Assembly (NCBI GenBank): GCA_019721075.1
Contig: JAHEAD010000006.1
Span: forward strand, 1 to 64,000
Length of the DNA stretch: 64,000 bases
Source: Candidatus Sysuiplasma jiujiangense
Lineage (GTDB): Archaea; Thermoplasmatota; Thermoplasmata; Sysuiplasmatales; Sysuiplasmataceae
Direction: 5' to 3'
The notes under the pieces are model-generated. The model worked only from the letters and a program-made list of their open reading frames with translations. It was not told the DNA's origin and searched no databases. The position numbers and the translations under genes were made by a program. Shown here in pieces: positions 1 to 64,000 of this stretch (positions within the stretch are counted from its first letter, which is position 1; the number at the start of each line of letters is the position of its first letter).

Positions 1-143
1 TATACTACTAACTATTTAGACTCTTCGGTCCGAGCACACTGGCAATTCAAAAATCGAATCAAAAACGCTTATTTTCCTAACCCTTTATGGCCGCCATAGA
101 AGCGCCCGATAACTTTATAGGTATCGATAATATCCGATACATT

Positions 144-551
144 ATGGAATATCGGCATAAGAGGACATCTATATCCCTTCTCAATCTCCATTTTGTATGA
201 TGCCCGAAGTACAGGAGGCATCTGCTCACGGGCAAAATCAGGGAACGCCTTGAGAAAGTTATTAAAGACGTCGCCGCCTGGCATGCATGGGAAATCATCG
301 CGATGGAAATCATGCCGGACCACGTCCATCTCTTTGTTTCCGTGGACCCGCTGATATCACCGCACCGCGCGGTGAAGGCGTTCAAGGGACGCAGTTCAAG
401 GGTGCTGCGCACGGAATTCCCGGAATTGCGCAGGATGAACACATTATGGACACGCTCTTATTTTGTGGCTTCGGCAGGAAACGCATTGTCCGAAACGATA
501 CAGAAATACATAGAACAGCAGTGGGAACATGGAACTCCGAAAAACGATTAA
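144..551 (+). pseudogene. tnpA: IS200-type HUH transposase tnpA, interrupted by an in-frame TGA
   Basis: Translation from ATG 144 reads as a TnpA_IS200 (Y1 HUH transposase) of 135 codons, but codon 19 (198-200) is TGA where the family has Trp in the HFVWCPKYRR segment. Everything else is intact: the first strand, the HUH metal motif HVH (H60 and H62 of PDHVHLFVS), the GRSSR region and the catalytic tyrosine of QKYIEQQ (Y122). This is a single TGG-to-TGA change with no other damage, so inactivation looks recent. The next in-frame ATG is at 303, and a product from there keeps HVH and Tyr but lacks the N-terminal strands. Readthrough cannot be excluded. Confidence 0.85.
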
Positions 552-1614
552 GCTCACGCCCAATGGACTGACAAAGACCAAAGAAGCCATGCTCGGGCAG
601 GAATACGATGCATGGCTCGCATGCCTGCGTTATGGGGACAGCGCCGATGTGCCACTCTATTCGGCGACGAAACAGCAGGCGACGATACTCCGGCACAGAC
701 TGAAGAAGCGGTTCAGCATGACCAGGAACTATCCGATGGTCCTCAGGAACGATGTCATAAAGCTGGAGAAGGCGAGGAACGCGGAATGGAGCAGGTGGTG
801 GTTCAGAGTGCCCGTGAAGGCCATCAGGGGCGGACTGTGGTGTCCCGTGACGATGGCCCCGGCACATGAGGAACTGCTCGCCGATGCTTCAATCAAGATA
901 CGCGAGGCAAAGCTCATCAGAAAGAGGAATCACTGGTCCGTGCATGTCGTGCTGCAGAAGGATGTACAGGCACCGGACATTGACGCTTATCCCAACATAC
1001 TTGCCATAGACATGGGTGAGATGAATCCGGCCACTGCCGTGCTGATGGCCCCGGGTTCATCGGTGAGGCCTGTATTTTATGGCAGGAAGGTGAGGGGGAT
1101 AAGACGCCATCATGCATGGCTGCGGACAGCACTGCAGGAGAAACGTGCGTTCCGCACGGTGAAGAAGGTGAAAGACAGGGAAGCGCGCAGAGTCGCGGCA
1201 CTGCTGCATAATGCGGCGAAGGATATCGTTGCGGTTGCGAAGGAGACGTCGGCAACAATCGTCATAGGCGATTTCACCGGCGGGCACCGTGATACTGGCA
1301 GGGGCAGGAGGTTCAACCGTATGGTCAACTCCATGCCCTTCCACAGCCTGATGTCCATGATAGAGTACAAGGCGATGTGGCAGGATGTGCCCGTTGTCTA
1401 TGTGGGCGAGGCATACACCTCGCAGGAATGCCATGTCTGCCATGCCATGGGAAGGAGAAGGACACGGTCATCCTTCGAATGCTCTGCGTGCGGATGGCGC
1501 GGAAATGCCGATATGAACGGCGCTCTCAACATAGGGCAGCGTTGGGAGAGGTTACAGCGGCTGGTCGGCTGGAACGGGGCTGACTCGACACAGTCCATGA
1601 ACCCGGCGGTGTGA
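529..1614 (+). CDS. tnpB: TnpB (IS605 OrfB-type RNA-guided nuclease family)
   Basis: This 361-residue protein has full family length. It shows RuvC-I (LAIDMGEMNPATA, D161), a C-terminal Cys4 zinc ribbon (C301, C304, C318, C321) and RuvC-III (NADMNGALN, D328). TnpB proteins are RNA-guided nucleases that cut at the transposon donor joint and aid element retention. Oddly, the RuvC-II position normally occupied by Glu (as in IVIEDL) reads IVIGDF, so the glutamate is replaced by G247. A conserved-looking E294 in VGEAYTSQ just before the zinc ribbon could compensate, or the enzyme could be inactive. It starts inside the 3' end of tnpA, suggesting coupled expression. The reading frame is intact. Confidence 0.93.
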   Translation: MELRKTIKLTPNGLTKTKEAMLGQEYDAWLACLRYGDSADVPLYSATKQQATILRHRLKKRFSMTRNYPMVLRNDVIKLEKARNAEWSRWWFRVPVKAIRGGLWCPVTMAPAHEELLADASIKIREAKLIRKRNHWSVHVVLQKDVQAPDIDAYPNILAIDMGEMNPATAVLMAPGSSVRPVFYGRKVRGIRRHHAWLRTALQEKRAFRTVKKVKDREARRVAALLHNAAKDIVAVAKETSATIVIGDFTGGHRDTGRGRRFNRMVNSMPFHSLMSMIEYKAMWQDVPVVYVGEAYTSQECHVCHAMGRRRTRSSFECSACGWRGNADMNGALNIGQRWERLQRLVGWNGADSTQSMNPAV

Positions 1615-1663
1615 TATCCGTGGAGGATGGACTTAACGGGAACCCCACGAATTTATTCGTGGG
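1615..1663 (+). ncRNA. Right-end hairpin of the IS element; possible end of the TnpB guide RNA
   Basis: CCCACGAA-TTTA-TTCGTGGG forms a perfect 8-bp stem with a 4-nt loop at 1644-1663. In IS200/IS605 elements the right-end hairpin is recognised by TnpA, and the same 3' region is transcribed as the omega (reRNA) guide of TnpB. The hairpin is seen directly; the guide-RNA role is inferred only from its place after tnpB. Confidence 0.5.
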
Positions 1664-1773
1664 AGGATGTCAGTAAGGCCAATCTGTATGCAGTTGAAGT
1701 GCATTCTTAACTGAAATATCTGTTTCATGTTTGAGGACTGATGGAATGATGTCATCGGGGAGGTTCCGCTGAT

Positions 1774-2922
1774 TTGAAGATAGTGCAGGTGTCGCCATAC
1801 TATTCCCCTCATCACGGTGGAGTGGAATCGTTTGTGAGGGACATATCTGAAGAGATGACAAAGCGGGGCAATGAGGTCACAGTTCTGACATCGCGGTTCG
1901 ACAGGACGCTTCCTGCCGAAGAGAATTTTCGTAATATGCGGGTTGTGAGGGTGCCGCTCAGGGGGACATTCTTCAGAACACCGTTTCCGAGAAGGCTGGC
2001 CCGTTATCTTGAAGGTGATTTCGACATTATCCATTCCCATACCCCTCCTCCCAGCTTTGCCTACACGACCTCCTCGCGCAGGTACGACGGAAAAGGCGTC
2101 AGGGTCGTGACGTATCATTGCGATTCGGATATACCTTCGAGACTTCTGTCTCCCTTCATAAGGATGGTGGACAGGAGGATGAGCGGGAGGATAATAAGAA
2201 GCGCCGACTGCGTCATCGTCACAACCGAAACATATGCGTCAACTTCCCTGAACACATGGAACATCACGCCTGAAATTGTGCCTGTCAGCGCGAATACGAG
2301 GAGATTCTTTCCGGACCCGGAAGACAGGATAAGGACCAGGCGCAGACTCTCCATCGACAGATACAAAGTTGTCCTTTTTGTAGGAAGACTTGTAAGGCAC
2401 AAGGGAGTTCAGTATCTGGCCGGCGCTATGAGATTTCTGCCTGAGGACTACAGGCTGCTGGTAGTGGGCGACGGTGAATATGCAGCCTCCATAAAGCGGT
2501 ACATACGCATACATTCCCTTGATTCGAAGGTGAAGATGCTGGGCGACATCCCTGACTCTGTTCTTCCGTCTGTTTACAGGGCGTCCGATGTCCTCGTTGT
2601 CCCTTCCACCTCCAGGCTGGAGGCTTTCGGCATATCTGCCATTGAGGCAATGGCAAGCGGCACGCCTGTCGTTGTAAGCGACATACCCGGCGTCAGGGAA
2701 ATCATCTCGGACGGGATCCAGGGCCTGCGCGCCGAACCGATGAATCCGAAGGACATCGCGCTGAAGATCAGGGAAATAACTTCCGACAGGGCAGGCAGGG
2801 ATGAGATGGGTCGCCGGGGTATCGCCAGGTCGAGAGAATTTTCGAGCAGTTCCATCACTGACAGGCTTCTGGCCATATACCGCGGACTGCTGGCGTCAAA
2901 CAACGGCCAGCTCGATCCTTGA
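1774..2922 (+). CDS. Family 4 glycosyltransferase (GT-B fold)
   Basis: This 382-residue protein opens with VSPYYSPHHGGVESFVRDI, the glycine-rich loop typical of GT4 retaining glycosyltransferases. It carries the nucleotide-sugar domain motif VLFVGRLVRHKGVQYL near residue 200 and the EX7E motif in EAFGISAIEAMASGTP. It probably transfers a sugar from a nucleotide-sugar to a lipid or glycan in the cytoplasm; donor and acceptor cannot be told. Start is TTG 1774, chosen because GGGGAGGT lies about 10 nt upstream and the protein begins exactly at the conserved MKIVQVSPYY. The gene follows the IS element immediately and overlaps the convergent JAMM gene by 27 nt at its 3' end. Confidence 0.9.
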   Translation: MKIVQVSPYYSPHHGGVESFVRDISEEMTKRGNEVTVLTSRFDRTLPAEENFRNMRVVRVPLRGTFFRTPFPRRLARYLEGDFDIIHSHTPPPSFAYTTSSRRYDGKGVRVVTYHCDSDIPSRLLSPFIRMVDRRMSGRIIRSADCVIVTTETYASTSLNTWNITPEIVPVSANTRRFFPDPEDRIRTRRRLSIDRYKVVLFVGRLVRHKGVQYLAGAMRFLPEDYRLLVVGDGEYAASIKRYIRIHSLDSKVKMLGDIPDSVLPSVYRASDVLVVPSTSRLEAFGISAIEAMASGTPVVVSDIPGVREIISDGIQGLRAEPMNPKDIALKIREITSDRAGRDEMGRRGIARSREFSSSSITDRLLAIYRGLLASNNGQLDP

Positions 2923-3306
2923 ACCGTCCTTGCCGAATGCCGCCCAGCTGTCTCTCTCGAACGGATAACCGACAATGATGTGTATCCTTCCGACTGAACT
3001 GAAAAGACGCAGGTCCGGTAGGCTCGGCATTATGTGACCCGAGGGATGCGAATGAACAGTCCCTACGGAGGAGAAACTGCCCAGTATCGAATGGTAATTG
3101 AAGGAGGCAGAGTGAAAATTGCTCTTTGTAGAAGGGATGAGTATGAGTTCGCTTATGATGTCCCCCCTGGCGGCAAGGCCTGCCGCAAATTCGTTGGGCA
3201 GGGAATGCCTGGACGCCTCCATGATGGATTCGAGGAGTTCGCCGTTTATGCTCTTCACCGTGGCGGACGCCCTGCGCGCAACACGTCTCCTGCTGAACAC
3301 CGGCAT
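2896..3306 (-). CDS. JAMM/MPN+ metalloprotease-like protein
   Basis: This 136-residue single-domain protein carries a full JAMM metal site: E39 in LPNEF, then H85-S-H87-P, S95 and D98 in HSHPSGHIMPSLPD. Archaeal stand-alone JAMM proteins such as HvJAMM1 and AfJAMM are zinc isopeptidases that remove ubiquitin-like SAMPs from proteins or process them. That activity is inferred here and no SAMP gene is in the window. It sits 6 nt downstream of NAD kinase on the same strand, so it may be the last gene of an operon with nadK and the phosphatase. Its 3' end overlaps the convergent glycosyltransferase gene. Confidence 0.85.
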   Translation of the reverse strand: MPVFSRRRVARRASATVKSINGELLESIMEASRHSLPNEFAAGLAARGDIISELILIPSTKSNFHSASFNYHSILGSFSSVGTVHSHPSGHIMPSLPDLRLFSSVGRIHIIVGYPFERDSWAAFGKDGSRIELAVV

Positions 3307-3312
3307 CGCCTT

Positions 3313-4110
3313 TCAGCCCGTCAGCTTTGTGTGTATGCGGTGATAGAAATCGCGGTCAAAACTGACAAATTTCGCCTTTTTTTCCGATACAGAAAAATCA
3401 ATCTTTTCCTCTCCCCTGAGAAAACGCCTCACATGCCCGTCTATGACAAGGACACAGCGCCTTCCGCCTTCGACGGAAAGGTGGATTGTGGATGTGTCGC
3501 CTGCTACAATCGGTCTTGATGATATGCCATATGGCGCGATGGGAGAAAGAACAAGGACCGATGCGGAAGGGTCAACAATCGGTCCGCCGGCAGCAAGGGA
3601 ATAGGATGTCGAGCCGGTCGGAGTCGAGATGATGATGCCGTCCGATTTCACCAGGCCGACACTGCTTCCGTCTATCTTAAGATTGAAATGTCTCACATTG
3701 CCGGGATCGGCGCCTGTTACCACCGCCTCGTTGACCGCATCCTCCAATCTGGCACCGTCGACAATCGTTTTCAGCTTCAGTTTCTCCTCTATCCGGTACT
3801 TCCCCTTCATCAGCAGATTTACCGCTTTTTTCACTTCCCCCTTTCCCACTTCTGTAAGGAAACCGACGTCGCCGGCATTTATACCGAGCACGGGTCCATC
3901 ATACCGCATGAGGGATTTCAGCATCGTCCCGTCGCCACCTACTACGATGAGTATCTCCGCCCTGATGTCCTCGAGTTTCCTGCCCTTCTTTCTAAACTGG
4001 CGGGCTGTTTCCGCTTCGAGCTCAACCTTTCCGTCAAGCAGCCTGTATATCTCCGCTGCGACAGCGCGTGCATCGGGAATGGAGGAATTGGCATACAGGG
4101 CGATGTTCAA
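3313..4110 (-). CDS. nadK: NAD kinase
   Basis: NAD kinase phosphorylates NAD(H) to NADP(H). The 265-residue sequence has the diagnostic GGDGT motif (residues 58-62), the NE motif in DAVNEAV, the DGIIISTPTGSTSYSLAAGGP glycine/serine-rich segment that binds NAD, and a typical SPI-PY region. Length fits archaeal single-domain enzymes. Its start overlaps the stop of the inositol-monophosphatase-like gene by 4 nt (ATGA), so the two are almost certainly co-translated. The pairing is notable because some archaea fuse NAD kinase to an IMPase domain that acts as NADP phosphatase. Confidence 0.95.
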   Translation of the reverse strand: MNIALYANSSIPDARAVAAEIYRLLDGKVELEAETARQFRKKGRKLEDIRAEILIVVGGDGTMLKSLMRYDGPVLGINAGDVGFLTEVGKGEVKKAVNLLMKGKYRIEEKLKLKTIVDGARLEDAVNEAVVTGADPGNVRHFNLKIDGSSVGLVKSDGIIISTPTGSTSYSLAAGGPIVDPSASVLVLSPIAPYGISSRPIVAGDTSTIHLSVEGGRRCVLVIDGHVRRFLRGEEKIDFSVSEKKAKFVSFDRDFYHRIHTKLTG

Positions 4111-4880
4111 AGGGCAAACCTCCGCAGTGATCTGTCACCCACTGCTATCAGGGACTTCCTGTCCGTTATGTCAAAGCGCATATCCAGTATGTTTCCCGTC
4201 AGGTCGTATACTTCCCCTCCTGCTTCCCTGAGTATGAGCGATGAGGCTGCTATGTCGACTATCCTGAGTGCATGATGGCTGTCAACAGCCCTCATATAGA
4301 AAACATCCGCCTTTCCAAACGCAACCAGGCACATTTCAAGGGATGCGGAGCCGAGAGATCTGACCATTCCGCTTTTTCTTGAAATATCATACGCGTTGCT
4401 TGACGCATTCGCTCCCATGTAGACGAAAAACATGGAGTCCTTTTCGTTGAACTTCCTCACGTGGATGAGTTCATCGTTCCTGAATGCGCCCTTCCCCTTC
4501 TCGGCATAGAAGGTGTCCCCCGTCACAAGATTCATTACCAGGCCGTACTTGACTGAGGAAAGCGAACCGGTGCCGACTGCAAGCGACACGGAATAGAATG
4601 GAACTCCATGAATCAGATTTAGGCTTCCGTCGATAGGATCGAGCACAAGCGTCTGCTCTGATTTCCTGTCAACGAAGGGCGATTCTTCGCTGAGTATGTT
4701 TATGTTCAGGCCCAGTCCCTCCGCCTTCCTGAAAGCTGCCGCCTCTGCCGCGACATCCGCCGCATAGCTCGGCTGGCCGTCGGCGCCCTTTCCTGCGACC
4801 TCTCCGGTTCCGTCCTTGTCCGCGATCGCCCTTACCGCATCTTTCACGCTTTCGGCGATTTCCCTGAGTTCATTTTTCAC
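4107..4880 (-). CDS. suhB: Inositol monophosphatase / archaeal FBPase / NADP phosphatase family
   Basis: This 257-residue protein has the Li-sensitive phosphatase metal sites: E65-E66 (SEES), DPIDGS at 81-86, and D209 in the C-terminal IVDIAASSLILREAGG motif. Archaeal members (MJ0109-type) hydrolyse inositol-1-phosphate, fructose-1,6-bisphosphate and sometimes NADP; the substrate cannot be decided from sequence. Overlap with nadK by 4 nt suggests a kinase/phosphatase pair acting on NADP, by analogy with fused enzymes of methanogens. It is divergent from the fibrillarin gene across about 110 nt. Confidence 0.88.
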   Translation of the reverse strand: MKNELREIAESVKDAVRAIADKDGTGEVAGKGADGQPSYAADVAAEAAAFRKAEGLGLNINILSEESPFVDRKSEQTLVLDPIDGSLNLIHGVPFYSVSLAVGTGSLSSVKYGLVMNLVTGDTFYAEKGKGAFRNDELIHVRKFNEKDSMFFVYMGANASSNAYDISRKSGMVRSLGSASLEMCLVAFGKADVFYMRAVDSHHALRIVDIAASSLILREAGGEVYDLTGNILDMRFDITDRKSLIAVGDRSLRRFAL

Positions 4881-4990
4881 GCTCTCATATCCGCTTCACT
4901 GGTTAAATCCTTTGCACGGATATTTCTTCCGCCCATCCGCCTTCTTTGGAAGGCATCTTCATTAATGTGAAATGACAATCGACCAGAGGC

Positions 4991-5638
4991 ATGCAGGCGA
5001 ACGGCAGTATTGCAAGGATAGGCGGCAGGCTTTACACTAAGAACAGCAGGCCTGGCTGGTCGCTCGGCAGAGAACGGCTCGAGATGCTCGGTGGAAACGA
5101 GTACAGGGAGTGGGATCCTTACAGAAGCAAACTTTCGGCCTATCTCGAATGCGGCGGAAAGCACTTTCCGTTCGACGAGTTCAGCAGGACGCTCTATCTC
5201 GGTGCAGCGGCAGGCACGACTGCAAGCCATGTTGCCGACATATCGCCTTCTGGAAAAGTCTACTGCATCGAAAAGGCGTTCGGGCCGTATTCGAAGCTTG
5301 CAGGCGTGTGCTCTCTCCACGATAATATGGTGCCCGTGATGTGCGATGCAAACCGTCCGGAGAGTTATGAAATGCTTGTCGAAAATCCGCAGATACTCTA
5401 CCAGGATATAGCGCAGAAGAACCTGATTGAAATATTTATCAGGAATGCACGCCATTTTCCGTCTCTCAGGCACTTCTTCGTTGTGGTAAAGAGCAGATCG
5501 GTAGACTCATCGGCGGACCCTGTCCTGATATTCAAATCATCGGCGGAACGGCTGACGGCGGAATTCGGCTGCAGGCCGGAGATCGTTGATATCTCTGCAT
5601 TTGAAAAAGACCATGCGGTAATTGCATTCGGCAGGTAA
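4991..5638 (+). CDS. flpA: Fibrillarin-like rRNA/tRNA 2'-O-methyltransferase
   Basis: Fibrillarin is the methyltransferase of C/D-box sRNPs, acting with Nop5 and L7Ae to methylate rRNA and tRNA ribose. The 215-residue protein shows the REWDPYRSKLSAYL signature (residues 39-52), the SAM-binding motif YLGAAAGTT (69-77), and downstream IEKAF, CDANRP and YQDIAQK motifs typical of archaeal fibrillarin. Nop5 is often the neighbour in euryarchaea but is not adjacent here. The start at ATG 4991 matches the family N-terminus. Confidence 0.95.
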   Translation: MQANGSIARIGGRLYTKNSRPGWSLGRERLEMLGGNEYREWDPYRSKLSAYLECGGKHFPFDEFSRTLYLGAAAGTTASHVADISPSGKVYCIEKAFGPYSKLAGVCSLHDNMVPVMCDANRPESYEMLVENPQILYQDIAQKNLIEIFIRNARHFPSLRHFFVVVKSRSVDSSADPVLIFKSSAERLTAEFGCRPEIVDISAFEKDHAVIAFGR

Positions 5639-5737
5639 GGGACAGCGGGATATGCGGAATAATATGATTCTGATCTTTTTATATGCATCTCCTATTATAA
5701 TGGAACGGCATACATTGCCTGGGCGTGAAAATGTAAA

Positions 5738-5962
5738 ATGTTCGGTTCGGATGCTGACAGGATAGAAAGGAAGATCAAGAGGCTTAATGCAATAAGGGCC
5801 GAATATGAAGCCGACCTTGCCGACCTGAAGAAGAGACTCAGGGACGACAAGATAAGCAGGGAGAAATATGAACACCTCCGCGGTCTTACCCAGATGAGGG
5901 TTGACAGGCTCGTATCCAGGATCAAGGAACTCAGGCAGAAGAAGGAAAGACTGAATTCATAA
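5738..5962 (+). CDS. Small charged coiled-coil protein, function unknown
   Basis: This 74-residue, Lys/Arg/Glu-rich protein is predicted to be one long helix with heptad-like spacing (IERKIKRLNAIRAEYEADL and similar). No catalytic motif or signal peptide is visible. It has its own upstream AT-rich segment (around 5676-5700, with TTTTATATG and TATTATAATGG), suggesting independent transcription. Its last 6 nt overlap the convergent hemD stop. Codon use resembles the neighbours, supporting a real gene. I do not recognise the family. Confidence 0.65.
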   Translation: MFGSDADRIERKIKRLNAIRAEYEADLADLKKRLRDDKISREKYEHLRGLTQMRVDRLVSRIKELRQKKERLNS

Positions 5963-6703
5963 CCTCCCGGATGCCTCGCGAAGCATCCATTCGAAGTCCG
6001 TCACCGTGGATTCTGTGAATTTAACGCCCCTTCTGCCCAGTTCCTTCGATGTTTCCTCACCTATGGATATGACGGTACATCCCTCCAGTCCGGACCTGAA
6101 CCGATCTTCCACTCCAACGGAAGCGGCAGCGTAAAATACGCTCCTGACAACCATGCTGCTCGTGAACGGCACTACAAACTTTTCGCCGGCCACAATCGCC
6201 CTGATTGCACACTCCAGTGCCGGGCTCCTGCGGACAGGCACTATTCTGTAGAGGGGTATCTCGTGCACCGCAATCCCCTCCTCCCCCAGCCTTTTGCGCA
6301 GCAGGCCGTTTCCCGACGAACTCCTGAACACCGTGACTGCTCTGCATTCCCTGTGGACTGAAAGAATGTGGGACGCAACCCCCTCGGAGGAATGCCTTGC
6401 AGGCACCTCAGGTTCAACGCTCATCCTGCGGAGTTCGGCGGCTGTCGTATCGCCGACGGCAATCACGGGCATATGTGCCAGACGCCCGCTGAATGAGCAT
6501 AGCTCGCGGAGCAGGAGGACCGAACGCCTGCTCATGAACACCGTGGCGCACGAATCCTCCACAGCTGCCCTTATTGCCGTAACATCTGCTTCGAGGCGAA
6601 TGATGGAAATTGCGGGCGCAGTCACCGGCTCAAAACCGAGTCTCAGCGCTATTTCGGCGGATGCCGCGGTCTCCTCCTCCGGTCTCAGGATTAATACACG
6701 CAT
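5957..6703 (-). CDS. hemD: Uroporphyrinogen-III synthase
   Basis: HemD closes hydroxymethylbilane with D-ring inversion to uroporphyrinogen III. The family is weakly conserved. The 248-residue length, the opening MRVLILRPEEETAASAEIA, the two Rossmann-like halves with VFMSRRSVLLL and VVPFTSSMVVRSVF, and the C-terminal VISIGEETSKEL all fit. It is the last gene of the hemB-hemC-SUMT-hemD operon, 6 nt after SUMT, which strongly supports the call. Confidence 0.9.
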   Translation of the reverse strand: MRVLILRPEEETAASAEIALRLGFEPVTAPAISIIRLEADVTAIRAAVEDSCATVFMSRRSVLLLRELCSFSGRLAHMPVIAVGDTTAAELRRMSVEPEVPARHSSEGVASHILSVHRECRAVTVFRSSSGNGLLRKRLGEEGIAVHEIPLYRIVPVRRSPALECAIRAIVAGEKFVVPFTSSMVVRSVFYAAASVGVEDRFRSGLEGCTVISIGEETSKELGRRGVKFTESTVTDFEWMLREASGRL

Positions 6704-6709
6704 GTACAG

Positions 6710-7450
6710 TCAACCCAGTTCCCTGACATATTTTACCGACTCCCCGACAACAATCAGCCCCGGCGAATCCGATTCCCCAGGCGAGAAGGAAGAGGGAAGC
6801 CCTTCCAGGTCGGTGACGACCACATGCTGCGATTTGAGCGAGGCGTTGAAAATGACCGCAACCGGCGTGCGTCCCGGAAAACCGTGTTCCCTGAGTTTTT
6901 CCGCTATGTACCCGGCTCCGGACAGCCCCATCATGAATACTGTTGTCTGACCTGCGACGTTTATGCAGTCCCAGTTGATATCCCCTCCTCCGGGCCCCCT
7001 GGCCGAAAGGATAAGGACGCGATCGGAGACACCCCTCAGGGTAAGCGGCAGGTTCGAAAGACATGGGCCGGCAAGCGCGGAACTCAGACCAGGCACGACC
7101 TCGAAATCTATTCCATGTGATTTAAGAAAAAGTGCTTCTTCCGCTCCGCGTCCGAAGATGAACGGGTCCCCTCCCTTCAGTCTCACAACCTCCTTTCCCG
7201 ATGCCGCGAGCTCTGCCAGAAGATTGTTTATTTCATCCTGCTCCATCCTGTGCTTTCCCCTTCTCTTTCCGGCATTGATCAGTTTCGCATCCACCCGTGC
7301 GAAAGACAGTGTCTCTTCTCCGACCAGTGCATCATGGACAATATATGATGCCCCCTCAATGAGTCTCTTCGCCCTCACTGTCAGCAGCTCGGGATCTCCC
7401 GGCCCTGCGCCGACAATGTAGACCTTCCCCTTCCCTTCCCGTTCAGACAT
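6710..7450 (-). CDS. cobA: Uroporphyrinogen-III C-methyltransferase (SUMT)
   Basis: SUMT uses two SAM to make precorrin-2, the branch point to siroheme, cobalamin and the alternative archaeal heme pathway. The protein shows KVYIVGAGPGDPELLTVRA at its N-terminus, VVRLKGGDPFIFGRGAEEA in the middle, and the VVPGLSSA segment, all class signatures. The start is placed at ATG 7450 (about 246 residues) because the conserved core begins 10 residues later; an upstream extension would only read through hemC. It overlaps hemC by 8 nt. No fused CysG dehydrogenase/chelatase domain is present. Confidence 0.95.
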   Translation of the reverse strand: MSEREGKGKVYIVGAGPGDPELLTVRAKRLIEGASYIVHDALVGEETLSFARVDAKLINAGKRRGKHRMEQDEINNLLAELAASGKEVVRLKGGDPFIFGRGAEEALFLKSHGIDFEVVPGLSSALAGPCLSNLPLTLRGVSDRVLILSARGPGGGDINWDCINVAGQTTVFMMGLSGAGYIAEKLREHGFPGRTPVAVIFNASLKSQHVVVTDLEGLPSSFSPGESDSPGLIVVGESVKYVRELG

Positions 7451-8339
7451 GAAACAGATCCCCCAGCTTCTCCCTTGCAATCGGCCTGAAATCGGAAAGG
7501 ATCGAGCCCGTGCCGTCACCCGTTCTCACAGTTCTTGTGAGCCTTGCTTCGGAGGAGCCGTCCGGGGACAGCATCTGGATCCTTACCGTGTATCCGCGTC
7601 CGAAGGAGACTGCACTTATGCCCAGCGGCGAGTTGCAGCCGGCGCTCAGCGCGCGGAGAAGCGCACGCTCTATCTCAATCTCGCCGATGCACTGCCTGTC
7701 CGTTGCCCTCTCCCTTACACTCCTTTCCAGATAGCCTCTTCTGCAGACAACCGCAATCGCCCCCTGTCCTGCGGCGGGGACGAAGTAATCCAGGGAAAGC
7801 GGATACATGCGTATGCCGTCCGGCGGAACAAACTTCAGCCTTTCCAGTCCTGCCATAGCGAGCAGCGCTGCGTCTACCCTTCCTTGGACCACCGCATCTG
7901 TCCTTGTGCCTACGTTGCCCCTCAGCGGCCGGATCATGATATCGCGCCTTAACCTGAGTGCCTGTGCCGCACGCCTCTGACTCGATGTCCCTATCCTTGA
8001 ACCTGTGGGGAGCCTGAAGAACGGGCCCGGGCCGAGCAGGCAGTCGAGCCTGCTGCCCCTCCTGGGGACAACAGCTATCTCGAGCTCCTGCGAAATGTCG
8101 GCAGGTAAATCCTTGAGGCTGTGAACACCGATATCTATTTCGCCATTAATTATCATGCTGTTTATCCTGTCGGCAAAGGACCCTTCAGCCGGGTTGAAAC
8201 GTTTCTTCTTCTCGTCCCCGCTTGTTCTTACGGCATTCAGCTGAAACTTTTCGTCAATGCCTGCTGATGCGAGGCATTCGAGCGCGATCCTGGTCTGGGT
8301 CATCGCCAGTTCGCTTCCCCTGGCACCGACTCTGATGAT
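7443..8339 (-). CDS. hemC: Porphobilinogen deaminase (hydroxymethylbilane synthase), unusual start
   Basis: HemC polymerises four porphobilinogens into hydroxymethylbilane. IGVHSLKDLPAD, IGTSSQRRAAQAL, LRGNVGTRTD and the cofactor-cysteine region ALSAGCNSPLG are all present. The first ATG in frame (8303) would remove the conserved N-terminal RVGARGSELA segment, which instead lies between it and the hemB stop. The 12 codons from 8339 to 8304 begin ATC ATC and contain no ATG, GTG or TTG. A strong Shine-Dalgarno-like GAGGGTGTGATC lies just before hemB's TGA, about 8 nt upstream of ATC 8339. I therefore annotate from ATC 8339 (298 residues) as a probable non-standard start; the ATG at 8303 is the conservative alternative. 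Confidence 0.85.
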   Translation of the reverse strand: MIRVGARGSELAMTQTRIALECLASAGIDEKFQLNAVRTSGDEKKKRFNPAEGSFADRINSMIINGEIDIGVHSLKDLPADISQELEIAVVPRRGSRLDCLLGPGPFFRLPTGSRIGTSSQRRAAQALRLRRDIMIRPLRGNVGTRTDAVVQGRVDAALLAMAGLERLKFVPPDGIRMYPLSLDYFVPAAGQGAIAVVCRRGYLERSVRERATDRQCIGEIEIERALLRALSAGCNSPLGISAVSFGRGYTVRIQMLSPDGSSEARLTRTVRTGDGTGSILSDFRPIAREKLGDLFHV

Positions 8340-9320
8340 TCAGATCACACCCTCTTTCTGCCAGTGCGCGTACTCCACGGCATGGTATGTTACCACAAGG
8401 TCGGCGCCTGCCCGGAAAATTGCGGTGAGCAGCTCATGCACCGCTCCCCTGTAATTCATCCAGCCGTTACCGGCACACGCGCTGATCATGGCGTACTCGC
8501 CGCTTACGTTGTATGCCGCAATCGGGACACTGAACTTATCCCTTGCCCTGGCTATGATGTCGAGACCGGTGAGCGCCGGCTTCACCATCACGATATCAGC
8601 TCCCTCCTCAATGTCCGTCTCCATCTCCCTTATGTGTTCGGTCCTGCTCGCAAAGTTGAGCTGATATTCCCTCCTGTCTCCGAATGAAGGGGTGCTTTCC
8701 GCCGCAACCCTGAAAGGATCATAGAACGAGGATGCAGCCTTTGAGGAATAAGCCATTATGGCTGTTTCTCCAAAGCCTTTGCTGTCAAGCTCTTTTCTTA
8801 TGACGCGGACCTGTCCGTCCATCATTCCGCTCGGAGCTATCATGTCAGCACCGGCGTATGCCTGCGATGCTGCAATTCTGGCATATACCTTCAGTGTTTC
8901 GTCATTCAGGACCTTTCCGTTTCTGACAATACCGCAGTGGCCATGATCAGTGTATTCGCACAGGCAGAGATCGGCAACAACGACAAGACTGCTGTTCTCC
9001 TTCACCTTCCTTATTGCTTTCTGTATGATGCCGTTTCTGTCGAAAGCGCCGCTTCCGTTCCCGTCTTTTCCTGAAGGGATGCCGAACAGCATCACTGCCA
9101 TGACACCAGAGTCTTCCATCTCTGAACATAGATCTGGCAGGCCACTCAGCGGATGCCTGAACTGACCCGGCATTGATGGAACGGGCTCTTTCTTCTTCAG
9201 ATTTGCATCGACAAAAAGGGGATAGATGAGCGATGCTGGAAGCACATGCACCGTGGACAGCATCTGTCTTATGCCTGCCCTGCGCAGCCTTCTCATTCTC
9301 ACTTCAGGGAAAGTTGCCAT
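8340..9320 (-). CDS. hemB: Delta-aminolevulinic acid dehydratase (porphobilinogen synthase)
   Basis: HemB condenses two 5-aminolevulinate molecules to porphobilinogen. The 326-residue protein has the zinc cysteines (C119, C121, C129 in CLCEYTDHGHC) and both Schiff-base lysines (K194 in YSSKAAS, K247 in MVKPAL), so it is a zinc-type enzyme. It is the first gene of a tetrapyrrole operon with hemC, SUMT and hemD. hemA and hemL are not in the window. Its TGA stop is followed directly, in the same frame, by the hemC coding sequence. Confidence 0.97.
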   Translation of the reverse strand: MATFPEVRMRRLRRAGIRQMLSTVHVLPASLIYPLFVDANLKKKEPVPSMPGQFRHPLSGLPDLCSEMEDSGVMAVMLFGIPSGKDGNGSGAFDRNGIIQKAIRKVKENSSLVVVADLCLCEYTDHGHCGIVRNGKVLNDETLKVYARIAASQAYAGADMIAPSGMMDGQVRVIRKELDSKGFGETAIMAYSSKAASSFYDPFRVAAESTPSFGDRREYQLNFASRTEHIREMETDIEEGADIVMVKPALTGLDIIARARDKFSVPIAAYNVSGEYAMISACAGNGWMNYRGAVHELLTAIFRAGADLVVTYHAVEYAHWQKEGVI

Positions 9321-9431
9321 CTTATCGTTAACGGCTAAGCCTCAATGCCGATATATAGATGCTTCAATTTCGCAATAGCCGCCAGGCAGGCCTTCTCAAT
9401 TGTTTAATATGAAGGAGGCATTGGCAGGATC

Positions 9432-10274
9432 GTGGCAGCATTGGATACAGGGACTGAAAACAGGCTGGAGAACGCGATTGCGCGCCTGCGCAGTACTGTC
9501 CTTTCGCTTGAATCCGCGGTAATCGGCCTTTCCGGCGGCGTGGATAGTGCACTTGTCGCATTCATAGCAAGGGAACAGCTCGGCGACAGGGCAGTTGCTG
9601 TTACGGCCATATCGCCCTCGCTTTCATCCGAAGAGCTGGAGTCGGCTGTGAATGTTGCGTCCGAAATAGGCATAAGGCACCTGACAGTGGCCACCGGGGA
9701 GACGGAAATGGAAGCATACCTCCGCAACGATTCAATGCGCTGCTTCCACTGCAAGAAGGAACTTGCATCCGTCCTGAAGAAGGTGGCGGAGAGAGAAGGG
9801 GCCCGTAGCGTCCTGCTCGGCGTCAATAAATCCGACTTCGGTGATTTCAGGCCGGGCATCAGGGCCGCGGAAGAGGAGGGTCTGCTGTTTCCGCTGGCAA
9901 TGTGCGGCATCGAAAAGGATGATGTCAGGAGGATTGCCGGGTTGCTCGGGCTTAGCGTGCATTCGCGTCCGTCCAACGCATGCCTTTCTTCTCGTATACA
10001 GTACGGCCAGCGGCTCGACATGTCAGTCCTCAGGTCGGTGGAGGAGGCGGAGCGGTACATACGGGGCCTGGGTTTCAGAAATGTCAGGGTCAGGGTGCAT
10101 GACAGAATAGCAAGGGTCGAGATCGATGCCGGCGACATGGAACGCGCTGCTTCTCCGGCAATCAGGGAAGGCATTGTCTCCAGGCTTAAGGCGCTGGGTT
10201 TCGGCTACGTGGTTCTTGACCTTGAGGGCTTCAGGAGCGGCAGCATGAATCTGCCGCTCAGGAACAGCCGGTAG
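9432..10274 (+). CDS. larE: LarE-like ATP-dependent sacrificial sulfur transferase (PP-loop)
   Basis: LarE activates and sulfurates the nickel-pincer nucleotide precursor of lactate racemase-type enzymes. The 280-residue protein has the PP-loop VIGLSGGVDSALVAF, the RCFHCKKEL motif, and SRPSNACLSSRI, where the cysteine matches the sacrificial-cysteine position of LarE. A GTG start at 9432 is used, with GAAGGAGG about 12 nt upstream. LarA, LarB and LarC are not in the window, so the target could differ: LarE-family proteins are widespread without the rest of the set. The 3' end overlaps convergent nrdJ by 17 nt. Confidence 0.85.
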   Translation: MAALDTGTENRLENAIARLRSTVLSLESAVIGLSGGVDSALVAFIAREQLGDRAVAVTAISPSLSSEELESAVNVASEIGIRHLTVATGETEMEAYLRNDSMRCFHCKKELASVLKKVAEREGARSVLLGVNKSDFGDFRPGIRAAEEEGLLFPLAMCGIEKDDVRRIAGLLGLSVHSRPSNACLSSRIQYGQRLDMSVLRSVEEAERYIRGLGFRNVRVRVHDRIARVEIDAGDMERAASPAIREGIVSRLKALGFGYVVLDLEGFRSGSMNLPLRNSR

Positions 10275-13200
10275 TGCTGCCGCAGTTGAGGCATTTATAG
10301 CAGCTGCCGTTCCTTACCGTCACATGGCCGCAGACGGAGCACAGCGGGGCGTCGGAATCGAACAAAAGGCTCCTGTCCATCATGTCGGCCCGTTTTTCCT
10401 CTTCTGTGAATTCGTCAAGCGACTTGGTTGCCGGATGCACGAATGAAGGCTTAGGCACTTCATGGTTATTGCCCCTGTCGTCCACTGCCGGTTTGATCTG
10501 CACAAAGTCTGTTCTGCCGAGATATTCCATTCCAAGGATCCTGAATATAAAGTCGAGGGGGGATGTGCATGTCCTTACGTTCGGATGGTCTGTGAATCCC
10601 TGCGGCTCAAACCTGGTGAATGTGAATGCATTGACGTATTTCTCCAGCGGAACGCCGTACTGCAGCCCTATGGAAACAGCAATTGCAAAGCCGTTGAGTA
10701 TGCTCCTGTAGGATGACCCTTCCTTGTACATGTCTATGAATATCTCGCCCGGCGTCCCGTCCTCATATTCCCCTGTGCGGAGGAAGAGTTTGTGGCCCCC
10801 GATTGTGGCTTCAAGTGTGAAGCCGCCACGTTTCTTCGGCAGTTCCTTCTTCACACCACGACCGATAGTTTCCTGCCGGCTCCTGATTTCCTTTGCGGAG
10901 CTTAGAGGCTGTGAGGCTTTTGAACCGTCCCGGTAGACTGCAATGGCCTTCAGTCCCATCCTCCACGAATCGAGATATATCTGCTGTATGTCCTGCCAGG
11001 TCGTTTCCGCGGGCATATTTACCGTCTTCGATATTGCCCCGGAAATGAACGGCTGGACGGCCGCCATCATCTTGACATGCCCCATCGGCGCAATGAACCT
11101 CCTTCCCCTGCCGCTGTTGTTTGCGCAGTCGAAAATAGGTACATGCTCCCGCTTCAGCTCTGGCACAAGTTCCATGGCCTGGACGCCGTTGACATAGTCC
11201 CTTGCAGCCTGTATCTGCTCCTCGTCAAAACCAAGCGCGCGCAGCTCTTTTTCGGAAAGATGCGGCGTAAAGTCATCAAGAGATTTGGTACGATCGACAT
11301 AATCCGTTGCCCCGGCGATTTCTGCGGGTGTCAGCCCCCTCGATGAGAGACTCTCCGCGTTTATGAACGGCGCGCCATTCAGCGTTCCCCTGCCTGTAAG
11401 CTCGGTTATTATCCTGCTGACCTTATCGCTGCTGTAGCCCAGTCTGCCGAGCGCGATCTCGACGGATCTGTTAACAATTTTGAAATAACCGCCGCCGGCG
11501 AGCTTTTTCCACTTGACGATGGCAAAATCCGGCTCGATCCCGGTGGTGTCGCAGTCCATCAGGAGACCTATTGTGCCGGTTGGTGCTATGTTTGAAGCCT
11601 GTGCATTTCTGAATCCGTATTTCTCGCCGAGTTTGATGCACTCGTTCCAGTCGTCGAATGCCGCCCTGAGCAGCGGTGCGCTGACGTCAGACTGCTCAAT
11701 CCTGTAGAGAGCGTCGCGGTGCATTGCCATCACGCTAAGCATCTCCTTCCTGTTTTCAGGGAAGGCCGCAAACGGTCCTTTCACTGAAGCAATTTCGGCG
11801 GAGGTGCGGTAGCAGTGCCCGGTCACGACAGCGGCTATCGTGGCGGCGAATGCACGTCCCTCGCCGCTGTCGTACGGATAACCCATCAGCATAATGGCCG
11901 TTCCGATGTTTGCGAATCCAAGTCCGAGCGTTCTGTAAATGTGACTGTTTTTCGCTATAAGCTCCGTGGGATAAGACGCAAAATCGACTATTATCTCCAT
12001 CGCTGTGGTAAAGATGCGTATGACATGCCTGAATGAATCGATGTCGAAATTGCCCTTTTCGTCGATAAACTTCGCTATATTTATTGAAGCAAGATTGCAC
12101 GCCGTGTTGTCCAGGAACATGTATTCAGAACACGGGTTGGACGCGTTTATTCTGCCGGAATTGGGACATGTGTGCCACCTGTTTATTGTCGTGTCAAACT
12201 GCAGTCCCGGATCTGCGGATGCCCACGCCGCCCTGGATATTGCCTCCATCAGTTCGGCTGCCCTGTATGTCCGGGCGACTTCGCCTGTCGTCCGGTAGGT
12301 GGTTTTCCACTCGCCGCCGCTCAGGAACGCGTTCATGAATTCATCCGTAACCCGAACGGAGTTGTTGGAATTCTGCCCGGAGACGGTCTGGTATGCCTCG
12401 CCGTTGAAATCCGAAGGGTATCCCTCCCTTATTAGTGCCCTGACCTTTTCCTCTTCCTTTGCCTTCCAATTTATGAAAGACATTATTTCGGGGTGATCTA
12501 TGTTCAGAATAACCATCTTGGCGGCACGCCTCGTTGTCCCTCCCGACTTCGTAGCACCTGCCCCGGCATCTAAAACCTTGAGAAACGACATGAGGCCCGA
12601 TGAGGTGCCTCCACCTGAAAGTTTCTCATCCCCGGCTCTTATTTTGGAAAAGTTTGTCCCTGTGCCTGAACCGTATTTGAAGAGCCTCGCTTCATTCCTG
12701 ACAAGCTCGAATATGGACATCAGATCGTCATCTACCGACTGTATGAAACAGGCGGAACACTGCGGCCGGGAATAAGCATCCTTTGTCATGACGGCATCTT
12801 TCTTATCAAAGTCCCACGCCCAGCTGCCGCCGCTTCCGGTGATCCCGTATTCGTGGAAGAGGCCGACATTGAACCAGACAGGCGAGTTGAATGCTGCCAT
12901 CTGGTGCAGGAGTATGTAGGAGAGTTCCGCCTCAAAATTATCCGCATCCGTCCCCTGAATATAGCCGTACTGCTCACCAGCCATCCTCAGCGTGTGGGAC
13001 ACCCTGTGCACGAGCTGCCTGACACTCTTTTCGCTGCCTCCGGGCGCGCCGGCCTTTCTGAAATACTTCGAGGCGGCGATGTCCACCGCAAGCTGGCTCC
13101 AGTCTTCCGGAGCCTCTACGTCATCCATCTGAAAGATAACACTCCCGTCAGGTTCAGTTATCTTCGATGTCCTGACTGTCCACTTCACTGTAGAATACGG

Positions 13201-13392
13201 ATCTTCACCTGGTGCCGTCAGTCTGCGATCGAATCGCATGCAGCCCGGAAGTTTTTCATCCGTCCCGGCATCTTTCCCAATCTCTATCATTCCTTCATCA
13301 CCATTCTTCTGAGCCGTCTTTGCTGCTCTGCCCGCGGGAACACGTTCCCGGTCGCCCGATCTGGCCTGTTTAACGGCGCTCCTTGTATTCAT
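10258..13392 (-). CDS. nrdJ: Adenosylcobalamin-dependent ribonucleotide reductase (class II)
   Basis: Class II RNR makes deoxyribonucleotides using a cobalamin-generated thiyl radical. Visible features are QCSACFIQSV, FKYGSGTGTNFSKIR, the active-site loop NPCSE (residues 419-423 from the chosen start), the APTGTIGLLMDCDTTGIEPD segment, and a C-terminal Cys-rich zinc tail (CSVCG...CYKCLNCG) for re-reduction. Start is placed at ATG 13392 (1044 residues), which has AGGATGTG 5 nt upstream. An in-frame GTG at 13467 and ATG at 13431 would lengthen the poorly conserved N-terminus, but a stem-loop sits between them. No intein is seen. It overlaps convergent larE. Confidence 0.95.
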   Translation of the reverse strand: MNTRSAVKQARSGDRERVPAGRAAKTAQKNGDEGMIEIGKDAGTDEKLPGCMRFDRRLTAPGEDPYSTVKWTVRTSKITEPDGSVIFQMDDVEAPEDWSQLAVDIAASKYFRKAGAPGGSEKSVRQLVHRVSHTLRMAGEQYGYIQGTDADNFEAELSYILLHQMAAFNSPVWFNVGLFHEYGITGSGGSWAWDFDKKDAVMTKDAYSRPQCSACFIQSVDDDLMSIFELVRNEARLFKYGSGTGTNFSKIRAGDEKLSGGGTSSGLMSFLKVLDAGAGATKSGGTTRRAAKMVILNIDHPEIMSFINWKAKEEEKVRALIREGYPSDFNGEAYQTVSGQNSNNSVRVTDEFMNAFLSGGEWKTTYRTTGEVARTYRAAELMEAISRAAWASADPGLQFDTTINRWHTCPNSGRINASNPCSEYMFLDNTACNLASINIAKFIDEKGNFDIDSFRHVIRIFTTAMEIIVDFASYPTELIAKNSHIYRTLGLGFANIGTAIMLMGYPYDSGEGRAFAATIAAVVTGHCYRTSAEIASVKGPFAAFPENRKEMLSVMAMHRDALYRIEQSDVSAPLLRAAFDDWNECIKLGEKYGFRNAQASNIAPTGTIGLLMDCDTTGIEPDFAIVKWKKLAGGGYFKIVNRSVEIALGRLGYSSDKVSRIITELTGRGTLNGAPFINAESLSSRGLTPAEIAGATDYVDRTKSLDDFTPHLSEKELRALGFDEEQIQAARDYVNGVQAMELVPELKREHVPIFDCANNSGRGRRFIAPMGHVKMMAAVQPFISGAISKTVNMPAETTWQDIQQIYLDSWRMGLKAIAVYRDGSKASQPLSSAKEIRSRQETIGRGVKKELPKKRGGFTLEATIGGHKLFLRTGEYEDGTPGEIFIDMYKEGSSYRSILNGFAIAVSIGLQYGVPLEKYVNAFTFTRFEPQGFTDHPNVRTCTSPLDFIFRILGMEYLGRTDFVQIKPAVDDRGNNHEVPKPSFVHPATKSLDEFTEEEKRADMMDRSLLFDSDAPLCSVCGHVTVRNGSCYKCLNCGSTTGCS

Positions 13393-13451
13393 TATTACAC
13401 ATCCTGGTGTCTTTAACTTTGCCACCGCCATGTCGAAAGTTGTTTCTCGTG

Positions 13452-13706
13452 GAGCGTAAACGCTCACGAGTTATTTCCGATACCACGACAAACCAAAGCA
13501 CGCCCCCATAGCTTACTTAAGTTGCGGGGTAACTGTGCATCCCTTTTTTTATGGGTGAGGTTGCCCTGAGTCTCGCTGGAATATAATATGTTTTTTGAAC
13601 TCAATGTGGATTCGGTTGCCAGAGTGATGATTATCAACATCGAATATATATTGATATTCAGTTCTGTATACAGAAGTGATATCATATTGATAATCATTAT
13701 GATATC
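13452..13706 (-). promoter_or_regulatory. Dyad-rich leader/promoter region upstream of nrdJ
   Basis: The gap between nrdJ and the SAM hydrolase gene holds several inverted repeats. GAGCG-TAAA-CGCTC is at 13452-13465. A 9-bp perfect dyad GATATCATA/TATGATATC is at 13678-13686 and 13698-13706. An 11-bp pair ATGATTATCAA (13627-13637) and TTGATAATCAT (13687-13697) interleaves with it. The AT-rich block could hold regulator operators or the TATA region for nrdJ, or the 3' end of the upstream gene. Function is not shown. Confidence 0.45.
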
Positions 13707-13722
13707 CGATCCTTATCATGCC

Positions 13723-14571
13723 TCAGAACCGGAGTTTCCTGATAGAAATCTCGCTGAATTGTCTGGAATTCAGAAAAGCAGCAGCATTGCCTCCTGGAAT
13801 CGCAATTTCGATATTCCCATGTGAACCTGCCAGGACGATGATCTTTTCAGCGATCATGCCCGAATAGGTCGTGCAGTATTCAGCAACGTGCTGCGAATCC
13901 CTGCAGGTGACAGCCAGCTTGTCCCCTATCCTGAATATTTTCGAAAATACGTTGCTGGATATGTTGGTGATCACATTGCCGAACGTGTCTGAATAGAGGC
14001 ATATGCCTTCAATGCCGCCGGGAATATTTCTGATTGGGCCGAAGTCAAGTTCGCTGCAGTTTTTGCGCAATCTGCCGATCCTGCTGAAATCGTGCCCCTG
14101 CGCTAAGAATGCAGCAGCCGGGGCAAAGATATCCCTCCCGTGAAAAGTGTACGAGACTGAATCGACGTTCAGCTTTTCAGTGCTGATTTCCCTTATCTCC
14201 ATCCTTCCCGAACTTTTTGCTGCTGGAATGAGAATTCCGTTGTCGGGTCCCACGAAATAATAATTGCCGGACTTTATGGCGAGCGCACGCCTTTGTCCGC
14301 CCACACCCGGATCCACTACAACCAGGTGGATCGTGCCTGGCGGAAAGTAGCGGAAAACACTTCTGAGTACAAAGGCTCCCTCCAGCACGGACTGGGGGGA
14401 AACATCGTTTGATATGTCAACCAGGTCCGCAGAAACCCTGGACAGTATGACCGCCTTGACGGATCCTGTATATCCTCCCTTTGATCCGAAGTCGGTGAGA
14501 ATTGAAATCACAGGTCTTGCGTCTACCTGTCCGCTGTCCTGCCTGTTCTCCCTCCGCAAAGTCATTGACAC
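13723..14571 (-). CDS. SAM hydroxide adenosyltransferase (DUF62/SAM hydrolase family)
   Basis: This family hydrolyses S-adenosylmethionine to adenosine and methionine using water, and is related to fluorinases. The 282-residue protein shows the N-terminal ILTDFGSKGGYTGSVKA, VVVDPGVGGQRRALA, FVGPDNGIL and FHGRDIFAPAAAFLA motifs, with a C-terminal beta domain (SDTFGNVITNI). The N-terminal 20 residues before RPVISILTDFG are variable, so the start may lie slightly downstream. It is separated from RidA upstream by about 70 nt on the same strand. Physiological role in archaea is not settled. Confidence 0.93.
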   Translation of the reverse strand: MSMTLRRENRQDSGQVDARPVISILTDFGSKGGYTGSVKAVILSRVSADLVDISNDVSPQSVLEGAFVLRSVFRYFPPGTIHLVVVDPGVGGQRRALAIKSGNYYFVGPDNGILIPAAKSSGRMEIREISTEKLNVDSVSYTFHGRDIFAPAAAFLAQGHDFSRIGRLRKNCSELDFGPIRNIPGGIEGICLYSDTFGNVITNISSNVFSKIFRIGDKLAVTCRDSQHVAEYCTTYSGMIAEKIIVLAGSHGNIEIAIPGGNAAAFLNSRQFSEISIRKLRF

Positions 14572-14643
14572 TGCATCGGGTTACATAAATAAAATAACAC
14601 CGATTGATTTGCACCCGCATTCTCTCTGCAGCTTCCGGGGAGC

Positions 14644-15027
14644 TCATTCTTTGGAGGCTATCGCCTCGATTTCGACCAGCGCTCCACGTGGCAGTGCTTT
14701 CACTGCTACGGTGGATCTTGCAGGTCTGTGCGATGCAAAATGGGCGGAGTATGCTCTGTTCACAGCTTCGAAGTTGCCAATCTCCGTAAGAAATACAGTC
14801 GTCTTGACCACATCCGTCATGGCGAAACCCGCAGACGCCAGAACTGCAGAAAGGTTCCTGAGGCATCTGTCAGCCTGTTTTCCCACATCATCAGAAACAA
14901 GGGTCGCGTTTGCCGGGTCAAGCCCGAGCTGACCGGAGCAGAATAGCATTCTGCCAATCTGGACACCCTGGGAATATGGCCCTATTGCCGCTGGCGCTCC
15001 GCTAGTTGAAACTTCCTTTGCCGACAT
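14644..15027 (-). CDS. ridA: RidA/YjgF family 2-iminobutanoate deaminase
   Basis: RidA hydrolyses reactive enamine/imine intermediates released by PLP enzymes such as threonine dehydratase, a copy of which is in this window (29088-30317). Signatures are APAAIGPYSQGVQIG, LFCSGQLGLDP, the NLSAVLASAGFAMTDVVKTTVF segment and the C-terminal RGALVEIEAIA with catalytic Arg and Glu. Start ATG 15027 (127 residues) is chosen because the family begins here and GAGG lies about 5 nt upstream; longer versions add unrelated residues. Confidence 0.93.
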   Translation of the reverse strand: MSAKEVSTSGAPAAIGPYSQGVQIGRMLFCSGQLGLDPANATLVSDDVGKQADRCLRNLSAVLASAGFAMTDVVKTTVFLTEIGNFEAVNRAYSAHFASHRPARSTVAVKALPRGALVEIEAIASKE

Positions 15028-15166
15028 TTTTCCTCGGTAGTACGTATTGTGTCTGCAGATAAAAGAATTGCACCGGGTTAAAACAGAGGCAGACGCCACA
15101 GCGCAAAAAACGGGTTAAAATGTTTGAGGCACAGTCGGGACCATACAGGCCTGGGCCGGCTTACAC

Positions 15167-15334
15167 CTAGAAGTGCATCTTCCTCGAAATTCTACCGAGG
15201 ATTCCCGCCGGCTTTCTGCCAATCCTTGCGGTTCTGCTCTCCTTACGTGTTTCCTCTATGGCAAGGAGATCCAGGTAGTTCCTTTCCTTCCTGCTGTTCT
15301 GAACATTCGAATTTAATATCAACATGTCCCACAT
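15167..15334 (-). CDS. Small basic protein (55 residues), unknown
   Basis: An open frame of 55 codons starts at ATG 15334, preceded by AGGAAGTGATT, a strong Shine-Dalgarno match, about 4 nt upstream. A TATA-like TTATATACTA (15381-15390, minus strand) lies about 50 nt upstream, giving a short leader. The product is Arg/Lys-rich with an internal LDLLAIEETRKES helix and a basic C-terminus (RIGRKPAGILGRISRKMHF). There is no known motif. It is divergent from the Lrp-type regulator, whose product could control both. The signals support translation, but family conservation is unknown. Confidence 0.55.
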   Translation of the reverse strand: MWDMLILNSNVQNSRKERNYLDLLAIEETRKESRTARIGRKPAGILGRISRKMHF

Positions 15335-15380
15335 TTCTAATCACTTCCTTTACTTTTGTCTGATTATTATGAAAATTATT

Positions 15381-15460
15381 TAGTATATAACAATATCTCC
15401 GAAAATTATTCATTTCGACCTTTGAACATCGAAATTAATACGAAGATAGAAAGCTTTAAC
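15381..15460. promoter_or_regulatory. Divergent promoters of the 55-residue gene and the Lrp-type regulator
   Basis: The AT-rich block holds TTATATACTA on the minus strand (15381-15390) for the small gene and AAGCTTTAACC on the plus strand (about 15451-15461), some 28 nt before the Lrp start at 15487, consistent with a leaderless transcript. Lrp-family regulators often bind such shared regions. No clear dyad was picked out. Confidence 0.45.
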
Positions 15461-15486
15461 CGAATAAAGTAAGTTACACATCAAAC

Positions 15487-15990
15487 ATGGATGAAAAAGA
15501 CATCATGATTCTTGATATTCTACAGAAGGATTCAAGGACTCCGCTCAAGGAAATCGGCGAGCACGTCAGACTTGCAGCTCCCACTGTCCACGAACGGATA
15601 CAGACAATGCTCCGGAACGGCGTCATCAGAGGATTCACAATGGTCGTGGATCCTAAAAAACTCGATCTGGACATCACGGCATTCATCATGCTATATTTCA
15701 AGACAGGCGGCTCGCTCGGAGACGAGAAGGTCGTGGAACTTATAAACAGCATATCGGACATCCAGGAGTGCTTCCATCTTGCAGGTGACGAGGATCTTAT
15801 TGTAAAGGTCAAGACAAAGAATATGGTCACACTCGAAGAAATAATTTTCAGGCTATCGAAATCAGGACAGTTCAGCAGGACAAAGTCGATAATTGCCCTT
15901 TCGACGGTAAAGGAGAATGCCGGCGTGAACCTTTCGCATGTCATGGAAAGAATGGTCAGGCAGAGAGAAGAAAAGGAGAAAAGCTCCTGA
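15487..15990 (+). CDS. Lrp/AsnC-family transcriptional regulator
   Basis: This 167-residue protein has an N-terminal AsnC-type winged helix (MDEKDIMILDILQKDSR, then the recognition region LAAPTVHERIQTMLRNGVIRGF) and a C-terminal RAM ligand-binding ferredoxin-like domain (HLAGDEDLIVKVKTKN). Such proteins are feast/famine regulators responding to amino acids and act as octamers on DNA. The C-terminus carries an extra basic/acidic helix of about 20 residues (MERMVRQREEKEKSS). The target is unknown; the adjacent divergent small gene is a candidate. Confidence 0.92.
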   Translation: MDEKDIMILDILQKDSRTPLKEIGEHVRLAAPTVHERIQTMLRNGVIRGFTMVVDPKKLDLDITAFIMLYFKTGGSLGDEKVVELINSISDIQECFHLAGDEDLIVKVKTKNMVTLEEIIFRLSKSGQFSRTKSIIALSTVKENAGVNLSHVMERMVRQREEKEKSS

Positions 15991-16047
15991 CGGCAGCGAA
16001 CATGCGAACATGACACCTGACGGGGAGATCAGGCTTTTCAGTCCGGA

Positions 16048-17265
16048 ATGCATATGCCGTCCCGCATGGAGCAGGAAGGCGCAGTGACTCCGTTACAGGA
16101 CTCAAGGGCCGAGGGGAAGGAAAGTATAGTCTATCCCTATGAATTCGATTGCAGCATAAGGCGCAGAGCGAAAAGCTTCTCTTCAGCTTCATTCAGGCTC
16201 TCTGTTGCAGCATCTGCGCTTGAATTCCTGCTCCTTTCGGCGATCATATTCTCCGGCGGCGGGGAGGCACTTGCTCTGCGCTTAATGCATTATCCTTTTT
16301 ATTTCGCGGCGCCGCTTTTCATTTCGATCATTTTCACCCTTATGTTTGCCGCGGGACTGCCCTTCGCATGGACGTCATTCAGGCAGAAACAGCGATTCGG
16401 AATTGCCGTTTTACCGCCGCTGAAATGGCTTAAGGACGAGATCAAATTCTACGTGCTTTCCCTGGTCATTGCCGCAGCAGCTTCGGTCCTCGTCCTGCTG
16501 CTCATCTCAATATCCGGTCTGTGGTGGATCTATGCGGCTGCAATATATGTCCTGTTCATCCTGCTCTATTCCCGTTTCTTCCCCCTGCTTGCGGCAAGGT
16601 TTTTCTACACATTCAGGGAGTTGCCAGAGGGACGGGCAAGGGACGGCGTCCTGGAACTGCTTAACGCGCTGGGGCTTCAGAACCTGAAGATTTCAATGCT
16701 GGATGAAAGCGCCAGATCGAGAAGCGCCAACGCATTCGTAACAGGGCTGGGAAGGGCAAAGAGGGTTGTGCTCTTTGACAACCTGGTCAACACATTCGAT
16801 CCTGAGGAGGTAAAGTGCATAGCTGCACACGAACTAGGCCATTACCTCGCCGGAGACAGTTCTCGAAGCATGGCAATCCAGTCTGCAGCCGCGTTCCTGT
16901 ATGCAGGTGTCATCTATCTGGTTTACAGCCTTTCCCTGACCTCCAGGCTCCTGTATTCCCGCACCGATCCGCTGTCTCTCCTCATCATGTCCCTGACCGC
17001 CGGCATGCTTTCCCTCCTCCTGTCACCGCTGGCCAACTATTATTCAAGACTCAGAGAGAAGAAGGCGGATGAATTCTCGCTGAGGGTATCGGGAAACCCG
17101 GAGGCATTCATATCCGGCGAAAAAAGACTGTGTGACATCAATCTCATGGATGAAGAACCGTCATACTTGAGGCGTATACTCTTTGCAACACACCCGTCCA
17201 CGCTGGAGCGGATAGAAATGGGGAAGAGATGGACAGGAGGGAGGAATACCTCGGACCGTGACTGA
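16048..17265 (+). CDS. M48-family membrane zinc metalloprotease (Ste24/HtpX-like)
   Basis: This 405-residue integral membrane protease has hydrophobic segments near residues 53-72, 83-105, 133-156 and 158-183, the zinc motif HELGH (261-265), a further membrane pair near 275-335, and the third ligand E342 in REKKADEFS. The FATHPSTLERIE tail motif is typical of Ste24-type enzymes. It probably cleaves membrane or misfolded proteins. The first 45 residues are charged and poorly conserved, so the real start may be one of the internal methionines. The ACT-domain gene follows after 10 nt. Confidence 0.9.
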   Translation: MHMPSRMEQEGAVTPLQDSRAEGKESIVYPYEFDCSIRRRAKSFSSASFRLSVAASALEFLLLSAIIFSGGGEALALRLMHYPFYFAAPLFISIIFTLMFAAGLPFAWTSFRQKQRFGIAVLPPLKWLKDEIKFYVLSLVIAAAASVLVLLLISISGLWWIYAAAIYVLFILLYSRFFPLLAARFFYTFRELPEGRARDGVLELLNALGLQNLKISMLDESARSRSANAFVTGLGRAKRVVLFDNLVNTFDPEEVKCIAAHELGHYLAGDSSRSMAIQSAAAFLYAGVIYLVYSLSLTSRLLYSRTDPLSLLIMSLTAGMLSLLLSPLANYYSRLREKKADEFSLRVSGNPEAFISGEKRLCDINLMDEEPSYLRRILFATHPSTLERIEMGKRWTGGRNTSDRD

Positions 17266-17275
17266 AATATAGGTG

Positions 17276-17722
17276 ATGCCCGATCACACATGCGGGGAGT
17301 CAACGAAGGAATACGCTGTCACACTGGACAGGAAAAACGGTGGGCTCGCGGAACTGACTGATCAGCTGGGAAACAGCGGCGTGAACATCATAACGCTGAG
17401 TATGGTAGATGGAAACGGCGCAAGAACGGTGAGGCTGATCACGTCGGATGAGAAGACATGCAGGGATATGCTGGAAAAATTAAAATTGCGATATACCGAA
17501 AATGAAATTGTCACCGTTGTAGTTGAAGACAAGCCTGGTTCTCTCGCAAAACTGCTGAAAAAACTTCATCGTTCCAACGTGGAGGTAAATTCAACCTACA
17601 TGCTGAACAAGAGGAACGGGAAGGTCGAAATTGTTCTGGGCCTCAGCGATATCGAGGAAGGTAAGAATCTCCTCTTCAGGAAGCTCGGGCTGTCCTCCAC
17701 AATTCAGGCAGTGAAGGACTGA
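17276..17722 (+). CDS. Protein with two ACT-type domains
   Basis: About 148 residues hold two tandem ACT-like folds. The first spans roughly residues 10-70 (VTLDRKNGGLAELTDQLG). The second spans about 72-148 and is more canonical (VVVEDKPGSLAKLLKKLHRSNVEVNSTYM). ACT domains bind amino acids and serve as sensors; there is no catalytic domain, so this is likely a regulator or partner. The start could be GTG 17273 or ATG 17276. The 3' end overlaps the convergent IscA-type gene by 19 nt. Confidence 0.8.
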   Translation: MPDHTCGESTKEYAVTLDRKNGGLAELTDQLGNSGVNIITLSMVDGNGARTVRLITSDEKTCRDMLEKLKLRYTENEIVTVVVEDKPGSLAKLLKKLHRSNVEVNSTYMLNKRNGKVEIVLGLSDIEEGKNLLFRKLGLSSTIQAVKD

Positions 17723-18033
17723 CCGCAGCTGCAGGTGCTCTTTGCATTGGGATTGCTGAATGTGAAACCCGAACCCTGGAGGCTGTCTACATAGTCAACT
17801 TCGGTCCCCTCGATATATGCCGCGCTTTCCCTGTCAACGACGATTTTCACACCGCCTTTCTCAATCTGGAAATCGTTCAGCGCGTCAACCTTCTCGTCAA
17901 AGCTCATGCCGTACTTGAAACCGCCGCAACCTCCTCCTGCCACGTAAACCCTGAGATAAGCAGATTTCCCTCCCTGCGGCAAAAGCGTCTTTACCTTGCT
18001 GATGGCCTTCTCCGTGAATATTATGTCAAACAT
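17704..18033 (-). CDS. A-type iron-sulfur carrier (IscA/ErpA/HesB family)
   Basis: The 109-residue protein has the three conserved cysteines of A-type carriers (GGGCGGFKYG and CSCG near the C-terminus) and the typical FTEKAISKVKTLL opening. It delivers Fe-S clusters to apoproteins; possible clients in this window include the APS-reductase-type CysH. It is preceded by an AT-rich promoter (TTTGATATATAAAC near 18061-18075). It overlaps the ACT gene at the 3' end. Confidence 0.95.
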   Translation of the reverse strand: MFDIIFTEKAISKVKTLLPQGGKSAYLRVYVAGGGCGGFKYGMSFDEKVDALNDFQIEKGGVKIVVDRESAAYIEGTEVDYVDSLQGSGFTFSNPNAKSTCSCGQSFTA

Positions 18034-18154
18034 TTTTTCCGTCCCGGTATTTTATTGTACAATTTGATATATAAACATTTATTAGCTCCTCCCGCTAAGA
18101 TCATGCAGAGGTACTGGCGCGTGGCGCGTCCAGGCAGGTGCGGGTCATTAAGCC

Positions 18155-19198
18155 TTAGACGGTGAGCACTATTTTCCCGACATGTGCGCCACTCTCCATA
18201 TAATCCTGCGCCTGCGGCGCTTCCTCCAGCGTAAATACCCTGTCCACTATGGGATTCAGCCGGCCGGAGAAGACAAGGTCCATCACCGTATGGAATTCTT
18301 CGGGATCGCCCATTGTCGAACCGAGTATGCCAAGCTGCTTCCAGAAGACAAAACTCAGATCTGTTGATATCTGCCCTCCCGACGTTCTGCCGTAATTGAC
18401 AAACCTCCCCCCCTTCTCCAAAAGGCGGAAACTGTCCTTCCACACTGCGCTGCCGACAGAATCGAGAACGATATCGAACAGTTTCCCTCCTCTTCCAATG
18501 TGCCTTTTTGCCCAGCCTTCACCTTCCCCCGTTACGATCACCTCATCCGCTCCGGCCCTGAGAAGTGCCTCCTCCTTTGCCGCATACCTGGTCGTTACAG
18601 CGACATGGCAGTTGAACAGTTTTCCGATCTGGACGGCAGCAGAGGAAACACCTCCGCTGCCGCCAGTAACGAGTAGCCTTTCCCCAAACCGTACTTTCGC
18701 CCTGCCTGCAAGCGCATGCCATGCCGTCAGATAAACCAGCGGCGCGGCCGCTGCCTTTACGGAAGGGTAGTCTGCCGGCACTTTCTTCAGATTTCTCTGG
18801 GGCACGGCTACAAACTGCGCATAGGTGCCGTTGAGATGCTCGCCCAGTATCCTGTAATCTCTGCACAGCGAGGCCCTTCCGGAGATGCATTCCCGGCAGA
18901 TCCCGCAGCTTATGCCAGGGTTAAACACGATCCTGTCGCCTTCAGAAAAACTGCCGTTTCCTCCGGACACCTCAACGACCCTGCCCGCGGCATCTGCGCC
19001 GGGAATGTGCGGCATTTCCACTTTCAGTCCCGGAAAGCCATTTCTCACGGTTATGTCAAGTCTGTTGACAGACGCAGCTTCCACGCGTATGAGCGCTTCC
19101 CCGTCGTGAGGCACGGGGATGCCGAACGACATCATTCTGAGCACGTCCGACGCGCCATGCTTGCTGAAAGCCATCCCTTTCATTCCGTCATTCTGCAT
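18155..19198 (-). CDS. Zinc-type medium-chain alcohol dehydrogenase/quinone-reductase family
   Basis: This MDR-family oxidoreductase has a GroES-like N-terminal domain, a structural zinc lobe (CGICRECISGRASLC), and a Rossmann domain with LLVTGGSGGVSSAAVQIG. The GIPGADAAG-like region reads HIPGADAAGRVVEVSG. The catalytic-zinc cysteine is replaced: the early region reads ASVNRLDITVRNG, with no Cys, as in quinone-oxidoreductase-like members. It probably reduces or oxidises an aldehyde, alcohol or enone using NAD(P). Start is ATG 19198, with ATG 19183 as the alternative; about 27 upstream codons look non-coding. Confidence 0.88.
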   Translation of the reverse strand: MQNDGMKGMAFSKHGASDVLRMMSFGIPVPHDGEALIRVEAASVNRLDITVRNGFPGLKVEMPHIPGADAAGRVVEVSGGNGSFSEGDRIVFNPGISCGICRECISGRASLCRDYRILGEHLNGTYAQFVAVPQRNLKKVPADYPSVKAAAAPLVYLTAWHALAGRAKVRFGERLLVTGGSGGVSSAAVQIGKLFNCHVAVTTRYAAKEEALLRAGADEVIVTGEGEGWAKRHIGRGGKLFDIVLDSVGSAVWKDSFRLLEKGGRFVNYGRTSGGQISTDLSFVFWKQLGILGSTMGDPEEFHTVMDLVFSGRLNPIVDRVFTLEEAPQAQDYMESGAHVGKIVLTV

Positions 19199-19338
19199 AC
19201 GGTTCTCACGCCACGGAGAGTGAATGCAGTGAAATCTATTATCTTTGCGCCAGCCTCGGTGCATGGCAATAATGCGCACATCTGTTCGTATTTCGTGCTG
19301 TGGTAAAACGCTTGAACCAAAATCCGCTTATAAGATTC

Positions 19339-19695
19339 ATGCGTCTCACTTCAGCTATGACAGAGGGAATTGCTGAATACAGGAAGTATTCGGACGGGAT
19401 GCATGAGGAGAAGATATGGCTTGCCGCCGATTTCAGGACAATGCTCATCCGCCGGGCTATCGAAAAGGCAGGCAGCGTCAATCAGCTCGGCCGTATTCTC
19501 GGTTACCGGTCGAGGGTTCACCCCGGCTGGAGCGTCAGGCAGCTGCTCAACGGAGCTCAGCCATTCACTATGGAAAGGCTTGCCATTCTAAGCACTTTCC
19601 TGGATTATCCCATGGATGAGATACTGAAGAACAGCGTTCCGAAAAGAAGGGCGCAGAACCACAGGCATCTCAGCCCTTCATACAGCCGCACCTGA
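19339..19695 (+). CDS. Putative helix-turn-helix DNA-binding protein
   Basis: A protein of about 118 residues whose central part (LIRRAIEKAGSVNQLGRILG, then WSVRQLLNGAQPFTMERLAILSTFL) resembles a Cro/XRE-like helix-turn-helix: 'SVNQLGRILGYRS' as helix-turn and 'TMERLAILSTFL' as a following helix. It ends in a basic tail (VPKRRAQNHRHL). It is divergent from the dehydrogenase gene and 60 nt upstream of thioredoxin reductase, so it could regulate either. The start is uncertain (19339 or 19357). I do not recognise a named family. Confidence 0.6.
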   Translation: MRLTSAMTEGIAEYRKYSDGMHEEKIWLAADFRTMLIRRAIEKAGSVNQLGRILGYRSRVHPGWSVRQLLNGAQPFTMERLAILSTFLDYPMDEILKNSVPKRRAQNHRHLSPSYSRT

Positions 19696-19754
19696 GTTGA
19701 AACTGTTCAGCGGGAAAGAAAACGTTATTTAGGGACCTGCAAATTGCTCAACCG

Positions 19755-20690
19755 ATGGAAAACAGCACAAGGAATCTGATCATAATCGGTTCGGGACCCG
19801 CAGGACTGACTGCGGCGATTTACGCATCGAGAGCGCTTCTCAAGCCTCTCGTAATAGCAGGCAGGACGCCCGGCGGGCAGCTCATGATCACAAGCGAAGT
19901 CGAAAATTTTCCGGGTTTCCCGGAGGCAATTCTCGGACCGGACCTTATGGTGAAGATGAGGGAACAGGCATCCCGTTTCGGGTCGGACTTCATAGACGAC
20001 GACGTGACGGCGGTTGATTTCAGCACCAGACCTCTGAAAGTGATGGTTGACAGGGAAACATTCACCGCCAGGGCCGTAATCGTGGCTACGGGAGCCAGCG
20101 CTCTGTGGCTGGGGCTGGAATCCGAGAAAAGATTCATGGGAAAGGGTGTTTCGGGATGCGCAACATGCGACGGCGCATTCTTCAAGAACGCCCATGTGGC
20201 AGTGATCGGCGGGGGCGACTCCGCGCTTGAGGAAGCGCTATTCCTCACGAGGTATGCATCACATGTAACCATTGTGCACAGGCGTGACAGGCTACGGGCC
20301 TCCCCGTACATGCAGAAGAGGGCGGAGAGCAACGAAAAGATCTCATTCAAATGGAATTCAGTTGTCTCTAAGATAGTTGGCGAAAAGACCGTCAGGGGTC
20401 TGGTCCTTAAAAATGTCGAAACAGACATGGAGGAGACTATGGCTGTCGGCGGCGTTTTCGTTGCCATCGGGCACAAGCCCAATACGGACATATTCAGGGG
20501 ACAGCTGCCGCTTGACGATAAAGGGTATATAATCGTCAGGGACGGAAGCAAAACAGGCGTTGAGGGCGTCTTCGCTTCCGGAGATGTACACGATCACAGA
20601 TACAGGCAGGCCGTCACGGCGGCCGGAATGGGATGTGTTTCAGCACTTGACGCGCAGAAATACCTTGAAGAGAACGACGGGCATAATTAG
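19755..20690 (+). CDS. trxB: Thioredoxin reductase
   Basis: This 311-residue low-molecular-weight flavoprotein shows FAD-binding IIGSGPAGLTAAIYASRA, the redox-active CATC (C135 and C138), NAD(P)-binding VIGGGDSALEEALFL and the C-terminal FAD motif VEGVFASGDVHDH. It reduces thioredoxin-like proteins. In Thermoplasma the enzyme prefers NADH; the cofactor preference cannot be decided here. The stop shares 4 nt with the convergent kinase-like gene (TTAG read on both strands). Confidence 0.95.
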   Translation: MENSTRNLIIIGSGPAGLTAAIYASRALLKPLVIAGRTPGGQLMITSEVENFPGFPEAILGPDLMVKMREQASRFGSDFIDDDVTAVDFSTRPLKVMVDRETFTARAVIVATGASALWLGLESEKRFMGKGVSGCATCDGAFFKNAHVAVIGGGDSALEEALFLTRYASHVTIVHRRDRLRASPYMQKRAESNEKISFKWNSVVSKIVGEKTVRGLVLKNVETDMEETMAVGGVFVAIGHKPNTDIFRGQLPLDDKGYIIVRDGSKTGVEGVFASGDVHDHRYRQAVTAAGMGCVSALDAQKYLEENDGHN

Positions 20691-21766
20691 TAGCTCAGCG
20701 GCATCAGCAGGCTGAGGAAATTGGAATATGCCCCGCCATCCTCCACTGTTCCTATTGTGACGTTCCCGCCGTACCTCCGGCTGAGTATCATTACCGCCAT
20801 GACATCCACGTTGCCACGCAGGAGCGTGTCAATATCGCCAACATCGGATATGACCTTGGGAACCCTGTTTCTGGGAAACCCCTCAGGCGTGATCGTCACA
20901 AGTGTAGACCGCATCAGTGAAAGTTCCTCCTTTGCCGCAATATCGAAGCGCCTGCATCCCTTCTGGAGGTTGTTCAGAAGCGAAAGAGAGTGTTCGAACA
21001 GATCGGACAGGTGCACGTCTCCGCTTACGGTGAAATTATCCGGGCACTCAATCGTGACACTGTAATCGTGCCCGAAACTCTCTCTGAACCGTTTCGAGCC
21101 TTCCGAAATCGCTTCCGCGAGAGATCTGGGCCTGAATGTGACGTCCTCCATATTCCCTTTTGCAAGCTTGGTCAGTTTGGAGAAGGTGTTAATCAGATTG
21201 CCCACCGTTTTTGACTGTGCTATGATATTGTCTGTGAGCTTTTTTCCCACGCTGTTCTCTGTCCTGTTGAGCAGTTCGGAGAATGTGAGTATTGCCTGGT
21301 TGAGATCTCCGATATCATGCTCCATGATCTTGTTGATGCTTTCGAGATACTGTGTATATTCCGCGAGTCTCTTTTCCAGTGTATAACGTTCCATTATGAT
21401 GCGTGCCCCCTCGCTGGCATCCTTTATCGCCCTCGGGAGCGAGTCGCGGTAGCCTGGTTCACGAAGGACAAGCTGCACCGTTCCCTTCCCCAGGTATCGG
21501 AGATATCTGACAGGCTCGTCCGTCAGGAGCACCGTGGGCATTGTATTGGACTGGAGATGTATGCGCAGAAATTCCTCCTCGTTCTCCTGAAGAAATGGAA
21601 GTTCGAGGAGTGCGACTGTGCCGTAGGCCTGGGTGTTCATTGAAATGAGGAATGATACGGGGGTCGTTTCAGTAACCTGGAAACCGGGGAGTGAAGAGAG
21701 ATATGATGCATCTTCCCTGTGCCTGTCTTCACCCTCGCTGACGACGACAACGCCGATATTTTCCAT
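20687..21766 (-). CDS. Degenerate receiver + histidine-kinase-like protein
   Basis: This 359-residue soluble protein has three parts. Residues 1-125 look like a response-regulator receiver in which the phospho-acceptor Asp is Glu (E55 in VALLELP) and the conserved Lys is Arg (R102). Residues 125-200 form a HisKA-like helical hairpin with H150-D151 in IMEHDIGDLNQAI. Residues 210-359 resemble an HATPase domain with a recognisable late glycine box (SRRYGGNVTIG) but no clear N-box asparagines. It may be a pseudokinase or scaffold. No membrane segment is seen. Alternatively the HATPase domain is merely very divergent. Confidence 0.7.
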   Translation of the reverse strand: MENIGVVVVSEGEDRHREDASYLSSLPGFQVTETTPVSFLISMNTQAYGTVALLELPFLQENEEEFLRIHLQSNTMPTVLLTDEPVRYLRYLGKGTVQLVLREPGYRDSLPRAIKDASEGARIIMERYTLEKRLAEYTQYLESINKIMEHDIGDLNQAILTFSELLNRTENSVGKKLTDNIIAQSKTVGNLINTFSKLTKLAKGNMEDVTFRPRSLAEAISEGSKRFRESFGHDYSVTIECPDNFTVSGDVHLSDLFEHSLSLLNNLQKGCRRFDIAAKEELSLMRSTLVTITPEGFPRNRVPKVISDVGDIDTLLRGNVDVMAVMILSRRYGGNVTIGTVEDGGAYSNFLSLLMPLSY

Positions 21767-21874
21767 GTCACATTTCCAGCTTTCCGAATGAATTCCCGGG
21801 GCAGCCTTATAATTGTTTCTTTGACAATGATGATTGGAATAACAATCCGCCGCTTCTATTCCGCTCAGGGAGGA

Positions 21875-23149
21875 TCACCTTGGCTTGACGGTTGCGCCTG
21901 AAGGGACTCCCGGCTGTTTGAGCCGGAAGAGCAGTGAGTAGAGCGTGAACTGGCCTCCCCCCCTCTTTTCCGGCTCCTTCAGCCTCAGGAAGAGGAGTGA
22001 AGTGGAAAATCTGCCGGCCACCACAACCATGTAAGCCACAAGCAGCGCGTACCTCAAATGGTAGAAGCCCAGGAGGAACTGGAGGAGATAGCCGCCGGTA
22101 AGCGCTCCTCCGAAATAAACGATGCCGTTGAAACCGTTCATGATCGAGATGTATTCGGCCTTGTTACCTCCGGGAACTATGTCCATGAGATATGAGTTCA
22201 TGACGACATTCTGAATCGCACCCGCAATACCGCTGTATACCTCGAGGATGAGAAATTCACCGTAGGTGCTGAAAAACGCATAGAAAAATGGTATGGCGGT
22301 AAGCATAAGCCTGTTGCCGAAAATGAGGGGTGTCCTGTCTATTCTGTCAACAATTCGTCCGATCAGGAACTGGCCGATAATTGTGGCAGTCAGAGAGACA
22401 ACCGTGAGCACTGCTATCGTCGACAGGCTGAAGTGCATCAGTGATACGATTGTTATAGGGAAAAGGGGCCATGCCATGGACCAGAAGTATCCCTGGGCAT
22501 TCATTGCCACGAAATACCTGTAGAAATCGCCGTGCTGTTTTATTCTGGAAAGTGTCTTTCGCATGCTGCCTGTAATCTTTGTCCTGTGCTCCTTTTCCCT
22601 TATCTGAGTAACAAGTACTGCTGATGCAACATAGGAAGCTACTGCGGCAAGGAAAGGTATCTGTATGTCCCTTCTCACTGTTCCGTGAAGCAGGAAGATC
22701 ATGCTTCCCACTGCAACCAGGGTGCCGACAGAGCCGATATTGTTTATCACCGAGAGGAAATGGCCCCTGTTGCCCGAATCCGTAATGTCCGCTATCAGCG
22801 AGAACCAGTTCACCGTAATCATCGCGGAGATGAGGGAGAGAACAGCATATGTGACAATGAGTTCATCAGGTGTCACGACCACGGACATCATGAACCACAG
22901 CAGGGCAAGGCAGATGCTTCCGACAACAAGAAAGGGTCTCCTTCTTCCGAACCTGTCGCTCAGTCTTCCCCAGAGCAGCTGCCCGCCGTTTGCAAGGGAA
23001 TTTGCCGACGACTGGAGCCATCCCATATCTGAAGCGGAGGCACCTATGAGGACGCCGTAAGCGCCGACAAACATGGACGCAGCCGTGGCGCCCAGCGATA
23101 TGACGAGCGTCCTTATCGAAAGGACGACTTCATTTCTCATTCGATGCAT
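21875..23149 (-). CDS. MFS transporter
   Basis: A 12-helix major facilitator protein of about 424 residues. The A motif is clear in the loop after the second helix (GQLLWGRLSDRFGRRRPF), with a partial repeat in the second half (IGQFLIGRIVDRIDRTPL). The substrate is unknown. Start ATG 23149 is preferred because a TATA-like TTTTATAAG (about 23185-23194, minus) lies too close to GTG 23173. A second, distinct MFS protein is encoded at 43491-44876. Confidence 0.9.
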   Translation of the reverse strand: MHRMRNEVVLSIRTLVISLGATAASMFVGAYGVLIGASASDMGWLQSSANSLANGGQLLWGRLSDRFGRRRPFLVVGSICLALLWFMMSVVVTPDELIVTYAVLSLISAMITVNWFSLIADITDSGNRGHFLSVINNIGSVGTLVAVGSMIFLLHGTVRRDIQIPFLAAVASYVASAVLVTQIREKEHRTKITGSMRKTLSRIKQHGDFYRYFVAMNAQGYFWSMAWPLFPITIVSLMHFSLSTIAVLTVVSLTATIIGQFLIGRIVDRIDRTPLIFGNRLMLTAIPFFYAFFSTYGEFLILEVYSGIAGAIQNVVMNSYLMDIVPGGNKAEYISIMNGFNGIVYFGGALTGGYLLQFLLGFYHLRYALLVAYMVVVAGRFSTSLLFLRLKEPEKRGGGQFTLYSLLFRLKQPGVPSGATVKPR

Positions 23150-23320
23150 CCCGTTTTTATGGGTCTGCCTCACCCCTGAAGGTGCTTATAAAAATTGTGA
23201 TGGCCCTCTCATCCGGCGGAACGACAGGCGCATGTGGCGACGATCGAGACAGGAAACGGAAAACAATTTCGCCGTCAGCCCTGCGAATGATCGCACGGCG
23301 GGCTGTGAAAGATCTGGCTC

Positions 23321-24406
23321 TTACCGCAACATGCTGCCGTCGTTCCTCACCCTGCGGGTCTGCATCCTTCTCCCCTTCTCGAGTGCAAGAACGAAACCGT
23401 CCGCGGCAGGATCTTCCAGATGAACGGATCTGTTCTTCCCGCGCTTCAGCACAACCCCCTGCCGCTGCGGTGCTGTGGTTCCGATAACGTGAGACTGTAT
23501 TCCGCTGCTGCGGAGCTTATCCAGTATATCGCCGGCGTATCGCTCTTTCACTGTCACAAGCAGCATCCCTTCGCTGCTGCTCTTGTACGGATTGAAACCA
23601 AGGAAATCAGACAGTGCCGCGATTTCGCTGTCATATGTCGATGCCGGCAGTTCAACTGTAAAGCCGACGTTCGATGAGTGCGCAATCTCATGGATTGCAC
23701 CGAATAGCCCCCTTTCACTTGCATCATGCATTGATGTTATGCCGTGCATGCCGGCCAGGACAGTGGTCTTTTCCAGGATGGAAAGCTCACTGAGGCGCCT
23801 CCGCAGCCTTCCAATGAATCCCCTCCCGAAGTTCTGCGTCAGTATCTCCTCCAGTTCGTATGAAAGGAGAATGCTGCTCTCCAGTGCGGGCGTGCCTGCG
23901 CCGATGAGCAGATCTCCCGGTCCGGCATTGACGGGCAATATGAGGCTGTCCGGATGGCCGGTGGCAATTACTGTTCCGGCACCGAGTACTGGCGGGGCAC
24001 ACCCTTCATACTTCCCGGTGTGGCCCGTTACAATAGAAGCGCCGATATTTCCTGCCTCCCTGTTGAATGTTTCGCTTATTGAAAAAATGCGTTTCTTCGG
24101 ATAATCCTCCGGAAGGTTCCAGTCAACCGCTATGTACTCCGGCATCAGGCCTGAAAGGGCGGTATCTGCAACCATAATCTGGAAGGCAAACCAGGCCGCC
24201 TCACTGACGCGCATTCCTGGATTGATATAGAGCGGATCGGTGCTGACAACCATTGCCATGTCCTTGGTCAGCGATATGACGCCGAAATCAGCGCCGTAAC
24301 GCGGCCCCAGGACGACACTCCTTTTCTTCGCGCCTGTGAGTCTGCAGAGCCGCTCGATATCCCTGATCGTGAATTTGCCCTGTCTGCCCAACGTAGCCTT
24401 GTTCAA
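23321..24406 (-). CDS. AIR-synthase-related (PurM/HypE-fold) protein
   Basis: This 361-residue protein has the PurM superfamily two-domain fold: an N-terminal ATP-binding part (GADFGVISLTKDMAMVVSTDPL, VADTALSGLMPEYIAVDWNLP, IVTGHTGKY), then GAGTPALESSILLSYELEE and GITSMHDASERGLFGAIHEIA. It lacks the C-terminal PRIC/GC cyanation tail of HypE, and purine genes are not nearby, so HypE or PurM function is unlikely. Archaeal 'AIR synthase-related' proteins of this type are of unknown reaction, presumably forming an acyl-phosphate or iminophosphate with ATP. It is divergent from the next hypothetical gene. Confidence 0.8.
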   Translation of the reverse strand: MNKATLGRQGKFTIRDIERLCRLTGAKKRSVVLGPRYGADFGVISLTKDMAMVVSTDPLYINPGMRVSEAAWFAFQIMVADTALSGLMPEYIAVDWNLPEDYPKKRIFSISETFNREAGNIGASIVTGHTGKYEGCAPPVLGAGTVIATGHPDSLILPVNAGPGDLLIGAGTPALESSILLSYELEEILTQNFGRGFIGRLRRRLSELSILEKTTVLAGMHGITSMHDASERGLFGAIHEIAHSSNVGFTVELPASTYDSEIAALSDFLGFNPYKSSSEGMLLVTVKERYAGDILDKLRSSGIQSHVIGTTAPQRQGVVLKRGKNRSVHLEDPAADGFVLALEKGRRMQTRRVRNDGSMLR

Positions 24407-24430
24407 CGGACTACCATACTCCCGGCGGAA

Positions 24431-24440
24431 TTATAATTAT
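24431..24440 (+). promoter_or_regulatory. TATA box for the hypothetical gene at 24465
   Basis: TTATAATTAT is centred about 30 nt before ATG 24465, the spacing expected for a leaderless archaeal transcript. It supports this start over upstream in-frame codons. Confidence 0.5.
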
Positions 24441-24464
24441 CGCCCGTCCTGTGCAATTATTATT

Positions 24465-25136
24465 ATGCCACGCGGGATCAGCCGTTACACAATGGCCAGA
24501 AACACGCTGACATCAGAGCTGTCTGTCTATCTCAGGGTCCGGAAGGCAGGCGAGGTGCCGCTGGAAGTCTACGACACCCTTTATTATTCAGGCAGATTCG
24601 ATCCTATATACAGAATCCAGGGGGATATGGTGCTGAGCGCCTATTACAGACCGGAAGGATACAGGGAAAGCAGAATAAGAAGGATGGGAAGGAATGTGCT
24701 GAAGGAACTGACAATAGATTTGAAAGACAGGCCCGGTGGCACAGAGGTAAAGGTAGAGAATATGATTCCGGTATTCGAGGAGGAGCGTTCATTCTTCAGG
24801 GACCCCAAGATCAGGCTGTCCACAAAGTCGAACTCGCCTGCTTCCAGGTTTCAAGGCACAGTGGACGGGCAGATCTGCGTGCTCGGGTTTGCGGAATCGG
24901 TGCTGCTAAAGATAGACGGACTCGAACCTTCCGAGGATGGAAGGCTGCTACTGACGCTGCATGACAGGGAATTCGAAACAGCAGCAGTGAAGAGGTTGTC
25001 AGCCGGCCTGTCAGGCTCAGGCATCAGAGCATCCGTTACCAGGCATACGATCTCCGTTGAATACAGGCGTAATGAGTTTGCCCGGATAGCACTGCCGTTC
25101 ATCACCGATGTTCTGGAAAACAACACTGTTGCCTAG
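24465..25136 (+). CDS. Hypothetical protein, unknown function
   Basis: This protein of about 223 residues starts at ATG 24465, selected by the TATA spacing; ATG 24492 is an alternative. It is soluble and beta-rich, with basic stretches (RPEGYRESRIRRMGRNVLKEL) and an acidic middle (ENMIPVFEEERSFF). No motif is recognised. The C-terminal half (SVLLKIDGLEPSEDGRLLLTLHD) could form a small alpha-beta domain repeated twice. It ends in CTAG, which serves as stop for this gene and for the convergent epimerase-like gene. Confidence 0.7.
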   Translation: MPRGISRYTMARNTLTSELSVYLRVRKAGEVPLEVYDTLYYSGRFDPIYRIQGDMVLSAYYRPEGYRESRIRRMGRNVLKELTIDLKDRPGGTEVKVENMIPVFEEERSFFRDPKIRLSTKSNSPASRFQGTVDGQICVLGFAESVLLKIDGLEPSEDGRLLLTLHDREFETAAVKRLSAGLSGSGIRASVTRHTISVEYRRNEFARIALPFITDVLENNTVA

Positions 25137-26032
25137 ACATGCATGGTCTGCATCAGGGGCGGCTCGAATTCATGCGTGCTGATTTCCAGATCCTCCGCGG
25201 TCTGGACGGCACCACCATAACGTCCGGATGAGAGGTGCATCTGCTCCTCGGCTTCCCAGTATCCCTTTCCATCCGAGCCGGAAGCGGCGAGCCTTCCCGC
25301 TTCCTTCCTTGTCAGCTGTCTCCCGAGCAGAACTTCGTAGGTCCGGTTAATTGCCTGATCTGTCCTGAGCACTCTTGCAAACGCCTCAGCTATGAGGGCG
25401 GAAGTTGAAACATACAGTTTGCCTGCTGCCTTTTTTCCGAAAATGGAGGATATGGCGCCGCGTGAGCCCAATCTTCTGAGAACCGCCGAATTGCTCTCAT
25501 CCACGATAAGACCTGTCCTGAGGATCGTGTAGCTGGCACCGCTGTTTCTTGCGGACAGTTCCATTCTGTAGTTGGAGTATGCCCATCCGCCGTCCTCCGA
25601 TTCGGCAAGAAACACGGAACTCAGGCCGGCGTACCTGGCCATCTTCTTCATGGCACTCCTTGTTATTAGCGTGTTTGCAAGGCGCTCGAAGGATTCCACG
25701 CTGTCAAGGGGTATGCTCCCCGTGTTCAGGGGGGAAGCAGCGTTCACAACGTACTTCACACCTTCGAATGCAGCGTCCGGAATGTCGCCGGACCATGGAT
25801 CGCAATAGAAAAACTCAACGCCGGGCTTCCTGTCTATCCTGCCCTCGTCTTCCATCCTGAGAAGACAACGGACGTTGAACTCCGCCTTCAGAAGCTCGTA
25901 GAACAGCCTGCCGCCTATTATGCCTTCGGCGCCGGCAACCAGAACAAGATCCGGCGGTCTGATCACTTTGCTGCCCAGCATCTGCGGAACAGCGCATTCA
26001 GCCATCGGAGGGCCTGCCGGATGACCGCTCAT
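25133..26032 (-). CDS. NAD(P)-binding epimerase/NmrA-like Rossmann protein
   Basis: The 299-residue protein has an atypical Rossmann start (LVLVAGAEGIIGGRLFYELLK) and extended-SDR-like order: KYVVNAASPLN for the loop after beta-4, AGLSSVFLAE, and SNYRMELSARNSGASYTILRTGLIV, where the Tyr-x3-Lys pair is YRMEL, so the catalytic Lys is missing. It is thus more like NmrA or complex-I-associated atypical SDRs that bind NAD(P) without classical catalysis. The first 28 residues precede the fold; an internal start at M10 or M19 is possible. Confidence 0.78.
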   Translation of the reverse strand: MSGHPAGPPMAECAVPQMLGSKVIRPPDLVLVAGAEGIIGGRLFYELLKAEFNVRCLLRMEDEGRIDRKPGVEFFYCDPWSGDIPDAAFEGVKYVVNAASPLNTGSIPLDSVESFERLANTLITRSAMKKMARYAGLSSVFLAESEDGGWAYSNYRMELSARNSGASYTILRTGLIVDESNSAVLRRLGSRGAISSIFGKKAAGKLYVSTSALIAEAFARVLRTDQAINRTYEVLLGRQLTRKEAGRLAASGSDGKGYWEAEEQMHLSSGRYGGAVQTAEDLEISTHEFEPPLMQTMHV

Positions 26033-26166
26033 TTATTCACTTTCTCCATTTGTCCGCTTATTCAACAGAAAGATAATATATGAAACTTTTTTTGCTTTAC
26101 ACGTGACAACCGCTCTTCCAATCGGCAGCAGCCTGCAGGTTGTGCTGAAAGGAGGGACTGAAGGCA

Positions 26167-26691
26167 ATGGCGAGATATGAGACGGTGCGCAACCCGGAAG
26201 GAGTGGCTGTGAATATATGGAGAGATCCTGCGCCCGGCCCTCATCTCCTGCGGGAAATTGCAGAAGGCATAGAGCAGGTGGGTGAAATAAGACGTATCCT
26301 GAACCGTTATTCACTCGACCTTGACTTCATCCGCAGGATAACAGTCATGATTGATGATGAAAACGACTTCTACATGTATGTCAACGATAAAAGCGGACAG
26401 GTGATCGTATGCAGAGACCATCTGTTGAATTCAGATCTGAAAACGGTATTTCTTGATATCATCCACGAAACAGTGCACATATTCCAGCTCAGCTTAGGAA
26501 TGGACCTCTTCGACAAGAAATACCGCTACATCGACAGACCAACTGAACTGGAGGCATATGAAGCTGCCGTTGCCGAGGGGAAAAAGCTGGGCATGGCGGA
26601 CAGCGAACTGTTCGATTATCTTGCCGTAGACTGGGTGAACGACTCAGACCATCTCAAACTGGCCGAGAAACTGGGCGTGGCCCGCAAATGA
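26167..26691 (+). CDS. Putative zinc metallopeptidase (HExxH), family unknown
   Basis: This 174-residue soluble protein contains IIHETVHIFQL (HETVH at 100-104) followed 22-25 residues later by TELEAYEA, where E127 or E129 could be the third ligand, the arrangement of minimal gluzincin-like peptidases. No signal peptide is visible, so it would act in the cytoplasm. It is divergent from the epimerase-like gene and convergent with metE. The start ATG 26167 has a purine-rich GGAGGG about 14 nt upstream. I cannot assign a named family. Confidence 0.7.
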   Translation: MARYETVRNPEGVAVNIWRDPAPGPHLLREIAEGIEQVGEIRRILNRYSLDLDFIRRITVMIDDENDFYMYVNDKSGQVIVCRDHLLNSDLKTVFLDIIHETVHIFQLSLGMDLFDKKYRYIDRPTELEAYEAAVAEGKKLGMADSELFDYLAVDWVNDSDHLKLAEKLGVARK

Positions 26692-26698
26692 CGGCATC

Positions 26699-27853
26699 TC
26701 AGGACAGATCCTTTCTTGCAAGTTCGGCCCCTCTGACCATATTCTGCAGCTTGCTGTATGCAACTTTCCATGTCCTTGTGCGCAGTCCGCAGTCAGGGTT
26801 CACATAAACAAGGCGCGGATCACCGATCAGCTCTGACGCGTGCAGTATTCTTTCCCTGACGAGATTTGGCGACTCGACGCTGTCGTCGTGCACATCGACC
26901 ACACCCAGGCCTATCTCCTTCCCGGCCTTATATTCTCCAAGTAATTTCACCACATCGTATCCTATGCGCTTTTTCATGCCAATCCTGTTACTGTCCCTGT
27001 TCGCGAACTCAAGCGCATACTGGCTTATCTTCTTCGCCTCGAGCAGCTCGGGGAACATGGCCGTGTAGTCCGTTGAATAGCAAACATGCAGCGAAAATTT
27101 GCAGTCAAATCCCTGTGTTGCCTCGTTTACCGCCTGGACGAAGTTTGATATCTGCTCCTTTCCGGGCTGAGTGCTCAGAGCCGGCTCGTCTATCTGTATC
27201 CATTTTACACCCTGCGAAACAAGCGAACTGATTTCCGGTCTTATGAGATTCTTCGAAACAGCGAAGAGCAGTTCAGTGTATGCTTTCTTCTTCAGCTCGC
27301 GCGGATCGGGATAACTGCTTTCGAGCCTCTTCTGGTAGTATTCGTTGAACGACCAGTCTGTAACCGTGTATGGGCCGGTGAAAGGAAGTTTTACAATCCT
27401 GCTGGTGTGCGCCCGTGTGAACAGGTACTCATCGAGATAGACTGGAGACTTCCACCTGATCTCGCCGATGACCGCCGCCTTCCTGTAATACTTGTTGTCC
27501 CAGGATCTGACATGCCCGATGAATTTGAAACCCTCAACCTCCCTGACAAGCGCTTCATACATCTCAGTTCTCCACTGCTCGCCGTCATAGACAATGTCGA
27601 GACCTGCCGACTCGAGATAACGAATGGCATAAATTGCAGACCACTCCCTTATTTTTTCACGCACTTCTGGAGAATCATCAGACTTCAGGTACTCAAGCAG
27701 TTTCTCGTATTCTTCAATTTTGAGCTTCTTCCCCCAGTACTTCGCCTCGCTGAAGTCGCTGTCTGATATCGGCACGCCCCTGTAACCGAGAACCCGCCAG
27801 TTGGGTTTCGAAAGGCTGCCAATCTCCTGGGCGGGGAAGAGTTCAGGAGCCAT
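26699..27853 (-). CDS. metE: Methionine synthase, catalytic (C-terminal) MetE half
   Basis: This 384-residue protein matches the C-terminal catalytic barrel of cobalamin-independent methionine synthase: WIQIDEPALS for homocysteine binding, zinc ligands HVC in SLHVCYS and the C-terminal cysteine in VYVNPDCGLRTRTW. Archaeal enzymes of this short type take the methyl group from a methylated corrinoid or H4MPT-type donor. It overlaps the upstream gene encoding the N-terminal-like half by 11 nt, so the two halves are co-expressed, replacing the single 750-residue bacterial MetE. Confidence 0.93.
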   Translation of the reverse strand: MAPELFPAQEIGSLSKPNWRVLGYRGVPISDSDFSEAKYWGKKLKIEEYEKLLEYLKSDDSPEVREKIREWSAIYAIRYLESAGLDIVYDGEQWRTEMYEALVREVEGFKFIGHVRSWDNKYYRKAAVIGEIRWKSPVYLDEYLFTRAHTSRIVKLPFTGPYTVTDWSFNEYYQKRLESSYPDPRELKKKAYTELLFAVSKNLIRPEISSLVSQGVKWIQIDEPALSTQPGKEQISNFVQAVNEATQGFDCKFSLHVCYSTDYTAMFPELLEAKKISQYALEFANRDSNRIGMKKRIGYDVVKLLGEYKAGKEIGLGVVDVHDDSVESPNLVRERILHASELIGDPRLVYVNPDCGLRTRTWKVAYSKLQNMVRGAELARKDLS

Positions 27854-28814
27854 TTTCCAGCCTCCTCGCTGCCTCGCTTATGACTTTCATCTTGTCCTCG
27901 GCGGTAAACCGCGGAAGAAATTCAAGATCTGCATTGGGAATGACGGCAACCTGTTTTATGTCGCCCAGTTTTTCTATGACAGACTTCACAAAGTTCACAA
28001 CCCAGTCGACGCTCTCCAGCAGGCTGTTCCGGGCATCTATGCATCCGACGGCAATTCCCTTCTTCGTGTCAAAGTCAGTCACTGATGACAGTGCTGTTGA
28101 AAAAAAGTCGACGCCTATCACTGAAGCATTGAAGTCGATCAGTTCCCTGAAATGCCCTTCAAGGTTTCCGAAGGGGAAATTGAGCATCACCTCGCACTTG
28201 AGCCTCTGGGTGGTGAGGTTGAACGCATCAATCGCCATCTCTATGTCCTCCTGCGCAGGTTTTCTGAAGAAAAGAAACGGTTCGACAAATTCTATCTGTC
28301 CCACTCCCTTCTCCTCAAGGAAGAGAGCTACCCTCTCCATTTCCTGCGCGAACGAGAAAACACCCGATCTCCTGTCAGGGAAATATCTGTCGTCTGAAGC
28401 CATGTATAGCGCATATGGCGCCGGAATCACGAGTTTTGCTCTCCTGCCGAATTCCCACGTCCGCTCGAAGTAGTATTTCGCAAGCTTCCTGTGTGAGATG
28501 CTTGGATATGCGTTGATAATCGGCTTCCTGTAGAATGTGTTGTTGTCGAACCATCTTGTCAGCTGAGGACCGCTGTCAAGGCCCTCAAGCGCATCGACAA
28601 ACGGCCTTATCAGATCCTGCCAGTAAAACATAGGATCTGAAATGTATGTATAGCCCTCCTGTACCTGGATAGAAAAATCCCTGGCAGCGGCTGCCATCCT
28701 GAGTTCCTCCAGCTCCTCTTCTGTTATTCGTTTCCTGTCCCAGTCCCTTGTACCGGAAATCAATTCTTCAGTCCTCGGCTGAATCCCGACAAGATATTTT
28801 TGAATGGTGGGCAT
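27843..28814 (-). CDS. MetE N-terminal-half-like protein
   Basis: This 323-residue protein resembles the N-terminal barrel of MetE (QPRTEELISGTRDWDRKRITEEEL, VIPAPYALYMASDDRYF, EVMLNFPFGN). In archaea the pair commonly occurs as two adjacent genes; the N-half's role may be methyl-donor binding or structural. Start ATG 28814 is chosen because the region before it (to 29051) has no MetE similarity and holds a TATA-like ATTATTATACC on the minus strand (around 28887-28897). Confidence 0.88.
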   Translation of the reverse strand: MPTIQKYLVGIQPRTEELISGTRDWDRKRITEEELEELRMAAAARDFSIQVQEGYTYISDPMFYWQDLIRPFVDALEGLDSGPQLTRWFDNNTFYRKPIINAYPSISHRKLAKYYFERTWEFGRRAKLVIPAPYALYMASDDRYFPDRRSGVFSFAQEMERVALFLEEKGVGQIEFVEPFLFFRKPAQEDIEMAIDAFNLTTQRLKCEVMLNFPFGNLEGHFRELIDFNASVIGVDFFSTALSSVTDFDTKKGIAVGCIDARNSLLESVDWVVNFVKSVIEKLGDIKQVAVIPNADLEFLPRFTAEDKMKVISEAARRLENGS

Positions 28815-29087
28815 GCACTCAACTCTATCCCTGATGACTGGCCTGCGGTGGCCGTTTTTCAGGCTGAAGCCTGCTAAATTGTCATTGGTATAATAATGAT
28901 CCCATCGGTGAGGGAGGGGGAAGAGGATACAGGCGCAAAAAGAGACACCTGAGGAATAGCAGGCGCACAATAGGAATATAGGTTGCCTGTCCGCTCCACT
29001 CGGCAGACGGCATTTCGACACCTGGTCTGACGGTCTCAGCACGGTGCGCAATCAAGTTTAAATTGCACATACCGTTTAAACGGGCTG
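28815..29087. promoter_or_regulatory. Divergent promoter region of metE and threonine dehydratase
   Basis: The 270-nt gap has two visible promoters. TTTAAATT (29057-29064) lies about 28 nt before ATG 29088 on the plus strand, indicating a leaderless threonine dehydratase mRNA. ATTATTATACC on the minus strand (about 28887-28897) serves the metE pair, leaving a leader of about 50 nt. No riboswitch is recognised. Confidence 0.5.
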
Positions 29088-30317
29088 ATGCAACTGAACC
29101 GGAAAGAGCATGTCACCTTCGCTGATGTCGAAAACGCGGAGGCTGTTGTCAGGAAGGTCGTAAACAGGACGCCTTTTGAGATATCCTCCTCGTATTCGAA
29201 GAGATTCAGCGGCACGGTTTATCTCAAAATGGAAAATCTGCAGAGAACCGGCTCGTTCAAGATGCGAGGCTCCTACAACAAAATCAGCCATCTGGATCCT
29301 GAACAGCGGGCGAGGGGCGTTATCGCCGCCTCGGCGGGGAATCACGCACAGGGCGTGGCCCTTTCCGCCGCGCTAAGCGGGATCAGAAGTGTCGTCGTGA
29401 TGCCACAGTATGCGTCTCTCGCAAAGGTTGCCGCAACCAAAAGCTACGGGGCAGAAGTTATACTTCACGGATCCTCATTCGACGATGCATTCAGAAAATG
29501 CGCCGAACTGCAGAAAGAAAAAGGCCTGACACTCATACACGGTTACAATGATCCGCTGGTTATTGCCGGGCAGGGCACCCTGGGGATTGAGATAGCGAGG
29601 GAGAAGGCAGATCTCGACTATCTGGTGGTTCCGGTCGGAGGCGGCGGACTGATATCCGGCATCGCGGTCGCGATGAAGGAATTGAGTCCGAGGACAAGGA
29701 TAATAGGCGTGCAGAGCGCGGCCATGCCGTCGTTTGCCGAATCCTACAGGCTGAACAAGATCGTGGAAACAGACGGGGGAGATACAATTGCCGACGGCAT
29801 TGCAATCAAACACCCGGGAGAGATACCATTTTCCATAGTGTCGAGACTCGTTGACGGCATATTCACCGTCACGGAGGATGAAATAACGGAGGCGATGTTT
29901 CTTCTGCTGGAGCGCTCAAAGCTGCTTGTGGAGGGCGCGGGAGCATCGCCGCTTGCACTTCTCCTTTCCGGAAAACTGAACGTAAAGGACAGGAAGGTCG
30001 GTCTGGTTTTGAGCGGCGGGAACGTAGATTTGACGCTTGTGCGCAAGATAATAATGAGGGGTATGATGATGCACAGGCGTATTGCAGTCGTGGAGTTCGA
30101 TACGCCCGACAGGCCAGGCTCAATGAAGGACATACTGAACATGATAGCCGGGGGCGGTGCGAGCGTTATGAGCCTCCAGGAAAGCCCGGGAAGCTCATCG
30201 GAGGCACTGAACAGGTTTTATGCGAGGGTCGTCATCGAGGTGGAAGACGAGCAGCATCTCGACAAGCTTGTGGAATCATTCAGGAAAGGCGGCCTGAGCT
30301 TCAGGCTGATATCCTGA
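29088..30317 (+). CDS. ilvA: Threonine ammonia-lyase (threonine dehydratase) with ACT domain
   Basis: This PLP enzyme converts threonine to 2-oxobutyrate and ammonia. The 409-residue protein shows the PLP-lysine motif GSFKMRGSYNK, SAGNHAQGVALSA, the phosphate-binding VVPVGGGGLISGIA and LVLSGGNVDL. A C-terminal ACT-like domain (residues about 330-409, VVEFDTPDRPGSMKDILNMI) suggests amino-acid regulation. The architecture is that of the short biosynthetic/catabolic 400-residue type. RidA (14644-15027) would detoxify its 2-aminoacrylate or enamine intermediates. Confidence 0.95.
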   Translation: MQLNRKEHVTFADVENAEAVVRKVVNRTPFEISSSYSKRFSGTVYLKMENLQRTGSFKMRGSYNKISHLDPEQRARGVIAASAGNHAQGVALSAALSGIRSVVVMPQYASLAKVAATKSYGAEVILHGSSFDDAFRKCAELQKEKGLTLIHGYNDPLVIAGQGTLGIEIAREKADLDYLVVPVGGGGLISGIAVAMKELSPRTRIIGVQSAAMPSFAESYRLNKIVETDGGDTIADGIAIKHPGEIPFSIVSRLVDGIFTVTEDEITEAMFLLLERSKLLVEGAGASPLALLLSGKLNVKDRKVGLVLSGGNVDLTLVRKIIMRGMMMHRRIAVVEFDTPDRPGSMKDILNMIAGGGASVMSLQESPGSSSEALNRFYARVVIEVEDEQHLDKLVESFRKGGLSFRLIS

Positions 30318-30320
30318 ATA

Positions 30321-30452
30321 TCACAGCTGTGCGCCCTTCGGCCACGCCGCGAGCCTGGCGTCATTCTCTGAAAAACCGTGCTTTTCCACAAGATGAACGT
30401 AGAGCTTCAGCGGTGTATCAAAATTCTTTTTGCATAAGTCGCATTTCCCCAT
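30321..30452 (-). CDS. C2H2 zinc-finger micro-protein (43 residues)
   Basis: A 43-codon frame starts at ATG 30452, preceded by GAGGTGA 5 nt upstream, a near-perfect Shine-Dalgarno. The product holds one C2H2-like finger, CDLCKKNF followed by HLVEKHG (Cys-x2-Cys, then His-x4-His), with a short C-terminal tail ending AAWPKGAQL. Small C2H2 proteins are common in archaea and may bind DNA, RNA or proteins. An AT-rich promoter (30481-30510) lies upstream. It lies downstream of RNase P RNA on the same strand. Coding signals are strong for so short a gene. Confidence 0.75.
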   Translation of the reverse strand: MGKCDLCKKNFDTPLKLYVHLVEKHGFSENDARLAAWPKGAQL

Positions 30453-30523
30453 CTTTTTCACCTCAGACAATATAATTTCAGTCTAATAAATAATCAATAC
30501 TTAATAAATGTTGCTACATGTCT

Positions 30524-30830
30524 GGTTGCCAGGTGAAGGTAGTAAGCCCCTTTCTGTTTCAGGCAGCATTCGACTGATGCGTCCTACCTGCCGGAATTGA
30601 GAATTGCCGGCCTTTTTGGACTTGCTCCGATGGGGTGTCGCCGTTTCATCACTTCCATGGGAATGTCATCGCCGCGCGAATCATGCTGCTCCATGGCTGT
30701 GTCGTTTCTGCGCCCTTGCCGGGGCTCTCGCCCCTCTGCGTTTAAACAGACCACCTTTCTCTGGAGAGGGGACTTTCCTCAGCTGCCGCGTCTGCGGCTA
30801 CCGTCGGCTGCCCTCCTTCTCCTGGCACCT
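30524..30830 (-). ncRNA. rnpB: RNase P RNA
   Basis: On the minus strand this segment has the universal RNase P RNA signatures in order: GAGGAAAGUCC (CR-I, 30770-30780), CAGAAACGACAC, GAAACGGCGAC, GGAGCAAGUCCAA, and near the 3' end ACAGAAAGGGGCUUAC (CR-V/P4 strand, 30542-30557). P1 closes the molecule: GGUGCCAGG (30821-30829) pairs with CCUGGC-A-ACC (30524-30533). The 307-nt length matches archaeal RNase P RNA. It works with protein subunits to mature tRNA 5' ends. The region is otherwise devoid of coding genes. Confidence 0.95.
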
Positions 30831-30949
30831 GCACTTACACAGTCCCTGCTAATAATCATTGTGCAACCGACCCGCAAAGGCGTCCGTATCCGTTCAATGG
30901 CGGTTCAGGCATAGATGACTGTGTCATCCCAGAGATACGAGCGCAGTCT

Positions 30950-32131
30950 TCAGACCATGTCCATTTTGGTTCCGACTTGAATAAATGCATCGACGGCGAA
31001 TTTGATATCCTCCAGGCTGTGCACCGCAGAGGGCATCAACCTTATCCTCGCGGTACCCTGTGCCACCGTCGGATATACGATGGGGGAGGCAAACACCGAC
31101 TCCTCCTCATACAGCCTTTTGCTGAATTCCACGGTCTTTTTTTCGTCACGCAGGATAACGGGTGTTATTGGTGTCCGGCTCCTTCCTGTGTCGAATCCGC
31201 CGGCCTTCAGTCCTGATTTGAGTTTTTCGGCGTTCTCACGAAGCCTCCGGAGAGGCGTGTCGTCCGATTTCATAAGCCTGATTGAGCAGAGGACGGCAGC
31301 TGCATCGCCGGGATTCAGCGCGCTGCTGAACAGAAACGGCCTTGCCCTCTGCCTCAGCAGTTCAATCAGTTCAGAGGAGCCTGCAACAAATCCCCCGACA
31401 GCACCGAGCGCCTTTGAAAAGGTGCCCATTTCAACGTCGATCCTGCCCTGGAGTCCGAAGTGGTCTACAATGCCCCTGCCGTGATCTCCCAGAACACCCT
31501 CGCCGTGTGCATCGTCGACATATGTCATGGAATCGGAATTCTCTGCAATTTCCGCTATTTCGTCGAGCGGCGCAATCTCGCCGTCCATGCTGAACACGCC
31601 GTCGGTGATGACGAGAGAGCGCCTTCCGTCCGACCTGTGCTCCTTCAGCTGCTGCCTCAGGTCAGCCATGTCGCTGTGTCTGAACACAACGCGCCCTGCC
31701 GAACTCAGCCTCACACCGTCTATGATGCTCGCATGGTTCAGTTCCTCGCTGAATACAACATCCTCCTTTCCAACGAGGACCGGAATGGTGCCCGAGTTTG
31801 CCAGCAGTCCTCCCTGGTAGGCAAGCGCAGCCTCCATGTGTTTGAATGATGCAATCTCCTCCTCCAGTTCTGCATGCAGTTCAGAGGTACCGGCTATGCT
31901 CCTTACCGCACCTGCCCCAACGCCGTATTTTTCAATGGCTTCGATGGCAGCGCGTTTCACGTCGGGATGGTTCGCATAGCCGAGATAGTTGTTGGAACAG
32001 AGGTTGAGGAACCTTTTCCCCTCTATAAGCACCCAGGCTCCCTGGGGAGACTGAAGCGTGCGTATGGGTATATACCGTCCGGCCTCCTTTAAGGCTGTAA
32101 GCTCTTTTCCGATCCATTCCTGTTTTCTCAT
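30950..32131 (-). CDS. kbl: Glycine C-acetyltransferase (2-amino-3-ketobutyrate CoA ligase)
   Basis: This PLP-dependent alpha-oxoamine synthase of about 393 residues has NLCSNNYLGYANHP, the YVDDAHGEGVLG motif with PLP-contacting Asp and His, and the PLP lysine in MGTFSKALGAVGG. The family includes 8-amino-7-oxononanoate synthase (biotin), but divergence from an epimerase-type threonine dehydrogenase 86 nt away argues for KBL: the pair turns threonine into glycine and acetyl-CoA. The start may be ATG 32131 or 32146. Confidence 0.92.
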   Translation of the reverse strand: MRKQEWIGKELTALKEAGRYIPIRTLQSPQGAWVLIEGKRFLNLCSNNYLGYANHPDVKRAAIEAIEKYGVGAGAVRSIAGTSELHAELEEEIASFKHMEAALAYQGGLLANSGTIPVLVGKEDVVFSEELNHASIIDGVRLSSAGRVVFRHSDMADLRQQLKEHRSDGRRSLVITDGVFSMDGEIAPLDEIAEIAENSDSMTYVDDAHGEGVLGDHGRGIVDHFGLQGRIDVEMGTFSKALGAVGGFVAGSSELIELLRQRARPFLFSSALNPGDAAAVLCSIRLMKSDDTPLRRLRENAEKLKSGLKAGGFDTGRSRTPITPVILRDEKKTVEFSKRLYEEESVFASPIVYPTVAQGTARIRLMPSAVHSLEDIKFAVDAFIQVGTKMDMV

Positions 32132-32217
32132 TGCTCCTTCAAACAAACTGAAGCAGGCTTAAATAACTTTTCAGTTCTTCACCTCCACGTACGATTTTTA
32201 TTTTAGAAGTGACATTC

Positions 32218-33174
32218 ATGAAAAAGATACTTGTAACTGGTGCGGGCGGGCAGATCGGCACAGAGCTGATTGAAAGCCTGTGTTCCAGACATGGCAGCGG
32301 GAACGTACTGGCGACAGACAGCAGACCTGTTCAGGACTTCCCATGCCGCTTCACGAAAATGGATGTGACGGACAGTAGTGCCGTTGAACGGAAATTTTCA
32401 GAGGAAAGGTTCGATGCGGTCTATCACCTCGCTGCAATCCTTTCGGCAAAAGGAGAGGTGAATCCGGATCTGGCATTTAATGTCAACATCAATGGAACGA
32501 AGAATGTCCTCGACGCCTCGCTCAGGAACGGAGTGGAAAGGGTCATCATTCCCAGCACAATAGGCGTGTTCGGTCCAACCACCCCGAAGGACAATGTTGC
32601 AATCGAGACCGTGACAAGACCGACCACGATATACGGCATCACTAAACTCTTCTGTGAACAGCTCGGAGATTATTATTCGAGGAAATACGGAATGGATGTA
32701 CGCGGACTGAGACTCCCGGGCATCATAAGCTACAGGTCACCACCCGGCGGTGGAACGACGGATTATGCAGTCGAAATGATAGTTTCCGCCGTCAGACGGG
32801 AGCGGTATGTCTGCTTCCTCAGGAAGGATACACGCCTTCCGATGATGTATATTCCGGATGCGATTTCATCGATGATCAAGCTGGCTGAATCCCCTGCTTC
32901 ATCGCTTATTCACAGGACAGATTTCAATGTGTCTGCATTCGAGTTCACACCGGAAGAGCTGGAAACAGAGCTGAAGTCTTATTTCCCGGATATCGAGGTA
33001 GCTTACAGGCCCGACGAAAGGCAGAAAATTGCCGACAGCTGGCCACACTCTGTAGATTCACAGGCAGCGGCAAGCGAATGGGGATTTGAGGCAAAATTCA
33101 ACTTCAGACAGATGGTTGACGACATGGTGAAAAACCTGGTCGTCGGGTTAAGGCAGAGGAACGCACCGTTCTGA
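32218..33174 (+). CDS. tdh: L-threonine 3-dehydrogenase, epimerase (SDR) type
   Basis: The 318-residue protein has the NAD-binding ILVTGAGGQIGTELIE start, catalytic S/T-Y-K set (IIPSTIGVFG, IYGITKLFCEQLG), and the family stretch GLRLPGIISYRSPPGGGTTDYAV typical of archaeal SDR-type TDH such as that of Thermoplasma volcanium. It oxidises threonine to 2-amino-3-ketobutyrate for KBL. Start ATG 32218 follows a TATA-like TTTTTATTTTAG about 25 nt upstream. The upstream in-frame GTG 32209 is less likely. Confidence 0.95.
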   Translation: MKKILVTGAGGQIGTELIESLCSRHGSGNVLATDSRPVQDFPCRFTKMDVTDSSAVERKFSEERFDAVYHLAAILSAKGEVNPDLAFNVNINGTKNVLDASLRNGVERVIIPSTIGVFGPTTPKDNVAIETVTRPTTIYGITKLFCEQLGDYYSRKYGMDVRGLRLPGIISYRSPPGGGTTDYAVEMIVSAVRRERYVCFLRKDTRLPMMYIPDAISSMIKLAESPASSLIHRTDFNVSAFEFTPEELETELKSYFPDIEVAYRPDERQKIADSWPHSVDSQAAASEWGFEAKFNFRQMVDDMVKNLVVGLRQRNAPF

Positions 33175-33237
33175 TTTTACAGCACTAACTTAAATAAATG
33201 TTCAGTATGAACCACATTTGTCTGTTTGCTGGACGGC

Positions 33238-33322
33238 GCGGAGGTAGCCAAGCACGGTCAACGGCGCGAGAATGAGGGTCTCGTCTCGCAGGAGTCCGCC
33301 GGTTCGAATCCGGCCCTCCGCA
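33238..33322 (+). tRNA. tRNA-Leu (anticodon GAG)
   Basis: This class II tRNA has a 7-bp acceptor stem GCGGAGG/CCUCCGC and discriminator A at 33322. The D arm is GCC...GGC. The anticodon stem CGAGA/UCUCG encloses loop AUGAGGG, so the anticodon is GAG. There is a long variable arm, and the T arm is GCCGG-UUCGAAU-CCGGC. No intron and no encoded CCA. A TATA-like CTTAAATAAATG lies near 33189-33200. Confidence 0.97.
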
Positions 33323-33762
33323 CTCACATTTGTGTGTTATTACGACCCTTAATATTCAGTTTAAATATGAGTTATAGTATGATAATATAGCAGATTTCCG
33401 GTAATCCGGTTTACCGCATTCCTGTTCTTTTCATGTATGCTTTGTGATGGTCCTACAGATTCAGTGTCCTATGGTTCCAGGGTCTTATCTCGACCTGAGT
33501 GTCATATCGGGACTGATAATTGTGGTTATTGCAATAATACTTATTAACGTAATTCACCAATGAAGAAAAAACAAGAGCAGATGACCAGATATCCCGATTT
33601 GATTATTGTAAAAAGTCTCATTATTTCTTGTAATGGGAAACGCCAATCCGAAATGCGGAATGTATTCTCTCATCTCATTTATCAGTTAAAACCAGTTGTG
33701 AAGATGGAAATCTCTCTTTCAGGCCCTGAAAATACATTTATATGGAAGCGAGATAGTTCTGG
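33323..33762. other. AT-rich gap of about 440 nt; one possible micro-ORF
   Basis: Apart from a possible 38-residue membrane micro-ORF at 33447-33563, I see no gene, RNA or repeat here. The TATA box CATTTATATGG (33735-33744), about 24 nt before GTG 33763, belongs to the next gene. The composition is clearly more AT-rich than the flanking 30 kb. Confidence 0.5.
33447..33563 (+). CDS. Possible single-pass membrane micro-protein (38 residues)
   Basis: An ATG 33447 frame of 38 codons encodes a short polar N-terminus and a strongly hydrophobic run (VISGLIIVVIAIILINVI), ending HQ. It could be a small membrane subunit, in the manner of KdpF-like peptides, but no Shine-Dalgarno or clear TATA was found and chance cannot be excluded. 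ATG 33471 gives a 30-residue version. It precedes the frameshifted zinc-ribbon protein and the P-type ATPase. Confidence 0.25.
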   Translation: MVLQIQCPMVPGSYLDLSVISGLIIVVIAIILINVIHQ

Positions 33763-34172
33763 GTGAGACCGGAAGAGGACTCTCGCTGTGAAGTCTGCGG
33801 TTCCCCGGTTAACGCAGACTTCAATTACTGCCCCTATTGTGGAGAAACAATTAATTTCAACTCATCATTTGCCCGTAAAATACCCATCCCCGGTGCGTTG
33901 TTCTTCTTGCGGCTTTTGAGATCCTGGTGGGAATAATTGCCATTACAGTCACGATCAGGTACCCGAGCTATCTGGTCATCGGTTTTTCACTGTTAAATAT
34001 CATAACAGGAATCTTACTGTTTGAGGTCTACTGGCCGGGAGTATTCCTGGCCATGCTTGGTATCTTCATTCTAGCAGTGCTCTTTCTCTCTATCATCATG
34101 GATATGATGACAGAAATAATTCTGGTTCTTTATGTGACGAGATCTGAAGTTTTGGACTATTTCAATCAGTGA
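33763..34172 (+). pseudogene. Zinc-ribbon + transmembrane protein, broken by a 1-nt frameshift
   Basis: From GTG 33763 (TATA 24 nt upstream) the frame encodes a zinc ribbon (CEVCG...CPYCG) followed by IPIPGALFFL and then stops at a TAA near 33934. The other frame continues directly as a three-helix membrane domain (AAFEILVGIIAITVTI, then LVIGFSLLNIITGILLF and a third helix) to a stop at 34172. Restoring one base near 33911-33915 (TTCTTGCGG to TTCTTGGCGG) joins both into a zinc-ribbon/membrane protein of about 136 residues. Either a recent frameshift, a sequence error or programmed frameshifting explains this. Confidence 0.7.
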
Positions 34173-34372
34173 TAATATAATTCCAGAAGTGAAAAACTAT
34201 TCATGGAAGGCCTGTTTGAAGCATACCATAAATGAATAAAATGATAACGGGAAAAAAATTCGGCGAATACCCTTCAAATAATGCATGTTCTCAAACACGC
34301 CGAGGTCTTTCATTGAGATTATAGTATGGAAGTATCTAATACCAAGAGTGTTTACCATGCTGGACAGGACGC

Positions 34373-36769
34373 ATGAGTGCAAAGGGTATAGATTATAGTA
34401 AATTGAGCATTGAGGACGCACTGAAGGACCTCGGATCCAACTTTGGCGGACTGTCAACCGTAGAGGTAAACAAAAGGTTAGAGACATATCATTATAATGA
34501 AATAAAGGAAAAGAAGGAAAATCCCATAAAGAAATTCCTCCTCTATTTCTATGGTCCGATGCCCATTGCAATAGAGGCTGCCGCTATAGTTTCAGCAATC
34601 ATAAATCACTGGGACGACTTTGCGCTGATCGTTCTCCTTCTCCTGACAAACGTCCTCGTCACGTTCTGGCAGGAACGGAGTGCGGGAAATGCAATCAAAC
34701 AATTGATGGGGAAACTGGCGCTCAGAACGAGGGTTCTAAGAGACGGCAAATGGCAGACGACGGATGCCATAAATCTTGTTCCTGGAGATATAATCAGGCT
34801 TAGGATGGGTGATGTCATTCCTGCCGATGGAAAACTGGTGGACGGTGCGTTCCTCTCGGTAGATCAGTCCGCGCTTACCGGAGAATCCCTCCCAAAGGAA
34901 GCCCATCTTGGAGATAGTGTATTCTCCGCATCAGTAGTAAAACAGGGCGAAATGAGTGCGGTTGTCACGGGAACCGGGGAAAATACGTTCTTTGGACGTA
35001 CAACTCATCTGGTGGCTACAGCGTCAAACGTTACAGGGCTGTCAAAGATAATCTCAAAGATTGTTTATTTTCTTGTGGGAATTGCCCTTATTCTTGGGGG
35101 ATTCGTATTTTACTATGGTATATATTTGGGGTTTCCAGTACTAAGCGATCTGCTTTTCTTCCTTATACTTCTGGTTGCATCCATTCCCATCGCACTGCCG
35201 GTTGTTCTCACCGTCACAATGGCCCTTGGGGCGCTCTCCCTTGCCGAAAAGAAAGCCATAGTGACCAGGCTGGTATCCATCGAGGAACTGGCAAGCATGG
35301 ATGTTCTATGCTCCGACAAGACAGGCACTCTCACAAAGAACAGCCTAACAGTGGGGAGTGTGACAACCTTTGGGAAGTTCAGCCTGGATGATGTTATGCT
35401 GTATGCAGCGCTGGCATCCTTGCGTGAGGATGCCGATGCCATAGATCAGGCCGTGTTTGCAGCTCTGAAAGGAAAATCTGACGAGGGATATGTAAGGAAG
35501 GAATTCGTTCCTTTTGATCCAGCTATAAAGAGAACTGAAGCAACCGTTTCAGGAAACGGCGAAAACTTCATGGTGATGAAGGGTGAACCGAATACTATCC
35601 TCTCCTTGTGCAAGACAGATCAGAACGATTTGATCACGGCAAAAGTCAGGGAATATGCTGAGAAGGGATATCGTGTCATTGCTGTTGCCAAAAATTCCGG
35701 TGATGCATGGCAGTTTGCAGGTCTCATACCGCTATTCGATCCCTTGAGGGAGGACTCAAAGGAAACAATCCTCAGGGCAGAGCAGATGGGCGTGGAAGTC
35801 AAAATGATAACCGGAGACAATGAAGCCATAGCTTCTGAAATAGGCAGGGAGCTTGGGCTTAAATCGAAGGTTCTGACCTGCAAGGACATCAAGGACGCCG
35901 TGGAGAGCGGAAAATGGGAGGAAATAGAAGAAGCAGGAACCTTTGCGGGAGTATATCCCGAAGACAAATACCTCGTAGTGAAGGGCATGGAAATGAAGGG
36001 GCATACAATCGGGATGACTGGAGACGGCGTCAATGATGCCCCGGCGCTCAAGGAAGCACAGGTTGGAATAGCTGTCCAGGGAGCTACAGATGCAGCCCGA
36101 GCGGCCGCAGATATAGTATTGACAGATTCCGGGTTGTCGACAATAATAACTGCGGTTGAAGAGGGCAGAAGGATATTCCAGAGAATGCAGAGTTATGTGC
36201 TTTACAGGGTCACTGAGACCTTGAGGATTCTTGTTTTTGTCACAGTCGCCATAGTGATCTGGCACTTCTACCCTATTTCTGCACTCCTGCTGATAGTTTT
36301 GGCTCTCCTAAATGATCTTCCGATAATAGCTGTATCAACCGATAACGTGCTTTTTCACAACACGCCAGAGCGCTGGCGAATGAAGTATATAGGAGGCCTG
36401 CCTGCGCTTCTGGGCGGTGTGGGGGCACTTGAAACCCTTCTTCTGATATATATTGGTCTTTCTATTTTGCACATGGGAATTCCAGAGATTCTTTCACTGG
36501 TATTTCTGAAACTGGTTGTTTCGGGTCACCTCACAATGTTTGTCACAAGATCCGAGAAAGCTTTCTGGAAAGTCAAGCCAAGTATCACGCTCTTCATTGC
36601 ACTCATCTCTACAATGGTGGTCGGTTACTTTATAACTGCATACGGACTCTTAGTTGTGCCCATTGGAAATCTGATAGCTCTTCTGGTTATAGCATATGCT
36701 TTCGTATGGTTCCTTGTGGAAGACGGGCTTAGACTGCTATATGACAGAGTCAACAGTTTCGGCATATGA
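34373..36769 (+). CDS. P-type plasma-membrane H+-ATPase (P3A)
   Basis: This 798-residue pump has the phosphorylation motif CSDKTGTLTK, TGES in the actuator domain (ALTGESLPKE), the nucleotide-domain KGEPNTIL and the hinge MTGDGVNDAPALKEAQVGIAV. About ten membrane helices are placed as in P3A proton pumps, with IPIALPVVLTVTMALGAL in helix 4. It would extrude protons from the cytoplasm, fitting an acidophile. Such ATPases occur in Thermoplasmatales. Codons are AT-richer than neighbouring genes, suggesting transfer. The preceding 200 nt hold no gene. Confidence 0.93.
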   Translation: MSAKGIDYSKLSIEDALKDLGSNFGGLSTVEVNKRLETYHYNEIKEKKENPIKKFLLYFYGPMPIAIEAAAIVSAIINHWDDFALIVLLLLTNVLVTFWQERSAGNAIKQLMGKLALRTRVLRDGKWQTTDAINLVPGDIIRLRMGDVIPADGKLVDGAFLSVDQSALTGESLPKEAHLGDSVFSASVVKQGEMSAVVTGTGENTFFGRTTHLVATASNVTGLSKIISKIVYFLVGIALILGGFVFYYGIYLGFPVLSDLLFFLILLVASIPIALPVVLTVTMALGALSLAEKKAIVTRLVSIEELASMDVLCSDKTGTLTKNSLTVGSVTTFGKFSLDDVMLYAALASLREDADAIDQAVFAALKGKSDEGYVRKEFVPFDPAIKRTEATVSGNGENFMVMKGEPNTILSLCKTDQNDLITAKVREYAEKGYRVIAVAKNSGDAWQFAGLIPLFDPLREDSKETILRAEQMGVEVKMITGDNEAIASEIGRELGLKSKVLTCKDIKDAVESGKWEEIEEAGTFAGVYPEDKYLVVKGMEMKGHTIGMTGDGVNDAPALKEAQVGIAVQGATDAARAAADIVLTDSGLSTIITAVEEGRRIFQRMQSYVLYRVTETLRILVFVTVAIVIWHFYPISALLLIVLALLNDLPIIAVSTDNVLFHNTPERWRMKYIGGLPALLGGVGALETLLLIYIGLSILHMGIPEILSLVFLKLVVSGHLTMFVTRSEKAFWKVKPSITLFIALISTMVVGYFITAYGLLVVPIGNLIALLVIAYAFVWFLVEDGLRLLYDRVNSFGI

Positions 36770-37063
36770 TTAGTATTCTCACCTCATATCTTTCGCAGGG
36801 ATTTCTTTGAAAAGGATTGCTGATCACATCTCTTTGCCAGGGACGAAATGTGTCTGCAATTTGAAAATCAATCAGGTAAAAATTTACTTTGTCACTTTAA
36901 GTTGTAAGAGCTTAGCTTTGATGCTCAAAATAATACATCGCACTTGCATTTGTAATTAGACGTTACTGATTTGCAGAAAAGAACTCAGGCTCAATATATA
37001 AACCGATAGTCAATTATAACACGTTTACCTTGACTTTTGTTACATTTATACAGATTGAATGTT
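36770..37063. other. AT-rich intergenic gap between convergent genes
   Basis: About 294 nt separate the ATPase and the YcaQ-like gene, which converge. I see no open frame, hairpin terminator or RNA signature. T-rich tracts (for example TTTTGTTACATTTATACAG near 37040) could serve as archaeal terminators. Confidence 0.4.
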
Positions 37064-38314
37064 TTAACTTAGATATTTTGCCCACTTTTCCGGCTTCATT
37101 TTACCATACATGACTTTCTCTGCGTCTAAAAATTCTGCGAATTCTTCCACCCTTTCCCCGAGTCTGCTTCCAATGGCCGCATCCTTCCCGTATTCGGATT
37201 CTGCAAACATACCGTTGATATGGAGGATCTTCTTGTTTTTGTCAAATCTTGCATCTATCCTCCCGACAAGGTTGCTGTCCCAAAGAATGGGAAGCACGTA
37301 GGTTCCAAATTTCCTCTTCTCCTTTGGAACAAACTGTTCGAGAATGTAATCAAAATGGAAGATTTTTTGAACCCTGTCTCTCAGTGTAATCATATTGTCG
37401 AATGGGGAAATCAGGTTCAGCCTGGGTTCCCACTTGTCAGACATGATGGAATCAAGCATTCTCCTGTCTTCGGACAACAGGTAAAATGGCTTTGCTTTGG
37501 GCAGCTCTTCGATTGCGACTTTCACCACCTTTCCATCTTCGACCAGTCTCTTGAGGCTTCCCCTTACATCTGCGTATCTTCCTCTGACAAAATAGCGGTA
37601 AATGTCGTACTCGGTGGCGGCTCCAAGTGCTCTCATTGCCCTAACTGCCATGTATCTTTCCAGTTCCTCTGCAGGAAAAATTGTCCTTTCAACAAATTGA
37701 GGAAGAAAATCTTCGGTCAGGCTCCAGATATTCTGGTTTGCAGAATGACCCGCAACCATGACTTCTCCGGACATCTGAAGATGGAAAAGCAACTGTGCCG
37801 CTTCATTTCCTGAGCTCCAGCCATCGGGACTTTTCATCCTTCTGCCATAATCCCTGAATTCTCCTGTTTCCGCAGGGCCTTCTTTCAGCCTCTTTATTAA
37901 TCTCTGTTTCAGCTCATTATGGGATCGCAAAAATTTTCCTGCAAATTCGGCGTGAGAAGCCCATCCCTTTCTCATAGAATCCGGATAACGTTTCATCAAG
38001 CTGTTGAATATGGGGTAGTCCTCTGCAATCACAATCCATGCGATTGGCACCCAGAGGAACAAAACTTCCCTGTTCTCCCACATAATCTTGTCCAAATCAG
38101 ACCAGTCAAATTTGCCAATTCTGCTCCAGATGGAGATTAGATGCGATGGCGCAACAACAGTAACCGGATCCCACTGAATGTAACCTATGTTCCTGACGAC
38201 TGTTTTCAGTTTATTGCTGAATGAACCCTCAGGTGTTCTGCCTGCGAGAAACTGTTTGCTGACGGTCAACCGTTTAACAGCCTCCAAAGAGGTTGTGATA
38301 ATCTCGATTTCCAT
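37064..38314 (-). CDS. Winged-helix DNA glycosylase-like protein (AlkZ/YcaQ family)
   Basis: The 416-residue protein belongs to the HTH_42/DUF1006 family of winged-helix proteins that includes the interstrand-crosslink glycosylases AlkZ and YcaQ (AlkX). The signature lies in VVRNIGYIQWDPVTVV, where Q-W-D matches the catalytic Q-phi-D of the YcaQ branch. The C-terminal region shows LISPFDNMITLRDRVQKIF and GRIDARFDKNKK. It would excise bulky or crosslinked bases. Activity in archaea is inferred from family only. It lies in the AT-rich stretch, which might be transferred. Confidence 0.85.
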   Translation of the reverse strand: MEIEIITTSLEAVKRLTVSKQFLAGRTPEGSFSNKLKTVVRNIGYIQWDPVTVVAPSHLISIWSRIGKFDWSDLDKIMWENREVLFLWVPIAWIVIAEDYPIFNSLMKRYPDSMRKGWASHAEFAGKFLRSHNELKQRLIKRLKEGPAETGEFRDYGRRMKSPDGWSSGNEAAQLLFHLQMSGEVMVAGHSANQNIWSLTEDFLPQFVERTIFPAEELERYMAVRAMRALGAATEYDIYRYFVRGRYADVRGSLKRLVEDGKVVKVAIEELPKAKPFYLLSEDRRMLDSIMSDKWEPRLNLISPFDNMITLRDRVQKIFHFDYILEQFVPKEKRKFGTYVLPILWDSNLVGRIDARFDKNKKILHINGMFAESEYGKDAAIGSRLGERVEEFAEFLDAEKVMYGKMKPEKWAKYLS

Positions 38315-38984
38315 TTTGGTTCTTCCCGAATTGAAGGTGCATCCCTAAAATAGAAACTTCCTTTCTGAAAATGTATAGGAAGACAGTCTAATAGCATTTG
38401 TGTAGCTTTAACCGTGTTTTGATTGCAATGCGCAGTGCTGCTCGCAACTGTCTGTTTCTGGCTAAGAAGATGCACGATCCACCGGAAACGCTTATCAGTG
38501 CCAAGTCCGCCGCAAGGGATGATTATACCACAGAATGCACAGTCCATTCACAGGCACTTGTATGCCTTCAGTTCAACTGCCCCAGACATGTCATCATTGC
38601 TCATGGCAAGACTGGAGAAAGACACGCCGGAAGAATCTAACGGAAACGGTCGACCTTTTCCTAAAAGCATTCCGCAGCCAGAGGCAGGATCGGCCGAGCT
38701 GTCTGATAATTCCGTTCGGCGTTCAGAGATTTTCAGCTTCGTTTCGGAACACATCTCTTGACAGGTTTCCAGTTTCCACTATGTTTCTGATAGAAAACTG
38801 ATTGAAGCCATTGTCTGATTGTTCCCTAAAAACGTTGTAATCCATACTTCACGGGGAAAGGGGGAGCAAAGAGTGAAAGATCCGCTGAGGTGACGAATTG
38901 CATTAAGATGAAGTGGGCGTAACTGAGAGAGAATCCTGCGGCAACGCAAATACTAAATATTCGTTTCAAACAAATCGAAGGTGC
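38315..38984. other. Gap of 670 nt without a convincing gene
   Basis: Several short overlapping frames exist but none has a good start signal. The best, ATG 38587 or 38602 to a stop at 38761 (57 or 52 codons, charged product beginning MARLEKDTPEES), has no Shine-Dalgarno. A TATA-like ACTAAATATTCG (38951-38962) belongs to the transglutaminase-fold gene. The area could be eroded coding DNA. Confidence 0.4.
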
Positions 38985-39806
38985 ATGAAAGGGGTAGAGG
39001 AATGCAGCAGAATAGAATTTACGGAGAAAGAGGACAGCCACATACCTGCTTTCAATTGCTTTGCATACGGTGCTGATTATGCTGACATGTTCAGGGAATT
39101 CACGAATATAGGCTGTTTACTTCCGGAATCAGGCACCGACTATGAAATGGCCAGTGCAATCACCTATTGGGTTCACAGCCAGTGGAGACACAGTGGACGG
39201 AATGAGACCGCAGTCGCGGATCCCATTGAGATAATCAGGGAGGCAAGACTGGGCAAAAGATTCAGATGCGTGGAATACAGCATTGTCCTGCACGCCGCAC
39301 TCAACTCCTGTGATATCAAATCGCGCGTTCTCTACCTGAGGACGCATGGCGTTGAAACAAGACCCTTCGGGGCTGGCCATGTCGTAGTTGAATGCTTTCT
39401 AAGAAGTTTCGGGAAGTGGGCCATCTTCGACCCGCAATTCAACATACATGCCGAAGTGGATGGAGTACCTCTGAATGCAGTTGAATTGCAGTCTGCCCTC
39501 CATTCATGCTATGAAAACGTTAACATGTTTGAGAACAAATCCCGAATTAACGCAAGGAAAAAGCGGAAGTATGCGTCCTGGCTCTGCCCTTACTTGTATT
39601 ATTTCCACACCGACACAGAGGCAATCTACCCGCCGAAATACCCAAGGATTCAGATACTGCTCATGCCTGTGGGTGCAGCGATTCCTGCGAAATTTCAGGG
39701 GATTCCCTTGAAGGAGACGCTCGTCACGACCAGTTCATACAGATCCTTCTACCCTTTCCAGTCTGAATTTATATGGAATACACAGCCTGCCCCCTACAGA
39801 TTATAA
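38985..39806 (+). CDS. Transglutaminase-like superfamily protein
   Basis: About 273 residues with a transglutaminase-fold catalytic triad: Cys in RFRCVEYSIVLHAALNS, His in FGAGHVVVECF and Asp in KWAIFDPQFN. Members include cysteine proteases, peptide N-glycanase-like enzymes and inactive binding domains; with the full triad, hydrolase activity is plausible. Start ATG 38985 is preferred (TATA about 29 nt upstream and AGGTG just before) over GTG 38913. No signal peptide is seen, so the protein is likely cytoplasmic. It is convergent with the debranching-like gene. Confidence 0.78.
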   Translation: MKGVEECSRIEFTEKEDSHIPAFNCFAYGADYADMFREFTNIGCLLPESGTDYEMASAITYWVHSQWRHSGRNETAVADPIEIIREARLGKRFRCVEYSIVLHAALNSCDIKSRVLYLRTHGVETRPFGAGHVVVECFLRSFGKWAIFDPQFNIHAEVDGVPLNAVELQSALHSCYENVNMFENKSRINARKKRKYASWLCPYLYYFHTDTEAIYPPKYPRIQILLMPVGAAIPAKFQGIPLKETLVTTSSYRSFYPFQSEFIWNTQPAPYRL

Positions 39807-39831
39807 ACCCTGAAACTCACAGGGCATTTCA

Positions 39832-41835
39832 TTAACTTTCACAGTCGACGGAGCTGTGGGACGGAAACACACTGAAACCTTTTCTGTTAACCGATATGTC
39901 GTAATATGCCCCTCTGTACAGAACCCTGCTGAGCTTCATATGGTGCCATTCATCGGGCAGATGCGGATGTGTCGTTTCCGCTATTCCCCTGATGCCCGGG
40001 CGGCCGTCAGGATCCATCCCGAAAAGTCCCTCTATGACCGATTGGATGTAAAGGGAGGAGGACCATCCCTGTGCAAATTGACCCATGGGCTGGAGATATT
40101 CTGGATTGTAAACCTCATTAATCCTTCCTGGCTCCGGGCTGGAAAATGCAAGCATTGGAAATGATTTCAGCAAATCTAAAGCAACATCATGACGACCATT
40201 CCTGAATGCAGCAATAGAAAACCAACCTGACATCAGCGGCCAGACTTCGCCGGTGTGATATCCGCGGTCATACATCGGATCATCCAGCGACATTGAGCGC
40301 ACACCCCAGGGTGTAATAAGATCGTCGGCGGCAAGCGAGTCAACAAGAAGTTCCATGAGTTCGCCGGACCAGTACATCGCAGGGACTGCTTCGAGAGGAG
40401 TCCTTATACTCCTGCGGGTGCCGTTGTGAATAGAGTCGAAAGCCGCGACGCCTGTATCGTTACGGCTGAAGAATGTGGAAAAGAAGTTTCTCAGCCCACG
40501 TTCGGCGAATTCCTTGAAAGAGTGCTCAATTCCAGCGTACTCTTCCAGCGCCTTCAGCCACCATGCATTGATTTCGATACAGGCACCGTCCCTGCCCGAA
40601 GCCCAGGATTCCGGCCAGCCGATAAGGCCTTTTTTGAAACTGTTTTCTATGAGGCCGTCCCCGTCGGTATCGCAAGAGGCACAGAAACGGATTGCCTCCT
40701 TCAGCATTCCATCTCCTGCCCCTGCACTGTGCCATCTCCTCAGTTTCATCTCCGTAAGAATCCAGAGCGGAGTGCTGTCAATGGACATGAATCTTGTCGG
40801 AACGTCATCCATGCCCACGCTGTGCCGCTGGTTGCCGCTAGGGGATACAAGCGGTATTTCATGCGGGATGCGCCCGTTCTCCGAATGGGAGTGGAGCATT
40901 TTCAGATGTGCGTCCGCAAGTTTCCAGAGGCCGCATTCAATTGCAGCCATGCTCATCCATTCGCCGTCGCGGCCGAAAAACCATGAAAATTCGGGCATCC
41001 CTGCATAAAATCCACTTCCCTGGTCGCTTTCCGAATAGAAATCAAGCAGATCGTGTTTGGCCCATAGAAAGCATTTGTTCATTTCAAATGAGGGTGTCTG
41101 CAGCACGCAGTTTTTTGAAGCCCATGAATGGTACCGCTCATTTTCATACAGATCGGAAAAACTTGCGTAGCATCTGTCCTTTCCGACCGAAAGCAGGAAT
41201 GGTCTGAGTGAAGGTCTTCGATCATGCACGGCTACCGTGAGTTCGTTCCCCTCAAGGGTGAAAGTACAGGCGGCTCCGCGCACTTTTATGAATGTTTCAG
41301 CAAGTGAGCTGCGAACAGCGAAAGCATTTCTTCCGAACGGTATCAGACTGTATGCATCTGTAATCCTGTTTTCGGGCCACATCGTGCAGTGGTTGATTTT
41401 CATCCTGATCACGACTGATTCCGGTTTCGTGCATTTGAACACAATCGCAATGCATGGCCTGTTTAATGGCGCATAATCTACGCGTTCCACATTCAGGTAC
41501 TGCCTGTAGGTGTAGCCGGGCGCTCTGACCTGTTTTTTGAAAACGTCGGAACTCCTTTTCCCACCGATTGTGAATTTGAAGGATGAAACATGCTGCTCGC
41601 CCCCGAACCATATGCCCGTCCTGAACCTGCCCGAAGGGGCGGTATCGATATTGCCGTTTTGCAGCAATACGAAATGTGATCTTTTCCCTTTCACGAATGT
41701 CAGATAGTCACCGCGACGCGGATTACCGCTATTTTCTACAATCCACTCATTCATGGAAACAGCATTGTCCCTTTCAGTCAGTCTCCTGCAACGCGCAAGC
41801 GTCCGGAGCAGTTTTCCATCTGAACGTCTTCTCAT
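39832..41835 (-). CDS. Glycogen-debranching-enzyme-like glycoside hydrolase
   Basis: This 667-residue protein has an N-terminal beta domain (residues 1-260) and an alpha/alpha-barrel with PEFSWFFGRDGEWMSMAAIEC, the hallmark of amylo-alpha-1,6-glucosidase/GH15-like catalytic domains, plus acidic SCDTDGDGLIEN and HTGEVWPLMSGW loops. Archaeal members debranch glycogen or trim other alpha-glucans or glucosylglycerates; the substrate is unknown. The start may be ATG 41754 (MNEWIVENSG), since the preceding 27 residues are arginine-rich. It is cytoplasmic, with no signal peptide. Confidence 0.82.
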   Translation of the reverse strand: MRRRSDGKLLRTLARCRRLTERDNAVSMNEWIVENSGNPRRGDYLTFVKGKRSHFVLLQNGNIDTAPSGRFRTGIWFGGEQHVSSFKFTIGGKRSSDVFKKQVRAPGYTYRQYLNVERVDYAPLNRPCIAIVFKCTKPESVVIRMKINHCTMWPENRITDAYSLIPFGRNAFAVRSSLAETFIKVRGAACTFTLEGNELTVAVHDRRPSLRPFLLSVGKDRCYASFSDLYENERYHSWASKNCVLQTPSFEMNKCFLWAKHDLLDFYSESDQGSGFYAGMPEFSWFFGRDGEWMSMAAIECGLWKLADAHLKMLHSHSENGRIPHEIPLVSPSGNQRHSVGMDDVPTRFMSIDSTPLWILTEMKLRRWHSAGAGDGMLKEAIRFCASCDTDGDGLIENSFKKGLIGWPESWASGRDGACIEINAWWLKALEEYAGIEHSFKEFAERGLRNFFSTFFSRNDTGVAAFDSIHNGTRRSIRTPLEAVPAMYWSGELMELLVDSLAADDLITPWGVRSMSLDDPMYDRGYHTGEVWPLMSGWFSIAAFRNGRHDVALDLLKSFPMLAFSSPEPGRINEVYNPEYLQPMGQFAQGWSSSLYIQSVIEGLFGMDPDGRPGIRGIAETTHPHLPDEWHHMKLSRVLYRGAYYDISVNRKGFSVFPSHSSVDCES

Positions 41836-42022
41836 GTTTGCACATCTGATTTTCCGCGGATTGCCATGCGGTCACAAATAGTCTTCCAGTCTCTTTAGTG
41901 ATGCCGCTTCAGGCGCCTTCTTCGGAAGCCCTGCCATCCGTTGCAGTATCAGTGGCAAACATCCCTTTGCGACCAGGAATCAATAACAGGGAAAGGGCAC
42001 ATCTGAAAAAAGCCACGAGATA

Positions 42023-42107
42023 TGCAGGGAGGAGGATTTGAACCCCCGAATGCCTACGCAACCAGACCCTGAATCTGGCACCTTTGACCAGGCTTGGTTA
42101 TCCCTGC
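42023..42107 (-). tRNA. tRNA-Leu (anticodon CAG)
   Basis: On the minus strand the acceptor stem GCAGGGA/UCCCUGC ends in discriminator A. The D arm includes AACCAAGCCUGGUCAAAGGU. Anticodon stem CCAGA/UCUGG encloses UUCAGGG, giving anticodon CAG. A long variable arm and T arm GGGGG-UUCAAAU-CCUCC complete a class II Leu tRNA. No intron and no encoded CCA. It reads CUG codons, complementing the GAG tRNA at 33238. Confidence 0.97.
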
Positions 42108-42195
42108 TCGGAACGGTTTGCCAAACAGGAATGCACTTAAAAAACTGACGGTTACTCCTGAGCTGGGATTTAACCGCAGTGCATTGTGGAATCGA

Positions 42196-42235
42196 CGTTT
42201 CCGGATCGCGCCTGGAAACGGTCAAAAGTTTAATT
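42196..42235 (+). promoter_or_regulatory. Promoter with upstream inverted repeat for the coiled-coil gene
   Basis: GTTTAATT (42228-42235) lies about 29 nt before ATG 42261, consistent with a leaderless start. Just upstream is a perfect 7-bp dyad CGTTTCC/GGAAACG (42196-42202 and 42214-42220), a possible regulator site overlapping the BRE region. Confidence 0.45.
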
Positions 42236-42260
42236 TCATATGAGATCATATTTATGCGCA

Positions 42261-43484
42261 ATGCAGCAGGTAAATCCGCCTTCAAGCCTCAGCGAACTTG
42301 AAAAACTGAAGAAGAGAATAGAGGTCAAGCTTCGTGAAACAAAGGGCAGCGTTTCATCCGGGGACAATATTGCAACGCTACAAAAGAGAGCTGTAATGCA
42401 ATTGCAGCAGCTTTACAAATATCTTCTGAGCGACTTTTCACCGACGCAGTTCAAGGAGATGCACGCCTTTCTGAAGACAAACGGCTTTCCGGAGCTGAGG
42501 GATGCGCTCAGAATAAAGCCCGCGAAGATAGCTGAAAAGCTGAAAAGCCCGGTTGAGCACCTGGACTGTGAAGCGTCGAGAAAAAAGCAGCTGACTGCGC
42601 TTGTCGACAGGATTGAGGAGACCGTCAATGAGCTTGATGCAGAGATATTCAATTCGTCGAAATTTTCGAAGAAGGAACTTGAACAGCTTGAGGAGCTGGA
42701 AGAAATTGACAAAGGGATTGATGAAGTAATGCAGCTTGCAAAGAAAATAGGCGATCTCGAGGAAAAAAGAAAACGCCTGATTTCAAAGGTCCCTTCACCC
42801 GAAGGGGAACTCGATGTTGTGAAGGTCATCGAACAGCGCATCATGGAAAGGCGGAGGGAGCTTGACGGTGAAATAGCCGAGAGGGAAAGACGGCTTGATG
42901 AGCTGGAAGCAGAAGAGCTGGAGGCCATGAACAACCTGAAGCTCTTCCTGCATTCTGCCGGAACGCTGCTCGATCCTATCGTAAGGATACTGCCGCGTAT
43001 CAGATCTTTGACAAGCGACGTAGTCAAGTCGGGAGGGAGCGATATAACCTCCTGGGACGTCGAGGTCGCTCTTAAGAACCTGCCCAGGTTTTTCAAGAAC
43101 ATTGAAACGGAAGATCCGCTGAAGACAATCGGTTTTGACAGGGTGCAGGAAGCACTTGACTATATAATAAGGCACAATGAAGCGATAACGGACTACAACA
43201 GGGTTCTGAGGATAAGGGAAAGCAGGGAGGAACTCAACGAAAGTCTCTACAGGCTGAGGGAAATGAGGATAAAACTTGACGGGAGGGAAGAGCAGCTGTA
43301 CGAGGAGTCCAGCCTGGGGCAGGAGATCGAAAAGAACCTGGCAGCCCTCAAATCAGCCGAACAGGATTTGAATCAAAGCGTGGACGAGCTAAGGGAGGCT
43401 CTGTCCGATCTCGGCATAAGCGAAGATTCGTGGTCGCTCGATGTACTGAACGGACGTCTTGAAAGGATTTTCAGGAAATTCTGA
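42261..43484 (+). CDS. Long coiled-coil protein, unknown function
   Basis: About 407 residues, mostly heptad-like helices from residue 90 to the end (for example RKRLISKVPSPEGELD, then RRRELDGEIAERERRLDELE), acidic and basic in alternation. A short non-coiled segment near 210-280 (LFLHSAGTLLDPIVRILPRI) resembles a globular hinge. No ATPase motif is present, so it is not an SMC. It could be structural or a chromosome/cytoskeleton-associated protein. The TATA position supports ATG 42261 rather than ATG 42240. It is convergent with the MFS gene, 6 nt apart. Confidence 0.75.
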   Translation: MQQVNPPSSLSELEKLKKRIEVKLRETKGSVSSGDNIATLQKRAVMQLQQLYKYLLSDFSPTQFKEMHAFLKTNGFPELRDALRIKPAKIAEKLKSPVEHLDCEASRKKQLTALVDRIEETVNELDAEIFNSSKFSKKELEQLEELEEIDKGIDEVMQLAKKIGDLEEKRKRLISKVPSPEGELDVVKVIEQRIMERRRELDGEIAERERRLDELEAEELEAMNNLKLFLHSAGTLLDPIVRILPRIRSLTSDVVKSGGSDITSWDVEVALKNLPRFFKNIETEDPLKTIGFDRVQEALDYIIRHNEAITDYNRVLRIRESREELNESLYRLREMRIKLDGREEQLYEESSLGQEIEKNLAALKSAEQDLNQSVDELREALSDLGISEDSWSLDVLNGRLERIFRKF

Positions 43485-43490
43485 CCCGGA

Positions 43491-44876
43491 CTAATCTATT
43501 TTGAGCAGGGACCTGAATATGCCCGCAGTCCTGCCTTTCCTCATGCCTGACGACCTCTCCTCTTTGACCCTGGCGCCCTCTATGTGTAGCGCGGACAGGA
43601 AAAGGATCCCGGAAACGATCCATATCGATGAAAAGAGAAAATCACTCATGTACCCGGATATTTCCGTTACCAGTCCGGCAAGCAGCGAGCCAAGTATCGA
43701 ACCTACTCCCATCGACGAATTGTAGAGCCCGATGGCCTCCCCTCTTGTATGCGGGTCGGCCATCCCGGCGACTATTGCCTGGCCTGTGACACTGATTATT
43801 GCCCAGCAGAAACCCATCATTGAGTTCAGTATTATCATCGCCGCCAGGACTTCAATGCCATTTGAGAGGAAAAGAGGAATCAGGAAGAAAAGCGGTATGA
43901 GCACCACTCTTGAGGAGCAGGCAAGCGCCTGCAGCCATTTTTCGCCTATCCTGCAGGAAAGCCTTGAGACGCTGCCGTAGGTGAGCGTTGAGGATAACGA
44001 ACTTGCAATGTATATGATGAACACGTATGACTCTGTCATGTGGAAGCGTTTTCCAAGAAAATCCACAAGATAGTTTGGAAAGACAACATAGAAGCTGGTG
44101 AAGCCAGTCGTTATGAGGATGGTTACCAGAAAATAGAACCACATCCTCCTTCCCAGCTCAAGCCTTTCCTCATGCGAGGGGGTGGAGAGCCTGACGAATG
44201 AACTCACCCTGGCGGGCAGGTATTTCGCCCTCTCATTGGCACGCAGCGGTATGTCCGCAATGGCATTCCTGTGCTGATGCGCATGATTTTTCCTTTCCCT
44301 GGCTCCATCCTCCCTGATAAGGAAGGATGCAAGCACTGTCCCGGCAAAAGCCATCACGCCGACCAGTGCGAAGAATATGCGCATGTACATGGCGCCTGGA
44401 GGAAGGAGATCGAACCAGATCGCGCCCAGCAGCAGTCCTGACAGATATCCTGCACCACCAAGCTTGCTGAATTTTCCTATCAGGGAAGGCCACATCCCCC
44501 TGGGCGTCTGCTCTATGAGAAGCGCAGTACCTGCCGGTGCGCTTGCAGTGTACAGGAGTCCGAGTATGAAATTTGCGGCGAAGAAGGTGGCAAAGTTCAG
44601 GCTCATTGCCATGACGAACAGCGAAATTGCCAGGCCCGCAAAACCCTCTATCACGAAGAGCTTTCTGAGGTGCAGGTGATCCGATAGATTCCCCCATATG
44701 ATGTAAGCGGGTATCGATGCAATTGAAGTCGCGGCCGTCACAAGTCCGACCTGGACAACATTGCCGTAGAATGCAATCACGACAAACAGAGGAATCAGCG
44801 GAGCTGTCCCGCCGTTCGGTATATTTGTAATGAAAAATGAATAAAACCACCTGAACTGCCGTGACATGGAGTCCAT
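43491..44876 (-). CDS. MFS transporter
   Basis: A 461-residue major facilitator with 12 predicted helices and an enlarged cytoplasmic loop (about residues 190-245, REDGARERKNHAHQHRNAIA) between the two halves. Motif A after helix 2 reads YIIWGNLSDHLHLRKLF. The second half ends with LLAGLVTEISGY. The substrate is unknown. The C-terminus is basic and cytoplasmic. It is divergent from the ThiI-like gene, with about 200 nt between. Confidence 0.9.
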   Translation of the reverse strand: MDSMSRQFRWFYSFFITNIPNGGTAPLIPLFVVIAFYGNVVQVGLVTAATSIASIPAYIIWGNLSDHLHLRKLFVIEGFAGLAISLFVMAMSLNFATFFAANFILGLLYTASAPAGTALLIEQTPRGMWPSLIGKFSKLGGAGYLSGLLLGAIWFDLLPPGAMYMRIFFALVGVMAFAGTVLASFLIREDGARERKNHAHQHRNAIADIPLRANERAKYLPARVSSFVRLSTPSHEERLELGRRMWFYFLVTILITTGFTSFYVVFPNYLVDFLGKRFHMTESYVFIIYIASSLSSTLTYGSVSRLSCRIGEKWLQALACSSRVVLIPLFFLIPLFLSNGIEVLAAMIILNSMMGFCWAIISVTGQAIVAGMADPHTRGEAIGLYNSSMGVGSILGSLLAGLVTEISGYMSDFLFSSIWIVSGILFLSALHIEGARVKEERSSGMRKGRTAGIFRSLLKID

Positions 44877-45045
44877 GCACCCATCCCGCGTCCTGTGACG
44901 GATGCACCTTTATTTATTTCTTGTTGCCCTCCACCGGCTCACAGTTAGGCGCTGCGGACAGCCGTATCCGGTGGCGGAGCATGTCCTTTGGGGAAGCGTC
45001 GCGCAATCGAATTTCGGCCCGGCGCACGTTCCGTTTCCATGCCAA

Positions 45046-45053
45046 ACTTATAA
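45046..45053 (+). promoter_or_regulatory. TATA box for the ThiI-like gene
   Basis: ACTTATAA is centred about 27 nt before ATG 45077, fitting a leaderless transcript and supporting that start over longer in-frame extensions. Confidence 0.5.
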
Positions 45054-45076
45054 CTGCACGACAGATACACCTTCCG

Positions 45077-45937
45077 ATGCCGTTATATCTTCTCAGGTAC
45101 GCCGAACTCGGACTCAAAAGTGACAGGGTAAGGAAAAGATTCCTGAACAAACTGATAGACAACATCGAAACCCGTTTTATCCGGGCTGGCATCGAATGCA
45201 TAGTCACCTCGGACAGGGGCAGGGTCTTCGTCATGTCGGATGAAGGTTCAGTGGCCAGGGACATCATAAGCCACACATTCGGCATCGTGTCTTTCAGTGA
45301 AGTCACTGAGCTGCCCCTGGATCTTCGGAAGATTTCGGAAAAGGTCTCGGAACACGCCTCCCTGGTCCTGAGGAGCGGGAATTCCTTTGCTATACGGGCG
45401 AGGCGATCGGGCGGCCAGAAGTTCACAAGCGTAGACATTGCAAGGGAATGCGGTTCAAGGATACTGAAGGATCATGGCAATCTCGGAATAACCGTTGACC
45501 TTGAGCACCCGGACGTCGAAATATTCGTGGAGGCGAGGGAAAAGGCCGCTTATCTTTTCACCAAATCCGAGAGTGGTCCGGGCGGACTGCCTCTCGGAAC
45601 GCAGGGGAAGGTAGCCTGCCTCGTCAGCTCAAGCGACGAGCTGCCGCTCCCCTGGCTTATGATGAGAAGGGGATGCGATGTAGTGATCGGCCTCACCGGC
45701 AAGGTCGATCTTGCGTCTCTGGCAAAATGGTCCGCAGATATTGATGCGGAAACACTCGAAAGACCGGGCGACATTCTTGCCCTTGCTGCTGGAAAGGGGT
45801 GCAGCGGCATTGCACTTCCCGGAAACGGAAGCAGTTATCCTGAGGGCATGGGCGGAAAACACGGTTTTGCCGTATTCTATCCGCTTGCAGGACTCAGCAG
45901 CTCCGAAATAAAAAAACTGATGGGCAAAATTGCCTGA
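45077..45937 (+). CDS. ThiI-like THUMP protein with degenerate PP-loop
   Basis: ThiI thiolates uridine-8 of tRNA. This 286-residue homologue keeps the N-terminal ferredoxin-like domain (LLRYAELGLKSDRVRKRF) and a THUMP domain (about residues 60-165, FAIRARRSGGQKFTSVDIAREC). At the place of the ATP-binding SGGIDSP loop it has SSSDELP (184-190), although flanking landmarks persist (GKVACLV before, MMRRGCDVV after). The C-terminal catalytic domain is also short. It probably cannot adenylate tRNA; it may be an RNA-binding partner or part of a split system. The stop abuts the convergent L15e gene. Confidence 0.8.
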   Translation: MPLYLLRYAELGLKSDRVRKRFLNKLIDNIETRFIRAGIECIVTSDRGRVFVMSDEGSVARDIISHTFGIVSFSEVTELPLDLRKISEKVSEHASLVLRSGNSFAIRARRSGGQKFTSVDIARECGSRILKDHGNLGITVDLEHPDVEIFVEAREKAAYLFTKSESGPGGLPLGTQGKVACLVSSSDELPLPWLMMRRGCDVVIGLTGKVDLASLAKWSADIDAETLERPGDILALAAGKGCSGIALPGNGSSYPEGMGGKHGFAVFYPLAGLSSSEIKKLMGKIA

Positions 45938-46855
45938 TCACTTGCCCTTTCTGTCGTTCGCCCTTATAGACGGGCGAACTTTCTCGACGCCCTTTCCCTT
46001 CCATCTGAGGCCACGTCCCATCGTGCCGGCGGAAGTCAGCCCGCGGAATGCCCTTCCTGAATGGGCCTGGTTGGATATCCAGTTGAGATTCTTGTCGCTT
46101 AGAACGGACGGGTTGTACGGATCGACAAGTATTACCTCATACCACTTGTGCATGCCGTCCTGTCCAACCTGATATGAATTGAGCACCTCCATATTCGGAT
46201 AGCGGCGCTGGACTCTCTCTTCGGCCATCCTCTGTATATTTTTCTTCATGGTTATCCGGAGTATACCCTTCCTCTTCGCCCTTCTTCCCTTTGCGATACG
46301 TCTCTTCCTGAGTCCTCCCCTTCTGACCCTCACCCTGACGAGGGTGACACCCTGTTTTGCCTTGTAGCCCATGGAGCGTGCCTTGTCGAGTCTCGTCGGA
46401 TGATCAATGCGCCTGTAGTTCTCCTCCTTCCTCCAGCTTATGAGTCTCTCCCACTCCGTGTCGCCCAGCGCCTTTGAAAGGGATTTCTTCCTGAAAGAGC
46501 CGATATGCGCGTACATGCTCCTCCCCCTGCCGGACTCGAGTTTCACAATCGGCGGGAGCTCCCTTTCCTTACCGGCAGCCGTTCCTGAATCCCTGCCGTG
46601 CCGCTGCTCTGCAATCCTTTTCGGAGTCTTTGCCCTGTAAACAGTTTCTTCCGTCTGCGCTGTAACTTCATCCGTTTTAGCTGCAGTGATTTCCTTTTCA
46701 GCCGCCTGCTTCTTTGCCTTCCTGGACTTCTTCTCTGCCGCCGCTGTTTTCGACTTCGCCTCTCCGGCAGGTTCCTCCGTTTGGGATGATTTGTGTGAAC
46801 GTCGTGTTCCGGCTGTCTTCTTCTGCTTTTTGGATTCCAGTTTGTCGTCTGCCAT
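45938..46855 (-). CDS. rpl15e: 50S ribosomal protein L15e with long N-terminal extension
   Basis: Residues from about 112 onward are a full L15e (SMYAHIGSFRKKSLSKAL, GYKAKQGVTLVRVRVRRGG, TMGRGLRWKGKGVEKVRPS). The first 110 or so residues form an unusual low-complexity extension rich in Lys, Ala, Glu and Thr (for example EKKSRKAKKQAAEKEITAAK). L15e is normally about 195 residues. Start ATG 46855 is used; GTG 46864 is possible. A TATA-like GTCTTAAAT (46871-46879 on the minus strand) fits near-leaderless transcription. Internal initiation at the core cannot be excluded (see findings). Confidence 0.92.
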   Translation of the reverse strand: MADDKLESKKQKKTAGTRRSHKSSQTEEPAGEAKSKTAAAEKKSRKAKKQAAEKEITAAKTDEVTAQTEETVYRAKTPKRIAEQRHGRDSGTAAGKERELPPIVKLESGRGRSMYAHIGSFRKKSLSKALGDTEWERLISWRKEENYRRIDHPTRLDKARSMGYKAKQGVTLVRVRVRRGGLRKRRIAKGRRAKRKGILRITMKKNIQRMAEERVQRRYPNMEVLNSYQVGQDGMHKWYEVILVDPYNPSVLSDKNLNWISNQAHSGRAFRGLTSAGTMGRGLRWKGKGVEKVRPSIRANDRKGK

Positions 46856-46991
46856 TTGTGACACCGAATTGATTTAAGACTTGTAAATGCTGTTTGAAAT
46901 TTCCCGTATTATAAATAACTTGGCAACAGCCGTTCCGCCGCAGGCATGTTTCGCCTGAAGCGTGCACAGCGCGGGACAGCCTTCTGCAGGA

Positions 46992-49388
46992 TCAGAAGAA
47001 ATCCTCCAGCCTGACCTTTGATGCTGTCCTGTTGCCCGCTATTGTCTTTTCCGTCTTCAGTTCGTCAAAAAGTGTGGACTGCTTCGAACCGCTAAGGAGG
47101 CTGTCTTCATCCATTCCGAACACTTCCGTAACCCTGGAAAGTGTCTGGGCGACCCTTGACGCATAATAAGCATAATCCGGGGTAAAGCTGAATTCCCTCC
47201 CAACTATGAAAGGTTCCACCTGCTGCGGAGACCTCCTGCTGTTGACTACAATCCATGAAACCTTCATGCCCGGAATGAATTCCTCTCCCATTGCCATAAG
47301 CTTCTTTGCCGTCTGCACGGGCACCTGTGTGCTTTCGTCCTTGTACTCGGCAAAGGGCCTGCATGTCCGTGAAATAACGAGCTTCTCCTTTGGGACATTT
47401 CCGCTCAGCACATCGTTAACGAGTTTCCTTGACAGCTTCACTGCCCCTTCCGTGTTGCCTCCAAGTATCTCCTCAAAAACAGCAGAAAGACACTCGCTCT
47501 GATAGTCAAAGGAATCTGTCCGGCGTATTTCATATCCCCTGACAATCAGTCCCTCCTCGGGCCATACCTGCCTGCCCACATACCTCTTCTTCTTTCCGTG
47601 GGAAAATAGCGGTTCTATAACTTCCTCGAATTCAAGCGTGGCGCCCTGCCTGGAAAAGCGTTCGCTTATCTTCCTGCCGAATTCAATGGTCCCTTCCAGG
47701 TTCTCGGCAGGACTCTTGAAAAAGACAGAATCTGTGTCGCTGTATATGACAGAGGTCCCCTCCTTCTCCAGCTGCTCTATCACGCCTTTTGTGGTTTCCC
47801 TCGCAAATGCGGTGATGCTCCCGCCTATCGAAACATTGGTGAACCTGTAGAAAGAGGAGGCAAGGACGCCATAGAATGAATTCATCAGTATCTTCACCGC
47901 CTGCTGAAGCCCGTCAAGATATTCGTATTCGTCCTTTCCGGAGGCTCTCTTCATCTTCTCCTTGATGCTGTCCCTCTGCTGCATGAGCTGTGCGAGCAGT
48001 GAGGGAATGACGCCCCTGCGCTCGTCCGGCGTGAGGAAGCGTACACCCGTCGGGCTGACAATGCTGCCGCTGCTGTTCAGTGTTGTGAAACAGATATTTT
48101 TCGCTATTATGAGGGAGGGATACATGCTCTTGAAATCGAGTACGCCCACCCAGTGATAAAGCCCCGGAGCTATGCTGTGGACATATCCACCTTCGATCCT
48201 GTCCTCCTCTGAATCCATGTACCTGGATGTCATAGGTGTTGCAATACCCTCCCTGTCGGCGGCCCTGATAAGCAGCGAGTCGACGAGCTGAGAAGCTCCG
48301 CTGTTGAGTGAGTCGTCGAGAGGAAGTTTGGAAACAGTGGCCATGTCCATTCCCCTGGTCAGTGTTCTTGTCTTCTCCAGTATACGCAGTGCCAGTTCCG
48401 CATCCTTCGCACAGTAGTCGAGAACCCTTTCCCTGTTCTCTTTCCATTCCTCGTCTATTCTCAGCCTGTTTACATCCATCTTCTCTTCGTTGAGTAGTTC
48501 CCTTGCAACGGCGTTAAGCGTTTCCTGCTTGGGGTGGAACTGCTTCTTCATGTGCCACCATGCATCAGCTATGATTCTGCCGTTGCATCTCCAGAACCTG
48601 TTGCTTACCTGCCTGACGTCGTCCCCGTCCCTCCCCCATGCCTTCCGCTCGATCCCCCTGTGCCTGCACCGCTCGTTTATCTTCGGTATGTCAAAACCGT
48701 CGATATTGTAACCTGTAATGACGTCGGGGTCTATCCTTGAAACAGCGCTGAAAAATTCGGCAAGCATCTTCTTCTCATCATCGTTGTATATCTTCTCCCT
48801 GATTATGCTGCCGTCTTTCCTGTATGCAAGGCATATGCACCAGATATTGCCTTCCTTGATGCTTGTTTCGATATCAAAGCTCAGAACACGAAGTGCAGGC
48901 ATGAAGTCTTCCGTGTCCTCGAACCTGTCGCCTTCAATCACGATATCGCAGGTGTATCGCCTGGCCGTTGCACCGTCAGCCATTTTTCCGTGCACGCGGC
49001 AGCAGGCCGCTATGTCCTTGTCGTAGATGAATCTGTGTGCGAACGGTATGTCCGCTGCTGCAACCTCTACAACCCCCTTCAGCCTTTCCCTGAATTCCGG
49101 TACCGTCCAGGGGAATTTCACAGTAACTATCGCACCACCCGTCTTTTCCCCCCTGTGCATGAATTCCCTCTGCTCGATGCCTATGACATCGTCCCTCGTT
49201 GCGAGTGCCTCCCTCGCGCGGGACACGTCACCCAAAATCTGGAAATACGGCCTGAATCCGGAATACCTCACGGCCGCTGACCTTCCGTCCCTGGTCTTGC
49301 CGTATAACTCTACAGTGACGCCGTCACCCGAGTCTCTCCTGTAGGTCGCGGTCAGAAGTCTGATGTCCCATTCATCTTCGGATTGCAT
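46992..49388 (-). CDS. polB: Family B DNA polymerase
   Basis: This 798-residue replicative polymerase has Exo I (LSFDIETS), Exo II (YNIDGFDIPK), Exo III (YCAKDAELA), motif A (DFKSMYPSLI), motif B (KILMNSFYGV) and motif C (YSDTDS), with the KKRYVG segment after it. The C-terminus ends KVRLEDFF, a PCNA-interacting (PIP) box. No intein is inserted in the motifs. Start ATG 49388 lies about 26 nt after a TATA box (GATTATATGATAT, 49408-49420 minus), which fits leaderless transcription better than TTG 49400. Confidence 0.97.
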   Translation of the reverse strand: MQSEDEWDIRLLTATYRRDSGDGVTVELYGKTRDGRSAAVRYSGFRPYFQILGDVSRAREALATRDDVIGIEQREFMHRGEKTGGAIVTVKFPWTVPEFRERLKGVVEVAAADIPFAHRFIYDKDIAACCRVHGKMADGATARRYTCDIVIEGDRFEDTEDFMPALRVLSFDIETSIKEGNIWCICLAYRKDGSIIREKIYNDDEKKMLAEFFSAVSRIDPDVITGYNIDGFDIPKINERCRHRGIERKAWGRDGDDVRQVSNRFWRCNGRIIADAWWHMKKQFHPKQETLNAVARELLNEEKMDVNRLRIDEEWKENRERVLDYCAKDAELALRILEKTRTLTRGMDMATVSKLPLDDSLNSGASQLVDSLLIRAADREGIATPMTSRYMDSEEDRIEGGYVHSIAPGLYHWVGVLDFKSMYPSLIIAKNICFTTLNSSGSIVSPTGVRFLTPDERRGVIPSLLAQLMQQRDSIKEKMKRASGKDEYEYLDGLQQAVKILMNSFYGVLASSFYRFTNVSIGGSITAFARETTKGVIEQLEKEGTSVIYSDTDSVFFKSPAENLEGTIEFGRKISERFSRQGATLEFEEVIEPLFSHGKKKRYVGRQVWPEEGLIVRGYEIRRTDSFDYQSECLSAVFEEILGGNTEGAVKLSRKLVNDVLSGNVPKEKLVISRTCRPFAEYKDESTQVPVQTAKKLMAMGEEFIPGMKVSWIVVNSRRSPQQVEPFIVGREFSFTPDYAYYASRVAQTLSRVTEVFGMDEDSLLSGSKQSTLFDELKTEKTIAGNRTASKVRLEDFF

Positions 49389-49400
49389 CGTCACATCCAA

Positions 49401-49584
49401 GGCAGCGATATCATATAATCTTTGACCTGCCAGCTGCCGGATAAATTTAGCGTCGCATGGCAGGCACCGGCATCTGCGCCCTCTTGCATTTCATGGTTGA
49501 CACGTCGATGTCTTTAGAGGTCCGCCTCTATCATCAGTTACTCTGCGAACCGGCTAACAACGCACTATGTGCGACCTACGCAGC
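49401..49584. promoter_or_regulatory. polB promoter and intergenic gap
   Basis: The minus-strand TATA box GATTATATGATAT (49408-49420) serves polB. The remainder, after the GTPase stop, holds an AGAGG-TCCG-CCTCT hairpin (49515-49528) that may help terminate the translation operon. No gene is seen. Confidence 0.45.
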
Positions 49585-50772
49585 TCAGCTCCTTCGTGCG
49601 ACTATCTTTATCACGTCTCCGTCGGCAAGCAAATAGTCGTGGCCCACGGGTTTCTTTGTCTTTGCGTTTATTGCGGTTATGTAATTTTTGCCTATTTCGG
49701 TGTGAATCATAAACGCAAGATCCTGCGGTCCGCTGCCCTTCCGCACGAGAAGAGCGTCCGGCAGCACCATGCCGTCCTTGTTCGTCAGCCTGTTTTCATC
49801 CTCAACCGGATAGACAGAAATGAGCGAGAGCAGCGCGAATGCAGTCTCCTCGATTGCCCTTTGCACCCCCGTGTCCGCTGCCGAGAGGAAAGAGTGTATT
49901 CTATCAAGCGCCTTTGATTGCCTTTCATTCAGCGACTGTGAAATCAGCCTGAAGTCCCTCTGCCCGGGCACGTAGGAGATGACACCGCTCCTGTCGGCCC
50001 TTCTCAACGCGAGCTCATACTCTGCCGAGCACATGATGACAGTATATCCCTGCAGGCTGCGTAGTTTCTTCAGGTTTTCCTCCGGTGCAATGTCGCACTT
50101 GTTGGCTGCTATGAGTACGGGTTTGCTTATTTTCCTGATCGCGTCGGAAAGCGAATAGAGATCGCTGTCTGACCAAAGTGACGGGTCCTGGGCAAGTCCG
50201 CTCATTCTCAGCGCCGCCGATATGTCGCTCTGCCTCACACCCAGTCCGCTCAGTCTCTCCTGGAGCATAGCCTCCACCTTGAGCCCCTCCAGATGGATCT
50301 TCTTCGCCGTCTTCTGGAAGTTCTTGTCCAGAATGCTCTTTATCCACATCGTCAGTTCGCGCTCGAGGAACCGCACATCCTCAACCGGATCCCTTGTGCC
50401 GACAGGAACCTGGTTCCCGTCTGCGTCTGTCCCGCCGCTCGCATCGACGACATGGATGAGCGCGTCAGCCTGCCTGAGCTCATCGAGAAAGGCGTTGCCT
50501 AGGCCCTTGCCCTGCCATGCGTCAGGCACAAGGCCGGCAACATCGAGAAGTTCCACAGGAATGAACCGTGTGCCGTCTATGCATCTTGCATTGTTCGGAT
50601 TGCATCTGACGCCGAAAAATGTTTCCGGGCAGGGCCTCCTGACAAAGCCGACTCCCCTGTTTGCCTTTATCGTTGTAAACGGATATGGTGCTATGTCCAC
50701 GGATGCCATTGTGGCTGCTGAGAAGAATGTGCTTTTGCCGACGTTCGGCTTGCCTACGATGCCTATCTGCAT
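49585..50772 (-). CDS. OBG/YchF-type GTPase with TGS domain
   Basis: This 395-residue GTPase has G1 GKPNVGKST, G3 DVAGL (LLDVAGLVPDAWQGKGLGN) and G4 NKCD (LIAANKCDIAP), and a C-terminal TGS domain (residues about 320-395, ending LLADGDVIKIV). Archaeal members of this OLA1/YchF-related group are thought to act on ribosomes. It is the last gene of the translation operon, 28 nt after ksgA. Confidence 0.93.
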   Translation of the reverse strand: MQIGIVGKPNVGKSTFFSAATMASVDIAPYPFTTIKANRGVGFVRRPCPETFFGVRCNPNNARCIDGTRFIPVELLDVAGLVPDAWQGKGLGNAFLDELRQADALIHVVDASGGTDADGNQVPVGTRDPVEDVRFLERELTMWIKSILDKNFQKTAKKIHLEGLKVEAMLQERLSGLGVRQSDISAALRMSGLAQDPSLWSDSDLYSLSDAIRKISKPVLIAANKCDIAPEENLKKLRSLQGYTVIMCSAEYELALRRADRSGVISYVPGQRDFRLISQSLNERQSKALDRIHSFLSAADTGVQRAIEETAFALLSLISVYPVEDENRLTNKDGMVLPDALLVRKGSGPQDLAFMIHTEIGKNYITAINAKTKKPVGHDYLLADGDVIKIVARRS

Positions 50773-50800
50773 GGCAATCTACCGGAAGAGCAGTCAACAC

Positions 50801-51577
50801 TTATTCATTTCGCAGGAGGGGGGCAAGGCGCTCATTGCCCGACATCCACTTCACAAGTTCCCCGATCTGCTTCACGTCGAGCTCCTCTATCCTGCGCGTG
50901 CCGAACGGAATTCCGTCCAGATCGACTCCACCCCTGACTGTCTTCCTTAGTATGGAGGCTATCGTCTTTCTCCTCTGGGAGAAAAGTAAGGCAGCAGCCC
51001 TCTCGTATTCGGGCCATCTTTTCACCCCCCTGATCGCAGCGAAACGCAGGACCGAGGAATCGACGTCGGGCTGCGGATAGAAATGCGTGTGGCCGACATC
51101 GAACAGCAGTTCTATATGATTTGAGCGCTGGAGGACGGCAGCCATCCTTGAATATTCGGCTGTAAAAGGCGGCGCGACCACTCTCAGAGCCATCTCCTTC
51201 TGTATCATGAAGAGTCCCCTCTTCATTCCAGAATTGACCAGCCTGAATATCAGCTGCGATGAAACGGAATACGGCAGATTCCCTATCGCAACGTCAAACT
51301 TCGGCAGTTTAGCGTCCATTGCATCTCCTTCAACCACTTCCACAGCATCGCCGAACTTCTCCCTGAGATATATTGCCAGTCTCTGGTCGTTTTCGATTGC
51401 AACAACCCTGCGTGCCTTCTGCACTATCCGTTCTGTCAGCACGCCGAGTCCTGGCCCGATCTCAAGCACCGTGTCCTTGGACCTTATCCGCGCGCTTTCA
51501 ATCTCCCTGTCGGCTATGCTTTCGTCAATGAGGAATGTCTGGCCGAAGCGTTTCGAAGGGTAAATTCCCAGTTCCAT
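50801..51577 (-). CDS. ksgA: rRNA adenine dimethyltransferase KsgA/Dim1
   Basis: The enzyme dimethylates two adjacent adenines at the 3' end of 16S rRNA during small-subunit assembly. The 258-residue protein has RFGQTFLIDESIADREI, the SAM-binding VLEIGPGLGVLTERI, EGDAMD, and the catalytic NLPYSVSS. It lies 45 nt after the DUF655 gene in the translation operon; DUF655 and ksgA are neighbours in many archaea. Confidence 0.96.
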   Translation of the reverse strand: MELGIYPSKRFGQTFLIDESIADREIESARIRSKDTVLEIGPGLGVLTERIVQKARRVVAIENDQRLAIYLREKFGDAVEVVEGDAMDAKLPKFDVAIGNLPYSVSSQLIFRLVNSGMKRGLFMIQKEMALRVVAPPFTAEYSRMAAVLQRSNHIELLFDVGHTHFYPQPDVDSSVLRFAAIRGVKRWPEYERAAALLFSQRRKTIASILRKTVRGGVDLDGIPFGTRRIEELDVKQIGELVKWMSGNERLAPLLRNE

Positions 51578-51622
51578 CAGGAGCTGCCTGACAGTCCTAA
51601 CCGACAGCAGAACATCCCCCGT

Positions 51623-52177
51623 TCATCGGGCCACAAAAAGCCTGTATTTCTGGTCTCTGTTTGACAGTTCCTCCACAATGCGCCTGGCAATAAGCTTGGC
51701 CGGATTGTGCAGTGTGGGAACCCTTTTTTCCAGATCTGCCAGGCTCCTGAATTTCTCCTTCTTTCTCTCTTCGATTATGGCCCACATTGTCTTGTTACCG
51801 AGGCCGGGTAGAAGCTCAAGCGTGTGAAGACGGGTTGTTATCGGCTGTGCCTCGTTGAAAAATCTGACGAATCTTGTTTCGTTGTCAAGCACGATCTGTT
51901 CGAGCGTGTGCGGCAGTTCCGACTGACTGTTGGATGTGAGCTCGTCATACGACAGCCTTCTCTTCACATGTATGATGTGCTGTCTGAGATTCATCTCCTT
52001 CCCTATGTATACCTTTTCGCCCGGCGAAATGACCACACCCTGCCTGGGGACAAGTTCGAATAGCTTGAACTCTTCAGACCCTATGGCATAGCTCGTGGGC
52101 TCATGTTTGAAGCTCCTTTCAGAAGGGGAGCCCTGTGGCAGGTAATCAAGTATGTAGGCATAATCTTCCAAATGCAA
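51623..52177 (-). CDS. DUF655 family protein (putative RNA-binding)
   Basis: This 184-residue archaeal protein has an OB-like N-terminal half (EEFKLFELVPRQGVVISPGEKVYIG) and a helix-hairpin-helix region (LELLPGLGNKTMWAIIEERKK). It is conserved in archaea next to rpoF and ksgA, and is presumed to act in RNA or ribosome biology. It is spaced 9 nt after rpoF, indicating co-transcription. Function is not established. Confidence 0.9.
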   Translation of the reverse strand: MHLEDYAYILDYLPQGSPSERSFKHEPTSYAIGSEEFKLFELVPRQGVVISPGEKVYIGKEMNLRQHIIHVKRRLSYDELTSNSQSELPHTLEQIVLDNETRFVRFFNEAQPITTRLHTLELLPGLGNKTMWAIIEERKKEKFRSLADLEKRVPTLHNPAKLIARRIVEELSNRDQKYRLFVAR

Positions 52178-52185
52178 ACACCTGC

Positions 52186-52515
52186 CTACATATATTTTCG
52201 AACAGCCTCAATGATCTGTTCAATCTGCTTCTTTTCAGGGGTAAGGCGTTCTTTGGAAAATATGAGCCTGACATCTTCCGGCGTCGTCGGAAGCAGGTCT
52301 ATGATCTTGACCGCATTCTGTTCGCTGCCGAAGCCGATTTCAGTCAGCTCTTTCCTAAGCTTCTTCACGCTCTCAATATCCAGCTTTGCAAATTTCTGCG
52401 CGTGTTCCAGGGCGACCTTATGTTCGGATGAAAGCTCACGCTGCTTCTCTTCCTTTGTCAGAAGTTGCTTTACCTCTGCAAGCGTGATGTACTTTGTGTC
52501 GGCCACGTGGCTCAC
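52186..52515 (-). CDS. rpoF: RNA polymerase subunit RpoF (Rpb4)
   Basis: RpoF pairs with RpoE' (Rpb7) to form the stalk of archaeal RNA polymerase. The 109-residue helical protein has the typical YITLAEVKQLLTKEEKQREL start and the LPTTPEDVRLIFSKERLTP motif. It overlaps L21e by 4 nt (GTGA), starting at GTG 52515. Confidence 0.94.
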   Translation of the reverse strand: MSHVADTKYITLAEVKQLLTKEEKQRELSSEHKVALEHAQKFAKLDIESVKKLRKELTEIGFGSEQNAVKIIDLLPTTPEDVRLIFSKERLTPEKKQIEQIIEAVRKYM

Positions 52516-52805
52516 TTCGCTTTCATGAGGTGAACGGCATCCGATAATATAACTTTCTCCTTTCCGCCGTCGACTATCCTTACCCTGTAAGTTCTTCCCT
52601 GCATGCCTATGACGACACCCGTCCTTCCCTGGAATCGCAGATGCGGGGCCCCATCTCTAATGCTCGGCTCGATCTTGATGGATACCCTTTCCCCTTCCTC
52701 GAACCTGCGTATAATCCTGGCGACCGGCGGCATGCCCCTCTCTCTCGGGCTCTTGCTCAGTATCCCTCTCGAACGTCTTCTAAGTCCTTTAGATGCCTTT
52801 ACCAT
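52512..52805 (-). CDS. rpl21e: 50S ribosomal protein L21e
   Basis: This 97-residue basic ribosomal protein shows the L21e core (FEEGERVSIKIEPSIRDGAP, FQGRTGVVIGMQGRTYRV). It sits in the L21e-rpoF-DUF655-ksgA order found in many euryarchaea. It overlaps pus10 by 7 nt and rpoF by 4 nt, indicating tight translational coupling. Confidence 0.96.
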   Translation of the reverse strand: MVKASKGLRRRSRGILSKSPRERGMPPVARIIRRFEEGERVSIKIEPSIRDGAPHLRFQGRTGVVIGMQGRTYRVRIVDGGKEKVILSDAVHLMKAK

Positions 52806-54058
52806 TGCTCACCAGCTCCAGTTGAAACTTCCAGGACATCGAGCGAAACAATCCGGCACTCCAGACCGAGGGCACCCGATATGTTCGGCACAGTCCTGCC
52901 TTCATCCCCTGTGACAAACTCCTTTATATATGTGCCGGATTGGGCCGTGACCTGGACAGTAGCTTCATCGCCGTCGAATTCAAGCAGTCTGCAGTCGATA
53001 AGCCTTCTTTCCCTGACAACATCGGCCCTTCTGTGCACAACCCTCAGCGGTGTCCTCTGTGCGATCATCTTTCCGCTGAATTCCGAGATGAGGTCAACAA
53101 GTTTCTCTTTATTAATTTTGCCGAGAATCCGGAAACGGACAACATAACTCTTGGACGGTGTTGCCGCCTTAAGTCCAACAACCTCTGTCTTGGATGAATA
53201 CCTGAGCGCACTGACCTCCACGCGCGGTTTCGATTCGGCATTGATTGTCGCCTCCAGTGCTTCAAGGTCAAGGTATCGTCTTCTGGGTCTTGAAATTTCG
53301 AGTATGAAAGGGCGGCCTTCGCCGAGCATCACTGCATCTATGTCCTCTCTTCCCATGCCGTGGAAATAGTGAGAGGATCCGCCGGTCTCCCTAATCACCG
53401 GTGCAGCGATGATCTCCTCAACGCTCGTTTCATACATCTTCCCCAGTCCGCCGCAGTGGCTGCAGCCCTTGCCATGGCATTTTCTGCATGGCCATTTGGT
53501 CTGCGGTATTCCCCTGACGTACTTCCTGTATCGCCCGTAGATGAAGATGGAAGAAGGCTCAAGGAGGTAAGTCATGAATGGCAAATCCACTATTATCAGC
53601 ATATCCGGTGAACTGATTTTGCCCTCCCTGCCGGTAATCGATGCAATCCTGAGGCCGAGCTCCCTGTTGATCTCCACTTTTATTGAATGACCGATTTCAA
53701 CATCCATGAGCGCCGCAACTTCCTCCTCCCTTGCCAACATTCCAAATTCAAGTCTGCTGCCTGCCCAGAATGTACTGTATTCCCAGTTCTTCAGTTCCTC
53801 CACAGGGAGCAGTGCGGCGGCGTCAAGCGAATTGAAAACGCCCCTGCATATGTAACATCCGCCACTGTCCCGCCCGATGATATTGAGCCTGTTGAATGCC
53901 TGCCCCGGGAGGGCGGAGCCGCCTGTGAGACGGTCAAAACACCTTTCGCATATTGATAAGATCGCAGGGCTTGCCGCAGCCGCATACGAATCCGCCGCTA
54001 TCCCCGCCGTCTTCGCTGCCTGAGGTGCCGATGCCGGACGCCCTCCGTCAGGCATCAT
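52799..54058 (-). CDS. pus10: tRNA pseudouridine synthase Pus10
   Basis: Pus10 makes pseudouridine at tRNA positions 54 and 55. The 419-residue protein has an N-terminal zinc-binding/accessory domain (CERC...CYIC), a second Cys cluster (CRKCHGKGCSHCGGLG), the catalytic GREDIDAVMLGEGRPFILE with the conserved Asp, and the C-terminal GTYIKEFVTGDEGRTVPNIS. The first 35 residues are Ala-rich and may be non-homologous. It overlaps the KH gene by 4 nt (ATGATG) and L21e by 7 nt. Confidence 0.93.
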   Translation of the reverse strand: MMPDGGRPASAPQAAKTAGIAADSYAAAASPAILSICERCFDRLTGGSALPGQAFNRLNIIGRDSGGCYICRGVFNSLDAAALLPVEELKNWEYSTFWAGSRLEFGMLAREEEVAALMDVEIGHSIKVEINRELGLRIASITGREGKISSPDMLIIVDLPFMTYLLEPSSIFIYGRYRKYVRGIPQTKWPCRKCHGKGCSHCGGLGKMYETSVEEIIAAPVIRETGGSSHYFHGMGREDIDAVMLGEGRPFILEISRPRRRYLDLEALEATINAESKPRVEVSALRYSSKTEVVGLKAATPSKSYVVRFRILGKINKEKLVDLISEFSGKMIAQRTPLRVVHRRADVVRERRLIDCRLLEFDGDEATVQVTAQSGTYIKEFVTGDEGRTVPNISGALGLECRIVSLDVLEVSTGAGEQW

Positions 54059-54627
54059 ACATCACTGTCCCGCCATTCCGGCTGGCCGTAATAGGCGAGT
54101 TCGCGGAGTTTCAGCTCCCTCTGCCTGCGTTCAAGAAAGTGGAAGACGGCAGAATGCTCGCTCCCCCTGAGAAGCATGTCGATTCCGCTCCTTGCAAGTT
54201 CGAGCTCGACGGGATCGCCTATTATAGCAACTGTGTCTCCCTGTATGGATATCAGCGTTTCAGTCAAATTCTCTATAGTTTCCCTCGACCTGCCCTGCCT
54301 TCCTATCAGCCTGCCGCGCATCCTCTGCACACGATTTTTCCTTCCCCCGACATAATCGGTGATGTTTATCACCTCAAGAAAAATGTCTTCCCGCAGCAGT
54401 CTGGCAGCCCTGTCCGGTGCAAAGCCTCTTGCAATGGCATTCACATAAGACGCCACTTTCAGCTCCATGACAGGGTCAGGTGACACCCTACCGTCCACCT
54501 CCACGTATCCCTCGGAAGAGTCGACTGAAATCGAGACGCCGGTCTCCTCCTCGACCTTCTTCTTAAGCGTTCCGTCCTTTCCCAGGATAACGCCTATCCT
54601 CTCCCTGGGTATTCTAAGATACTGCAA
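54055..54627 (-). CDS. KH-domain ribosome-biogenesis protein (Dim2/Pno1-like)
   Basis: The 190-residue protein contains two KH domains: residues about 1-70 with IPRERIGVILGKDGTLKKKV, and about 95-165 with RGRLIGRQGRSRETIENLTE. It is the archaeal homologue of Dim2p/Pno1, which in eukaryotes guides 3' maturation of 18S rRNA and works with Dim1. Here it sits in one operon with the Rio1 kinase and KsgA. It overlaps rio1 by 14 nt and pus10 by 4 nt. Confidence 0.93.
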   Translation of the reverse strand: MQYLRIPRERIGVILGKDGTLKKKVEEETGVSISVDSSEGYVEVDGRVSPDPVMELKVASYVNAIARGFAPDRAARLLREDIFLEVINITDYVGGRKNRVQRMRGRLIGRQGRSRETIENLTETLISIQGDTVAIIGDPVELELARSGIDMLLRGSEHSAVFHFLERRQRELKLRELAYYGQPEWRDSDV

Positions 54628-55405
54628 GCTTTTTCTCTCCCGTAAGTTTTTTCAGCACAGCAGAAGGTTCGTCCACAGTTGCACCCCTGGATCTGAAGAA
54701 TCGGCTGACGTTTCTCAGGTCGCGCAGCAGATACTCCTGAGCGCCGGGATGCCTGGACGAAACTGCCTGACCGCAGTCTATGACATAAGCCTTCTTTTCA
54801 TGGACCATGACGTTGTATTCGCTGAGATCGGCATGGACAATATTTGCCTTTCTGTATGCTACGTCTATAAATTGCATGACCTGCCGGTAGTACTCCTCCG
54901 CCTGCTTTTCGGTGAGTGCGCAATTCCTGATCAGCGGTGCAGGCCCGCGCTCCGTACCGAGGTAGGACATTACGATCACGTTTCCGCGGCAGGCAATGGG
55001 ATAAGGTACAGAGGCGCCCGCCTCCCTGAGCCTGGCAAGATTCAGGAATTCCCTCTTGGCCCACGCATAGATTGTCTTCGAGAAGCTGCCTTTCAGGCCG
55101 CTGAAATGAATATCGCCTTCGGTGTATCTTGCGAGCGATTTGAAGGTTGCATTGGATATTCTGTATATTTTCATCGCTACGGCCTCCCCTTCCGAAGAGC
55201 TGCACTTGAAGACGCCTCCCTCCTTTCCGGTCGCGACCGGAAAATCGACTGTTTCCACAACCCCTGAATTCATGAGCGCGTAGACATTCATAAGAGTCCT
55301 GTTGTCAAAAAACTGATCGTATACTTTTCGATCTTCCGCTCCCTTTATCCTCTTCTCGAAGGGCTCAAGGAGCCTCTCCAGATGCCCTTCCCTCACTCCT
55401 GCCAT
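54614..55405 (-). CDS. rio1: RIO-type serine/threonine protein kinase Rio1
   Basis: Rio kinases act in late small-subunit maturation. The 263-residue protein has the nucleotide loop ATGKEGGVF (STGKEA-like), the catalytic HADLSEYNVM and the metal-binding IDCGQAVS, all characteristic of RIO1 rather than RIO2, with no winged-helix N-terminus. Start ATG 55405 is preceded by a purine-rich AAAAAGGA. It leads the operon rio1-KH-pus10-L21e-rpoF. Confidence 0.95.
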   Translation of the reverse strand: MAGVREGHLERLLEPFEKRIKGAEDRKVYDQFFDNRTLMNVYALMNSGVVETVDFPVATGKEGGVFKCSSSEGEAVAMKIYRISNATFKSLARYTEGDIHFSGLKGSFSKTIYAWAKREFLNLARLREAGASVPYPIACRGNVIVMSYLGTERGPAPLIRNCALTEKQAEEYYRQVMQFIDVAYRKANIVHADLSEYNVMVHEKKAYVIDCGQAVSSRHPGAQEYLLRDLRNVSRFFRSRGATVDEPSAVLKKLTGEKKLAVS

Positions 55406-55500
55406 TCCTTTTTATGCTCCTGAAACGCCAATGAACCAGCTGTCATAATACATCTCCGGTAGGAACATTTCGGTCAGCAAGATAAACTGCTGAAGCGATC

Positions 55501-55566
55501 GGCTGCTTATGGGCAGGATACCGGCGCCGGGCGGATTCCCCCGTGCACTGGCACTGTTCCGGCACC
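55501..55566 (-). other. GC-rich foldable segment between eIF1A and rio1
   Basis: On the minus strand GGUGCCGG (55559-55566) pairs with CCGGCGCC (55523-55530), eight pairs with one G-U, enclosing 28 nt. Within lies a GUGC-CAGU-GCAC hairpin (55543-55554), and 3' of it a CUGC...GCAG hairpin. The gap (55406-55585, 180 nt) has no coding gene and is far richer in GC than typical intergenic DNA here. It could be a structured leader of the rio1 operon, a small RNA or a terminator of infA. No known family is recognised. Confidence 0.4.
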
Positions 55567-55585
55567 CTAAGGGCGCTGCTGAAAT

Positions 55586-55966
55586 TCATGTGAATATGTT
55601 TATGCCTGAAGGAATCATCTTTCTTCTGCTGAGGTATGACGACTGGGTTTTCGTGTACCTGTAAAGTATGTCCGCCTTGTCTTCCTGGAAATCCCAAGGT
55701 TTGACTATTACGAGATCGCCCTCACGTATCCACATCTTCTTTTTGATTTTGCCGGGAATCCTACCCATCCTTGCCTTGCCGTCGGCGCACTGCACCCTGA
55801 TTCTGGAACCGCCAAGCAGCTGATCCGCGACCGCCAGCATCTCTCCATTCTTCTTTCTTGGTAGAGGAACGCGCATATAATTGTCTGTGCCTTCCTCCCC
55901 TTCGACTATGGCTTCACTCCTGCTTTCGAATCTCTGCTGCCTTTCCCTGTTGCTTTTTATACTCAA
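55586..55966 (-). CDS. infA: Translation initiation factor eIF1A
   Basis: The 126-residue protein has the S1/OB fold of archaeal aIF1A (ADQLLGGSRIRVQCADGK, IPGKIKKKMWIREGDLVIV, DFQEDKADILYRYTK). It promotes start-codon scanning and subunit events in initiation. The N-terminus (about 30 residues, SNRERQQRFESRSEAI) is longer than the typical 10-20 residues. It lies upstream of the rio1 operon, separated by a 180-nt foldable gap. Confidence 0.96.
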   Translation of the reverse strand: MSIKSNRERQQRFESRSEAIVEGEEGTDNYMRVPLPRKKNGEMLAVADQLLGGSRIRVQCADGKARMGRIPGKIKKKMWIREGDLVIVKPWDFQEDKADILYRYTKTQSSYLSRRKMIPSGINIFT

Positions 55967-56325
55967 GTAAATTCTCCATGTTTTGACATTAGTAAATTGG
56001 ACTGAATTAAATATATTGCTGTCTTAAAACACGCCGGTAAGCGCAGGAAAAGTCATAAAGGGAAATGATCGTCTGCGAATAACAGTTAGCATATCTTTCT
56101 GCTTCCACATAAGTTATCATGCTAAGATTTGCCTTTCCATTGTGCCTTTGGGCAGACGCAGGCGGTCAATTGCAGCGAGCGGAGGCAGGTTGCATTGCGT
56201 TTTATTGAGTTCCGTTTCTTTATTCGGAGGTATTTCATGCGTCACCGGCGTTATGACGGCCTAACGCGCATTTACGTGGTCAGGAAGGTGTAATGGTTAT
56301 TATATAGAAAGCGGAATCAGCCAGC
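55967..56325. promoter_or_regulatory. Divergent intergenic region of infA and the secreted-protein gene
   Basis: About 359 nt. The strong TATA box TTATTATATA (56297-56306) is about 24 nt before ATG 56326, so the secreted protein is likely leaderless. An AT-rich AATTAAATATATTG (56004-56017) is a candidate for infA on the minus strand. A very short ORF with a perfect Shine-Dalgarno lies at 56237-56293. No RNA gene is recognised. Confidence 0.5.
56237..56293 (+). other. 18-codon micro-ORF with strong Shine-Dalgarno
   Basis: ATG 56237 follows GGAGGT with 6 nt spacing and encodes 18 codons, Arg-rich (MRHRRYDGLTRIYVVRKV), ending TAA 56291-56293 just before the TATA box of the next gene. It is too short to judge; the ribosome site is the only reason to note it. 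Confidence 0.25.
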
Positions 56326-57717
56326 ATGGAGAAAATTCGGGGGATTCTCAGTGCCGCAGTTGTGGTTTTTGTGATTTTATCGGTAGCTCCACTCTATGTT
56401 AGTGCCACCCAGGCAGCAGGGCAGCGATTGGAAGAAATGAACGCACCGGCATCATCGACAACGGGTGCCTTCGCGCTTACCTCATATTTCACATCCGGCG
56501 GAAATTATGCCAGTTACGGATGGCAGCTCTACAGCGGAAACGGGAAAAGGGACTCAATATCGGCGGGTACAGCCTATTTTGGCGAACCGTCACTATCTGT
56601 TTCCGATTCTGAACTCATAAACACAAACGGCGTCATTACGGGGGATCAGTTCATTTCGTTCCAGGTTGCTGTCAATGCCGGGAAAGGCACGGCAATGTTC
56701 GCTATTGTGAACGGCAACAGCCAGCCCATTGCCACAGTGGGCGTCATGGGCAGCAGTGTCTACGGCGGCACGAACACCCAGGATCTGAAACTGCTGGGAA
56801 CCGCTCCGTCGCAGTCCGTGTATCCCGGCGGGTGGCTGTACATAACAGCGAACGTAATGAACAGCAGCACACAGAAGACCTTCAGCTGGACAATGCAGCT
56901 CTTTGTTGACGGCTCAAATACGGTATTTGCGAATCTCTCTGTGCCGAACGCCTACCAGTATGCCGGAATCGCTCTCATCAATCAGAAACATACTGCCGTT
57001 TATTTTACCGACATTGTTTTCACAACTTATGAGATACCGATATATCTGCCAGGGTACAATCCCATGGAAGGGTACGGACAGGGTTCCGGATTGCTCGTAA
57101 GTCTTCTGCCAGCATTTACCATCCTCCATGCGAATATGACACTGAACAGCTGGAATGTTCCAGAAAATAATATATTGAGTTTCCAGATAAATGCGATGAA
57201 TTACTACGGTACAACAACATCATCCTGTGTCGGCTTCTTCCAGCTGGGAGTTGATATCAACCAGAACATGCACATCGCCCCGTGGTACGTTGAAGGCACA
57301 AACTGTATAGCACACTACTTCCTTTCCTCCAACAACCCGGCACCCCAGTACGGTTTCGAGGCACAGCCGAACTCCACCCTCTCGCTCAGTATAATCATCA
57401 ACCAGAACAGCACGCTCTCATTCCAGATAATCTATTTCGGATCGGGCGTTACTAAATATTTCAATGCAACAATTGCCTACAGCGGGACAGACTTCTATTC
57501 CACATACACACAGCTGGAATTCCAGCCTTCATCTAACTACCCAATCAATGACTACTACTTCAACGGAAGTCTCTACAACATAGCATACGGTAGCAGCATG
57601 TCGTCGATGCAGACACTGAACGGTGGCTATATGCTGCCATTCATACTCAACGCGCCGCCTACCTGGAGTTTCGCTTACTACCAGAGCAGCATATCGGGAT
57701 ACCAGCAGATAGGATGA
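56326..57717 (+). CDS. Secreted beta-rich protein, unknown function
   Basis: The 463-residue protein has a signal peptide (hydrophobic IRGILSAAVVVFVILSVAPLYV, then AT) and a mature part rich in Ser, Asn, Thr, Gly and aromatics with many N-x-S/T sequons, suited to archaeal N-glycosylation. Two halves with alternating strands (for example QFISFQVAVNAGKGTAMFAIV) resemble laminin-G/concanavalin-like sandwiches. The two cysteines near 305-330 could form a disulfide. There is no C-terminal membrane anchor, so it is exported or held in the cell envelope. No enzyme motif is recognised. Confidence 0.75.
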   Translation: MEKIRGILSAAVVVFVILSVAPLYVSATQAAGQRLEEMNAPASSTTGAFALTSYFTSGGNYASYGWQLYSGNGKRDSISAGTAYFGEPSLSVSDSELINTNGVITGDQFISFQVAVNAGKGTAMFAIVNGNSQPIATVGVMGSSVYGGTNTQDLKLLGTAPSQSVYPGGWLYITANVMNSSTQKTFSWTMQLFVDGSNTVFANLSVPNAYQYAGIALINQKHTAVYFTDIVFTTYEIPIYLPGYNPMEGYGQGSGLLVSLLPAFTILHANMTLNSWNVPENNILSFQINAMNYYGTTTSSCVGFFQLGVDINQNMHIAPWYVEGTNCIAHYFLSSNNPAPQYGFEAQPNSTLSLSIIINQNSTLSFQIIYFGSGVTKYFNATIAYSGTDFYSTYTQLEFQPSSNYPINDYYFNGSLYNIAYGSSMSSMQTLNGGYMLPFILNAPPTWSFAYYQSSISGYQQIG

Positions 57718-57866
57718 ATGCGCACAATCTCCTCGGGTTACCAAAAGCAAATCTCTTCAAACCCTATTTTATCAAATGATTTTTTACCTGTCAGCCATGG
57801 ACAATCGCTCTGAATCGGGCGGCTGATCGACCGACAAATCAATATGCCGCAGCGGCATCCCCAATT

Positions 57867-59225
57867 ATGTCTGTAAGACGGGTAATAATAATTGGCGGGG
57901 ATGCAGCCGGAATGAGCGCTGCATCCAGGGTAAGGAAACGGCTGCCGGATGCGGAGGTTGTTGTTTATGAGGCCGGAGGGTATGTCTCATATTCCGCGTG
58001 CGGCATGCCATTCCATGTGGCAGGCGTTGTCAGTGAATTCGCCAGCCTGCTGCACTATCCGGTGGAAAAATTTGAAAAGGAGCGGAGGATCCAAATCAGG
58101 CTGCACAGCAGGGTCACGGAAATAGACACGGAAAAGAAGGTGATCAGGTTTCTCAGCAACGGTGTCCCGGAGCAGGACCATTTTGACAGACTTATTATTG
58201 CTACGGGCGCCAGCCCGAAGGTACCGCCTGATCTTGCGGGACTGAATGCTGTAAGGACTCTCCGCACGTTAAACGACCTTGATGCATTCGAAGAACTCGC
58301 AAACCGTGCTTCGCACATCACGATTGTCGGCGCAGGCTATATCGGCCTTGAACTCTCCGAATCCTTCAGGATGCTTGGTAAAGATGTAAGGATTCTTCAG
58401 AGGTCTGACAGAATACTGAGGGGATACGATGCCGAACTGTCAAAGCAGATCGTCGACGAGGTTGTCGGCAACGGGATTCGCATCGATTTCAAAACCGAAA
58501 TTGAAAAGGTCGAGGAACGCGGAACTGCCGTCCGTATCCGGACGAAGGACGGGAGCGAATTTGACACAGACATGATTGTTGCTGCGACCGGTGTTACGCC
58601 CAACAGTGCGCTGGCTTCCTCGGCGGGCATTGCGCTCGGCGCTTCCGGCGCAATCAGGGTCAATGAATATATGGAAACCAGTGCTCCGGGAATTTTTGCC
58701 GCAGGGGACGTTGCAACAACTTTCAATATGATTACAGGTGAAAGCATTTACATGCCTCTGGCTACGGGCTCCAACAAGTCGGGCAGGGTTGCCGGGGAGA
58801 ATGCGGCGGGGGGAAGGGTAAGGTGGTCAGGTGTTGCAGGTACTGAAGTGGTAAAGGTCTTTTCGCTTGAAGTGGGGCGCACAGGAATTGATGAGAATGA
58901 GGCGGTGTCGCACGGATTCGAACCTGTTTCATCGACGATAACATCCACAACACGATCTGCATATTATCCGGGCGCAGGCCCGCTGACAATACGGCTGATG
59001 GCGGACAGGAAGTCGCACAGATTTCTGGGTGGCAACATCATCGGGAAGGAGGGGGTAGCAAAGAGGCTGGACGTCCTTGCAACCGCAATAGCAGCAGGCA
59101 TGACGGTGGATCAGCTGGTGACTGTGGATTATTCGTATTCACCTCCCTTTGCGCCCGCCTGGGAACCCATCGGAGTGGCAGCCGATGTTCTGTCGGGCAA
59201 GCTGCACGATCAAGCGGCTGGCTGA
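57867..59225 (+). CDS. CoA-disulfide reductase / NAD(P)H oxidase-like flavoprotein
   Basis: This 452-residue pyridine-nucleotide disulfide oxidoreductase has FAD-binding VIIIGGDAAGMSAASRVRK, a single redox cysteine (C45 in YSACGMPF), NAD(P)-binding ITIVGAGYIGLELSESF and FAD motif PGIFAAGDVATTF. The single Cys is typical of the CoADR/NADH oxidase/persulfide reductase branch, not of glutathione reductases. It would reduce CoA disulfide or polysulfide, or oxygen. No rhodanese domain is fused. Confidence 0.9.
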   Translation: MSVRRVIIIGGDAAGMSAASRVRKRLPDAEVVVYEAGGYVSYSACGMPFHVAGVVSEFASLLHYPVEKFEKERRIQIRLHSRVTEIDTEKKVIRFLSNGVPEQDHFDRLIIATGASPKVPPDLAGLNAVRTLRTLNDLDAFEELANRASHITIVGAGYIGLELSESFRMLGKDVRILQRSDRILRGYDAELSKQIVDEVVGNGIRIDFKTEIEKVEERGTAVRIRTKDGSEFDTDMIVAATGVTPNSALASSAGIALGASGAIRVNEYMETSAPGIFAAGDVATTFNMITGESIYMPLATGSNKSGRVAGENAAGGRVRWSGVAGTEVVKVFSLEVGRTGIDENEAVSHGFEPVSSTITSTTRSAYYPGAGPLTIRLMADRKSHRFLGGNIIGKEGVAKRLDVLATAIAAGMTVDQLVTVDYSYSPPFAPAWEPIGVAADVLSGKLHDQAAG

Positions 59226-59350
59226 GGCTGTTTATGCCGTTCAAGTGTCCTGCAGTCGTTAAGTTAATTTAGGGGCAAACCATAGAAAAACACCGCAACA
59301 AAGGCCGGATACCCTTAACAAACAGGTGATGACATCCTTAACCCTGGCCG

Positions 59351-59848
59351 GTGAAACGAGAAAGAAAGGCGTTGGAAATAACTTCATTGTTGAATATCCT
59401 AGGAGGAAAGACGGTACGCATCATAAGTTCCCGGCATCTGCTCAGGCTGGTTAAATTTTCGATATCAGGCACAACCGGCTTTCTTGCTTTCGAATTCATA
59501 CTTGTCGCGGGCCTGGCTGTTTATGGCGTCACTCACATTCTGGCCGTTGACGCTGCCGCATGGATTGTCGGAACATCCGTCGCTTTTTTTGCGGATGAAT
59601 ACTGGACATTCCACAACAGGAGCCGGATACAATCCGGAAACCTGTCGGCACTTTTATACAGACTTGGTCTTTTCCAGCTTGCCAGTTCACTTACAAATGC
59701 GATCGTGATATTCTGCCAGCTTCTGCTTCTGTTTTCATTCGGACTACCTGCTTTTGCAGGAACGGCTTTGGGAGGAGCACTGACGTTTCCGCTCAGCTAC
59801 AGACTGAGCGAATCGGTTGTATGGAAGGCGATCCTGCAGGGCCAGTAA
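59351..59848 (+). CDS. GtrA-like membrane protein
   Basis: The 165-residue protein has four hydrophobic segments (about residues 34-55, 65-85, 110-130 and 135-155) and the RLVKFSISGTTGFLAFEFIL opening, followed by the DEYWTFHNRS motif between helices, typical of GtrA/DPMS-like proteins. These proteins are linked to export of lipid-linked sugars or flippase activity. The nearby secreted protein might be a glycosylation client, but this is only proximity. The GTG start at 59351 is weakly supported. Confidence 0.85.
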   Translation: MKRERKALEITSLLNILGGKTVRIISSRHLLRLVKFSISGTTGFLAFEFILVAGLAVYGVTHILAVDAAAWIVGTSVAFFADEYWTFHNRSRIQSGNLSALLYRLGLFQLASSLTNAIVIFCQLLLLFSFGLPAFAGTALGGALTFPLSYRLSESVVWKAILQGQ

Positions 59849-59991
59849 ACAGACCTCGAACTGGACTGACTTCCACATGAAACGCAGCTTGTCATCATCA
59901 CAGTAATGATCCGTTGCCCGACATAATAAAGATGCAAGCGCTGAGAGCTTCAGATCAGCAGGCGATGCATGAAAATCGGATTTATCCGGAT

Positions 59992-60975
59992 TCATCCTCT
60001 TTCTGCAGAATAGATGTGGCGTCTCATATCCCTGTGATCAGGCGTTTTTCTGACGAAGCCATTGCCAATCAGATAGGCAATGGCCTTCTGGACTGTTCTT
60101 CGCTGAAGACCCGTTATAGACATCATTCTGGTCTGATCCATTGAGCCGTGTGTTTGCAGAACGTGATAGATGAAGAGTGCAGCCGGACTGGCGCCCTGCA
60201 CAGGATTTTCCACGAGGGCGCCAAGCGTGTCTCCCCTAAGACCCAGTCTCTGTGTGGCAAGAGCCCCAATGCTTTCCGCTGAGACATTGCCGAGATTTAC
60301 CTTCGGACCAAGCTTCAGGATGAGTTCAGTCTGCTGTCTTTCCTGTGGGGCTTCAAACATAAGTTTGTCTTCAGGACATGAATCTCTGATCCTCTCCACC
60401 CAGTCCCATTTTATCTCACCGCTGTCATCATAGATTTCCACGCTCCTTCCGGTTTCTCTTCCCTCTATGATGACGAGATCACCGCCCAAATCCATCATTT
60501 GTGAAATGCGGTCAATAGTCTCCTCCAGGCTGAGCTGACTTTTCGGATTTTTTCTTCCAACTTCGGTATGCAGCCTCAACCCCGATGATCTGACAAATTC
60601 CGCGATCTCCCTCTTTATGTGGCGCGGTATCTCCACAACCCCTTCGCTGAGCTCAATCGTGTCAAAGCCAACGCGTGCGATGCCGTCAAGGGCCTTCATG
60701 TATTTGCCCTTCGACACCGCTATTTCGAGCATCGTGCCGCCGCTGGAAACAGTTACTCCCGCCTTTTTGAAAGACTCTATTCTGGAGCGGAGCGTTTCTT
60801 CATCAAGGATATAAGAGAGTCCCCATCCGATTTTCACACAATCGACAAAGCCGTGAAGCATGCGGACAGAGTCTACAGTTCCCTGAAGATATCTGTCAAG
60901 CACCATTGTTTTTCCTGCTGACCTAGCACCATCCAAGCATGGGATTTCGGTGATTTCAGCCAAAAAATACGACAA
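59992..60975 (-). CDS. Phosphosulfolactate-synthase-like (ComA) protein fused to a winged helix
   Basis: Residues about 1-255 form a ComA-like TIM barrel (MVLDRYLQGTVDSVRMLHGF, VDCVKIGWG, HTEVGRKNP, IIEGRETGRS and PKVNLGNVSAESI). ComA adds sulfite to phosphoenolpyruvate, giving phosphosulfolactate, the first step of coenzyme M synthesis; homologues occur in non-methanogens. Residues about 258-327 form an added winged-helix-like domain (SITGLQRRTVQKAIAYLIGNGFVRK, then a short wing). TTG 60975 is set by TATA spacing. It is divergent from the APS-reductase-type cysH, which may be its target. Confidence 0.85.
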   Translation of the reverse strand: MSYFLAEITEIPCLDGARSAGKTMVLDRYLQGTVDSVRMLHGFVDCVKIGWGLSYILDEETLRSRIESFKKAGVTVSSGGTMLEIAVSKGKYMKALDGIARVGFDTIELSEGVVEIPRHIKREIAEFVRSSGLRLHTEVGRKNPKSQLSLEETIDRISQMMDLGGDLVIIEGRETGRSVEIYDDSGEIKWDWVERIRDSCPEDKLMFEAPQERQQTELILKLGPKVNLGNVSAESIGALATQRLGLRGDTLGALVENPVQGASPAALFIYHVLQTHGSMDQTRMMSITGLQRRTVQKAIAYLIGNGFVRKTPDHRDMRRHIYSAERG

Positions 60976-61113
60976 TAATTCACCAGTTTATGCTATAATA
61001 TATGAATTTAAGAACCTTTGTATTCGAATAAATGAACATAATTATTCATATTACAAGCTATTTTTACGCATTCTGTATCTGTTATATATGGCCGTTTTTG
61101 TTCCAAATTGGAC
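60976..61113. promoter_or_regulatory. Divergent promoters of comA-like and cysH with palindromes
   Basis: On the minus strand ATATATTATAG (60993-61003) lies about 24 nt from TTG 60975. On the plus strand TTATATATG (61082-61090) lies about 28 nt from ATG 61114. Both suggest leaderless transcripts. Between them are a perfect 10-bp palindrome TATTCGAATA (61021-61030) and a dyad ATGAA-N8-TTCAT (61032-61049), good candidates for a shared operator. Confidence 0.55.
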
Positions 61114-61827
61114 ATGGAAAAGACAAAATTCGCCGGAAAAGAAGAGAATATGGATGCGCTTGCTCTGCTTAAGTGGGCCGACAGGGAATACGGACCGGAT
61201 GCAGTGTTTGCATGCAGCTTTGGTGCAGAGGATATGGTGATATTTGACATGCTGGCTTGCCTTCAGTCTCGCATCCTGATTGTCACTCTGGATACTGGAA
61301 GACTTAATCAGGAAACCTACAACCTCATCGAAGAGGTGCGTAAACGTTACGGCATAGGTATACAGCACATATACCCTGATCAGGACGAGCTCGGAAGCAT
61401 GGTTTCCGAACATGGGCCAAACCTGTTCTTTGAATCAGTGGAGAAGAGGAGGATGTGCTGCCATGTTAGAAAAGTTGCACCTCTGAACAGACTGCTCTCC
61501 GGAAAGAAAGCATGGGTTACCGGAATCAGGAGGGATCAGCTGTTCACCAGATCAAATTCTGCGAAGGTGCAGGAAGATCATGAAAGGGGAGGCATTGCAA
61601 AAATCGCGCCGCTGGCAGACTGGACCTACGAAATGGTGTGGAAATACATCAGAGAAAAAGGCATTCCGTACAACAGGCTCTTTGACAGGGGTTACACGAG
61701 CATCGGCTGTGAACCCTGCACCCGTGCCGTAAAGGCTGGTGAAGATCCGAGGGCAGGAAGATGGTACTGGGAAGCAGGCATAAAGGAATGCGGACTGCAT
61801 CATGCTGCGATGACCGGAAAGGAGTAG
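61114..61827 (+). CDS. cysH: CysH-family APS/PAPS reductase with Fe-S cysteines
   Basis: This 237-residue PP-loop reductase converts adenylyl- or 3'-phosphoadenylyl-sulfate to sulfite with thioredoxin. It has ACSFGAEDMVIFDML, LDTGRLNQETY, the CC pair (115-116 in RRMCCHVRK), C199-x2-C202 (GCEPCTR) and the catalytic C226 in KECGLH. The two Cys pairs ligate a [4Fe-4S] cluster, the mark of APS reductases rather than cluster-free PAPS reductases. Siroheme for the subsequent sulfite reductase could come from the SUMT operon. A GTCCGGC hairpin follows. Confidence 0.93.
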   Translation: MEKTKFAGKEENMDALALLKWADREYGPDAVFACSFGAEDMVIFDMLACLQSRILIVTLDTGRLNQETYNLIEEVRKRYGIGIQHIYPDQDELGSMVSEHGPNLFFESVEKRRMCCHVRKVAPLNRLLSGKKAWVTGIRRDQLFTRSNSAKVQEDHERGGIAKIAPLADWTYEMVWKYIREKGIPYNRLFDRGYTSIGCEPCTRAVKAGEDPRAGRWYWEAGIKECGLHHAAMTGKE

Positions 61828-61842
61828 CCTGAATACGGAGAT

Positions 61843-61861
61843 GTCCGGCAGGATGCCGGAC
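61843..61861 (+). terminator. Hairpin after cysH
   Basis: GTCCGGC-AGGAT-GCCGGAC forms a perfect 7-bp GC-rich stem with a 5-nt loop starting 16 nt after the cysH stop. There is no following U-tract, so it may be an mRNA 3' stability hairpin rather than a terminator. Confidence 0.4.
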
Positions 61862-61900
61862 TGCAGGCAGGGACACAAGGAAGAGACGCCTATAGGCTTG

Positions 61901-62637
61901 TCATGGCGATGAGATTGGGGCATAACACCACTGTCCTGGAGTCATTTTGAGCAGATTATGCCATGTTCCCTTGCACATCGCAGCCGTCCTGATCCTGTCC
62001 TCTCCTCGCGCTGTATCCTCCAACCTGTGGTTCTCTTGTCTGCGGAGAACTCGGATTCTCAGTTCTCCCTCCTGTGGTATTCGGAAAGGAACTCCATCGG
62101 CGCATCCATGAGCCTGCCGATGAGTTCCTTCCATGCCGGCGATCCCCTGATTGTTGTGTTGCTTCTGGGTATTACGAACACCTTTGTTCCTTCAGAGAAG
62201 TCGTCCAGTGTGTACTGTGTGCAGTAATACTGGTCGAGGCGGATGCTCCCGGCATCCGTCAGCGTGATCCCGAGCATCTTGTGTGTGTCGCGGTGTGCAT
62301 GTTTCTCCGATTTCACGCCCACACCGTATGCTACGTAGAGTTGTAGAGTTTTGTGCCCAGGTCGAGTATTGCGAATGCATATTCGAAGAGTCTGTGGTCG
62401 AGAGTTGTCTTTATGCAGTTGCAGTTCTTGCGCATAGTTCGGTAGTGTCGTGTGATTGGCAGTGAGTAGCCGGTGCCGTCGCCGGTCAGGTTGCCTCTGA
62501 CGTGCTTAAGTCTGATCTTTACGATCATGGAGACTGTGTGAAAATCAAATTCCGGAAGTAATTGGATTTTACACAGGACAGCTACACATGTTTGTGAGGA
62601 ATTATGTTCTGTTGCCGTGCCTATATGGAAAGGGGTA
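61901..62637 (-). pseudogene. Decayed DDE (IS4-like) transposase fragment
   Basis: The minus strand encodes transposase-like pieces in three frames. The first ends at 62331 and contains GNLTGDGTGYSLPITRHY. The second runs to 62059 (VAYGVGVKSEKHAHR, then RLDQYYCTQYTLDDFSEGTK and VFVIPRSNTTIRGSPAW, ending YHRREN). The third holds the C-terminal part (AAMCKGTWHNLLKM) to 61901. A 1-nt deletion near 62322-62331 and another near 62059 explain the switches. The first frame stays open upstream to about 62637 and is then cut by the adjacent IS1182-type element, so the N-terminus is missing. Confidence 0.75.
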
Positions 62638-62648
62638 ACAGGGGTAAC
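62632..62648. repeat. Tandem 8-bp repeat at the junction of two transposon remnants
   Basis: GGGGTAAC occurs at 62632-62639 and again at 62641-62648, one base apart, exactly between the decayed transposase and the stop of the IS1182-type transposase (62651). It may be part of the element's terminal repeat or a trace of insertion. Confidence 0.4.
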
Positions 62649-62650
62649 GT

Positions 62651-64000
62651 TCAGATTTCTGTCTGTCTGAAGGAGTGCAGGAGAGCGGTTGAGCCCTGCA
62701 GGGCAGCTATGAGCTTTGCCGTTCCGACTGTGTTCAGTGCTCTCCTCATGTCATAAGCAATCATGGTCAGGCCAAGTTCACCTTTGACCTTCCTCAGTCC
62801 CTTCAGCAGCAGATAACCCTGATTGAACGCCCTCTTCATCGTTCCAAAAGGATGCTCAGACAGCTCCTTTCTCTTCCAGAGCTTCTCTCTGCCTTCCGCA
62901 GTCATCATCCTTGAATCCATTTCCTCGACTATCTCCTGGTGCTCCCATCTGTAGATGCGCCTGCCTCTACTGCTTGTTGTGCAGGCAGTCATATGGTATA
63001 GGCAGGACTCGCAGGGTGCATGTCCGTATATGAGAAAACGCTTGTTCTTCCAATGGCCATCGCACATGTACGTGAGTTTTTCGCCTGCCGGACAGGTGTA
63101 TGTGTTTGTGCAGCGGTCATAGACGAATCTGTCCTCACGGAAGCCCGGCCCGGGTATGCCCCTCCTTGCAGCGATCCCTCCCGGAGCACCATGCCTGGGA
63201 ACCGACGGCCTGATGCCGTTGTCGACACATTCCTTCAGCTGCAACACGTCGAAATATCCCTTGTCGGCCACAACCTCCAGACCTGATGCATCCAGTGCTT
63301 CGCCGGCGCCTGTTGCAACAGAAGCGAGCATGCCGTAATCGGTCGGGTTGTTTGTTGCATCATATTCAGCTATGAGCTTATGCTTCGAATCGACAGCAGT
63401 CTGTACATTGTAACAGACATCCAGACCATGCCTGGTCCTCATCAGCCTGCTTTCAGTGTCTGTGAGCGATATCTCTGTCTTTCCTGTCTCCTCCATTTCC
63501 CTGAGCATCCTCTCATAGTCCGCCTTTCTCTGCTTCGCCTTCTCTATCTTCTCCTTCAGAGACTGTCTGTTCAGCGAGTCTTCATCTGTGCTTTCCTGGC
63601 TGTCACGCTCATCCATCTCCTTCATGTACCTGCTTATGGAGGCGTCCACACGCTCTATCCTGTCCTGCAGCTTCTCCCTGTTGACATTCCTCTCCTTCGA
63701 GTTGACTGCCCTGAACTTCGAGCCGTCTATGGAAATGAGCTCCTTGCCGAACAGGCCAATGTCATCACAGAGCTTGACGAACGCCCTGAATACCCTCTTT
63801 ATGCACTCCGCGTTGTCCTTCCTGAAGTCAGCTATCGTCTTGAAGTCGGGCCTGAGCTTCTTCATGAGCCACATGACCTCCACGTTCCTTGAGCATTCAG
63901 CCTCCAGCTTCCTGCTGGAGCGTCTCTGGTTGAGATAGCCGTAGATGTACAGCTTGAGCAAATCGGCGGGATTGTAAGGCGGCCTGCACGTCTCACCGGG
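62651..64000 (-). CDS. IS1182-family DDE transposase, N-terminus beyond the window
   Basis: The minus-strand frame is open past the window edge (reading PYNPADLLKLYIYGYLNQRRSS at its visible start, the IS1182 N-terminal region). It contains ISIDGSKFRAVNS with the first Asp, VVADKGYFD with the second, and LSEHPFGTMKRAF with the Glu, so the DDE triad is complete. A charged insert (residues about 100-160, RDSQESTDEDSLNRQSLKEK) separates the first two. At least 449 residues are visible without interruption, so it may be active. Confidence 0.93.
   Translation of the reverse strand, partial: PGETCRPPYNPADLLKLYIYGYLNQRRSSRKLEAECSRNVEVMWLMKKLRPDFKTIADFRKDNAECIKRVFRAFVKLCDDIGLFGKELISIDGSKFRAVNSKERNVNREKLQDRIERVDASISRYMKEMDERDSQESTDEDSLNRQSLKEKIEKAKQRKADYERMLREMEETGKTEISLTDTESRLMRTRHGLDVCYNVQTAVDSKHKLIAEYDATNNPTDYGMLASVATGAGEALDASGLEVVADKGYFDVLQLKECVDNGIRPSVPRHGAPGGIAARRGIPGPGFREDRFVYDRCTNTYTCPAGEKLTYMCDGHWKNKRFLIYGHAPCESCLYHMTACTTSSRGRRIYRWEHQEIVEEMDSRMMTAEGREKLWKRKELSEHPFGTMKRAFNQGYLLLKGLRKVKGELGLTMIAYDMRRALNTVGTAKLIAALQGSTALLHSFRQTEI

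Follow-up and report, generated by a model that had tools for sequence, protein, structure and literature searches.

The window, that is, the whole stretch of 64,000 nucleotides of Candidatus Sysuiplasma jiujiangense DNA that was analysed, contains two divergent genes, comA-wH and cysH, whose reading frames lie 138 bp apart (Table 1). The initial annotation had set comA-wH opposite a sulfate-reduction gene, and this divergence is real: the neighbor is a cysH of the APS-reductase type, scoring 251.6 bits against TIGR02055 (cut-off 235.3) and containing CCHVRK and GCEPC in its translation. Downstream of cysH lies a DDE transposase gene (PF13751/DUF772; 62651-63961, minus strand). The sat gene is on a different contig in this genome; in the Thermoplasmatales sat follows cysH. 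Near the sulfur locus there is also a gene for a CoA-disulfide-reductase-like FAD oxidoreductase (57867-59225; 423.7 bits, under the equivalog cut-off), after which comes a GtrA-like membrane protein (59351-59848).

Table 1. Features of the comA-wH/cysH locus, in positions of the window
Feature	Position	Strand	Description
comA-wH	59992..60975	-	327 aa, TTG start; phosphosulfolactate-synthase-like TIM barrel with C-terminal winged helix
MarR-like winged-helix domain	60001..60189	-	Residues 263-325; recognition helix 292-304, wing 308-324
ComA TIM-barrel domain	60220..60924	-	Residues 18-252; K142 aligned with MjComA K137
TATA-like element of comA-wH	60994..61009	-	AAATTCATATATTATA on the minus strand, ~25 bp upstream of TTG; same place in relatives
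Perfect palindrome TATTCGAATA	61021..61030	.	Present; not conserved in relatives
Central dyad TAAATGA-N10-TCATATT	61029..61052	.	24 bp; by position, degenerate counterpart of the conserved candidate operator of relatives
TATA-like element of cysH	61083..61089	+	TATATAT, 25-31 bp upstream of ATG
cysH, APS-reductase type, divergent partner	61114..61827	+	TIGR02055 over cut-off; CC...CxxC cysteines

The open reading frame, Pfam and an AlphaFold2 model agree with the initial annotation on the coordinates of comA-wH and on its architecture of a ComA-like barrel fused to a winged helix. The Pfam ComA match (PF02679) spans residues 18-249 with an E value of 2e-65 and 220.9 bits against a gathering score of 25.2, and the protein falls under the curated cut-off of the arch_ComA equivalog TIGR03849, which represents the coenzyme M type (227.8 vs 280 bits). 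The C-terminal 60-odd residues of the full-length protein give weak matches to MarR, HTH_36 and TrmB; with the MarR profile the whole protein reaches 21.1 bits (cut-off 24.6) and the isolated C-terminal domain 25.1, and this region scanned alone exceeds the Pfam gathering scores of both MarR and HTH_36. The AlphaFold2 model, built from an alignment of 36 natural fusion sequences, has a mean pLDDT of 91.4, with the wing domain at 89-97 except for the final residues. It predicts a barrel at about residues 20-250, a short low-confidence linker (252-256) and then a winged helix, with helices at 264-276, 281-288 and 292-304 and strands at 308-312 and 320-324, in the order helix-helix-recognition helix-strand-strand wing. 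Foldseek matches the whole model to MjComA 1QWG (E 2e-24) and to the Bacillus subtilis protein 1U83. A second model of the wing alone (pLDDT 91.3) finds its best matches among MarR proteins, including DNA-bound MarR and HpaR, so that the C-terminal region is predicted to fold as the winged helix that had been proposed. The N- and C-terminal dimerization helices of MarR are absent from ComA-wH, the chain of which stops just past the wing.

The fusion extends far beyond the window. ComA was found in 91 of the 400 Thermoplasmata genomes sampled, and 84 of the 87 distinct ComA loci examined with their flanks encode the same tail of ~75 residues; the other three comprise two stand-alone ComA genes and one match cut by a contig end. 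Stand-alone ComA proteins that have no winged helix are encoded at L011 (G004, a genome of the same family) and at L047/L048 (G089 and G061, family f23), all distant from the fusion clade and with no cysH nearby. The wing residues R292, T294, Q296, D316, R318 and Y322 are invariant among the 84 fusion loci. A contig scan with a single ComA-wH protein as query gave no matches; with the full fusion alignment as query, 148 loci were confirmed across the 84,980 species genomes scanned. The best 80 of these 148 include Ferroplasma acidarmanus Fer1, Cuniculiplasma sp., 'Candidatus Sysuiplasma superficiale', the complete genome ASS_A1 and five Thaumarchaeota/Nitrososphaerales metagenome-assembled genomes (MAGs). 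That the fusion might be unique to the window MAG, or an assembly artefact, is thus ruled out. Maximum-likelihood phylogeny groups the fusions on a single long-stemmed branch (100/100) that excludes MjComA and BsComA. Two main sub-branches with moderate support are found within it, one mostly linked to cysH and the other comprising family f9 and two Thaumarchaeota; the f9 genomes G188 and G256 have one copy from each.

The linkage of the fusion with cysH, which the initial annotation regarded, along with a conserved sequence, as potential support for regulation, proved to be conserved. A CysH cluster is present in 35 loci of the first set, always on the opposite strand and directly upstream of comA-wH, with sat next after cysH in 30 of them, and the set of named genomes exhibits the same cysH arrangement. 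Among fusion-bearing genomes, cysH is linked in 4/4 of the window genus, 29/31 of family f17 and 6/48 of f9; most f9 fusions are unlinked, and cysH was not detected in 31/48 f9 genomes. A survey of the whole Ferroplasma family (77 genomes), with true cysH defined by E below 1e-20, found cysH and the fusion together in 36 genomes, the fusion only in 1, cysH only in 0 and neither in 40, a co-occurrence for which Fisher's p is 3e-21, uncorrected for kinship. The two genes are divergently adjacent in 35 of the 36 genomes that have both. Both states are found within several genera (e.g., g29, g41, g76 and g93), which implies that the two genes were gained or lost together more than once. In G409 (C1:88392-89934) there are in-frame stops in comA-wH and in the adjacent divergent cysH, which suggests joint decay of the two genes.

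Loci that have no neighboring cysH often carry another sulfur gene: an Ssu transporter, sat/cysC or UDP-sulfoquinovose synthase. In two Thaumarchaeota MAGs (L158:3210-5836 and L161:3-1768) an operon for an SsuABC-like aliphatic-sulfonate ABC transporter, with SsuA over its cut-off, is divergent from the fusion. UDP-sulfoquinovose synthase, with SQD1 as best PDB match, is encoded near the fusion in an archaeon MAG (over cut-off) and in a Nitrososphaerales MAG (just under); in the latter (L142:7534-9819) the gene carries an in-frame interruption at about residues 145-495, an intein-like insert with LAGLIDADG. At the archaeon MAG locus L136:3270-5861 the synthase is accompanied by a gene, directly divergent from comA-wH, for a YeiH-family putative sulfate exporter, which is a weak NCBIfam match and is over the Pfam cut-off. 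The f9 genome UBA184 (L194:2522-7900) encodes in a row on one strand a type I phosphodiesterase, cysC (APS kinase), sat (ATP sulfurylase), comA-wH and a short-chain dehydrogenase, where the phosphodiesterase might stand in for the ComB phosphatase that is missing from f9. A sulfur neighbor was not found at L125/L167 and L102/L141. Sulfite is the product of CysH, is freed from sulfonates and is consumed by SQD1, and it is also a substrate of ComA.

The initial annotation described a perfect palindrome and a dyad between the two TATA-like elements. Both exist, the dyad being ATGAA-N8-TTCAT at 61032-61049, inside the central element of Table 1, and the distance of ~25 bp from each TATA-like element to its start codon would fit leaderless archaeal genes. 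Conservation of the palindromes, on which the initial annotation made its reading depend, is seen only in part. TATTCGAATA occurs once in the window against 0.03 expected; some perfect 10-bp palindrome arises in 34.5% of shuffles of the AT-rich 138-bp region, and TATTCGAATA is found in 0/42 of the other homologous intergenic regions, an absence that rules it out as the operator. What is conserved is a different repeat near the second dyad, with its position kept in most relatives.

This repeat emerged from 43 distinct divergent intergenic regions, the length of which is near-constant within each clade: nine genomes from four genera have 129-131 bp, and other clades have 127, 103, 111-113 and 136-138 bp. 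A palindromic EM search over spacings gave a sharp peak at the inverted repeat wATRYGMA-N5-TKCRYATw, with a best score of ~60 vs 18 +/- 2.4 (maximum 24.9) in 112 shuffles, uncorrected for kinship. A motif trained on clade C recognized sites in 15/28 held-out regions at p<=0.035, and in 8 of these 15 the best site is near the midpoint between the starts (L019, L116, L124, L126, L146, L155, L157 and L111); in several other held-out regions it lies near 34 bp from comA. The distance from the strong central sites to the start of cysH is 55 or 66-74 bp. In G115 and G278 the strict palindrome and the relaxed pattern are each found once per whole genome, at the comA-wH/cysH locus, and this pattern search suggests that in the clade with AATATGAAACAGTTTCATATT the locus is the only genomic site. 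By generic palindromicity, the central peak is strong in clade C alone and is not outstanding elsewhere. A clear site was missing from the held-out motif scan of L017/L098 (Ferroplasma type), L072/L110 and L114, and the Ferroplasma-type regions scanned with that motif did not show the same operator. A single canonical operator is rejected for the window, where the N5 site is not significant with the held-out clade C motif (p=0.48). The central dyad of the window is centered 73 bp from the cysH start and 65 bp from the comA start. Each of three congeners has two dyads, one centered ~70 bp and the other ~103 bp from cysH; it is the latter that overlaps the TATA region of comA. The window counterparts lie at 73 and 102 bp with longer spacers, and dyad spacing varies within the genus.

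For the catalytic site, an alignment of 92 fusions with MjComA and BsComA was examined in MjComA numbering. K137, E79, E103, S105, E133, E168, G173, P207 and N227 are retained in 99-100% of the fusions, and the wider set of E79, E103, S105, E133, G135, K137, E168, R170, E171, G173, E205, P207, Q212, N224, N227, R240 and R244 in 96-100%. Lys137, which we take to be the catalytic residue of MjComA, corresponds to K142 of the window protein and is invariant across the 92 fusions. The comparison with MjComA that the initial annotation had recommended therefore gives a match, K142 included, and because the catalytic set is kept across the fusions, the enzyme site is under full constraint. The fusions depart from the canonical synthases in having LGN instead of LAN in every case and a new IKWDW stretch. 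From these residues we infer that the barrel of ComA-wH would be an intact phosphosulfolactate synthase able to bind sulfite and phosphoenolpyruvate (PEP) and to catalyze their reaction.

We consider it likely that ComA-wH is a one-component transcription regulator of sulfur assimilation of the trigger-enzyme type, a reading advanced in the initial annotation for which the linkage, co-occurrence, inverted repeat and catalytic residues provide good comparative support. By sequence and model, the protein joins an intact catalytic domain to a domain of DNA-binding type, the pairing by which trigger enzymes are recognized. In the proposed mechanism the N-terminal barrel would bind sulfite and PEP, and paired MarR-like wings would bind the inverted repeat between the comA-wH promoter and the divergent promoter of cysH, or of cysH-sat in the Thermoplasmatales. 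Sulfite produced by CysH, or phosphosulfolactate, would alter DNA binding and so set the level of cysH-sat expression; low sulfite would lead to activation of cysH, together with autorepression of comA-wH. The binding of the wing to the repeat, its control by barrel ligands and the regulatory sign are all putative steps of this model. Archaeal activators usually bind upstream of the TATA element. The central repeat precedes the cysH start by 55-74 bp and lies upstream of both TATA elements, and this placement, with the second dyad over the comA TATA in the window genus, makes us lean toward cysH activation and autorepression. The regulatory sign is the least certain step, and repression of both promoters by the protein is almost equally probable. 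More tentatively, with the chances a little below even, the synthase may gauge sulfite by running its own reaction with PEP, or by initiating it, the wing controlling sulfate reduction, sulfonate uptake or sulfolipid synthesis depending on the lineage, which would couple sulfur uptake to the status of both sulfite and PEP (carbon).

As a counterpoint to regulation, ComA-wH could simply be a catalytically competent enzyme controlled through the position of its gene beside cysH. A related scenario, which we regard as rather unlikely, is a bifunctional protein that is mainly an enzyme, converting sulfite from CysH to phosphosulfolactate and then sulfolactate, as a solute or for overflow or detoxification, with a winged helix that merely autoregulates. 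The intact catalytic residues agree with it, as do the ComB-family phosphatase in 35/35 of the f1/f17 genomes tested and the phosphodiesterase/phosphatase and short-chain dehydrogenase that flank the gene in some f9 loci. However, relatives that lack both the fusion and cysH have ComB just as often, so that it is untied to the fusion, and f9 has no ComB. The common neighbors, moreover, are genes of sulfur acquisition rather than of a sulfolactate pathway, and the shared motif lies midway between both genes instead of solely at the comA promoter. It is quite unlikely that ComA-wH is purely a sensor, in which the barrel would bind PEP and sulfite as the ligand-binding domain of a regulator, with catalysis lost or barely used. 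Although the score under the arch_ComA cut-off, the well-supported long-stemmed branch and the LGN and IKWDW changes could all reflect such a shift, the whole conserved catalytic set, needless for a sensor alone, has been kept. That the winged helix serves oligomerization or protein contact rather than DNA binding, with cysH adjacency reflecting a co-inherited metabolic module, would fit the several clades with no clear operator and the weak site of the window, but is highly improbable given the conserved basic recognition helix (RRTVQ) and wing (D..RRR.Y), structural neighbors that are MarR-DNA complexes, the strictly divergent orientation with clade-specific intergenic length, and the conserved inverted repeat. 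Coenzyme M biosynthesis was rejected as the function, as the arch_ComA cut-off is missed and the ComB of the window genome is found also in relatives lacking any ComA.

The ComA-wH protein of many acid-loving archaea is thus probably, judging from comparative genomics, an unrecognized switch, one half of which is an enzyme that senses sulfite and the other half of which sets sulfur uptake. If true, this regulator would account for the 'coenzyme M' gene of many acidophiles that are not methanogens, in which comA-wH may be labeled by annotation pipelines as coenzyme M biosynthesis. The fusion occurs in cultivated archaea (Ferroplasma acidarmanus), so both halves are open to direct testing. To our knowledge, there is no transcription factor that detects sulfite by means of an enzyme that can consume it. 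In the open-licence literature searched, we found no trigger enzyme or enzyme-like one-component regulator built on ComA or sensing sulfite/PEP, and no regulator described for assimilatory sulfate reduction in the Thermoplasmata. A survey of fusion proteins in archaea, dated 2024, makes no mention of a ComA-winged-helix fusion (PMC11237513).

ComA-wH shares with ComA (PF02679; MjComA 1QWG and B. subtilis YitD 1U83) the same barrel, 36% identity and the catalytic residues including Lys137. The known members are single-domain enzymes for coenzyme M or sulfolactate, whereas ComA-wH adds a winged helix and is tied to sulfur assimilation. With MarR-type regulators (MarR 5H3R, YusO 1S3J and the archaeal AF HTH regulator 1SFX) it has in common the predicted wing fold (TM 0.80-0.83 by query length), an inverted-repeat candidate operator and the divergent gene arrangement; unlike them, it has a TIM-barrel enzyme in place of the ligand and dimerization part. 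The bacterial regulators of sulfur assimilation CysB/Cbl (LysR) and CymR (Rrf2) sense O-acetylserine/APS or CysK; they act on the same pathway but are unrelated to ComA-wH in sequence and architecture. One-component regulators that combine an enzyme with a winged helix are already known; the open-licence literature yielded no example built on phosphosulfolactate synthase. Trigger enzymes and enzyme-like one-component regulators include BirA, PutA and the HTH-phosphoribosyltransferase regulators. Like these, ComA-wH unites a metabolic enzyme domain with a DNA-binding domain, and where trigger enzymes control the genes of their own pathway, ComA-wH would, by its gene context, do the same for sulfur assimilation.
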